Below are positions 1 through 32,431 of a stretch of 32,431 bases of DNA, one piece after another. Under the pieces are notes generated by a model that was not told the DNA's origin, did no database searches, and was given only the letters and a program-made list of their open reading frames with translations. This stretch comes from an uncultured Candidatus Melainabacteria bacterium (lineage in GTDB: Bacteria > Cyanobacteriota > Vampirovibrionia > Gastranaerophilales > Gastranaerophilaceae): positions 1 through 32,431 of the forward strand of contig CAMDYM010000013.1 of assembly GCA_945910425.1 (NCBI GenBank), read 5' to 3'. How positions within the stretch are numbered: position 1 is the stretch's first letter; each line of letters begins with the position of its first letter. Position numbers and translations under genes: made by a program.

Positions 1-25
1 TATATAATAATAAATATATAGCTAT

Positions 26-31
26 TATAAT
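26..31 (+). promoter_or_regulatory. Possible -10 box of the first prepilin-like gene
   Basis: A perfect TATAAT lies about 30 bases before the ATG at 62. The expected -35 position falls at the window edge in AT-only sequence, so it cannot be judged. The start is supported separately by AAGGGA at 52-57. Confidence 0.35.
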
Positions 32-61
32 AGTGATATATTTATAAAAGAAAGGGATAGT

Positions 62-844
62 ATGAAAAACGGTTTTACATTAGCTGAAGGTGCTACGCAC
101 ATAACTTCGCTACCAATGGCAGCAAAATTTGGTTTTACATTAGCTGAAGTTCTTATCACTCTTGGAATAATAGGCGTAGTTGCGGCAATGACTATACCTA
201 CTTTAATTGCAAATACTAATGGAGCAAAATATCGTTCGCAATATAAAAAGACCCTTTCTTCACTAAATCAAGCCGTAAAAATGAATATTGCAAACCACGA
301 TTTTGACTTTGGCTCAGCAGGTCAAGCCTGTAACAGAACAGATAATCCCGAATCTGTAATGTCTGTTTGTGCAATATTTAACGGAGCATTAACAGGAGTC
401 ACAATATTTGACTACACTCAACTAAAAACCCCTAAAAATACCCTCTATTATCAAGATTTATATAATAAAGGAACAACCTCAGATACTGAAATTAAAGAAA
501 GACATGTTGATTTATACTACTACCAATTAAAAGACGGCTCCTTCTTCGCATTCCATTCCCCAACCATAGAATGTACCTTAGGAAACAAAACACTTGAACA
601 ACGTATGACAGAAACAGAATTCCACAGATACTGCCTTGGGTGGATTGATGTAAACGGTGTAAACTTACCAAATAAAGAGGTTCGCTGTAAAGACGGTAAA
701 TCTCATACAAAAGATATCGGAACATCCTGTATTGTCCCTAATGACCCAAGCCATATGGCAGATGTTTTTCCTGTAGTATTTTATGACGGAACAGTAGCCC
801 CGGGCTCCGCTGCCGCCAGATACGTGCTAAACACAACAAAATAA
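62..844 (+). CDS. Prepilin-like protein with duplicated N-terminal cleavage motif
   Basis: This 260-residue protein is a type IV pilin-like or type II secretion pseudopilin-like protein, expected to be cut by prepilin peptidase and anchored by its N-terminal helix. The motif GFTLAE occurs twice, at residues 4-9 and 24-29. Only the second is followed directly by the hydrophobic helix (VLITLGIIGVVAAMTIPTLI), so cleavage probably follows Gly24, leaving Phe25 at +1 and Glu29 at +5. The remainder looks like a soluble globular domain with several Cys, and I do not recognise it. The upstream ATG is kept because AAGGGA lies just before it and the two motifs are in frame. The extra 20 codons look like an insertion (see the repeat entry). 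No pilus assembly gene is nearby. Substrate and role are unknown. Confidence 0.85.
   Translation: MKNGFTLAEGATHITSLPMAAKFGFTLAEVLITLGIIGVVAAMTIPTLIANTNGAKYRSQYKKTLSSLNQAVKMNIANHDFDFGSAGQACNRTDNPESVMSVCAIFNGALTGVTIFDYTQLKTPKNTLYYQDLYNKGTTSDTEIKERHVDLYYYQLKDGSFFAFHSPTIECTLGNKTLEQRMTETEFHRYCLGWIDVNGVNLPNKEVRCKDGKSHTKDIGTSCIVPNDPSHMADVFPVVFYDGTVAPGSAAARYVLNTTK
71..149 (+). repeat. 19-bp direct repeat bounding an in-frame 60-bp insertion
   Basis: GGTTTTACATTAGCTGAAG occurs at 71-89 and exactly again at 131-149, 60 bases apart, with 41 bases of unrelated sequence between. The period is a multiple of three, so the reading frame is kept and the prepilin motif GFTLAE is encoded twice. The other two prepilin-like genes in the window have only one copy. 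Confidence 0.9.
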
Positions 845-850
845 CTAATA

Positions 851-1012
851 CTACAATTCATTTACAATATTATAAACAAGTTTTAACTTGGTTTCATCCA
901 AGGCTTCCAGTCTGTTATTAATTTTTCTAATTAAATCGCCTTTTGAAACAATAAGTTTAAAATTAAAAATCTCTTCATAAGATACATCCAAACAGACTGA
1001 GATATGACGTAT
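851..1012 (-). pseudogene. C-terminal relic of an XRE-family regulator
   Basis: A 53-codon open stretch on the minus strand, ending in TAG at 851-853, has no good start and is preceded in frame by TAA at 1013-1015. It contains ISVCLDVSYEEIFNF, which matches the end of an XRE helix-turn-helix domain. The intact regulator at 29957-30277 has KIGKALNIKIKDLFDF at that point, followed by a tail of similar length: LDETKLKLVYNIVNEL here and NRNRLQDFYKIISSLTD there. The DNA-binding N-terminal half is missing. Most likely a regulator that lost its 5' half. The reading comes from pattern comparison by eye only. Confidence 0.6.
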
Positions 1013-1020
1013 TTACATTT

Positions 1021-1194
1021 CAACTATTAGTTGGTATAGAGGAACCTGTACCAATGGGAGAACCTCGTTCTGCATAGCCGAATTTAACAAGAGAATGCAA
1101 TGATAACAGTAATTCCACGACGAATGGAATAGCCTGTACCATTAAAACAAAAGATGATACTGATTACTTAAAAATATCAAATAAAATAAGATAA
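1021..1194 (+). pseudogene. C-terminal relic of a prepilin-like gene
   Basis: Reading from 1021 gives about 57 codons ending in TAA at 1192-1194, interrupted by TAG at 1075-1077, with no prepilin N-terminus. The translation resembles the C-terminal end of the prepilin at 4458-5171. The relic has VPMGEPRSA, stop, then a Cys, then NGIACTIK. The intact protein has VPAGSDRTLAQIKQNC, then GYWCLTYVK. The relic starts within a few bases of the point where the neighbouring XRE relic begins on the other strand. Both are therefore the distal ends of a divergent pair. Homology judged by eye. Confidence 0.6.
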
Positions 1195-1195
1195 C

Positions 1196-1223
1196 AAAAA
1201 AGCCCTCCATAAAGGAGAGCTTT
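1196..1223 (-). terminator. Rho-independent terminator after secY
   Basis: On the minus strand AAAGCTCTCC and GGAGGGCTTT pair with one mismatch around a 5-base loop, followed by a run of six T (A 1196-1201 on the plus strand). It sits about 20 bases past the secY stop codon and closes the ribosomal operon. Confidence 0.85.
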
Positions 1224-1242
1224 CTTATATATTATTATTAAA

Positions 1243-2583
1243 TTACATATCTTTTAAGAAAGATTCGTAATTTCTGGCAAGCAAGTGTGTCTTAACCTGA
1301 TTGATTAAGTCAAGAGCTACACCAACCATAATGATTAATGATGTAGAACCGATACCCTGCAAGGTTTCGATATGAGTCAATCCGCTTGCCAATGACGGTA
1401 CAAGCGCGATTATACCTAAACCGATAGCTCCGATAAATGTTGTTTTTGACAAGATTTTATCTAAAGCTTCAGCTGTCGGTCTGCCCGGTTTAATACCGGG
1501 AATTGATGAACCGTATTTTTTAAGGTTATCGGCAATATCTTTTGGCTGCATATTCGGCATAATTGAAGCGTAGAAGAATGTTAATGCAATAATCAAACCT
1601 ACATACAACACATAATACCAAGCACCGCTCGGACTCAAAACCATAGCCATTTTAGCTATAGCATTATTAAATGCAACAGAACCGATATTTGCTTGTCTTA
1701 ACAATTCAAAAATTGTTGACGGGAATAATAATATCGCAATCGCAAAGATAATCGGCATAACCCCGCCCGGATTAAGTTTAAACGGAATAAATGAGTTCAT
1801 ACCGCCATAAACTTTATTACCGATTTGTCTTTTAGGATTAACAATGATTACTTTTCTAACAGCTTCCTGCATGATTACAATAAGAACCATTGCAAGGAAA
1901 AATATTGCAAGTAATAAAAATAATCCTAATTGCATTTGAGAACTTGCCTTAACAAGCTTAGCAGTACTTGATGCGTATACAGGAATACCTGATAAGATAC
2001 CGCAGAAGATTATCAAAGAACCTCCGTTACCGATACCGTTTTCGGTAATCAATTCAGATATCCACATTACAAGTACAGCACCCGCAGTTAATACACAAAT
2101 CGAACTTGCATAAAACGCAATCGGATTAACTTGTGCCATAATAGCGTTTGGTACATGATGCAAATACATCATAAATACAAATGATTGGAAGATTGCTAAC
2201 ACCACAGTAAAAACTCTTGTATACTGCGAAAGTTTTCTTCTTCCTGCTTCGCCCTCTTCTTTTTGTAATTTTTCCAATGAAGGAATAACTACAGAAACAA
2301 GTTGAACAATGATTGATGAGGTGATGAAAGGTCCAATACCTAACGCAAGGATAGATACCTTACCCAACGCACCGCCTGAAAACAAGTCCAGAAATCCTAT
2401 TAAAGAATTACTTTGAGCAAGTGCCGTAAATGCCTGGTTATTAATACCATACAAAGGCATTTGGACACCTAATCTCCAGACTGCAATCATCAATAGTGAA
2501 AATATAATCTTCTGCTTTAAGCCTGAAGCATTCCACATTGACATCAAATCATCAGTTGTCGGCATTTTTAAACTTTGTGCCAT
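1243..2583 (-). CDS. secY: Protein translocase channel subunit SecY
   Basis: SecY forms the protein-conducting channel of the Sec translocase in the inner membrane. At 446 residues it has the usual length and about ten hydrophobic segments. Family patterns are clear: LGIGPFITSSIIVQL near the second helix, the cytoplasmic PKRQIGNKVYGG loop, and the PKDIADNLKKYGSSIPGIKPG stretch before the last helices. Its ATG overlaps the rplO stop codon as TAATG, so translation is probably coupled. adk, map and infA, which often follow secY in the spc operon, are absent; a terminator follows instead. Confidence 0.97.
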   Translation of the reverse strand: MAQSLKMPTTDDLMSMWNASGLKQKIIFSLLMIAVWRLGVQMPLYGINNQAFTALAQSNSLIGFLDLFSGGALGKVSILALGIGPFITSSIIVQLVSVVIPSLEKLQKEEGEAGRRKLSQYTRVFTVVLAIFQSFVFMMYLHHVPNAIMAQVNPIAFYASSICVLTAGAVLVMWISELITENGIGNGGSLIIFCGILSGIPVYASSTAKLVKASSQMQLGLFLLLAIFFLAMVLIVIMQEAVRKVIIVNPKRQIGNKVYGGMNSFIPFKLNPGGVMPIIFAIAILLFPSTIFELLRQANIGSVAFNNAIAKMAMVLSPSGAWYYVLYVGLIIALTFFYASIMPNMQPKDIADNLKKYGSSIPGIKPGRPTAEALDKILSKTTFIGAIGLGIIALVPSLASGLTHIETLQGIGSTSLIIMVGVALDLINQVKTHLLARNYESFLKDM

Positions 2584-3032
2584 TATACTAACTCAACCTT
2601 TCCACCGGCAGCTTCAATTTTTTCCTTAGCAGATGGCGTTACGTAAGCTGCCTTAACTGTAACTGCTGATTTAATTTCACCGTTGCCTAATACTCTTAAG
2701 CCAACACAAGATGGGTGAATTGTTAATTTTTCTTTTAATGAATCCAAAGAAATTTCTTTAAGTCCTAAAGCATCAATTCTGCCAACATTGATTTGAGCAT
2801 AATTAAGCTTAGAATAAACCTGGAAGCCTTTCAATTTAGGAAGTCTTCTATATGCAGGCATCTGACCGCCTTCAAAACCTCTTTTTGAAGAGTTACCTGA
2901 TCTTTGACCTTCACCGTTATGACCGCGGCAAGATGTTTTACCATGTCCTGATGAACGTCCTCTACCGACTCTTTTAGATTTAGATGTAGAACCTTCAGCC
3001 GGTCTTAAATCTTCTAATGTTATATTTGACAT
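2583..3032 (-). CDS. rplO: 50S ribosomal protein L15
   Basis: L15 is a large-subunit protein that binds 23S rRNA late in assembly. The 149 residues are the standard length. The N-terminal basic, Gly-rich arm is typical (RVGRGRSSGHGKTSCRGHNG, then the GFEGGQMPAYRRLPKLKGF block). The C-terminal half carries the L18e/L15 fold pattern GLRVLGNGEIKSAVTVKA. An AAGAAAGAGG-type ribosome binding site precedes the ATG. The last base of its stop codon is the first base of the secY start codon. Confidence 0.97.
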   Translation of the reverse strand: MSNITLEDLRPAEGSTSKSKRVGRGRSSGHGKTSCRGHNGEGQRSGNSSKRGFEGGQMPAYRRLPKLKGFQVYSKLNYAQINVGRIDALGLKEISLDSLKEKLTIHPSCVGLRVLGNGEIKSAVTVKAAYVTPSAKEKIEAAGGKVELV

Positions 3033-3083
3033 ATTATTTTCCTCTTTCTTTATAATTTATAATAAATCTAAGTACTTGGGCAA

Positions 3084-3275
3084 TTACTTAACAACTTCCA
3101 ACAAATGTGAAACTTTGTTAACCATACCCATAATTGTAGCTGAAGCTGCATGTTCAACAACCTGGTCTTTCTTAGTTAAACCTAAGCCTCTGACTACTTT
3201 GCGTTGGCGTTCAGATGCGCCGATTAAACTTTTAACAAGCTTAATTTTAATCATATCATTTTTCTTATCTGTCAT
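3084..3275 (-). CDS. rpmD: 50S ribosomal protein L30
   Basis: L30 is a small large-subunit protein. The 63-residue product has the family pattern IKIKLVKSLIGASERQRKVVRGLGLTK followed by a short second half (NKVSHLLEVV). The N-terminus carries seven extra residues before MIKIKLVK. The longer start is chosen because AAGGA lies nine bases upstream. It sits between rpsE and rplO, the normal spc order. Confidence 0.95.
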   Translation of the reverse strand: MTDKKNDMIKIKLVKSLIGASERQRKVVRGLGLTKKDQVVEHAASATIMGMVNKVSHLLEVVK

Positions 3276-3317
3276 AATTTTAATTCCTTATAATTTTAAT
3301 TTAAATACTACTTATTA

Positions 3318-3968
3318 CTAGTTTAAAAGTTCAGCCATAGTAAGACCGCGTTTTTTAGCAACATCATTGAACGGAGTTAATGATTTTAAAGCTTCGATAG
3401 TAGCATTAGCTGCGTTTAATGGAGATTTAGAACCTAAAGATTTTGAAAGAATATTTTCAATACCTGCAAGCTCTAATACTGAACGAACAGCACCACCTGC
3501 AATAATACCTGTACCTTCTGAAGCAGGTCTTAACATAACTGCACCTGCACCTGATTTACCTGTGATTGGGTGAGGAATAGTTGTTTTGAAGATAGGTACA
3601 TTGATAACATTTTTTCTACCGTCAGCAATTGCCTTTTGAATAGCAATGATAACTTCAGCAGCTTTAGCACAACCGATACCGACTTGACCTTTTTTGTTAC
3701 CAACGATAACGATAGCACGGAAGCTTAATTTTTTACCACCTTTAACAACTTTTGTTACACGGCTGATTTGAACAACTGTTTCAGTCCAATCAGATTGAGG
3801 TTTTTCTTCTGTTGTTTCGATTTTTTGTTTTCTGCCGCGTCTTTTTGAGCGAGCAGGTTTTTCTTCAGAAACAGCTTCAGTTGCCACAACTTCAACAGTT
3901 TCTTCAGCTTTAACTTCTTCTGCATTTTCTACAGATTCAGTAACTTTTAATTCTTCATTGTTTTCCAT
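3318..3968 (-). CDS. rpsE: 30S ribosomal protein S5 with acidic-basic N-terminal extension
   Basis: S5 belongs to the small ribosomal subunit and helps decoding fidelity. The core begins near residue 60 ([20 protein letters not shown]) and carries the family patterns [18 protein letters not shown] and the Gly-rich [23 protein letters not shown] block. Ahead of it lies an extension of about 55-60 residues, first Glu/Val-rich and then strongly basic ([11 protein letters not shown]), absent from the 166-residue E. coli protein. An in-frame ATG at 4001 exists, but the ATG at 3968 has AGAAAGG eight bases upstream and is preferred (216 residues). rplR and rplF, which usually precede it, are not here. 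Confidence 0.95.
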
Positions 3969-4007
3969 TGATTTTACCTTTCTAAAATTGTTTAATAACA
4001 TTTATTT

Positions 4008-4027
4008 TCAGGTTTTGGGTTCCCTGA
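4008..4027 (-). promoter_or_regulatory. Small hairpin in the rpsE leader
   Basis: TCAGG and CCTGA pair around a 10-base loop in the roughly 130-base untranslated leader between the promoter and rpsE. The stem is short and could be chance, but a leader this long before a ribosomal operon could carry a protein-binding control site. Confidence 0.25.
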
Positions 4028-4106
4028 TATAAATTGAATACGCCAAAACATAAGCTGTATTGAGCTATTTTGAAATCGTATTCGATTGTTAACTTCTGAC
4101 AAGGTA

Positions 4107-4135
4107 AATTTATCATAAATAAACTACCGTGTCAA
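4107..4135 (-). promoter_or_regulatory. Strong promoter of the rpsE-rpmD-rplO-secY operon
   Basis: On the minus strand a perfect -35 TTGACA (4130-4135) is followed after exactly 17 bases by TAAATT (4107-4112). Transcription would start near 4100, about 130 bases before rpsE. It lies just beyond the stop codon of the XRE gene on the same strand. Confidence 0.75.
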
Positions 4136-4153
4136 CAATGATGTAAAGATTTT

Positions 4154-4375
4154 CTAAGATTTTTCGGTCAATAAATAGTCAAGAGATTTTTTGTAAAACT
4201 TTGCAAATTTATACGCATTTATTAATGAAATCTTATGCTTACCACTTTCAACATTTGATACATATACAGAACTAAAATCCAAACTTTCCGCTATTTTTTC
4301 TTGCGACAGTCCTAATTTTAAACGTTCAATCTTTAAATTAAGACCAAATATTTTCAAAAATTTTTCATTATCCAT
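4154..4375 (-). CDS. Small XRE-family transcriptional regulator
   Basis: A 73-residue protein that is almost only a Cro/C1-type helix-turn-helix domain. The pattern is RLKLGLSQEKIAESLDFSSVYVSNVESGKHKISLINAYKFAKFYKKSLDYLL, with the turn-recognition part LSQEKIAESLDFSSVYVSNVESG near residues 23-45. No effector domain is present. It is divergent from the prepilin-like gene at 4458, with 82 bases between the start codons, and inverted TAGTTTAA repeats lie at both ends of that gap. Control of that gene and of itself is an inference from this layout. Confidence 0.85.
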   Translation of the reverse strand: MDNEKFLKIFGLNLKIERLKLGLSQEKIAESLDFSSVYVSNVESGKHKISLINAYKFAKFYKKSLDYLLTEKS

Positions 4376-4437
4376 AGTTTAAATTTATATTCTTGACTTT
4401 ATAAAAGCCATAATTTACAATTTATCATGTTAAACTA
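4375..4437. promoter_or_regulatory. Inverted repeat flanking the XRE/prepilin promoter region
   Basis: TAGTTTAA at 4375-4382 is repeated in inverted form as TTAAACTA at 4430-4437. The two copies bracket the promoter of the prepilin-like gene. One copy touches the regulator's start codon and the other lies near the prepilin transcription start. A regulator binding site is possible; eight AT-rich bases could also match by chance. Confidence 0.4.
4393..4421 (+). promoter_or_regulatory. Promoter of the second prepilin-like gene
   Basis: TTGACT (4393-4398) and TACAAT (4416-4421) are separated by 17 bases. Transcription would start near 4428, about 30 bases before the ATG at 4458. Confidence 0.7.
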
Positions 4438-4457
4438 CAGTTTATGGGAGAAATATT

Positions 4458-5171
4458 ATGAAACGAGGTTTTACATTAGCAGAGGTTTTAATCACTCTCG
4501 GCATTATCGGGGTTGTTGCGGCTATGACAATCCCGACATTGATATCAAAAATCCAAAAACGCACTATAGAAGCTCAGATTAAAGAAAATTATGCAATGCT
4601 TGCTCAAACAATGAGATTTGCCGAATATGATGATATTGGGAGTATGCCAATCAGCGCAAACAGCACTGCAAGCATGAAAAAATGGTTTGAACAATTTCTT
4701 GCACCGCATTTAAAAGTTGAACAAGTTTGTTTTCAAACCGCAGGTTGCTGGCATAAAAAAGGTGTTGTTAAAACATTAAACAATGGAACACCAGAATTTG
4801 AAACAAAAGTCGGAGAAAATGACAGTACAATCGGTTGGGGAACTATGACATTTCGAACAGCTAAAGGTGCATATTTTAATATGGATGGAAGTTCTCCAGG
4901 AACTACACAAAGCCTTTTCGGAGTTAATTCAAAAGTTCCGACATTACAATTTTATTTTGATGTAAACGGGGATAGACGACCTAACAAAATCGGCAAAGAT
5001 ATTTACATTATGATTTATGACCCGGATAAAGGGTTTGTTCCCGCAGGAAGCGATAGAACTTTAGCTCAAATCAAACAAAATTGCGAAACAGGGAACGGCT
5101 ACTGGTGCTTAACCTACGTAAAAAATAACGGTTGGGTAATACCAAATTCTGTTTGGAAACGTAAGAAGTAA
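4458..5171 (+). CDS. Prepilin-like protein
   Basis: This 237-residue protein has the prepilin signal MKRGFTLAEVLITLG at its N-terminus. Cleavage is expected after Gly4, giving Phe5 at +1 and Glu9 at +5, and the hydrophobic helix runs to about residue 30. The rest is a soluble domain with four Cys (QVCFQTAGCW and NCETGNGYWC), probably disulfide pairs. The segment FYFDVNGDRRPNKIGKDIYIM resembles the calcium-type or structural loop FDVNG seen in related proteins; the third prepilin has VDINGNEKGPNRFGRDFFYL at the same place. GGGAG precedes the ATG. It is divergent from a small XRE gene. Whether it builds a pilus, a secretion pseudopilus or another surface structure cannot be told. Confidence 0.88.
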   Translation: MKRGFTLAEVLITLGIIGVVAAMTIPTLISKIQKRTIEAQIKENYAMLAQTMRFAEYDDIGSMPISANSTASMKKWFEQFLAPHLKVEQVCFQTAGCWHKKGVVKTLNNGTPEFETKVGENDSTIGWGTMTFRTAKGAYFNMDGSSPGTTQSLFGVNSKVPTLQFYFDVNGDRRPNKIGKDIYIMIYDPDKGFVPAGSDRTLAQIKQNCETGNGYWCLTYVKNNGWVIPNSVWKRKK

Positions 5172-5185
5172 ATACTATTATTTTT

Positions 5186-5215
5186 CTCTTTGTGTTAAAA
5201 TAAAAGCAAAAAGAG
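5186..5215 (+). promoter_or_regulatory. Imperfect hairpin overlapping the leuC ribosome binding site
   Basis: CTCTTTGTG (5186-5194) can pair with CAAAAAGAG (5207-5215) with one mismatch. The 3' arm overlaps the first bases of the GAGGGA ribosome binding site. It could affect leuC translation or mark the end of the preceding gene; there is no long T-run. Confidence 0.25.
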
Positions 5216-5227
5216 GGACATAAAAGT

Positions 5228-6469
5228 ATGGGACAAACTTTAGTAGAAAAAATTATATCAAACCACGCAGGGCATGATGTTAAAGCAGGAGAACTTGTTA
5301 TCGCAAAAGTTGATGTTTGCGCGGTTCAAGACGGTACGGGACCTTTAACGGTTCAGGAATTTAAAAAACTCGGAAAAGAAAAGCTTAACAATCCTGAGCG
5401 TACAATATTATTTATTGACCATGCTTCACCAAGCCCAAAAAAAGAATTATCAAACATGCACACAATTTTGCGCGATTTTTCACGTGAATATGGTGCGGTT
5501 TTATCTGAAGTCGGTTCAGGGGTTTGCCACCAGCGTTTGGTTGAAACCTTTGTTAACCCGACAGAAATTCTGGTCGGCGCAGACTCTCACACCTGCACTT
5601 CAGGTGCTTTAGGCGCATTTGCAACAGGCATGGGTTCAACCGATGTTGCGGTTGCAATGGCACTCGGTAAAACCTGGTTAAAAGTTCCTCAAACCTTCAA
5701 AATCGTTGTTAACGGTAAATTCAGAGAAGGAATTTGTTCAAAAGATTTAATGCTTCATCTTATCGGAATGATTGGTGCAGATGGCGCGACATACAAAGCC
5801 TTGGAATTTTGCGGGGACACTATTGATAATATGTGCATGGCAGAACGCTTTACATTAGCTAATATGGCTGTCGAAGCAGGTGCTAAATGCGGGTTATTCG
5901 TACCTGATGATAAAACTAAAGAATACTTAACTTCCCGCGGACGCGGCGATAAATATAAAGAAATAAAACCTGACACTGATGCTGTTTACGAACGTGTAAT
6001 CGAAATTGACGCATCAACTATCGAACATACGGTATCATGCCCGCACACCGTTGATAACACAAAACTTGCAAAAGACTTAAATGATGTAAAAGTTCAGCAG
6101 GTTTATGTCGGAACATGCACAAACGGAAGAATCGAAGATATGAGAACCGTTGCAAAGATTTTAAAAGGCAAAAAAGTTCACGAAGGTGTAAGAATGCTGA
6201 TTTGCCCCGCATCTCGTGATGTTTATAAACAAGCTTTGCAAGAAGGTTTATTGGAAACATTTATAGATTCAAACGCAACAATACTACCACCCGGTTGCGG
6301 ACCATGTGTTGGAATACACGCGGGGATTCTGGCTGACGGAGAAGTTTGCCTTACAACCCAAAACAGAAACTTCCAAGGCAGACTCGGCAACACTAAAGGT
6401 TATATCTACCTGTCTTCTCCTTACGTTGCCGCATACTCTGCTCTAAACGGTTATATCAGCTGCAAATAA
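5228..6469 (+). CDS. leuC: 3-Isopropylmalate dehydratase large subunit (homoaconitase-type)
   Basis: LeuC is the iron-sulfur catalytic subunit that, with LeuD, isomerises 2-isopropylmalate to 3-isopropylmalate in leucine synthesis. At 413 residues it is the short, prokaryotic homoaconitase-like form. The [4Fe-4S] ligands are visible as Cys297 in VGTCTNGR and Cys357/Cys360 in PPGCGPCVG. Other family blocks are FIDHASPSP near residue 63, GADSHTCTSGALGAFATGMGSTD near 117, and CPHTVDNTKL near 271. GAGGGA precedes the ATG. No leuD follows; the next gene is on the other strand, so the small subunit must lie elsewhere. A related activity on homoaconitate or another malate cannot be excluded. Confidence 0.92.
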   Translation: MGQTLVEKIISNHAGHDVKAGELVIAKVDVCAVQDGTGPLTVQEFKKLGKEKLNNPERTILFIDHASPSPKKELSNMHTILRDFSREYGAVLSEVGSGVCHQRLVETFVNPTEILVGADSHTCTSGALGAFATGMGSTDVAVAMALGKTWLKVPQTFKIVVNGKFREGICSKDLMLHLIGMIGADGATYKALEFCGDTIDNMCMAERFTLANMAVEAGAKCGLFVPDDKTKEYLTSRGRGDKYKEIKPDTDAVYERVIEIDASTIEHTVSCPHTVDNTKLAKDLNDVKVQQVYVGTCTNGRIEDMRTVAKILKGKKVHEGVRMLICPASRDVYKQALQEGLLETFIDSNATILPPGCGPCVGIHAGILADGEVCLTTQNRNFQGRLGNTKGYIYLSSPYVAAYSALNGYISCK

Positions 6470-6519
6470 AGACTATAAACATATAAGGCAGACTATAAGT
6501 TCGTTACCATAATAAACTT

Positions 6520-8253
6520 TTAGTGCTGTTTGTAAACCTTTTTAGAATTACTTTCAATATATGGAGTATCTATTTCAAATACGTGGATTCTTCCCGGTCC
6601 AAGTTCAAGTGCGATTTCTCCTTTTGAAACCTGGAATTTACTTTCCTGTCCGTATGACGGTAAAAGATTTTTCAGTTCTTGATTTTCTTTCAGGGTCGGA
6701 ACATTAACTATCGCAGCAACAGGTCTATCTACGTTTTTATTTGCAAGAACAAGAAGAGTTTTTCCTTGTCTGTGGCGGGCAAACGAGATAATTTGGTCTT
6801 GTTTATCTTTTTTCTTATCAAGCATTATATATGAACCGCGTTTTAAAACATCAGCGTAATCATCTCTGAACTTTAACGCAGCAGTCATAAATTCACCGAT
6901 TTTAGGGTTATCTCCGCCCGGTTTTCTTGAAAGGTTGAATATATCCAATTTACCGGGGTGTGCTGTCATATAGTTAAAATCAGTATCTGATTTTTCAAGA
7001 TACTTTCCTCTGTAGCTGTAATCATACTTGTCCCCTGATTGGAATCCGTCAACAAAATACGGATTTAACATAGGCAATGTAACCTGCAAGCCTGTTGTCA
7101 AATTACAATAAGCTTCTCCACCGTGATACATCGGAGAAATATCATCGTGAGTTGCAAATGAACCGATTAAAGATTTACCTCTTTCAACTCTATATGATAA
7201 ATTAAGATTTTCTCTCACATAATCGTGTAAATCTTTTGCCGTAGTCCATTCATGGAAAATATGATACTGACCGTAATAAGCATCAAAGCCTGCACGAAGT
7301 GAATCTTCAGGTCTGTCATAAGGCATATTTGCCTGAGGAGAAGCATCTTCATAAGTATAAGACTCAGCAAGCCATGCAAACTCAGGATTACGTTTTCTTG
7401 AATACGGGATAATAATATCCCAGAACTCAACAGGTTTAGCTCTTGCAACATCGGCTCTTATACCATCAACTCCCGCATCTATCATCATATCAACAAATTT
7501 TCTGTGGTACTCTAAAAGTTCCGGGTTTAAAGTTCTTTTTCCTTCATCTTCCCAAGGTTGAAACATCCTGATATCTTCCCATCCTTGAGGAGTTTTAGCT
7601 AAACCGTAACGGTCTTTTGCCATTAATTCAGGCTTTGCCAAATATAAATCATACGACGCGCAGCTCGGCATATCAACCATAACCCTTATATCTCTGTCGT
7701 GGCACGCATCAACAAATGCTTTAAATTGTTCCTGAGGTGAGCGCGGATCTTTTTTATCTATTAATACAGGATCAAGTTCAAGCATATCTAACGGAGAATA
7801 AACTGAACCCGCCGTTCCCATTGCATTATTTTTTCCGGGAGGATTAATAGGCAGAACATGAAGGGTATTAAAACCTTGCGCCTTAACCTCATCAAGACGA
7901 TTTATAGCGTTTAAAAATGTTCCGTGCTGTTCATTTCCATCAATATATTCATTGTTGTTTGTATCTTTTGCATTAAATGTTCTTGGAACTATTGCCAAAA
8001 TCTTTGCGCTGTTTGTTAAAAATAAGGTTCTCAAATCATTTTTATAAGGCTTATGAACAACACTTGTAACCTCGGCAGGCTTTGATACAGCAGGAGCATT
8101 AATCTTAGCCATATTATCCAAATATTGAGTAAGCAGATTTGAACTATTATGAGCTTGAGGATTTACTTGTACTTGCACATCCTGTTTTTTAGGAGCAAGC
8201 GGCTGATAAACACTTACGGCTTTAGTTATTAAATTTGTAGAAACATTCATCAT
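6520..8253 (-). CDS. GH13-family alpha-glucan enzyme
   Basis: A 577-residue alpha-amylase-superfamily protein, probably acting on alpha-1,4-glucans. After about 75 low-complexity residues rich in Gln, Asn and Pro comes the (beta/alpha)8 barrel. The catalytic set is intact: nucleophile Asp268 in GIRAD, acid Glu297 in FAWLAES, and Asp370 in FATHD. Conserved region I is unusual: VDMPSCASYD has no Asn-His where DVVxNH is expected. Residues 97-108 (DTNNNEYIDGNE) fit a calcium-binding EF-hand loop. A beta-rich C-terminal domain ends in GRIHVFEID. No signal peptide is seen, so it is probably cytoplasmic. GGAGG lies nine bases before the ATG, inside the end of the preceding gene, so the two are probably cotranscribed. 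The exact reaction is not determined. Confidence 0.85.
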   Translation of the reverse strand: MMNVSTNLITKAVSVYQPLAPKKQDVQVQVNPQAHNSSNLLTQYLDNMAKINAPAVSKPAEVTSVVHKPYKNDLRTLFLTNSAKILAIVPRTFNAKDTNNNEYIDGNEQHGTFLNAINRLDEVKAQGFNTLHVLPINPPGKNNAMGTAGSVYSPLDMLELDPVLIDKKDPRSPQEQFKAFVDACHDRDIRVMVDMPSCASYDLYLAKPELMAKDRYGLAKTPQGWEDIRMFQPWEDEGKRTLNPELLEYHRKFVDMMIDAGVDGIRADVARAKPVEFWDIIIPYSRKRNPEFAWLAESYTYEDASPQANMPYDRPEDSLRAGFDAYYGQYHIFHEWTTAKDLHDYVRENLNLSYRVERGKSLIGSFATHDDISPMYHGGEAYCNLTTGLQVTLPMLNPYFVDGFQSGDKYDYSYRGKYLEKSDTDFNYMTAHPGKLDIFNLSRKPGGDNPKIGEFMTAALKFRDDYADVLKRGSYIMLDKKKDKQDQIISFARHRQGKTLLVLANKNVDRPVAAIVNVPTLKENQELKNLLPSYGQESKFQVSKGEIALELGPGRIHVFEIDTPYIESNSKKVYKQH

Positions 8254-8254
8254 A

Positions 8255-10780
8255 CTATGCTTCCTCCTTAATCGGTTCAGGCTTTTTCATTCTACCCATA
8301 AAGAATTGAGATATTAAAGTTACCCCAATAACCGCAGCTCCGAGTTTTCCAAAAATAGAGAACCACTTACCGCTATTATACTTATTATTTGCCAGCTTAT
8401 ACATAAATTCGTTTGTAGCAGCACCAAGCCTGTTAAATCTTTCACTGGATGTTGCTTTATGTTCAATACCATCTACCAACACTTGAGGGAATGCAAAACT
8501 ACGTTCTCCGCCGAGTTTTTGAAGTGAATCTACTCTATAAGCCTGAAAATCACTAAAGAATACCGAACTTTTAATTCTTTCTGCAATATCAGGATGTACA
8601 TCACCAAACATTAATTTCATGGCATCACTGAAATAATTACTGTCATTTGGCATTGATACACGTTCATGAGCAGGTATTTTACCGTAATAATCATACTGAA
8701 CTTTTCCGTTAACGACTTTTATATCGCCTCTATCAGATAAATCAGGAGTTAAATTACGTCGTTGGTATAATTTTACCGCAAAATCAGCCGTATGACCTTC
8801 CATAAGAACAGATTTCACAAGTTCAACCATTTCTTCTTTCACTTCTCTAGGTCTTAAGTGACCGATAACACCATTAATAGCTTTATCGTGAGCTATTTTA
8901 TAATATGTGTTAATAATTTGCAGCAAGCGGTAGAAGGAACTTCTTACACCCGTAATTCTTTCATTCATAAACGAATGATATAAACCCTTTATACCCGTAT
9001 TACCTTTATCTCCAAACCCCAGAAGAGAATCGACTGTTCCGTCTAAACCTAACTTCCGCAACTCATCTGCTGCTGCTTTAAATGAAGAATCTACCAAATC
9101 ATGATAAGAATGAGAGTCTTTTTCTAACGGTGAGGTTTTTGAATAAACAACAGATAAAAGTTTTTCCATTTTTGTAACAAGCTCAGCGCATGCATTTTTA
9201 TCTGCTACAATATCTTCAATTTTTGCTCTTAATACATCACCTGCAACTTTGCTATCAAGTCTTGCTTTTGCAACCTCTTCAGGTGAAAGTTTAAGAGCTT
9301 TAATAAATTCATCAGCAGTCTGATTCCAAATATCTGCTAAAATAGTTTCCTGATCTTGCGCAACTTTTATATGTGAATATCTGTCTAATACTGAAGTTTT
9401 TGCTCTAAGAGTATCAAATATTGAACCAATACTTCTTAACTGATTTGCAATATCCTCTGTTAAAACTCTTGATTTTTGCGTTTTGAATGCTTGTTCCAAA
9501 GGTGAATCTTCACCCTTTTGTCCCTGATGAATAAGAGAATCTAAGAAGAAATTCAAACGTCTTGCCTGAATAGACTTAGGGTCTTGAGCTACAAACTCAT
9601 TAATCCTGTTTGTTAACAATTCCTGCATTGCAACAGAATGAGAAGAAAATTCTTTATATTCACCACCCACTAAACCTTTATCACTTAAGAAATTAAGCAT
9701 CGTACTGTTATCAGGAATCAGTTTTGCCAAGTCTTCTTCTGATAATCCCGCAGGCTGCAAGATATTTTTAAAGGCTTCCCGAACATTATCCAACGTTGCT
9801 GTTGTAACACTAAAATGCTCCCCAACAGGCATGATTGAACGTAAATCTTCTGATACAGATTTCACAACAGCAGGATCTTGACCTTGTGTAATATTTGCTA
9901 CAACCTGATTAAACAAATCCTGAGTTAACGGTTTTTGCAGATTTTCTTCAATCAAACCTTCTAAAGCGCGTTGTCTTGGTTTAAAATCGTATTTACTGAT
10001 TTCTTCTCCAAAATGCGTTAATAACTCTTCACTTTGCTTATCTTTTCTATCATGAAGAAACTTAGAAACAGGACCTTCTAATCTGTTACAAATTAAAGCA
10101 CTCAAAAGCGGGGTTGCAAAACCTGATGTCAACATCCACATTGTATTATTCTGCAACGCAATTTTACGCATTTTTTCCTGAATATAATCTCTTCTGTTCG
10201 GAATATCCTTTGGAACATGTAATCTGTCGCCAATTTTATTGATTTCTTTATCTGAATATAAATCCCAAGGAATAAATTGATGATCGGAGAAGACCATTTT
10301 CTTTCTTCCGTAATTATCTTCATATTTTTGTCTTATATCAAATCCGTGAACAAGTCTTGCAGGAAGTTGCAAGAAAAGTTTAGGCCAAATATTCATTGCT
10401 CCGAAAAACGCTGTTAAACCTATAAACTCAAACCATTTTGTCATCGGAGTAGCTTTTCTGGTAAACAAGTATGAAGCTATAGCAAGCCCGCCAAGCTTCA
10501 TTCCGACATCATTAAGTTTACCCAATTCATGGTCGTTAGCTTTTCCGCTTATTGCATGCCTGAAAGCATTCCAGTCATATTTTAAACCTTTTGAAATTTC
10601 TGACGGCATATCAAATAAACTCGGACGAACCAGTTTGCCGTTACTTGGCAGCGGTTTAATAAATGTACGATTTGCCAATTCTTTATTTACATCAAAATTT
10701 TTAACCGCTTTATCTGCGTTATACTGTCTTGTCGCAGGATGTGAATTTATATATGCCTGAATTAAATTATCTGTTCTCAT
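8255..10780 (-). CDS. Large uncharacterised membrane protein, paralogue of the next gene
   Basis: I do not recognise a named family for this 841-residue protein. Hydrophobic segments lie near residues 92-140, at 212-232 (MWMLTSGFATPLLSALIC) and at the C-terminus (GKLGAAVIGVTLISQFFMG). Between them is a long, mostly helical, soluble region of several hundred residues. The ends resemble the 348-residue protein encoded just upstream. LPARLVHGFDIRQKY matches its YPIKLATGIDTELPY, WDLYSDKE matches WDMLYGDPKK, and the last helix and KKP tail are alike. The ATG follows the upstream gene's stop directly, and the GH13 gene starts two bases after its end, so the three form one operon. Role unknown; a large cell-envelope scaffold is one possibility. 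Confidence 0.75.
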   Translation of the reverse strand: MRTDNLIQAYINSHPATRQYNADKAVKNFDVNKELANRTFIKPLPSNGKLVRPSLFDMPSEISKGLKYDWNAFRHAISGKANDHELGKLNDVGMKLGGLAIASYLFTRKATPMTKWFEFIGLTAFFGAMNIWPKLFLQLPARLVHGFDIRQKYEDNYGRKKMVFSDHQFIPWDLYSDKEINKIGDRLHVPKDIPNRRDYIQEKMRKIALQNNTMWMLTSGFATPLLSALICNRLEGPVSKFLHDRKDKQSEELLTHFGEEISKYDFKPRQRALEGLIEENLQKPLTQDLFNQVVANITQGQDPAVVKSVSEDLRSIMPVGEHFSVTTATLDNVREAFKNILQPAGLSEEDLAKLIPDNSTMLNFLSDKGLVGGEYKEFSSHSVAMQELLTNRINEFVAQDPKSIQARRLNFFLDSLIHQGQKGEDSPLEQAFKTQKSRVLTEDIANQLRSIGSIFDTLRAKTSVLDRYSHIKVAQDQETILADIWNQTADEFIKALKLSPEEVAKARLDSKVAGDVLRAKIEDIVADKNACAELVTKMEKLLSVVYSKTSPLEKDSHSYHDLVDSSFKAAADELRKLGLDGTVDSLLGFGDKGNTGIKGLYHSFMNERITGVRSSFYRLLQIINTYYKIAHDKAINGVIGHLRPREVKEEMVELVKSVLMEGHTADFAVKLYQRRNLTPDLSDRGDIKVVNGKVQYDYYGKIPAHERVSMPNDSNYFSDAMKLMFGDVHPDIAERIKSSVFFSDFQAYRVDSLQKLGGERSFAFPQVLVDGIEHKATSSERFNRLGAATNEFMYKLANNKYNSGKWFSIFGKLGAAVIGVTLISQFFMGRMKKPEPIKEEA

Positions 10781-11827
10781 CTAACCCACCACACATTCTT
10801 TCTTTTTATCCATCACATCTTCTGCCGTAAGTTTTGACGGTTTCTTAGTTATATGAAGGGTATTTAAAACTCCGCCAACCGTTGATAAAACCGCTAACCC
10901 GATTACGGCTTTACCGGCATGTTTATCAACCATTTTTACTGCATTTTCCTTACCGTGGTATAACTCTTTTACAGCTTCTTTAAAACTTCTGCCAAAAATT
11001 TTCAAAGAATGCCCGAACTCTTTACCCTTCCAGAATTTCATAGTTGCACAGTTAAAATACTCAAGCCATGCATCCTGAAATGCCAAACAAACACCCGTTG
11101 CTGCCCACATAAAGGTTGAAATACTTTTTGCAACTTTTGATTTTACCAAAACTTCTTTATAAATAGGTTTTACTTCCTGATCGGAATCATTTAAATCTTT
11201 ACCCAAACCGACTTTTCTTGCAATTTTGTCAAATCGGAAGTTTCTTTTTTCTCCCTTTTTCGGGTCGCCATAGAGCATATCCCAGTATGTAAAATCAACA
11301 CTCTCCCCAACCTTATGGTACTCAATGGATTTCAAATCAAAATCATTCGGATGCTCCTGCAAACGATTATTAACTTTTGCATAAGGAAGTTCGGTATCAA
11401 TACCTGTTGCAAGTTTTATCGGATAATTAACCAATGTTTTTGAAAATCTTTTAAATAAACCGTAAAACAACACACCTAACGCCATTTTATTTCCAAGGTG
11501 CGAAGCCTCTTTTGCACCAAAATGAGAAAAGAACGGATTTGCAGAATTAAATATCGCCATAAGGGTTAAACTACCCATAACATTTGGGAAATTACCCATT
11601 GTTAAAAATTCGTAGAAGTTAGAGTTTTTACTGCCCTTAATCCCTCTTGCCGGATATTGAGTAAAAGCTTTTGTAAATTTTTCCAAACCAATTCGGGTAC
11701 GAGTCGATAAATTATTTTGCAACAAAGTATCATGCTCATAAGGTAATTCAGGCGCCTTACCTGCCTCTTCTTTTCGAGCCTGAAATGTATGATTCCCGTT
11801 TATACCCTTGCCTATAGCTGATATCAT
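10781..11827 (-). CDS. Uncharacterised membrane protein, short paralogue
   Basis: A 348-residue protein with no family I can name. The N-terminus (MISAIGKGINGNHTFQARKE) is short and polar. Hydrophobic stretches lie near residues 75-135, 232-255 and 303-325. It shares its layout with the 841-residue protein downstream: a PxKLxxGIDxxxxY motif, then WDMLYGDPKK, and a C-terminal AVIGLAVLSTVGGV helix followed by KKPS. The long middle domain of the larger protein is missing. GGAG lies six bases before the ATG. It is the first gene of a three-gene operon ending in a GH13 enzyme. Confidence 0.75.
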   Translation of the reverse strand: MISAIGKGINGNHTFQARKEEAGKAPELPYEHDTLLQNNLSTRTRIGLEKFTKAFTQYPARGIKGSKNSNFYEFLTMGNFPNVMGSLTLMAIFNSANPFFSHFGAKEASHLGNKMALGVLFYGLFKRFSKTLVNYPIKLATGIDTELPYAKVNNRLQEHPNDFDLKSIEYHKVGESVDFTYWDMLYGDPKKGEKRNFRFDKIARKVGLGKDLNDSDQEVKPIYKEVLVKSKVAKSISTFMWAATGVCLAFQDAWLEYFNCATMKFWKGKEFGHSLKIFGRSFKEAVKELYHGKENAVKMVDKHAGKAVIGLAVLSTVGGVLNTLHITKKPSKLTAEDVMDKKKECVVG

Positions 11828-11838
11828 AATAACTCCAC

Positions 11839-11865
11839 AATCTACATCATTAGAATACTTGTCAA
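11839..11865 (-). promoter_or_regulatory. Possible promoter of the membrane protein/GH13 operon
   Basis: A perfect TTGACA (11860-11865, minus strand) is followed after 15 bases by TAGATT (11839-11844). The spacing is short of the ideal 17, so the call is tentative. It lies between uppP and the first gene of the operon. Confidence 0.35.
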
Positions 11866-11918
11866 TATAAAATTTTGTTACTTTAGTTTAATTATATTTA
11901 CAAATTTTAACAAAAATT

Positions 11919-12764
11919 TTACTTAAAAACACTGAAAAATATAAGGGTGAAAATTCCCATTATCACACAATAATACCCAAAGAAATTAAGTGAAAATTTT
12001 GATATAAATTTCATAAAATATTTTATACAAAGATACCCCGTAATACCTGAAACTACTGTCCCGACAGATATAGCAATCCAGTTATATGTAAGGGCCTCTG
12101 CAACATCGATTTTTACAAGCGGATAAACCATCGACGCACCTAAAATAATCGGAATACTTAACAAAAACGAATACCTTGCCGAAGTTTGTCTGTCTAAACC
12201 TGAAAACAGCCCCGTTGCAATTGTCCACCCGGAACGGGAAAATCCCGGAAGAACAGCCAGCCCTTGAGCAAGTCCGATTAAAACAGCCTGTTTCAAGTTA
12301 AGCTCATTACTGTTATGTTCGCTTTTAGCTGAAAGGTATTCACTAAAAAATAATACCCCGCCTGTGATAATTAGCAATCCCCCGACAAGCGCAGGATGAT
12401 ATACCAAATGGTTAGCTGCTCCGTTAATAGGCAATGCTAATAATATCGTAACAACTGTTCCTAGGATTATATATAACCCTAATTTAGCATCATAAGCCGA
12501 AAAATCGCGTTTTTTTATCCCCGTCCACAAAGCTTTGCAAATATCTGCCACATCTTTTCTGAAAAATATCAACACGGCAATCAAAGTTCCTAAATGAAGC
12601 ATTATATCAAAAAACACTTCTTCACTTGATTGCTCGACAATCGGCAAGTTTTGAAAAACTTTATAAAAATTTGAAGTAAATACAAGGTGCGCAGAACTTG
12701 AAACAGGCAAAAATTCACTCAAACCCTGAACTATCCCCATTAAAACAGATTGTATTAAATTCAC
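11919..12764 (-). CDS. uppP: Undecaprenyl-diphosphatase (BacA/UppP type)
   Basis: UppP dephosphorylates undecaprenyl diphosphate to recycle the lipid carrier for peptidoglycan and other envelope polymers; it also gives bacitracin resistance. The 281 residues and about eight membrane segments fit the family. Both signature motifs are present: QGLSEFLPVSSSAHLV near residue 14 and LPGFSRSGWTIATGL near 170. The start is GTG; AGAGG, within the end of queD, lies nine bases upstream. It is the last gene of the kdsD-kdsC-queD-uppP run, with four bases between queD and its start. Confidence 0.95.
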   Translation of the reverse strand: MNLIQSVLMGIVQGLSEFLPVSSSAHLVFTSNFYKVFQNLPIVEQSSEEVFFDIMLHLGTLIAVLIFFRKDVADICKALWTGIKKRDFSAYDAKLGLYIILGTVVTILLALPINGAANHLVYHPALVGGLLIITGGVLFFSEYLSAKSEHNSNELNLKQAVLIGLAQGLAVLPGFSRSGWTIATGLFSGLDRQTSARYSFLLSIPIILGASMVYPLVKIDVAEALTYNWIAISVGTVVSGITGYLCIKYFMKFISKFSLNFFGYYCVIMGIFTLIFFSVFK

Positions 12765-12768
12765 TTAT

Positions 12769-13131
12769 CTAAACCTCTTCAAAATATGAACAGCAGGAAG
12801 TCTGAGTTTCCCAAACAGTAATTTTACTCAATTGAACGATTCTTTCTTTCAACTTTGTATAAATATAAGCAGAAATCATTTCACTTGAAGGACTTTCACC
12901 TTTAAAATCCGGTAATTCATTCAAATCCTTATGGTCAAGAGTTTCCAATACAGCATTTAATTCTCTTTTTAGTACTTTATAATCGATTAAGATATTACTT
13001 TTATTTAAGCTTTCTCCCTGAACAAAAGCTTCTACCATCCAATTATGTCCATGCTGATTTTCGCACTCACCGTCATAATTTAAAAGATGATGCGCTGCTG
13101 AAAAAAATGCTTGTGTTTTAATTTCGTACAT
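12769..13131 (-). CDS. queD: 6-Carboxytetrahydropterin synthase-like protein (QueD/PTPS family)
   Basis: QueD converts dihydroneopterin triphosphate to 6-carboxytetrahydropterin, the first committed step to queuosine-type 7-deazaguanines. At 120 residues it has E. coli length. Zinc ligands are His14 (FSAAH) and His27/His29 (HGH). Cys23 in CENQHGH is the catalytic cysteine, and LDHKDLNE, PSSE and the final WET complete the family pattern. GGAG precedes the ATG. queC and queE are not in the window, so a related pterin activity is possible. It sits between kdsC and uppP, apparently only for cotranscription. Confidence 0.88.
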   Translation of the reverse strand: MYEIKTQAFFSAAHHLLNYDGECENQHGHNWMVEAFVQGESLNKSNILIDYKVLKRELNAVLETLDHKDLNELPDFKGESPSSEMISAYIYTKLKERIVQLSKITVWETQTSCCSYFEEV

Positions 13132-13150
13132 CCCTTATCTCCTCATTTAA

Positions 13151-13636
13151 TTATTTATTATCAAAAATAAAATCGCACAACTCGCGAACGGCTCCTCTTC
13201 CTCCGCCGTTACCCGCTATAAAATTACATACCGCCTTAACTTTTGGCACAGCGTCAGCAGGACATGCTGCAATTCCTACGTTTTCCAAGATACAAATATC
13301 AGGTTCATCATCTCCCATATATGCAACCTCATCAAATTCAAACCCGTATTTTTGCATAATACCTTCTAAAATAGGAAGCTTGTTTCTGACGCCCTGAAAA
13401 ACTTCGGTTACACATAAGTCTGCTGCACGGCAATCTACGGTTCCGTTTTTTCTGCCTGTAATTATTGCTGTGACAAAACCATTCTTTGCCATTTTTGCTA
13501 ACCCATGACCGTCTTTAGCGTTAAAAGTTTTATATTCAACCCCGTTTTCATCATAAGTTATACTGCCGTCTGTCATTACTCCGTCAACATCAAAAGCCAA
13601 TAATTTAATCTTTTTTGCTTTTTCGTTTAATGTCAT
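13151..13636 (-). CDS. kdsC: 3-Deoxy-D-manno-octulosonate 8-phosphate phosphatase
   Basis: KdsC removes phosphate from Kdo 8-phosphate in the synthesis of Kdo, the inner-core sugar of lipopolysaccharide. The 161 residues form a cap-less HAD phosphatase. Motif I is FDVDGVMTDG (nucleophile Asp and acid Asp), motif II ITGRK, and motif IV GDDEPD. The C-terminal GGGRGAVRE stretch is typical of KdsC. Its ATG overlaps the kdsD stop as TAATG, and the two enzymes act in the same pathway. Confidence 0.95.
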   Translation of the reverse strand: MTLNEKAKKIKLLAFDVDGVMTDGSITYDENGVEYKTFNAKDGHGLAKMAKNGFVTAIITGRKNGTVDCRAADLCVTEVFQGVRNKLPILEGIMQKYGFEFDEVAYMGDDEPDICILENVGIAACPADAVPKVKAVCNFIAGNGGGRGAVRELCDFIFDNK

Positions 13637-14616
13637 TACGCAACACCTGCTCTTAATAAATCATGAACATGAATTACTCCGACAGGAATATTATCAGCAT
13701 CAACAACAGCTAACGCTGTAATTGAATATTTTTCCATCAAGTTAAGCGCTGAAGCGGCATAAGCATCTGAGGTTATTCTTTTTGGGTTGACTGTCATAAC
13801 ATCTTTTACTGACAAGTCTGATGAATCTTTGTGTTTAATAATAGTTCTTCTGATATCACCGTCTGTTAAAACCCCGCTTAATCTGCCCTGAGCATCTACA
13901 ATCATTGCCATACCTAATTTATACTCTGAAATTGTATTGATAGCAGAAGTAAAAGTTTCGCAGTCAGGGACAATCGGCATTCTGTCACCGGTAATCATCA
14001 AATCGCCAACTTTATACGTTAAGCCTTTACCAAGCTTTCCTGACGGGTGAAACATTAAGAAATCTTCTTTTGTAAATCCTTTTTTCTCCATTAAACAAAC
14101 AGCCAAGGTGTCACCCATAGCTAAAGTGGCAGTAGTACTTGCCGTTGGAGCTTTACCCAAAGGACAAGCTTCGCGTTCTACAGAAATATCAAGAACGACT
14201 TCACTTGTTTTAGCCAAGGTTGAATTCATATTACCTGTCATTCCAATCATAGGACAACCAAAACGTTTAATAAGTGGTAATAAGTTCATTAATTCTTGAG
14301 TTTCGCCACTGTTTGAAATGGCAATAATAACATCATCTCTTGTTATTACCCCTGAATCTCCGTGGGTGCTTTCAGCAGGATGCAAGAAGTATGCAGGAGT
14401 TCCTGTTGAAGACATTGTTGCCGCAATCTTTTTACCTATCAAGCCTGATTTACCCATCCCGGTTACAATTACACGGCCTTTGCAGTTGTATAATATATCA
14501 ATTGCTTTATCAAAAGCTTCTCCGATATTTGATTTTAAACGTAAAATTGAATTTGCTTCAATTTCTAAAACTTCTTTTGCCAGTTCGTTAATTCTGCTTA
14601 ATGTCATAGTTGTCAT
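13636..14616 (-). CDS. kdsD: Arabinose 5-phosphate isomerase
   Basis: KdsD converts ribulose 5-phosphate to arabinose 5-phosphate, the precursor of Kdo. An N-terminal SIS sugar-isomerase domain (GMGKSGLIGKKIAATMSSTG, HGDSGVITRDD, SNSGET) is followed by REACPLGKAPTASTTATLA, characteristic of the family. Two CBS domains follow from about residue 205. A GTG at 14628 would give four more residues, but it lies inside the ribosome binding site; the ATG at 14616, preceded by GAGGTGG, is preferred. It is the first gene of the kdsD-kdsC-queD-uppP run and supplies envelope synthesis. Confidence 0.95.
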   Translation of the reverse strand: MTTMTLSRINELAKEVLEIEANSILRLKSNIGEAFDKAIDILYNCKGRVIVTGMGKSGLIGKKIAATMSSTGTPAYFLHPAESTHGDSGVITRDDVIIAISNSGETQELMNLLPLIKRFGCPMIGMTGNMNSTLAKTSEVVLDISVEREACPLGKAPTASTTATLAMGDTLAVCLMEKKGFTKEDFLMFHPSGKLGKGLTYKVGDLMITGDRMPIVPDCETFTSAINTISEYKLGMAMIVDAQGRLSGVLTDGDIRRTIIKHKDSSDLSVKDVMTVNPKRITSDAYAASALNLMEKYSITALAVVDADNIPVGVIHVHDLLRAGVA

Positions 14617-14643
14617 ATCCCACCTCACTTAACTCATGACAAA

Positions 14644-14671
14644 ATTATACAACAAATATCAATCTTTTGAA
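14644..14671 (-). promoter_or_regulatory. Promoter of the kdsD-kdsC-queD-uppP operon
   Basis: On the minus strand a perfect TATAAT (14644-14649) has TTCAAA (14666-14671) 16 bases upstream. It lies about 30 bases before the kdsD ATG. Confidence 0.6.
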
Positions 14672-14697
14672 CTATCTTTACAAAAATTTTATTATTT

Positions 14698-15117
14698 TTA
14701 CCGTTTAACAAATTTTGTCAACATTTCTATAGAACGACAAACAGCTCTTGTTAAATCATCTTCATGCTCAGATGTTGTGTTAACCAGTTTTAGCCCTCTG
14801 CCATCTGCAATGAAAACCTGTTTAGGTTCAGAATATTCAAAAGTGTCTTGTGTAGAAGATATTAATGAAACACCGCCCTTTTTAGTTTTATTATTTCTGA
14901 CAATAACCGCCAAATCATCATCTGAAGATTTTTCTAAAACAGAAACTAAATCAGGAGCCTTGTCAAGCATACTTGAAGCTTTTGCAATACTTACATTAAC
15001 CCCGTTTTCCTTAACATAAGGAACAAATAATCCCTCAACTTTGGAAAGTCGGGACAGTGCTTTATTCACAGCGGTATTACTATAATCTTGTATAATTCTG
15101 ACAGGTACGACTTTCAT
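14698..15117 (-). CDS. Uncharacterised 139-residue protein
   Basis: I do not recognise a family. The protein is soluble, with alternating helix and strand by eye and no membrane segment or Cys-rich motif. An upstream ATG at 15129 would add four residues, but the AAGGAA just before it leaves no spacer. The ATG at 15117, with GGAG six bases upstream, is better. The N-terminus MKVVPV resembles MKVAPV of the protein at 17161-17748. A TATAAT lies at 15144-15149 on this strand. It is followed by the kdsD promoter region. Confidence 0.7.
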   Translation of the reverse strand: MKVVPVRIIQDYSNTAVNKALSRLSKVEGLFVPYVKENGVNVSIAKASSMLDKAPDLVSVLEKSSDDDLAVIVRNNKTKKGGVSLISSTQDTFEYSEPKQVFIADGRGLKLVNTTSEHEDDLTRAVCRSIEMLTKFVKR

Positions 15118-15143
15118 ATAAAACTCCATTTCCTTGTTTTTAG

Positions 15144-15149
15144 ATTATA
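15144..15149 (-). promoter_or_regulatory. Possible -10 box of the 139-residue protein gene
   Basis: A perfect TATAAT on the minus strand lies about 27 bases before the ATG at 15117. The -35 position (TGGCAA at 17 bases) is a poor match. Confidence 0.4.
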
Positions 15150-15232
15150 CACTAATAATAATTAATTTGCCACCCCTCACGCATAATTCTGTCTACACAA
15201 TAATAACCCGTACATCTTGACTGAGAGTTATA

Positions 15233-17134
15233 TTACGAACAACCTGAATATCCGCAATTTAAACAAACAAAACACCCTTCCGCCATTTGAATTTCATTCC
15301 CGCATTCCGGGCATTTAACTGTCTTTATCTCACCTGTCGGATTATATGTTTCTTTTTTTACTTCAAGATTCATCGGCTGAAACTGACGGGAATTATTACG
15401 ATAAACAGTAAGACCTTTTAATTTATTTTTAAATGCAAGAATATATGTTTCTTTTATATCATCTTTTGTAGCGGATTCTACAAAATTAACCGTTTTAGAT
15501 ACCGCATTATCAGTGTATTTTTGAAAAGCAGCCTGCATTTTTACATGCCAGTACGGCGTAATATCATGCGCTGTCTGAAAAATATTTTTAACATCATCCG
15601 AAATATTATCTATATGAGCTATAGAACCGTCTTTTGCTATTTTTCCCATAAGTTCTTGAGAATAAAGCCTGTGTGATTTCATATATTGTTCAAATATCGG
15701 ATTAACCTCAAGAAGTTCTGTTCCATCCATAATATTTCTTGAAAAAACTAACCCGAATAATGGTTCTATTCCGCCAGAAGCTCCTGCTATCATCGAAATT
15801 GTTCCTGTTGGCGCGATACAGGTTGTTGTTGCATTACGAAGCCCGTATTTTTTAACATCTTCATCCAAATTTTGCCACTGCGAGTCAGTAATATTCCCTC
15901 CATGATATTTGTTATAAAAATAATTCCCGCTATTATAAATGCTTGCGTCAAAATTATTAAATCTTCCCCGCTCTTTTGCCAGTTCAACAGATTCTGTTTT
16001 TGAAACATAATTGATAAATTCCATAACCTTCCCTGCAAGTTCAACACCCTCGTCAGAAGAATATGAAATTCCAAGCTTCATAAGCATATCAGCCCAGCCC
16101 ATAACGCCTAAACCAATTTTACGATTATTTAAGACAATTTCTTTTATTTGAGGAAGCGGATATTTATTAACGGTTATAACATTATCTAAAAATCTCATTG
16201 CAGTTCTTACGGTCTGTTCAAGCAAATTCCAATCAATTTCTTTTGCACCCGTTACCATTTGGCCAAGATTTATTGAGCCCAGATTACAGGCTTCATACGG
16301 AAGTAACGGCACCTCTCCGCAAGGATTTGTTGACTCAATTTCACCCAACTTCGGAGTAGGATTATCTGCATTTATCCTGTCTATAAAAATAATTCCCGGT
16401 TCTCCGTTTTGCCAAGCCCTATCTACAATCAGGTCAAAAACATCCTTAGCATTTTTCTTAGCATAAACCTTACCGTCCTGAGGATTTATCAAATCATAAT
16501 CTTCATTATTAAGATAAGCTTCCATAAACTTATCGGTAACTGCTACAGAAATATTAAAATTATTGAGCTTATTTAAATCAGACTTACAATTAATAAAATC
16601 AATAATATCAGGATGGTCAACACGCAAAATTCCCATATTCGCACCACGTCTTGTACCGCCTTGTTTTACAGCTTCGGTTGCAGAGTTATAAACTTCCATA
16701 AACGAAACCGGACCTGAAGATACTCCCATAGTTGAACGCACCAAACTGTTTTTCGGGCGTAATCTTGAAAAAGAAAATCCAGTTCCGCCACCTGATTGAT
16801 GAATCAGCGCCGTATTTTTTAAAGTATCAAAGATACTTACTAAGCTGTCTTCAATAGGTAACACAAAGCATGCCGCCAATTGACCGAGTTCTTTCCCCGC
16901 ATTCATCAACGTCGGAGAATTTGGCATAAAATAACGTTTTGCCATAACTTCATAAAAACGTTTCGCCTCGTCTTTATGTCCAAGGGCAATCGTATCCGAA
17001 ACCCTTTTTAGCATTTCTTTCGGGGTTTCGATACAATTTCCCTTATTATCCCTGTTTAAATATCTTTTCTTCAAGACCTTTAAGGCGTTTTCAGAAAAAC
17101 CTAAGCTCTCAGGACAAGTATTTTTATCCTGCAT
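15233..17134 (-). CDS. nrdJ: Adenosylcobalamin-dependent (class II) ribonucleotide reductase
   Basis: This enzyme makes deoxyribonucleotides with a radical generated from vitamin B12. At 633 residues it has the length of compact class II enzymes. Visible are MPNSPTLMNAG near residue 70, Cys89 in LAACFVLP, the finger-loop NPCGE with Cys272 and Glu274, and Cys283 in EACNLGSINL. The C-terminal tail has CPECG and CFVCLNCGYSGC, a Cys-rich module likely to be zinc-binding or redox-relay. A-AAGGAGC precedes the ATG. Oxygen independence fits an anaerobe, and the cell needs B12 from synthesis or uptake. The 26-base gap upstream has no room for a cobalamin riboswitch. Confidence 0.95.
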   Translation of the reverse strand: MQDKNTCPESLGFSENALKVLKKRYLNRDNKGNCIETPKEMLKRVSDTIALGHKDEAKRFYEVMAKRYFMPNSPTLMNAGKELGQLAACFVLPIEDSLVSIFDTLKNTALIHQSGGGTGFSFSRLRPKNSLVRSTMGVSSGPVSFMEVYNSATEAVKQGGTRRGANMGILRVDHPDIIDFINCKSDLNKLNNFNISVAVTDKFMEAYLNNEDYDLINPQDGKVYAKKNAKDVFDLIVDRAWQNGEPGIIFIDRINADNPTPKLGEIESTNPCGEVPLLPYEACNLGSINLGQMVTGAKEIDWNLLEQTVRTAMRFLDNVITVNKYPLPQIKEIVLNNRKIGLGVMGWADMLMKLGISYSSDEGVELAGKVMEFINYVSKTESVELAKERGRFNNFDASIYNSGNYFYNKYHGGNITDSQWQNLDEDVKKYGLRNATTTCIAPTGTISMIAGASGGIEPLFGLVFSRNIMDGTELLEVNPIFEQYMKSHRLYSQELMGKIAKDGSIAHIDNISDDVKNIFQTAHDITPYWHVKMQAAFQKYTDNAVSKTVNFVESATKDDIKETYILAFKNKLKGLTVYRNNSRQFQPMNLEVKKETYNPTGEIKTVKCPECGNEIQMAEGCFVCLNCGYSGCS

Positions 17135-17160
17135 AAATGCTCCTTTTTAATTATGAAGTA

Positions 17161-17748
17161 TTAAGCAAGCCATTCTTTTATATCGTTACTTAATTCTTGT
17201 TTTTTAGCTTCCGGATCTAAGCTGTCCAATCTTGCTTGTTTTTCCAAAGCTTCAAGATAAGAAGGTCTCTTTTCAACTTCAGAAACTACAAAATTTTCTG
17301 AAATTAACGGATCTCTTACAATTCTATATAAAAGTCTTCTGAAAGTTTCCGTATCAATCGGTTTATCTAAAGCAAAAAACTCTGTTGCAACTTTAGGACA
17401 TTTTCCGTCAAGTGTTACAAGCAGATTTTCTTCATCACCTGTATTTATCTTTTTTACAGAAACGGTAACTAATTTATCTTCAGGCCAAACATCTCTTGCA
17501 ACAAGAGATCTTGTTTCCGGTTTGCAATTTAAAAAGCTTTGAGTTTTACGTTCAGCTTGTTCATTAAGATCATTCATTGCTATTTTTAAAGCAACCATAT
17601 CTTCATGTACATATTCTGTATTTGAATACGGTCTGTCTTTACTTAAGTTATAATATAAATCTTTTGATGGTTTATCCAATTCAAATTTTAAAAGACCAAA
17701 TTGTGGTTGTTTATTGTTATTATTTAAAGAAACCGGTGCAACTTTCAT
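17161..17748 (-). CDS. Uncharacterised 195-residue protein upstream of nrdJ
   Basis: I cannot assign a family. The N-terminus MKVAPVSLNNNNKQPQFG is polar and Asn-rich, without a signal peptide. The rest is charged and soluble, with helical stretches (EDMVALKIAMNDLNEQAERK near residue 50) and a predicted strand-rich middle. AGGAGG lies nine bases before the ATG, a strong ribosome binding site. It is 26 bases upstream of nrdJ and is probably cotranscribed. A functional link to the reductase is possible but not shown. Confidence 0.7.
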   Translation of the reverse strand: MKVAPVSLNNNNKQPQFGLLKFELDKPSKDLYYNLSKDRPYSNTEYVHEDMVALKIAMNDLNEQAERKTQSFLNCKPETRSLVARDVWPEDKLVTVSVKKINTGDEENLLVTLDGKCPKVATEFFALDKPIDTETFRRLLYRIVRDPLISENFVVSEVEKRPSYLEALEKQARLDSLDPEAKKQELSNDIKEWLA

Positions 17749-17912
17749 GACTAAATGCCTCCTACTTTTTCATGTATTATTGTACATTATAAGTTCAAAC
17801 AAAAAAAAACTTGTTAAATACAAACAAAATACTTAATATTTTGTTACAATTAAATCCATATCTATATCCGACAAGATAATACAAAACCTTCTTTTTATGA
17901 TATATTGAAAAC

Positions 17913-19757
17913 ATGATTAGGAGAGTTTTTAAGGTTTTATTTGTAATTATACTTACGGCATTACTGCTAAAAGGATGTCTTGTAAAAGATATTCCAAATA
18001 ACAGCAATCAACTAAGAGAAGAGAAAACCGTAACCTCAAATTGGACATATACTATTCCGAAAAATATTACAATAAACGGTGTTGATTATCTGCAATCACA
18101 AGCTCCTATAGGCAATTTCGGCGGAGAACTTATCACATCAACCATCGGTGAAGGTCCAAAAACCTTTAACCCGTTTAACTGTAAAGATAATACTTCACAA
18201 ATTATGACAAGTATAATGTATGACGGGCTTTTATCAACAGACCCGATAAACGGAAAACCAATACCAAAGCTTGCTAAATCTTACACAATTTCTCCTGACG
18301 GAAAAACATATACAATCAAGCTCCGCCACGGAATAAAATGGACTGACGGAAAACCGATTACGGCTGATGATGTTATTTTCACATGGCACGATATTATATT
18401 TGCAGGATTTGGAGATACTTCAGTCAGGGATTCGTTAGTGATTGATGATAAATTACCGACTGTCCGCAAAATTGATGATTATACTGTAGAATTTACAACC
18501 GATAAACCTTACGCTCCGTTTATCAGGTTGCTTTCAACCCCGATTGCCCCCAAACATATCTTCATGCCTGCTGTTAAAAAAGGTAAAAAATATTTTGACT
18601 CATTTTTATCAACAAACACCCCTCCTAACAAATTTGTGACCTCAGGAACTTTCAAACTTAAAGAATACGTTCCGGCGCAGCGTGTAGTATTTGAAAGAAA
18701 TCCCAATTATTATGAAATAAATAAAGATAACAAAAAACTGCCTTATCTTGATAAATACATATTTTTAATCGTAGGCGACTTAAATAATGAGGTTTTAAAA
18801 TTTGAAGCAAAAGAACTTGATGTGATTTCACTTCAAGGTTCAAAAGTTGCAAGATACAAATCTCTTGAACCGCATTCTGATTTCAAACTGTATAATCTCG
18901 GACCTACTACAAGTACAATGTACCTTTCAATGAACTTAAACAACAGAAAAGGAAAAGACGGCAAATACTACGTTAACCCGATTAAACAAAAATGGTTTCA
19001 GGACTTGAATTTTAGAAACGCAGTTGATTATGCAATCGACAGAAAAAATATGGTATTTAATATTGCAAACGGAATTGCTGCACCATTGTTTACCCCTGAA
19101 AGCTTAAATTCTATTTACTTAAATAAAAACATTAAGCCTTATGATAAAGATCTTGAAAAATCCAAAGAATTTTTGAAAAAATCAGGATTTTATACAAAAA
19201 GGGGTAAACTTTACGACAAAGACGGAAACCTTGTAGAATTTGACCTTTACACAAACGCCGGCAACACGGAACGTGAAGCTATCGGAGTTATGATAAAACA
19301 AGATTTGGAAGATTTAGGGATGAAGGTTAACTTTAAACCTATTGAATTTAACTCTCTTGTTAATAAGCTTGTCAGTACATTTGACTGGGATATGGTTATA
19401 ATGGGGCTTACCGGTTCACCTTTAGAACCAAACGGAGGCAAAAATGTTTGGCTGTCTGACGGAAGACTTCATATGTTTAATATGAGAACCCCGCAAGAAG
19501 GTAAAGCTAAAATCTTGCCTTGGGAAAAAGAACTTGATGAATGTTTTACAAAAGGTGCGCTGGCAACAAAATTTGAAGACAGAAAAAAATATTACGACAA
19601 ATACCAGGAAATTGTATATAGAGAAAAACCCTTTATATACATATATTCACCTGTTATTATTATGGCTATAAGAGATAAATTCAAAAACATATACCCATCA
19701 AGCTTGGGTGGGTTAACACACAATATTGAAGAAATTTACGTTGAAAGGGACAAGTAA
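17913..19757 (+). CDS. ABC transporter substrate-binding lipoprotein (family 5, peptide type)
   Basis: This 614-residue protein is a DppA/OppA-like binding protein for oligopeptides or similar solutes. The N-terminus has a basic start, a hydrophobic stretch and Cys22 in LLKGC, a lipoprotein-type signal although Lys at -2 is atypical. Family patterns include FNPFNCKDNTSQIMTSIMYDGLL near residue 90, LRHGIKWTDGKPITADDVIFTWH near 143, and KPYAPFIRLL. No clear ribosome binding site precedes the ATG, but there is no better start. Two permease genes follow on the same strand. The ligand cannot be told from sequence. Confidence 0.93.
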   Translation: MIRRVFKVLFVIILTALLLKGCLVKDIPNNSNQLREEKTVTSNWTYTIPKNITINGVDYLQSQAPIGNFGGELITSTIGEGPKTFNPFNCKDNTSQIMTSIMYDGLLSTDPINGKPIPKLAKSYTISPDGKTYTIKLRHGIKWTDGKPITADDVIFTWHDIIFAGFGDTSVRDSLVIDDKLPTVRKIDDYTVEFTTDKPYAPFIRLLSTPIAPKHIFMPAVKKGKKYFDSFLSTNTPPNKFVTSGTFKLKEYVPAQRVVFERNPNYYEINKDNKKLPYLDKYIFLIVGDLNNEVLKFEAKELDVISLQGSKVARYKSLEPHSDFKLYNLGPTTSTMYLSMNLNNRKGKDGKYYVNPIKQKWFQDLNFRNAVDYAIDRKNMVFNIANGIAAPLFTPESLNSIYLNKNIKPYDKDLEKSKEFLKKSGFYTKRGKLYDKDGNLVEFDLYTNAGNTEREAIGVMIKQDLEDLGMKVNFKPIEFNSLVNKLVSTFDWDMVIMGLTGSPLEPNGGKNVWLSDGRLHMFNMRTPQEGKAKILPWEKELDECFTKGALATKFEDRKKYYDKYQEIVYREKPFIYIYSPVIIMAIRDKFKNIYPSSLGGLTHNIEEIYVERDK

Positions 19758-19771
19758 GATAAAAACTCACG

Positions 19772-19800
19772 CCCTCGCCCCTTTAGGAGAGGGTCGAGGG
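19772..19800 (+). repeat. GC-rich hairpin between binding protein and permease genes
   Basis: CCCTCG (19772-19777) pairs with CGAGGG (19795-19800), extended by CCC/GGG with one bulged T. The whole stretch is far richer in G and C than its surroundings. It has no T-run, so it is not an ordinary terminator. It could be a mobile intergenic palindrome or an RNA processing or stability element that sets the level of binding protein above that of the permeases. Confidence 0.6.
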
Positions 19801-19817
19801 AGGGGAAAATAAATATT

Positions 19818-20789
19818 ATGGAAATTTTAAAATACATTATAAAAAGAATAATTCAAACAATACCGTTACTTATACTAGTATCGTTAATAAGCTTTTTTAT
19901 AATAAGGTTATCACCCGTTGACCCTCTTGCGGAGTTAAAGCTAAACCCGTCGATTTCTCCTGAAACTGTAGAAAAAGAACGCCAAAGACTGGGTCTTGAT
20001 AAACCCGTAATAATCCAATACGGGAAATGGGCATTTTCGTTTATAAAAGGGGATTTAGGTGTAACTTCAACCGGTGAAAAAGTCAGCCAAAAGTTAAAAG
20101 AAAGAATACCGAACACGCTACTTTTAACCTCAATCGTAATCCTTTTAACTTGGCTTGTCGGCGTTCCACTTGGTATTATTGCGGCAGTAAAATGGAAAAC
20201 TCCGACAGACAGAATAATGACAGTTCTGACAAGTATCGGAATGGCAATTCCTTCATTTTTCTTTGCGGTTTTGTTACTTTTATTCGCGGTAAAAACAGGC
20301 TGGTTTCCGATTGGAGGATTAACAAGTCCTAATTTTGCGGATTTAAGTTTCGGGGGTAAATTCCTTGATATTTCTTATCACTTAGTATTACCTGTTTTTG
20401 TACTGTTTACAATATCATTAGCAGGATTACAGCGCCAGATGAGAGCAAATATGCTTGATGTTTTGGATAGCGATTATGTAAAATTTGCAAGAGCAAAGGG
20501 GCTGCCTGAATACATTGTCATTTATAAACATGCACTACGTAACGCCGTTAATCCTATGATTACACTTCTTGGTTTTGAATTTGCAGGGTTGTTATCAGGA
20601 GCTGCACTAACTGAATATGTTTTCCAATACCCGGGGCTTGGAAGACTTATTTTGGAAGCCGTTTTAAAATCAGATATAAATCTTGTTATGGCATCTTTAA
20701 TGATGGGCGCTGTAATGCTTATTTTAGGAAACTTAATAGCAGATATTCTTCTTATTATTACAGACCCGAGGATTAGGGTGAAATCATGA
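19818..20789 (+). CDS. ABC transporter permease (DppB/OppB type)
   Basis: One of two inner-membrane subunits of the peptide-type importer. The 323 residues contain six membrane segments. The N-terminal pattern IIKRIIQTIPLLILVSLISF, the motif LGLDKPVIIQYGKW, and the ATPase-contact loop ARAKGLPEYIVIYKHALRNAVNP are typical. AGGGG of the preceding GC-rich hairpin region is the nearest ribosome binding site. The stop codon overlaps the start of the second permease by four bases. Confidence 0.95.
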   Translation: MEILKYIIKRIIQTIPLLILVSLISFFIIRLSPVDPLAELKLNPSISPETVEKERQRLGLDKPVIIQYGKWAFSFIKGDLGVTSTGEKVSQKLKERIPNTLLLTSIVILLTWLVGVPLGIIAAVKWKTPTDRIMTVLTSIGMAIPSFFFAVLLLLFAVKTGWFPIGGLTSPNFADLSFGGKFLDISYHLVLPVFVLFTISLAGLQRQMRANMLDVLDSDYVKFARAKGLPEYIVIYKHALRNAVNPMITLLGFEFAGLLSGAALTEYVFQYPGLGRLILEAVLKSDINLVMASLMMGAVMLILGNLIADILLIITDPRIRVKS

Positions 20790-21853
20790 TTAAAGATATT
20801 TTTAAACAACTTTGGAATGATAAATTTGCAAGAATTGCCCTGATAGTTCTTGGGGTAATTTATCTTGCACTGTTTTTAGCTGATTTTATCGCACCTTATA
20901 CAAAGGATTTTTCTGATAGGACAATGGCTTATGTTCCTCCGTCTAAAGTGTTTACGATAGATGAAAACGGCAAACTTTCAAAACCTTATACCTATAATTA
21001 CATACGAGAATTTGATCCCGAAAACCTTGAAATTAAATACACCCTTGACAGAAGCAAAAAACATTACATAAAGTTTTTCTCTCAAGGGCAACCGTACAAG
21101 TTTTTAGGACTAATCCCGATGAAACGTCATTTATTTACTACAGATAAAGACGGAAGGATATTTATACTCGGAACAGATATTAACGGACGGGACGTATTTT
21201 CAAGACTGCTTTTTGGCGGAAGAATTTCTATGACAATAGGATTTTTAGCTTTATTTGTATTATTTCCGATAGGACTATTATACGGAGGAATTTCGGGGTA
21301 TTTCGGCGGGAAAGTCGACAGCATCATGATGAGGTTTGCAGAAGCTGTTATGTCTATACCGAGTTTTTATCTGCTTATAATTCTTGCGTCAATTCTACCA
21401 TCTGGTATGACAAGTACACAAAGGTTTATGCTCATTGTAATAATTCTTGCGCTTATTGGCTGGGCAGGATTTGCAAGGGTTGTCAGAGGAATGATATTGT
21501 CTGTCAAAAATCAGGAATACATTCAAGCTGCTCAATCAATCGGAGCTTCAAAAATGCGTATTATTACAAAACACTTACTGCCACAAACTACAAGTTTTGT
21601 AATAGTTGCAATGACTTTATCTATTCCGTCTTATATATTGTCTGAATCCGGATTAAGCTTCTTAGGACTCGGAATTCAGCAACCTGATGCCAGCTGGGGT
21701 AATATGCTAAAAGAAGCACAAGAATTTACAAATATTTTATATAGACCATGGCTGTTGACTCCCGGATTTTTAATTTTTGTATCAGTTTTGGCATTTAATG
21801 TAATAGGTGATACTATTAGAGATATATTAGATCCAAAATCTAAAGTGAGATAA
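20786..21853 (+). CDS. ABC transporter permease (DppC/OppC type) with long periplasmic insert
   Basis: The partner permease, 355 residues. After the first membrane helix (ARIALIVLGVIYLALFLADF) comes an unusually long loop of about 100 residues before GTDINGRDVFSRLLFGGRIS. The ATPase-contact loop AAQSIGASKMRIITKHLLPQ and the end pattern SFLGLGIQQPDASWGNML are standard. It starts ATG inside the upstream stop (ATGA). No ATPase gene follows within the window; the transport ATPases must be encoded elsewhere or shared. Confidence 0.95.
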   Translation: MIKDIFKQLWNDKFARIALIVLGVIYLALFLADFIAPYTKDFSDRTMAYVPPSKVFTIDENGKLSKPYTYNYIREFDPENLEIKYTLDRSKKHYIKFFSQGQPYKFLGLIPMKRHLFTTDKDGRIFILGTDINGRDVFSRLLFGGRISMTIGFLALFVLFPIGLLYGGISGYFGGKVDSIMMRFAEAVMSIPSFYLLIILASILPSGMTSTQRFMLIVIILALIGWAGFARVVRGMILSVKNQEYIQAAQSIGASKMRIITKHLLPQTTSFVIVAMTLSIPSYILSESGLSFLGLGIQQPDASWGNMLKEAQEFTNILYRPWLLTPGFLIFVSVLAFNVIGDTIRDILDPKSKVR

Positions 21854-21856
21854 ACA

Positions 21857-22273
21857 ATGCAAAAAGTGAAAAAGATTATAATTTTAACAAGCGCCTTAAT
21901 AATTCTAACAGTATTACTTTACTGGAGTTTACCGTTTGTACTTGTTATAAACTCTTTTAATCAGTCAGATAAACAAAAAGAATTATCTTTGTTAAACATT
22001 GCAGTAAACATTTCAATATTTCCCACGCAAAAACAATATGCTCTTGAAGCTGCGATACCAACTCTTGTTATCACAAGAGATTATCTTGGGGCAATTGAAT
22101 ACATAAAAGATTTAGAAAAAATTACAACGCTGAATAACGGCATAAAATACTTGGCATCATATTCTTATATGCAAATAGGCGATTTTGAAAACGCAATGCA
22201 GTATGCAATAGAGTCAGAAAATAAAAAAATTCAAACAAAAATTTATAATAAAATAAAAGAAAAGAGGAAATAA
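21857..22273 (+). CDS. Small membrane-anchored protein with TPR-like helices
   Basis: A 138-residue protein with one N-terminal membrane segment (IIILTSALIILTVLLYWSLPFVLVI) and a helical soluble part. The helical pairs (EAAIPTLVITRDYLGAIEYIKDLEK and KYLASYSYMQIGDFENAMQYAIES) have the spacing and the small/large pattern of tetratricopeptide repeats. The start is three bases past the permease stop, and its own stop overlaps the next ATG as TAATG. It therefore sits tightly between transporter and MgtC-family genes. Function unknown. Confidence 0.75.
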   Translation: MQKVKKIIILTSALIILTVLLYWSLPFVLVINSFNQSDKQKELSLLNIAVNISIFPTQKQYALEAAIPTLVITRDYLGAIEYIKDLEKITTLNNGIKYLASYSYMQIGDFENAMQYAIESENKKIQTKIYNKIKEKRK

Positions 22274-22995
22274 TGGAAGGGCTTATTAATTTAGAATTTT
22301 TTATAAGAATCGGAATAGCTGTGGCATTTGGATTTTGTATAGGACTAGAAAGAGAACTAACAAACAAATATGCGGGCTTAAGAACACATATTCTTGTATG
22401 TTTGGGAGCTTGCGTATTCACCTTGATTTCAATCTACGGATTTCCAACCTTTGCTCCGGGCGATAATGTAATTATCGATCACTCAACAGGTATAAGAGAT
22501 ACATCTCGAGTTGCGGCACAAATCGTTACGGGTATTGGTTTTATCGGTGCAGGTACGGTATTAAGAAACGGTCCGATAGTTTTAGGGCTGACAACAGCCG
22601 CAACCCTTTGGATTGCGGCAAGTATCGGTATGGCATGCGGTGCGGGAATGTTTGATATAGCGTTTTCCGGTACAATTCTTGCAATCCTGACTCTTGTTTC
22701 AATAAGAGTTTTAGAAAGAAAAGTTCTTCCGACAAGCACAAAGAAAACCCGCAGAGTTAAATTAAGTCTTGTTTGCGCAAAAGAAAATGCGGACAAAATA
22801 TATAATTTTATTCTTGATAAATATACAGAAATTTCAGAATTCTCAAAGAAAAGCCTTAAAAATGAAGAAACTCCAAGCACAAAAATAAGCTGCATTGTTG
22901 ATGTTACGGGACGAAAACCGATAAAAGATTTATATAAAACATTCCAAAACATTGAAGGAATAGAATCTATTACAATTCAGGAATATATGGAGTAA
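22273..22995 (+). CDS. MgtC/SapB-family membrane protein
   Basis: The family's best-known member, Salmonella MgtC, is a virulence and magnesium-stress factor that restrains the F-type ATP synthase; many members are uncharacterised. In this 240-residue protein the signature GLERELTNKYAGLRTHILVCLGA lies near residue 21, and VTGIGFIGAGTVLR near 78, within about four membrane segments. The C-terminal third (RRVKLSLVCAKENADKIYNFI onward) is soluble and ACT-like. Its ATG overlaps the preceding stop. Confidence 0.92.
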   Translation: MEGLINLEFFIRIGIAVAFGFCIGLERELTNKYAGLRTHILVCLGACVFTLISIYGFPTFAPGDNVIIDHSTGIRDTSRVAAQIVTGIGFIGAGTVLRNGPIVLGLTTAATLWIAASIGMACGAGMFDIAFSGTILAILTLVSIRVLERKVLPTSTKKTRRVKLSLVCAKENADKIYNFILDKYTEISEFSKKSLKNEETPSTKISCIVDVTGRKPIKDLYKTFQNIEGIESITIQEYME

Positions 22996-23000
22996 AATGC

Positions 23001-23029
23001 TTTACTTTAGGTTAAGTTTAAGCTAGGAT
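23001..23029 (+). promoter_or_regulatory. Possible promoter of the pyrH operon
   Basis: TTTACT (23001-23006) and TAGGAT (23024-23029) are 17 bases apart, each matching four of six consensus bases. It lies just past the MgtC-family stop codon. Confidence 0.4.
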
Positions 23030-23050
23030 AAAAGGGGTAAAATTATTCAA

Positions 23051-23069
23051 CCCTCGTAACATTCGAGGG
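23051..23069 (+). repeat. Hairpin upstream of pyrH
   Basis: CCCTCG (23051-23056) and CGAGGG (23064-23069) pair perfectly around a 7-base loop. No T-run follows, and the pyrH ribosome binding site begins about ten bases later. The arms are identical to those of the hairpin at 19772-19800. Confidence 0.6.
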
Positions 23070-23090
23070 AATATAAAGGGAGAAATAACG

Positions 23091-23801
23091 TTGAAATATA
23101 AACGAATTTTATTAAAAATAAGCGGAGAAGCACTTTTAGGCAGCCAACAGTTTGGTATCGACCAAGAACCTGTAGCAATGATTGCAAACGAAATAAAAAA
23201 AGTAACTGAAAACGGAGCTCAAGTAGCAGTAGTTGTCGGCGGAGGCAACATTTTCCGAGGAATGAAAAACAGTGCAAAACTCGGAATGGACCAAGCTTCA
23301 GGAGATTATGTCGGAATGCTTGCAACAGTGATGAATGCAATAGCTCTTCAAAGCGCACTCACACAAATCGGTGTTCAATGCAGAGTTCAATCAGCAATCG
23401 CTATGAACCAAATCGCAGAACCTTATATCCGCCACAGAGCAATCAGACACCTTGAAAAAGGCAGAGTAGTAATCTTTGCGGCAGGAACAGGTAATCCGTT
23501 TTTTACAACAGATACCGCAGCAGCCCTAAGAGCATCTGAAATTAACGCTGAAGCAATGCTTATGGCTAAAAACGGAGTTGACGGGGTTTACACAGATGAC
23601 CCTAATACAAATCCTAATGCTAAAAAACTTGAAAATATTAACTACGATGATATCATCAAAAACGGTTTAAAAATTATGGACACATCAGCTTGTGCGCTAT
23701 GTAAACAAAATAATATTCCGATTGTAGTTTTTGACTTCAAAAAAGAAGACGGAATAAAAAATATCCTTAACGGAGAAAAACTCGGAACATATATCAGCTA
23801 A
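23091..23801 (+). CDS. pyrH: UMP kinase, TTG start
   Basis: PyrH phosphorylates UMP to UDP in pyrimidine nucleotide synthesis; the bacterial enzyme is a hexamer of the amino-acid kinase family. The 236 residues show LLKISGEALLG at the N-terminus, VVVGGGNIFRG near residue 47, GTGNPFFTTDTAAALRA near 131 and DGVYTDDPNTNPNA near 164. The start is TTG; GGGAG lies eight bases upstream and the N-terminus fits the family. The ATG codons inside the gene would remove the nucleotide-binding start. Confidence 0.95.
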   Translation: MKYKRILLKISGEALLGSQQFGIDQEPVAMIANEIKKVTENGAQVAVVVGGGNIFRGMKNSAKLGMDQASGDYVGMLATVMNAIALQSALTQIGVQCRVQSAIAMNQIAEPYIRHRAIRHLEKGRVVIFAAGTGNPFFTTDTAAALRASEINAEAMLMAKNGVDGVYTDDPNTNPNAKKLENINYDDIIKNGLKIMDTSACALCKQNNIPIVVFDFKKEDGIKNILNGEKLGTYIS

Positions 23802-23826
23802 TAATAAATAACGAAAGAGGTAAAAA

Positions 23827-24393
23827 ATGACAGAATCTTTAGAAGAATTATTTTTATTCGGAGAAGAAAAAATGGAAAAAGCGATTGCCCAATTACAAAA
23901 AGAATTTGGTTCAATTCGCTCAGGACGTGCAAATCCAGGAATTTTAGATAAAGTTATCGTTGAATACTACGGAGCACCAACTCCTTTACGCCAAATGTCA
24001 CAAGTATCGGTTCAAGACGGTACAACACTTGTTATCACACCTTATGACAAATCAATTATGAAAGAAATCGAAAAAGCAATCATTAAAGCTGAAATCGGAA
24101 TCACTCCAAACAGCGACGGAACCTGCTTAAGATTAGTTTTCCCTCCTCTAACCGAAGACAGAAGACGTGAAATTTCTAAAGATGTAAAAAAATTAGGTGA
24201 AGATGCAAAAGTTGCAATCAGAAACATTCGCCGCGATATGACAGATAACCTTAAAAAACTTGAAAAAAGTGAAAATCTTCCTGAAGATATGGTAAAAAAT
24301 AATCAGGATAAAATTCAAAAATTAACAGACAAATATACTGCAAACATTGATTCAGCAGTTGCTGTAAAGGAAAAAGAGGTTATGACCGTATAA
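23827..24393 (+). CDS. frr: Ribosome recycling factor
   Basis: RRF, with EF-G, splits the post-termination ribosome. The 188 residues are the usual length. Family blocks are LQKEFGSIRSGRANPGILDKV near residue 22, VEYYGAPTPLRQMSQVSV, and the C-terminal helical stretch with AIRNIRRDMTDNLKK near 130. GAAAGAGG precedes the ATG. It follows pyrH as in many bacteria, and its stop overlaps the cdsA start as TAATG. Confidence 0.97.
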   Translation: MTESLEELFLFGEEKMEKAIAQLQKEFGSIRSGRANPGILDKVIVEYYGAPTPLRQMSQVSVQDGTTLVITPYDKSIMKEIEKAIIKAEIGITPNSDGTCLRLVFPPLTEDRRREISKDVKKLGEDAKVAIRNIRRDMTDNLKKLEKSENLPEDMVKNNQDKIQKLTDKYTANIDSAVAVKEKEVMTV

Positions 24394-25280
24394 TGATTGA
24401 TTTAGGCTTGAATAAAAACGCAACAAGAATGCTCACAGGGCTTATCATGGGTACTATCGTAATGCTTTGCCTTATGAAAGGCGGGTTAGCATTACTGGCT
24501 TTACTTATATTTATGCTGATAGTAGGGTCAAAAGAATATGTAAAAATACTTAACCACAAGGGTTTTTATCCAAGCCTTAAAGTCATTTATTTTACAGAAG
24601 CTATTTTAGCGACAGTAGTCTACTTTAACCGCGTAGATTTAGTAGCAATTACTTTAACAATTTGCGCTATGTGCTCATTTATGTGGGTTCTTTTTAAAGG
24701 AAGACAGCCATATATCGCAAATGTTGCAACAACACTGTTAGGTATGGTGTATTGCGGTTGGTTCCCATTGCATTTAATGTTTTTGAGAAACCTTTCAAAT
24801 TCTAAATACGACAGCGGTTTAGGATTTATTGTATTAATGTTTACAGCAATACTTTTGACAGATATCGGCGGCTACTATGTAGGAAGTAAATTCGGGAAAC
24901 ACAAACTTGCCCCTGTTATAAGCCCGAATAAAACAATTGAAGGCTCAATAGGCGGTATGAGCTTTGCAATAATCGGAGCTTTACTTATTTGGGCATATAT
25001 GAATTATCTTTTGCATATTGGTGTTCAATGGTACATAATGATATGCGGAGCCGTAATTTGTACGTTATTTGCTCAAATCGGTGATCTTTGCGAATCACTT
25101 ATAAAAAGAGATGCAGGAGTTAAGGATTCAGGTACAAGTTTACCGGGTCATGGCGGTTTTTTGGATAGAACCGACAGTTTTATCCTGACAATCCCTGTAA
25201 TGTATTATTTCTGCAAGTGTTTCATTTTCCATACCGAATGGATTCAAACACTTTCTGCTTTTGTGAAAGGATTATTCTAA
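24393..25280 (+). CDS. cdsA: Phosphatidate cytidylyltransferase
   Basis: CdsA makes CDP-diacylglycerol from phosphatidate and CTP, the branch point of phospholipid synthesis. The 295 residues have about eight membrane segments. Diagnostic parts are SPNKTIEGSIGG near residue 179 and the C-terminal signature starting at QIGDLCESLIKRDAGVKDSG and ending LPGHGGFLDRTDS. Both its start and stop overlap neighbouring genes as TAATG. Confidence 0.95.
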   Translation: MIDLGLNKNATRMLTGLIMGTIVMLCLMKGGLALLALLIFMLIVGSKEYVKILNHKGFYPSLKVIYFTEAILATVVYFNRVDLVAITLTICAMCSFMWVLFKGRQPYIANVATTLLGMVYCGWFPLHLMFLRNLSNSKYDSGLGFIVLMFTAILLTDIGGYYVGSKFGKHKLAPVISPNKTIEGSIGGMSFAIIGALLIWAYMNYLLHIGVQWYIMICGAVICTLFAQIGDLCESLIKRDAGVKDSGTSLPGHGGFLDRTDSFILTIPVMYYFCKCFIFHTEWIQTLSAFVKGLF

Positions 25281-25963
25281 TGAAATCAGTTGCTGAAATT
25301 TTCGGGATTGAAACAATTAGCAAAGACCTTTATAAATGTGCATTAACACACTCTTCATACACAAAAGAATTAAACTTACCCGCAACAGAATGCTATGAAC
25401 GTTTGGAGTTTTTGGGAGATGCTGTTTTAAAATTATCTATTTCAGATGTCTTATTCAGAAAATATCCTGATTCACCGGAAGGCGAATTATCAAAAATTAG
25501 AAGCATTATTGTATCAGATAACACATTAGCTGATGTTGCCAAGAAAAACGGACTTCAACAACTACTGATACTTGGCAAACACGAAGAAAAACAAGGTTGC
25601 AGGAATCTAAATTCCATTTGTGCCTGCGCTTTTGAAGCAACACTTGGGGCTTACTACTTAGACGGAAAATACGATGAAATTGTGGAGTATATAAAAACGA
25701 CCTTTGAACCGTATATTGAAGATGTTCAAAAACATTTTGAAAAATTTAACGCAAAAGCAATTCTTCAAGAATACACGCAAGGATTAACTCAAAATACTCC
25801 GGTTTATACTCTTATAAATGAAACAGGTCCGCAGCATAAAAAAACATTTGAAATTGAAGTAAGTTATAACGGCGAAGTTCTTGCAACAGAAAAAGGTTCA
25901 ACAAAAAAAGAAGCAGAACAAAAATGTGCCTATACAGCCTGTAAAAAATTAGGAATAATATAA
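25280..25963 (+). CDS. rnc: Ribonuclease III with Cys at a conserved acidic position
   Basis: RNase III cleaves double-stranded RNA in rRNA maturation and mRNA decay. The 227-residue protein has the nuclease domain with ERLEFLGDAVL (Glu40, Glu43, Asp47), a second acidic site FEATLGAYYLD (Glu119), and a C-terminal double-stranded RNA-binding domain from about residue 158. The family usually has Asp three residues before that Glu (ADxFEA); here it is Cys116 (ACAFEA). A longer reading from 25217 is inside cdsA; the ATG at 25280, coupled to the cdsA stop as TAATG, matches the family N-terminus. Confidence 0.95.
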   Translation: MKSVAEIFGIETISKDLYKCALTHSSYTKELNLPATECYERLEFLGDAVLKLSISDVLFRKYPDSPEGELSKIRSIIVSDNTLADVAKKNGLQQLLILGKHEEKQGCRNLNSICACAFEATLGAYYLDGKYDEIVEYIKTTFEPYIEDVQKHFEKFNAKAILQEYTQGLTQNTPVYTLINETGPQHKKTFEIEVSYNGEVLATEKGSTKKEAEQKCAYTACKKLGII

Positions 25964-25964
25964 A

Positions 25965-26630
25965 ATGTCAAAAATTTACATATCACCGTCAATATTATCA
26001 GCAGATTTCGCAAACCTTGAACGAGATATTAAACTTGTTGAAAATAACGGTGCAGATTGGATTCATATTGACGTTATGGACGGACATTTTGTCCCGAATA
26101 TTACAATCGGGATTCCTGTTGTAAAATCAATCAAACAAGTTACGAAGTTACCGCTTGATGTGCATTTGATGATAGAAAATCCCGAAAAATATATAGAAGA
26201 TTTTGCAAACGCGGGAGCTGATATTATTACATTCCATTATGAGGCTGTTGCCCAAAGTCATTCTGAACTTGATTCAGAATCTATAAAAAACATAATTAAA
26301 CAAATTAAATCATTTGGGGTTAAAGCAGGTTTATCAATAAAACCCAAAACATCTCCTGAGGTTCTTTACCCTTATTTAAAAGATTTGGATTTAGTTCTTG
26401 TGATGACTGTAGAACCGGGGTTTGGCGGACAAAAGTTTATGGAAGATTGCGCGGAGAAAATTCCGCAAATTAAATCAAACGCACCCGAAAATTTAATAAT
26501 CCAGGTTGACGGCGGAATAAATGATGTTACGGGAAAAATTTGTACATTGAACGGAGCAAATTCACTTGTTGCAGGAAATTACATCTACAAATCAGACGAC
26601 ATAAAAAAAGCAATAGATTCCTTAAGATAA
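25965..26630 (+). CDS. rpe: Ribulose-phosphate 3-epimerase
   Basis: Rpe interconverts ribulose 5-phosphate and xylulose 5-phosphate in the pentose phosphate pathway. The 221 residues form a TIM barrel with ISPSILSADFANLE at the start, HIDVMDGHFVPNITIG near residue 34 (metal-binding His and Asp), HLMIENPEKYI, MTVEPGFGGQKF near 147, and QVDGGIN near 175 with the second catalytic Asp. It starts two bases after rnc. Its last nine bases overlap the end of the convergent gene on the other strand. Confidence 0.96.
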   Translation: MSKIYISPSILSADFANLERDIKLVENNGADWIHIDVMDGHFVPNITIGIPVVKSIKQVTKLPLDVHLMIENPEKYIEDFANAGADIITFHYEAVAQSHSELDSESIKNIIKQIKSFGVKAGLSIKPKTSPEVLYPYLKDLDLVLVMTVEPGFGGQKFMEDCAEKIPQIKSNAPENLIIQVDGGINDVTGKICTLNGANSLVAGNYIYKSDDIKKAIDSLR

Positions 26631-27695
26631 TTCAGGATTGATTTCTTCGCCTTTTCGCATTTTATATTTCATAATTTCGTCAATATTACCACTTGCGATT
26701 GCAGCTTGCTGATTTTCATCAATTTTACTTGACTGAGAATTGTTTTCTTGTTTTTCATCATTTTTAACATCTTTACTTTGAGAATCTTCTTCCTTAAATG
26801 AAACGGCAGCAGCACCAGTTTTTGACTGAATTTCACTTTGAGTTTTAGAAACTCTTGAGATATTTTGAGAATTTTGAGCAGAAACCTCATCAGCAGTCTT
26901 CTGAACAATATCCCCATTTTCAATGGCTTTTTTACCGTTTTTGACAATTCTTCTGCCGATAAAACTATATAGGAAGTGCCATTTTTTAATAGTTTCACCC
27001 ATTTCAACAGTAACATTACCTGTATCAACAGCATCTGCACCTATGCCTGATTGGGCATCAATCACAGAGTTATACTCATTTAAATCAGCATCTGTTTCAG
27101 CCGCCATAGCCTGACCGCTTACACCAAGCTGTTTTAATTGACGCTGCAGCTGTAAAATTTTAGCGGCATTACCTAAATTATTATCTTTTGAAGTTTTATT
27201 TTTTAACGACTCAATTTGAGATTTTAACTCATCAGCTTCTTCCATTAAAGCACTTATTGAAGCCTCAAGACTTTCTGTATCACTGTCTGACTTGGCTCCT
27301 GTTTCTCCTAAAACAGCTTCCGCGACAACAGATTCACCTGCTTTTACTTTACTTTCAGATGAAAAAGTCCTTGCTACTTTGTAGTAACTTTCTCCTGATT
27401 CAAGCATCTTATCTCGTCTTTGGGCTGCCGTAAGATTTTCAGGGGCTTCGGAATTTTCATCACCTTCCGCGTTTTGAGTTTGAGTTGATGCGTTAGTGCT
27501 TGCAGCCGCAGCTGTTTCATAGGTTGTATCATCATTATCCCCGGCGGCTAACTCGTTTTGAAAATCCTTTGCCCATTGCAAATATTCATCAGGTACTTCT
27601 ACCCCTTCATTTTCATATTTAATTATCTCTTTTGCCGTAAGTTTTCGCCAATCAATTTCTTTAGGTGAAACAGCACTTATTGCGGAAATTTCCAT
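26622..27695 (-). CDS. Low-complexity protein with matching motifs at both ends
   Basis: I cannot assign a family to this 357-residue protein. It is rich in Ala, Ser, Gln, Asn and Glu. A heptad-like coiled-coil stretch lies near residues 150-195 (ISALMEEADELKSQIESLKNK). No signal peptide or membrane segment is clear; one moderately hydrophobic patch (KWHFLYSFIGRRIV) lies near residue 240. A motif near the N-terminus (EIIKYENEGVEVPDEYL, residues 23-39) reappears near the C-terminus (EIMKYKMRKGEEINPEL, 340-356). AAGGAT precedes the ATG. The 3' end overlaps rpe by nine bases in convergent orientation. Confidence 0.7.
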   Translation of the reverse strand: MEISAISAVSPKEIDWRKLTAKEIIKYENEGVEVPDEYLQWAKDFQNELAAGDNDDTTYETAAAASTNASTQTQNAEGDENSEAPENLTAAQRRDKMLESGESYYKVARTFSSESKVKAGESVVAEAVLGETGAKSDSDTESLEASISALMEEADELKSQIESLKNKTSKDNNLGNAAKILQLQRQLKQLGVSGQAMAAETDADLNEYNSVIDAQSGIGADAVDTGNVTVEMGETIKKWHFLYSFIGRRIVKNGKKAIENGDIVQKTADEVSAQNSQNISRVSKTQSEIQSKTGAAAVSFKEEDSQSKDVKNDEKQENNSQSSKIDENQQAAIASGNIDEIMKYKMRKGEEINPELS

Positions 27696-27854
27696 AGTAC
27701 ATCCTTAGGTTATTATCTTATTATTGTTTACGGCAACCAAACACTAAAACTTTAAATTTTACCCCAAATATTAACAAATATTAATCTCATTCCTCTAACT
27801 AATGGATACCTTTTTTGAAATTATGGTTATAATAAAAGAAAAAAGGACTTAACT

Positions 27855-28241
27855 ATGACAAAAGAAGAATTGATGCAAAAAGCTATAGAAGTTTCAAAAA
27901 ATTCTTATTCTCCTTACTCAAAATTTCCTGTCGGAGCCTGCCTTTTAACAGATAAAGGCAACACCTACTCAGGGTGTAACTTTGAAAACGGAAGCTTAGG
28001 GATGACAATTTGCGCAGAAAGAAACGCTATCGGAACAGCTATCGCAAACGGCGAAAGACGAATAAAGGCAATTGCAATATATTCGCCAAACCAGGATAAT
28101 TGCACCCCATGCGGCGCTTGTCGTCAAGTTCTGCATGAATTTTGCGAAAAAGACGAAGAGCTTGAAGTTATAGTTAAAATCGGAGAAGAATTAAAAACTT
28201 ATACTCTTGCTCAATTATTACCCGAAAGCTTTACGTTATAA
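27855..28241 (+). CDS. cdd: Cytidine deaminase
   Basis: Cdd deaminates cytidine and deoxycytidine to the uridines in pyrimidine salvage. The 128 residues match the short, tetrameric form. Zinc site and catalytic Glu are in CAERNA near residue 53, and the other two Cys in PCGACRQVL near 86. The N-terminus SYSPYSKFPVGACLLT is typical. AAAAGGA precedes the ATG. The next small gene starts directly after the stop. Confidence 0.96.
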   Translation: MTKEELMQKAIEVSKNSYSPYSKFPVGACLLTDKGNTYSGCNFENGSLGMTICAERNAIGTAIANGERRIKAIAIYSPNQDNCTPCGACRQVLHEFCEKDEELEVIVKIGEELKTYTLAQLLPESFTL

Positions 28242-28472
28242 ATGTACATAATTGAACTGCTGATACAAGCATTTAAAAAGAAAAGAAAAACTAAACAAGA
28301 AAGCCGTTTTGAGTTGCCTGAAAATGAAATAGAAGACAATACTCAGGATTGCGAGCATCTTTTTATGCCGTTAGACAGTTCAAACGAGTTTTTTGCCTGT
28401 AAATATTGCGGACTGGTTATCCCAAAAGAAAAGTTAAAACCTAAAAACATTTTTGAAACAAAAAAGATATAA
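28242..28472 (+). CDS. Small protein with possible zinc-binding motif
   Basis: A 76-residue protein, charged and basic at the N-terminus (KKKRKTKQE). The pattern CEHLFMPLDSSNEFFACKYCG has Cys-x-His about 18 residues before a Cys-x2-Cys, a plausible zinc ribbon. Its ATG follows the cdd stop without a gap and it lacks a clear ribosome binding site, so translation may depend on cdd. Function unknown. Confidence 0.6.
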   Translation: MYIIELLIQAFKKKRKTKQESRFELPENEIEDNTQDCEHLFMPLDSSNEFFACKYCGLVIPKEKLKPKNIFETKKI

Positions 28473-28532
28473 TAATCCGGCGGATACAAAAAGCCTATAA
28501 AGAACTTAAACTGACTAAAAAAGGAGGTTTAT

Positions 28533-28826
28533 ATGACAAAAAATTTAGGCGAAGTTATCAACCATATTATGAAAGAAAACTCAACAAAACGAGTACTTAT
28601 TATTACTAACCATTTACACATTTTTGGAACAATCCACGATTATCATAACAAATGCGAAAACTGCCACGAGTGCCTTATCGCGCTAAAAGATGTTAAAGTT
28701 GCAAAAATTGAAGAAGTATGCAAATGCGGTAAAGCAGGATGTGAATGTAATCTTGAAGTATTTGTAGCTTTTGATTGGTTTAATATTAATACAAATGCAA
28801 TTGTCGGATTCAGCATTTTGGGTTAA
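28533..28826 (+). CDS. Small Cys-rich protein
   Basis: A 97-residue protein of unknown function with a very strong AGGAGG ribosome binding site. Six Cys sit in two clusters, CENCHEC near residue 41 and CKCGKAGCEC near 63, which suggests metal binding. The order of strands (KRVLIITNHLHIFGTIHDY, then ECLIALKDVKV, then a final hydrophobic FVAFDWFNINTNAIVGFSI) faintly recalls an Sm-like beta barrel with a Cys-rich loop. That comparison is speculative. A terminator follows directly. Confidence 0.65.
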   Translation: MTKNLGEVINHIMKENSTKRVLIITNHLHIFGTIHDYHNKCENCHECLIALKDVKVAKIEEVCKCGKAGCECNLEVFVAFDWFNINTNAIVGFSILG

Positions 28827-28827
28827 T

Positions 28828-28864
28828 AAAAAAGGCGGAAAACAAATGTTTTCCCGCCTTTTAA
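28828..28864. terminator. Bidirectional rho-independent terminator
   Basis: AAAAGGCGG-AAAAC and GTTTTCCCGCCTTTT pair with a single bulged C around an AAAT loop, with A-run before and T-run after. It serves the plus-strand gene ending at 28826 and the minus-strand rpsU ending at 28880. Confidence 0.88.
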
Positions 28865-28879
28865 ATTTATTACAAAATC

Positions 28880-29053
28880 TTACACTTTTCTTTTACGAGC
28901 TGCTTCAGATTTATGTTTTCTTTTAACGCTTGGCTTTTCATATCTTTCACGTTTTTTTACTTCAGAAAGAATACCTGCTTTTTGGATTTTCTTTTTGAAA
29001 CGTCTTAAAGCGCTTTCGATACTTTCGTTTTCGCCAACTTTAACTTCTGCCAT
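28880..29053 (-). CDS. rpsU: 30S ribosomal protein S21
   Basis: S21 is a small basic small-subunit protein involved in translation initiation. The 57-residue product begins [19 protein letters not shown] and continues with [20 protein letters not shown] and a Lys/Arg-rich tail ([17 protein letters not shown]), matching the family over its full length. It was found by reading the minus strand directly, since it is very short. GGTGGTG precedes the ATG at a slightly long distance. It is a single-gene transcript with its own promoter and terminator. Confidence 0.95.
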
Positions 29054-29071
29054 TTATATTTTCACCACCTT

Positions 29072-29093
29072 TATAGCTTGTTTTACAGCTATA
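29072..29093. promoter_or_regulatory. Perfect dyad at the rpsU transcription start
   Basis: TATAGCT (29072-29078) and AGCTATA (29087-29093) form an exact inverted repeat with an 8-base spacer. It touches the -10 box and covers the expected start of transcription, so it is either an operator or a hairpin at the 5' end of the rpsU messenger. Confidence 0.5.
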
Positions 29094-29121
29094 GTATAAT
29101 ACAAACCATAAAAAAGGTCAA
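29093..29121 (-). promoter_or_regulatory. Strong promoter of rpsU
   Basis: On the minus strand TTGACC (29116-29121) and TATACT (29093-29098) are separated by exactly 17 bases. It lies about 40 bases before the rpsU ATG. Confidence 0.75.
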
Positions 29122-29130
29122 CATATAGGA

Positions 29131-29811
29131 TTATTTCCAAGGATAAGAATCGTCAATCTGCCAGCCTGCACGCTTAATACGTTCAGCACAATACCAACCT
29201 GTACCACTGTTGGAACACTCTGATTTTAGAGCCGAATCTGAGAGATTATACCCATAAGGCACAACACCTTTTCCGTTTTCAAGACGGGTAAGATAGAAAA
29301 AATCTCTTCCAAATCTGTTTGGACCTTTCTCATTACCATTAATATCTACGGCAATTATACTGCTCGAAACAGATATATTTCCTGAAGTCGCACCTGTAAA
29401 GACAATATATAAAATTCCATCCATAGTATAAAAAGGAAGTAAAATATTACCGCTGTAATCCCCGCCCATTCCTTGAGAGTCTCCGTTAGGGGATGAAACC
29501 CCTTTTTTATACATACATCGTGAATTATTACACAACTCAGCACCTTTAATATAAGGATTCCAATATGTTTTAAAATACATTTCAGAACCCATATTAAATG
29601 CATTATCGGGTTCGCCTAAATCTTCATAAGACAAGCGGTAAGCCTGATTTAAAATAGAAATAGCTTTTTGAAGCTTTGTTACGGTAACTTTCTTTTGATG
29701 AGCCGTTATCAAATTAGGAATAGTCATCGCTGCAACAACTCCGATAATCCCAAGTGTAATAAGAGTTTCTGCAAGAGTGAACCCAAATGTTTTATCTTTC
29801 ATCCTTTTCAA
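29131..29811 (-). CDS. Prepilin-like protein, TTG start
   Basis: This 226-residue protein has the prepilin signal KTFGFTLAETLITLGIIGVV. Cleavage is expected after Gly10, with Phe11 at +1 and Glu15 at +5. The soluble part has Cys pairs (AELCNNSRCMYKKGV and ECSNSGTGWYC) and VDINGNEKGPNRFGRD, both shared in pattern with the prepilin at 4458-5171. The start is a TTG at 29811 with GAGGA eight bases upstream; the ATG at 29802 has no room for a ribosome binding site. It is divergent from an XRE regulator and has a strong promoter in the gap. Function unknown beyond the pilin-like anchor. Confidence 0.87.
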   Translation of the reverse strand: MKRMKDKTFGFTLAETLITLGIIGVVAAMTIPNLITAHQKKVTVTKLQKAISILNQAYRLSYEDLGEPDNAFNMGSEMYFKTYWNPYIKGAELCNNSRCMYKKGVSSPNGDSQGMGGDYSGNILLPFYTMDGILYIVFTGATSGNISVSSSIIAVDINGNEKGPNRFGRDFFYLTRLENGKGVVPYGYNLSDSALKSECSNSGTGWYCAERIKRAGWQIDDSYPWK

Positions 29812-29844
29812 TCGTCATTTCCTCATCTATATTTTCTTAAACAT

Positions 29845-29940
29845 GGATACAATGCATCTTATTTACAAGATATAACACATCATATAATTTGTCAATTATC
29901 AAAACTACATCATTTAATATCTAAATAAATAATTGTATCC
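29845..29940. promoter_or_regulatory. 9-bp inverted repeat around the prepilin/XRE divergent promoters
   Basis: GGATACAAT at 29845-29853 is repeated exactly inverted as ATTGTATCC at 29932-29940. One arm lies downstream of the prepilin promoter; the other lies just before the ribosome binding site of the XRE gene. The symmetric placement suggests paired regulator sites able to control both genes. Confidence 0.5.
29867..29895 (-). promoter_or_regulatory. Promoter of the third prepilin-like gene
   Basis: On the minus strand TTGACA (29890-29895) and TATCTT (29867-29872) are exactly 17 bases apart. A TTGTCA at 29889-29894 reads the opposite way toward the XRE gene and could be its -35 box, so the two promoters may share this site. 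Confidence 0.75.
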
Positions 29941-29956
29941 TTAAAAGGAGGTAATT

Positions 29957-30277
29957 ATGTCAGAATTAAAAAAACTTTTAGGACGCAGGATTCAAGAGCT
30001 GAGAAAGCGACAAAATATAAAACAAGAAAAACTTGCCGAGATAATAAACATTGCACCAAGAAATCTCAGCAACATAGAAACAGGCAGGAGCTTTCCGTCA
30101 GCTGAAACCATTGAAAAAATCGGAAAAGCCCTAAATATTAAAATTAAGGATTTATTTGATTTTGACCACCAAAAGGATGATGAAGAACTTTTAGCAGGAA
30201 TAATAGAAAAGATAAAACCTGTAAACAGAAATCGATTACAAGATTTTTACAAAATTATAAGCTCATTAACAGACTAA
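29957..30277 (+). CDS. XRE-family transcriptional regulator
   Basis: A 106-residue protein with a Cro/C1-type helix-turn-helix at residues 8-62 (RRIQELRKRQNIKQEKLAEI, then NIAPRNLSNIETGRSFPSAET, ending KIKDLFDF). A helical tail of about 40 residues follows (ELLAGIIEKIKPVNRNRLQDFYKII), perhaps for dimerisation. AAAAGGAGGT is a near-perfect ribosome binding site. It is divergent from a prepilin-like gene across 145 bases that hold a 9-bp inverted repeat. It is the intact relative of the relic at 851-1012. Confidence 0.88.
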   Translation: MSELKKLLGRRIQELRKRQNIKQEKLAEIINIAPRNLSNIETGRSFPSAETIEKIGKALNIKIKDLFDFDHQKDDEELLAGIIEKIKPVNRNRLQDFYKIISSLTD

Positions 30278-30294
30278 GGGTTACTTACCCCTTA
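30275..30294. repeat. Inverted repeat at a convergent gene end
   Basis: TAAGGG (30275-30280) and CCCTTA (30289-30294) pair around an 8-base loop and include the stop codons of both convergent genes. There is no T-run on either side, so termination is uncertain. Confidence 0.3.
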
Positions 30295-30533
30295 AAATAG
30301 TCACAAATCAACTTTTCACGACGCGGAAGCAGATGTTTTATACGATTCATTATAGATTTATTTTGCAAATCATCTAACTCTTTTTTTAAAACAGCTTTTT
30401 CAATTAAAATTTTATTATACAAATCCGCACAGACAACACTTTTGTCAATGTGTTCACTTAATTTCGACAGTTGCAATTCTTTTTCTCGGATAGAATAAAT
30501 AAGATCTTGTTTCACTTTACTTAAACCTCTCAT
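30285..30533 (-). CDS. Small coiled-coil protein
   Basis: An 82-residue protein of unknown function, nearly all charged helix with heptad-like spacing (REKELQLSKLSEHI and EKAVLKKELDDLQNK), and a basic C-terminal part (RIKHLLPRREK). The ATG at 30533 lacks an upstream ribosome binding site; a GTG at 30515 has GAGAGG about ten bases upstream and may be the real start. It is convergent with the XRE regulator, seven bases from its end. Confidence 0.5.
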   Translation of the reverse strand: MRGLSKVKQDLIYSIREKELQLSKLSEHIDKSVVCADLYNKILIEKAVLKKELDDLQNKSIMNRIKHLLPRREKLICDYFKG

Positions 30534-30542
30534 ATATCACAT

Positions 30543-30565
30543 TTAAAGAATAAACTGTTCTTTAA
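30543..30565. repeat. AT-rich perfect inverted repeat
   Basis: TTAAAGAA (30543-30550) and TTCTTTAA (30558-30565) form an exact 8-bp inverted repeat with a 7-base spacer, just upstream of the small coiled-coil gene. It may be an operator or part of the end of the upstream transcript. Confidence 0.4.
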
Positions 30566-30570
30566 GATTT

Positions 30571-30594
30571 AAAATCAACTTTTTAGGTGATTTT
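30571..30594 (-). terminator. Weak AT-rich terminator after the oxidoreductase genes
   Basis: On the minus strand AAAATCA and TGATTTT pair around a 10-base loop, with the T-rich end forming the tail. It begins four bases past the stop codon of the gamma subunit. Confidence 0.45.
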
Positions 30595-30597
30595 AGA

Positions 30598-31146
30598 TTA
30601 AACCTTTAATAAATCATACTCATAACCGAGTTTTAAAGCTTCTATATTTTTTGGAATTAAAGCTTTACGATGAGGCGGAATCACATTATACAAAGCTTTT
30701 TCCAGAGTTTCTATAGAAATAATTTTACTTACACGTGACAAAATACCTAATGCAAGTATATTAGACATTTTTACATTTCCGAGTTTGTCATGCGCACTTT
30801 GAGTAATCGGCATTGAAACGTAAGTAATATCATCTCTGGATTTTTTCACCTCTGCAAGCGAAGAGTTAACAATAATTGTACCGCCTTTTCTCACCTGAGA
30901 TTCAAACCTGTCAAAAGAAGCCTGATTTAATACAACTATATAATCTGCACATGATTTTTGAACGGCACTGACTTCATCATCAGACATTACAACAGTACAA
31001 TTAACTGTACCACCGCGCATTTCAGCACCATAGGATGGATACCAGGTAACATTTTTATCATCAAGCATAAACCCGTTAGCGAGAACTTCACCTGCTAACA
31101 ATACGCCCTGACCGCCAAATCCTGCAATTATAAAATCTTTTTCCAT
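30598..31146 (-). CDS. 2-Oxoacid:ferredoxin oxidoreductase, gamma subunit
   Basis: The 182-residue gamma subunit of a multi-subunit enzyme that oxidatively decarboxylates 2-oxoacids to acyl-CoA and passes electrons to ferredoxin. Family patterns are IAGFGGQGVLLAGEVLA at the start, PSYGAEMRGGTVNCTVVMSD near residue 37, and GNVKMSNILALG near 122. It ends the operon five bases past the beta subunit. The substrate (2-oxoglutarate, or branched-chain 2-oxoacids) cannot be fixed from this subunit. Confidence 0.92.
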   Translation of the reverse strand: MEKDFIIAGFGGQGVLLAGEVLANGFMLDDKNVTWYPSYGAEMRGGTVNCTVVMSDDEVSAVQKSCADYIVVLNQASFDRFESQVRKGGTIIVNSSLAEVKKSRDDITYVSMPITQSAHDKLGNVKMSNILALGILSRVSKIISIETLEKALYNVIPPHRKALIPKNIEALKLGYEYDLLKV

Positions 31147-31151
31147 AATTA

Positions 31152-31907
31152 TTAACCTAACTTTTCTGTAACATCCTTATAAATACCTGGCTTAAACACT
31201 TGCATCATTTCATTTCTAACACGTTCATGAGCTTTATCAGGAGACATTCTCCAATTTGTCGGACAGCTTGAAAGAATTTCTACAAACCCGAAACCTAAAC
31301 CTTTTATCTGAACTTCAAAAGCTTTTTTAATAGCTTGTTTAGCTTTTCTGATATTTGCAACAGAATCAAGAGAAACTCTTGCACTAAATGCTGTTCCGTC
31401 ACATAATGCTATATGCTCGGCTATTTTTATCGGATATCCGTAATATTCCAAATTTCTTCCTGTCGGAGAAGTTGTCGTAACCTGCCCTAACAAAGTTGTC
31501 GGACCCAATTGTCCTCCTGTCATACCGTAAGTTGTGTTATTTATACATATCGCAGAGATTTTTTCACCACGTAACGCGGCATGCATACTCTCAGCCAGCC
31601 CGATTGACGCAAAATCACCATCACCCTGGTATGTAAAAACAAACTTATCAGGTCTTGCTCTTTTTATACCCGTAGCTTCTGCCATAGCTCTACCATGAGG
31701 AGCTTCAAGAGCATCTATATTTAAAAAATCATAAATTGTAACAGAACAACCGATTGAGGCTGCTACAATTGCTTTTTCCCTCAAGCCTAATTCTTCCAAA
31801 ACTTCTGCAACAAGCCTTACTGCAACCCCATGGTCACACCCCGGACAGAATGTATATTTTGCATCTTTTCTAAATGTATCTGCTATTTTAAAAACTTGTG
31901 TTGCCAT
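31152..31907 (-). CDS. 2-Oxoacid:ferredoxin oxidoreductase, beta subunit (TPP-binding)
   Basis: The 251-residue beta subunit carries thiamine diphosphate. The TPP motif is GDGDFASIGLAESMHAALRG followed by INNTTYGMTGGQ, near residues 95-130. Cys residues in FCPGCDHG (about 21 and 24) and IGCSVTIYDF match those of the KorB/VorB-type. Its ATG overlaps the alpha stop as TAATG. The pattern GGQLGPTT...G is shared by 2-oxoglutarate and 2-oxoisovalerate enzymes. Confidence 0.93.
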   Translation of the reverse strand: MATQVFKIADTFRKDAKYTFCPGCDHGVAVRLVAEVLEELGLREKAIVAASIGCSVTIYDFLNIDALEAPHGRAMAEATGIKRARPDKFVFTYQGDGDFASIGLAESMHAALRGEKISAICINNTTYGMTGGQLGPTTLLGQVTTTSPTGRNLEYYGYPIKIAEHIALCDGTAFSARVSLDSVANIRKAKQAIKKAFEVQIKGLGFGFVEILSSCPTNWRMSPDKAHERVRNEMMQVFKPGIYKDVTEKLG

Positions 31908-32431
31908 TACAATAAGCCCTCCACTTTTGCTGCAATATCTTCAGGATCAGGCGGAGTACCGACACCTTTATGGATAAGTTCAACAGGCACATTCCCGTTT
32001 ACAGCAAGCTTAACATCGTTAACCATTTGACCCATATTAACTTCAACAACAACAAACTTTTTAACAGTTTGAGATAACTCTGCAAGACGTTTGTTCGGGA
32101 ACGGAAACAGAGTAATCGGTCTAAAAGTTCCGACTTTTAAACCTTTTTGTCTAAGAAGTTTCGCCGCTGAATTTACGTTTCTTGAAGTTGAACCAAAACT
32201 TACCAAAACAACATGAGCATCTTGAGTATTTGCTTCTTCCCATTCTGTTTCATTCTCTTCTATTGTTTTATATTTATCGTAAAGCTTTTCCAAGAACTCA
32301 CATTGTCTGTCGGCTAATGGTGCATAAGAACGAATAATTCTGCCGTCACGACCTTTAGCTCCACTTAAGGCCCAAGAAGAATTATCTGTTTCAGGGTACG
32401 GATAAGGTTTAAATTCAACAGGAGCCATCAT
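31907..32431 (-). CDS. 2-Oxoacid:ferredoxin oxidoreductase, alpha subunit, 5' end outside window
   Basis: Only the C-terminal 174 residues are seen; the reading frame is open to the window edge. The first codon seen is ATG, but the family continues upstream (the alpha subunit is about twice this long), so it is very likely internal. The segment begins near MAPVEF and includes WALSGAKGRDGRIIRS, recalling the VorB (2-oxoisovalerate) group, and the C-terminal transketolase-like domain with VVLVSFGSTSRNVNSAAKLL and FRPITLFPFP. Substrate assignment as branched-chain oxoacid is tentative. Confidence 0.88.
   Translation of the reverse strand: MMAPVEFKPYPYPETDNSSWALSGAKGRDGRIIRSYAPLADRQCEFLEKLYDKYKTIEENETEWEEANTQDAHVVLVSFGSTSRNVNSAAKLLRQKGLKVGTFRPITLFPFPNKRLAELSQTVKKFVVVEVNMGQMVNDVKLAVNGNVPVELIHKGVGTPPDPEDIAAKVEGLL

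Follow-up and report, generated by a model that had tools for sequence, protein, structure and literature searches.

Remnants of a divergent XRE regulator and type IV prepilin gene pair beside secY, a double relic probably left by a single deletion and passed between species

In the genome of an uncultured Candidatus Melainabacteria bacterium of the family Gastranaerophilaceae, two truncated genes occupy the 400 bases between a prepilin gene (62-844) and secY, which raises the question of what these fragments once were, how they came to be cut and how they came to be found where they are. Hereafter, the window refers to the whole stretch of DNA analysed, i.e., 32,431 nucleotides of contig CAMDYM010000013.1 (assembly GCA_945910425.1). 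Two relatives matter most for comparison, namely G001, a species of the same genus and the sole one known to hold an intact orthologue of the gene pair, and G023, which shares the truncated state. The locus is laid out as follows:

62..844, plus strand: intact prepilin gene, left anchor (open reading frame with a PF07963 match)
851..993, minus strand: XRE regulator remnant, about 46 C-terminal codons, helix-turn-helix (HTH) lost (alignment to the G001 XRE)
963..1140: tract of 178 bp identical to G023 across the junction (comparison of the window with G023)
988..993: deletion junction with direct-repeat overlap CCAAAC (blastn pieces and alignment)
988..1194, plus strand: prepilin remnant, residues 162 onward (alignment to the G001 prepilin)
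1194..1228: terminator hairpin separating the secY 3' end from the prepilin remnant, with a T-run for the minus strand (secY)
1243..2583, minus strand: secY, right anchor (open reading frame and orthologues)

The left-anchor prepilin gene has its orthologue as the same neighbour in both relatives (L037 2000-2725 in G001 and L038 2894-3616 in G023). The hairpin also aligns in G001 and G023, and its retention is explained by secY terminating there.

Searched against Pfam, neither the XRE nor the prepilin fragment returned a match and, because neither is recognised alone, homology can be demonstrated solely through intact relatives. DNA searches of 59 relatives gave a full-length match in G023 only and a split match in G001; within the genus, matching DNA is present in only 3 out of 46 genomes, one of these with intact genes. 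In G001, the order along L037 is prepilin (2000-2725), XRE (2733-3080, minus strand), prepilin (3190-3882, plus strand) and secY (3941-5284, minus strand), which provides at the orthologous place the intact divergent pair called for by the initial annotation of the window. The intact XRE protein counts 115 aa from a TTG or 105 aa from an ATG start and matches HTH_3 (Pfam, 3e-18), while the type IV prepilin counts 230 aa and matches N_methyl (Pfam, 7.9e-7). Translated from the minus strand, the XRE remnant is identical to the C-terminal 47 residues of the G001 XRE at 37/47 positions (79%; pairwise E 5e-25). On the plus strand, the prepilin remnant, whose reading starts PNRLRYDVFTFQLL from position 988, agrees with residues 162-223 of the G001 prepilin at 48/62 positions (77%; E 1e-33). 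Both remnants, as proposed from the letters of the window, are thus confirmed as real. The own genome was also searched for another copy of the pair, the best other XRE being only 44% identical; an XRE of G020 with 71% identity was considered as well and set aside, as it lies at another place, where its neighbours are a pheT-like gene and a divergently oriented prepilin.

The comparison with G001 locates the cut. By blastn, window positions 146-993 align to L037 2027-2875 and positions 988-3500 to L037 3673-6202, leaving about 803 bp missing relative to G001 (3673 minus 2870). XRE codons from about 70/115 are joined to prepilin codons from 162/230, and what has been removed comprises almost all of the HTH, the leader and transmembrane helix of the prepilin, and the promoter region shared by the two genes. 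In G001, the flanks of the junction read acatcTAAACtatc on the left and aaaacCAAACagac on the right, with a direct repeat of 4-6 nt, i.e., AAAC exact in both flanks and CCAAAC at most, so that the junction displays micro-homology and no insertion, as is typical of deletions between short direct repeats. The prepilin remnant bears two further lesions, namely (i) a TAT codon turned into TAG at 1075-1077, which is the in-frame stop already reported, and (ii) a loss of 13 bp near 1162/1163, at a ATTACTTTAAAAA/ATTACTTAAAAA-type repeat, by which the last residues are altered. As such, each fragment bears disabling lesions and has an intact homologue at the orthologous position in G001, as expected of a pseudogene. 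The XRE remnant, devoid of the helix-turn-helix domain, is derived from the family rather than being a working regulator, and the prepilin remnant, having lost residues 1-161, lacks the N-terminal leader, the FTLAE cleavage site and the hydrophobic helix that define type IV prepilins.

The initial annotation had attributed the two relics to one deletion across a divergent pair, taking both 5' ends and the promoters, and this interpretation is supported by the alignment as essentially correct, with a single loss ending inside both genes and with their 5' ends and promoter region gone relative to G001. Its borders have to be shifted. The XRE relic does start at 851 but ends at about 993 rather than 1012, since the last 19 nt or so (994-1012), read as the stretch 'IRHISV(C)', are antisense prepilin DNA misassigned to XRE. 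Conversely, the prepilin relic does end at 1194 but begins at about 988 rather than 1021, 33 nt (988-1020) having been missed. The junction expected near 1013-1020 actually lies at 988-993.

The exact junction pattern, sought in the genome contigs, was recovered only from the G023 record CANOTP010000001.1, from an uncultured Candidatus Melainabacteria bacterium; both G023 and the window genome appear to be metagenome assemblies. Junction, stop codon and 13-bp loss are all common to the two in alignment. Across the junction (963-1140), the window and G023 are identical at 178/178 positions, against 84% over the window, 85.1% over 279 kb of sampled alignment and, by segment, 77% at 845-962 (XRE tail), 81% in the first prepilin gene and 89.5% in secY, for which third positions are 73.6% identical. 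This run is the longest identical one in the window and the second longest in the 279 kb. The second longest in the window, which it exceeds, is accounted for by a bS21 (rpsU)-like gene lying there (28880-29053, minus strand, about 57 codons), read by eye below the cut-off for open reading frames.

Three ways of accounting for this state without a transfer of the scar have to be weighed. That the window state is ancestral and that G001 gained an insertion between the fragments might draw on other members of the genus having neither gene at the secY 3' end, a site where modules come and go. The fragments nonetheless correspond to the 3' thirds of two unrelated families, abut head to head exactly as the genes of the intact pair are arranged, and carry nonsense and frameshift lesions; their homology to parts of complete genes refutes such an insertion, which can be regarded as practically out of the question. 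A single deletion inherited vertically by the window's species and G023 from their common ancestor has more to recommend it, as all three lesions are common to both and as the window is closer to G023 (84%) than to G001 (79%). Against it, dead DNA would be expected to be 73-77% identical rather than to exhibit 178 identical bp, and the XRE tail did not diverge neutrally. Outside the identical tract, over the 42 codons tested, the window and G023 differ at 11.5 nonsynonymous changes out of 101.8 sites and 13.5 synonymous changes out of 24.2 sites, i.e., a dN/dS of 0.12, with P = 2.4e-4 when tested against neutral evolution as a pseudogene. This divergence bears the mark of purifying selection, and therefore XRE stayed intact in both lineages during most of the time since they separated; with XRE still intact after the lineages had parted, the deletion was not simply inherited from a common ancestor and, considering the identical tract as well, the scar must be young. 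Plain vertical descent is consequently deemed unlikely.

The identity of the tract between two species is unusual and might suggest selection, namely that the relic was recruited as a small RNA, a peptide or regulatory DNA. Here, the signs are unfavourable, as fold energies fall within those of shuffled sequences on both strands (z -1.0 and -1.1), promoter-like sites in 800-1300 are at chance level, the open reading frames are only short ones from TTG or ATG, none plausible as a new gene, and matching DNA is as rare in the genus as stated above. An Rfam search of the relic found no family at the gathering score, the sub-gathering matches being all on the terminator hairpin. Recruitment thus seems quite improbable, a new function for the identical tract appears to be without support, and no present function is evident from the sequence of the remnant. 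The simplest reading is instead that the scar was probably passed recently between the two species by homologous recombination. On the right side, G023 is nearest to G001 at 1141-1187 and the window at 1188-1240, a mosaic which fits an exchange of segments but is short.

Taken as a whole, with a probability of about 0.9, the locus would be a dead double relic, produced by one deletion of about 803 bp of late origin, with the scar subsequently moved by recombination. The ancestral module, flanked by the left-anchor prepilin gene and secY, would have comprised a repressor-like XRE gene on the minus strand, a type IV prepilin gene on the plus strand and a promoter region of about 110-140 bp shared by both. 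It was most likely self-contained, the XRE protein controlling the prepilin next to it through that gene's near-consensus promoter. In the G001 counterpart of the lost pair, the prepilin promoter reads TTGACA-17-CATAAT and is overlain by two exact 13-bp direct repeats, GTGATAAATAATA, with a spacing of 20 bp (p 0.007). One deletion between direct repeats of 4-6 nt, by slippage or end joining, would have beheaded both genes and removed their promoters in one step. The prepilin remnant additionally shows the premature stop and the loss of 13 bp attributed to slippage. This would have happened late, in the lineage of the window, that of G023 or a third one, XRE having remained intact well after the split of the former two, and homologous recombination would then have substituted a short segment bearing the scar for the intact allele of another species.

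Taken by itself, the relic is nothing out of the ordinary. Like other bacterial pseudogenes born of deletions between short direct repeats, it joins gene ends at a repeat of 4-6 nt with no insertion and carries small further lesions; unlike them, one event beheads two divergent genes, and two species that are 15% different elsewhere carry almost the same scar sequence. It captures a gene pair just as it is being lost; the precise cut can be seen, and an intact relative is available for comparison. Less ordinary is what it points to, namely a loss allele seemingly crossing species borders and a family of lineage-specific prepilins with private XRE genes. Regarding XRE regulators (Cro/CI-type, HTH_3) with a divergent target, the intact relatives conform, having HTH_3, a partner gene read in the opposite direction and a strong intervening promoter, whereas the HTH is gone from the window remnant, the partner encodes a type IV prepilin and is not a phage or toxin gene, and the arrangement recurs in about 25 copies. 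Large families of type IV prepilins (PF07963) are likewise known, of which the 97 N_methyl matches here and 119 in G023 are reminiscent, but about a quarter of those here come with an XRE gene of their own. In the literature searched, no description was found of lineage-specific prepilins that each stand head to head with such an XRE gene.

Within the own genome (1.76 Mb), 25 of the 41 XRE matches are oriented divergently to a prepilin match 84-282 nt away, as compared to 0.9 under random placement; among the same 41 matches, no XRE was found in tandem or convergent beside a prepilin. In G023, 29/54 XRE matches face a prepilin, never in tandem, while one genome from another family of the order holds 11 prepilins, 7 XRE and 0 pairs within 600 bp. 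The window itself contains another divergent pair (29131-29811, minus strand, and 29957-30277, plus strand). In most modules, the intergenic region contains a promoter close to consensus that points at the prepilin, and in some of these the spacer holds a palindrome, e.g., TTGACA-acaacgcgtatacgcgt-TATAAT. A repeat operator common to all modules was considered and rejected, direct repeats reaching p<=0.05 in 4/28 intergenic regions and palindromes in 5/26 promoter cores, which is suggestive only. Each prepilin may have a private repressor. The genes neighbouring the secY 3' end vary widely in the genus (L009-L027), including a MiaB-like methylthiotransferase, ribonucleotide reductase, a prepilin and others, and this is therefore a site where modules come and go. 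Tentatively, the dozens of self-contained XRE/prepilin modules in gut Melainabacteria of this genus, each with its own repressor, might constitute an exchangeable surface repertoire subject to gain, loss and interspecies recombination, in which loss alleles travel too, an idea we consider rather doubtful.

Elsewhere in the own genome (G000), contig C5 holds two further tracts identical to G023, one of 188 bp (14732-14919) and one of 140 bp (9553-9692, L219), against a background of 85%; these may possibly be further recent exchanges, and the 188-bp tract suggests that exchanges of this kind occur occasionally. Regarding XRE genes, at least 94 XRE-like matches are present in the 2.2-Mb genome of G008, far above most relatives. 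Regarding prepilins, the N-terminus of the left-anchor gene (62-145) bears a 60-bp in-frame insert by which GFTLAE is repeated, i.e., MKNGFTLAE-GATHITSLPMAAKF-GFTLAEVLITL. The insert is absent from the G023 orthologue and similar GATHV-LP--A inserts occur in several other prepilins of the own genome and of relatives; it may represent a small element that recurs in the signal sequences of prepilins.

What the first reader, a model, noticed from the sequence alone, without database searches (positions are those of the whole stretch)
6520..11827. Paralogous uncharacterised membrane proteins in an operon with GH13
The 348- and 841-residue proteins share a PxxLxxGxD motif, a W-D motif about 30-45 residues later, and a C-terminal AVIG helix with a KKP tail. 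The larger one has a helical domain of several hundred residues inserted between shared ends. Gaps of 0 and 1 base tie both to a GH13 enzyme, suggesting a joint role in glucan handling or in an envelope-associated structure.
Basis: partly seen in the sequence, partly recalled or inferred. Interest (0 to 1): 0.6.

Follow-up and report, generated by a model that had tools for sequence, protein, structure and literature searches.

The report
Membrane anchors for a glucan enzyme
Two related membrane proteins of unknown family travel as one operon with an alpha-glucan enzyme in nearly every examined genome of a gut-dwelling, non-photosynthetic cyanobacterial order, and in a distant cousin one of them is fused to that enzyme, which suggests that these bacteria handle their storage sugar polymer at a membrane.

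Summary
The finding is real. The three genes exist as described (348 aa, 841 aa, GH13; gaps 0 and 1 base). The window is from Gastranaerophilales (non-photosynthetic gut cyanobacteria). Profile comparison confirms that the 348 and 841 aa proteins share a homologous N-terminal domain of about 190 residues (hhalign E 2.5e-10; controls 0.06 or worse). The C-terminal AVIG/KKP resemblance is not conserved. The order 348-841-GH13 holds in 44 of 44 loci examined; each membrane protein occurs in 139 of 146 genomes of the order. The window's two membrane proteins pass no Pfam cut-off. The GH13 keeps its catalytic triad (40 of 40 rows) and has no hydrophobic export segment. A giant second GH13 ('c8') adjoins the operon in some lineages and co-occurs with it: 132 of 135 genomes with the operon, 0 of 7 without. 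In one genome of another order of the class, the 841-type domain and the GH13 are a single 1030 aa protein, next to a 348-type gene and c8. Best explanation: sister membrane proteins that tether a catalytically competent alpha-glucan enzyme to the cytoplasmic face of a membrane. Tethering is well supported; reaction and purpose are inferred.

The parts
10781..11827 (-). 348-aa membrane protein ('P348'), first gene of the operon
   Evidence: ORF; family in 139 of 146 genomes of the order; no Pfam match
11051..11743 (-). P348 N-terminal domain homologous to that of P841 (residues 29-259)
   Evidence: hhalign E 2.5e-10, controls
11396..11422 (-). P348 PxxLxxGxD motif (residues 136-144)
   Evidence: column counts
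10856..10918 (-). P348 C-terminal hydrophobic helix (residues 304-324), followed by a basic tail
   Evidence: family-mean hydropathy
8255..10780 (-). 841-aa membrane protein ('P841'), second gene
   Evidence: ORF; family in 139 of 146 genomes of the order
10052..10651 (-). P841 N-terminal domain homologous to P348 (residues 44-243)
10337..10363 (-). P841 PxxLxxGxD motif (residues 140-148)
8366..10078 (-). P841 variable helical middle region (residues 235-805); pLDDT mostly 60-90 for residues 240-630
8294..8359 (-). P841 C-terminal hydrophobic helix (residues 808-829); the corresponding helix leads into the GH13 domain in the G314 fusion
6520..8253 (-). GH13 (alpha-amylase superfamily) enzyme, third gene, no hydrophobic segment
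7450..7452 (-). predicted catalytic nucleophile D268
   Evidence: invariant in 40 of 40 rows; role from GH13 knowledge
7363..7365 (-). predicted acid/base E297
   Evidence: invariant in 40 of 40 rows; role from GH13 knowledge
7144..7146 (-). predicted third catalytic residue D370
   Evidence: invariant in 40 of 40 rows; role from GH13 knowledge
6523..6579 (-). conserved C-terminal tail (F)EIDTPxIE...KVYKQ(N/H); absent from the one full-length exported paralogue seen

Best explanation
P348 and P841 are sister membrane proteins, descended from one ancestral domain: three moderately hydrophobic helices around a soluble loop with the PxxLxxGxD...WD signature, plus a C-terminal membrane helix with a basic tail. 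They work together as an anchor for the GH13 enzyme, holding it at the cytoplasmic face of a membrane. The enzyme keeps its catalytic residues, so it probably cuts or transfers alpha-1,4-glucan chains of the cell's own glycogen-type polymer, together with the giant GH13 protein c8, encoded next to the operon in several lineages and elsewhere in this genome. Shown: homology of the N-domains, operon invariance, fusion in an outgroup, intact catalytic triad, co-occurrence with c8. Inferred: that the pair forms one complex, cytoplasmic side, glycogen as substrate, the reaction (transfer rather than hydrolysis is a guess from the nearest solved relative), and the physiological purpose.
For: N-domain homology, also seen directly by sequence profile: the P348 profile hits P841 N-domains in 10 genomes at E 5e-5 to 8e-3, and the P841 profile hits the outgroup P348 at E 6.7e-9. 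Same order and strand in 44 of 44 loci while flanks change (GH13 of L074, L101, L102 by tblastn). Gene gaps mostly -17 to +4. Fusion: in G314 (another order) one 1030-aa ORF carries the P841 N-domain, a hydrophobic helix plus SKTSRRRK, then a complete GH13, and starts 4 nt inside the preceding P348 homologue; c8 lies divergently beside it. Triad D268/E297/D370 in 40 of 40 rows. Operon GH13 lacks any hydrophobic segment, whereas its paralogue in G018 has a signal-peptide-like start and lacks the conserved tail. c8 strong (E<1e-50) in 132 of 135 operon-bearing and 0 of 7 operon-less genomes, Fisher p 6e-10, not corrected for phylogeny. GlgA in the genome, phosphorylase-like ORF.
Against: Only the C-terminal helix is strongly hydrophobic; helices 1-3 are marginal (median KD19 1.07-1.49), so the topology, and even spanning by helices 1-3, is unresolved. 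Loop charges give no clear inside/outside pattern. The fusion was seen in one genome; a second was looked for and not reached. No structure of the shared domain could be predicted. No direct evidence of substrate or reaction. The 7 operon-less genomes include incomplete ones (66 to 96% complete).
Confidence: 0.55

Rival explanations
1. Envelope polysaccharide route: the membrane pair forms an export or assembly site that moves an alpha-glucan made inside the cell to the surface (capsule-like), with the GH13 trimming or transferring chains at the entrance and the P841 middle domain outside the membrane.
For: Membrane helices, active GH13 and a large helical domain between hydrophobic helices 3 and 4; nearest solved relatives include maltosyltransferases and GlgE. 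Capsular alpha-glucan of mycobacteria leaves the cell by an unknown transport mechanism (PMC11046441, passages seen).
Against: Four hydrophobic helices per protein are few for a transporter; no transporter-like match; no polysaccharide-export gene recurs in the flanks (neighbours clustered but not all annotated).
Confidence: 0.17
2. The GH13 and the membrane pair act on sugars entering the cell: a membrane-bound maltodextrin processing or sensing unit that works on imported starch fragments after exported amylases have cut them.
For: The genome also encodes two amylase-superfamily proteins with signal-peptide-like starts, one of them a 40% identical paralogue of the operon enzyme. Published inference that these gut bacteria ferment starch and glycogen (PMC3787301, PMC4040986, passages).
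Against: No transport gene is conserved beside the operon. The operon is also present, fused, in another order, whose lifestyle was not checked.
Confidence: 0.15
3. The membrane proteins serve an unrelated envelope function, and the GH13 is merely translated from the same messenger.
For: The N-domain has no known function; no biochemical link exists.
Against: Conserved adjacency in 44 of 44 loci, the fusion protein, and co-loss with c8.
Confidence: 0.08

Closest known systems
GH13 maltosyltransferase of Thermotoga maritima (PDB 1gju)
   Same: Closest solved relative of the operon enzyme, profile E 2.2e-25; the RTxxAxxxxG start of the barrel, nucleophile region and acid/base region align.
   Different: Local matches only. 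The Thermotoga enzyme is not known to me to be tied to membrane proteins. Region I of the operon enzyme reads D-x-PSCAS; that this departs from the usual GH13 form is recalled, not from a call.
GlgE maltosyltransferases (PDB 3zss, 4u2y, 4u33, 5cgm)
   Same: Profile matches E 2e-15 to 8e-11 over the first half of the barrel up to the acid/base region.
   Different: Weaker than 1gju. The maltose-1-phosphate site was not tested.
SLC3A heavy chains (4F2hc, rBAT) of animals
   Same: From recall: amylase-like domain joined to a membrane helix and paired with another membrane protein.
   Different: From recall: they face outside and do not act as amylases, whereas here the catalytic triad is intact and the cytoplasmic side is predicted. 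No homology of the membrane parts was found or tested.

Membership tests
GH13 (alpha-amylase superfamily) - operon enzyme | detectable alpha-amylase catalytic domain | tested here: met
   Alone: 18.3 bits against a cut-off of 22; in the genome search 22 bits with its neighbours in the frame, marked over the cut-off; profile against PDB GH13 enzymes E 2e-25 to 1e-5
GH13 (alpha-amylase superfamily) - operon enzyme | catalytic triad Asp, Glu, Asp | tested here: met
   D268, E297, D370 in 40 of 40 rows (the truncated L062 and the three loci whose ORF my picker missed are left out)
GH13 (alpha-amylase superfamily) - operon enzyme | activity on alpha-glucans | not testable with these tools
   needs an assay
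GlgE (maltose-1-phosphate maltosyltransferase) | maltose-1-phosphate binding residues | not tested
   residues known to me only from recall; the sequence match is weaker than to 1gju
DUF5063 (PF16702) - P841 | score over the family cut-off | tested here: not met
   16.5 bits against 27, over 60 residues of the variable middle region
P348/P841 as one new family | homologous N-terminal domain | tested here: met
P348/P841 as one new family | homologous C-terminal helix | tested here: inconclusive
   profile probability 0.4%; same relative place and hydrophobicity
P348/P841 as one new family | same fold of the shared domain | tested here: inconclusive
   models unusable there: pLDDT 32, and below 50

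The most novel reading that the evidence does not exclude
A previously undescribed, lineage-wide alpha-glucan platform at a membrane: two sister membrane proteins, a tethered GH13 enzyme and a giant second GH13 (c8) form one machine, older than the order Gastranaerophilales, that builds, remodels or exports the storage polymer at the membrane rather than free in the cytoplasm. A short N-terminal F-x-G tag, invariant in 10 of 10 aligned c8 proteins, would help bring its parts together.
Probability: 0.25. Interest if true: 0.8.

Novelty: new variant of a known kind. Interest (0 to 1): 0.58.

Why it matters
Bacterial glycogen enzymes are usually treated as soluble; the 2024 review PMC11046441 gave no match for 'transmembrane', 'membrane-bound', 'membrane-associated' or 'anchored' in the held part of its text. 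A near-universal operon of a gut-living order that anchors such an enzyme to a membrane gives a first handle on two protein families without annotation and a concrete hypothesis about energy storage, or surface sugar, in bacteria known mostly from metagenomes. The natural fusion tells experimenters which two proteins to express together.

Tried and rejected
Pairwise BLASTP of the two proteins: not significant. Further paralogues in the own genome: none with the P348 profile; with the P841 profile only one chance-level hit, E 0.51. Pfam on 26 P348 members: at most 3 members match any one family, best E 0.045. NCBIfam: nothing for P841, one chance hit (E 0.1) for P348. PDB by profile: P348 one hit E 0.88; P841 only helical-bundle matches, mostly designed proteins, E 0.016 or worse. 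Fold searches with the P841 model: Foldseek nothing at E 0.001 or below, VIA-align best Z 9.2 to a designed helical bundle, i.e. a common arrangement only; the low-confidence shared domain was barely tested. Relatives in viral contigs: none. First idea that the family is confined to Gastranaerophilales (131 of 132 matching genomes in the order; the other at E 0.008): dropped after one search showed strong P841 matches in 13 genomes of families f46 and f51 of the same class, plus 4 weak ones. BacA and the other genes upstream in the window: adjacent only in part of the loci (19 of 44 loci hold BacA), so not part of the system. First impression that GH13 was missing in 3 loci: an artefact of my ORF picker. 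Positive-inside topology: no clear signal. An iterative profile run of P348 that gathered P841 members by itself was not used as proof, because such runs can drift. Literature: searches; no listed title or abstract describes this operon, but only listings and found passages were seen.

Full report
WHAT WAS CLAIMED. Two uncharacterised membrane proteins (348 and 841 aa) in an operon with a GH13 enzyme share an N-terminal motif and a C-terminal helix, with a large helical insert in the longer one.

THE GENES. All three ORFs are as described, on the minus strand in the order 348 aa (P348), 841 aa (P841), GH13 577 aa, with gaps of 0 and 1 base. The window is contig C13 of a 1.76-Mb, 96-contig genome. 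The three relatives found by name are entitled Candidatus Melainabacteria, Candidatus Gastranaerophilales and, probably a misnamed bin, Muribaculaceae. Pfam gives nothing for P348 and only a sub-threshold DUF5063 match for P841.

PARALOGY. Direct comparison is not significant. I built family alignments from the window and 42 other loci (L062 left out as a near-duplicate). hhalign aligns the N-terminal domains over 194 columns with E 2.5e-10, score 88.7, probability 96.8%. Controls (ten column shuffles, a reversed profile and five neighbour families against P348) gave scores of 24 or less and E 0.06 or worse. Independent sequence-profile support: the P348 profile hits the P841 N-domain in 10 genomes (E 5e-5 to 8e-3), and the P841 profile hits the P348 homologue of an outgroup genome (E 6.7e-9). 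The PxxLxxGxD and W-D motifs are conserved. The C-terminal AVIG and KKP are not conserved, and the profile match there is nil. Still, both families show four hydrophobic peaks in the same order, the last at the C-terminus, and the outgroup proteins show the same four. Only the last helix is strongly hydrophobic.

DISTRIBUTION. P348 is found in 139 of 146 genomes of the order and P841 in 139 of 146. In the phylum draw, 132 of 292 genomes match the P348 profile: 131 in the order and one doubtful at E 0.008. In the class draw, 209 of 289 match the P841 profile; outside the order there are 13 strong matches (9 in family f46, 4 in f51) and 4 weak ones.

SYNTENY. In all 44 loci I examined (window, 3 from the scan by name, 40 fetched because they had hits), P348, P841 and GH13 follow each other on one strand. 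GH13 appears as an ORF in 41 and by full-length tblastn in the other 3; in L062 it is cut by the contig end. Flanking genes change between genera. Gene gaps range from -32 to +48, mostly near zero. In a further genome, G010, the three follow each other up to a contig end; in G005 they lie at the ends of two contigs, which is compatible with adjacency.

THE GH13. Nearest solved relatives are T. maritima maltosyltransferase 1gju (profile E 2.2e-25), two alpha-amylases and the GlgE enzymes. D268, E297 and D370 are present in 40 of 40 rows. There is no hydrophobic segment. The own genome has two other amylase-superfamily genes, both with signal-peptide-like starts (judged by eye). One is 40% identical to the operon enzyme. 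Its full-length relative in G018 lacks the conserved tail of the operon enzyme, so that tail is specific to the operon form as far as one sequence can show. The genome also has GlgA and a 574-aa phosphorylase-like ORF.

A FOURTH PARTNER. A protein of about 1100-1400 aa (c8), with amylase-domain matches in 3 of 4 members tested and conserved D686, E740 and D909, directly follows GH13 in 9 of 44 loci and lies divergently beside P348 in one more; it also follows GH13 in G005. It is present in 137 of 142 genomes of the order (E 1e-5 or better), in the window's genome on contig C4 (ORF). Counting only strong matches (E below 1e-50), it is in 132 of 135 operon-bearing genomes and 0 of 7 operon-less ones (Fisher p 6e-10). 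The three exceptions are G026, G045 and G112. The test ignores shared ancestry, and some operon-less genomes are incomplete.

THE FUSION. In G314, a one-contig genome of family f46 in another order of the class, a P348 homologue (600683-601822) is followed, with a 4-base overlap, by one ORF of 1030 aa (601819-604911) that holds the P841 N-domain (E 1.5e-38), a short helical stretch, a hydrophobic helix with a basic tail, and then a full GH13 (E 4e-107) with the catalytic residues in place. A c8 homologue (596344-600411, opposite strand) is next door. In a 17-row tree the fused GH13 groups with the operon enzymes rather than with the exported paralogues; its branch is long and the tree tool warns of long branches meeting. 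The fusion places the GH13 directly behind the C-terminal membrane helix. By the positive-inside rule (established knowledge) its SKTSRRRK tail, and hence the enzyme, lies in the cytoplasm. This was seen in one genome only.

WHAT COULD NOT BE DONE. Fold search found only generic helical bundles for the middle region.

CONCLUSION. I conclude, at about 0.55, that P348 and P841 are a sister pair of membrane anchors for a catalytically competent alpha-glucan enzyme acting with c8. The tether is the best-supported step; substrate, reaction and purpose are inference. I found no description of it in searches (listings; passages of PMC3787301, PMC4040986 and PMC11046441).

Noticed in passing
window 17161-17748 (-); L170 6118-10314; L148-L167: A short N-terminal motif F-x-G, usually within residues 10-45, recurs in unrelated proteins of these bacteria. 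F and G are invariant in 10 of 10 aligned c8 proteins. In 400 kb of G018 the pattern [NSTIVK]xF[KTSQNER]G occurs near the start of 14 of 373 proteins, against 3 to 6 in later 30-residue bins. Possibly a sorting tag. The window's 195-aa protein starts with a looser version (PQFGLLK).
   Followed up: partly
window 62-844 (+), 4458-5171 (+), 29131-29811 (-): Three separate genes carry the type IV pilin-like start GFTLAE(V/T)LITLGIIGVVAAMTIP, so pilin-like proteins are scattered through the genome.
   Followed up: no
L144 3-1436 (-); L161 7737-9209 (+): A paralogue of the operon GH13 with a signal-peptide-like start, 40% identical to the operon enzyme, in the own genome and in G018.
   Followed up: partly
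L062: A contig labelled Muribaculaceae bacterium carries this operon at 80% identity for P348; probably a misbinned Gastranaerophilales contig.
   Followed up: no
L170 11376-12335 (-): A 319-aa protein near c8 in the own genome also starts with a leader ending in VSFGN.
   Followed up: no
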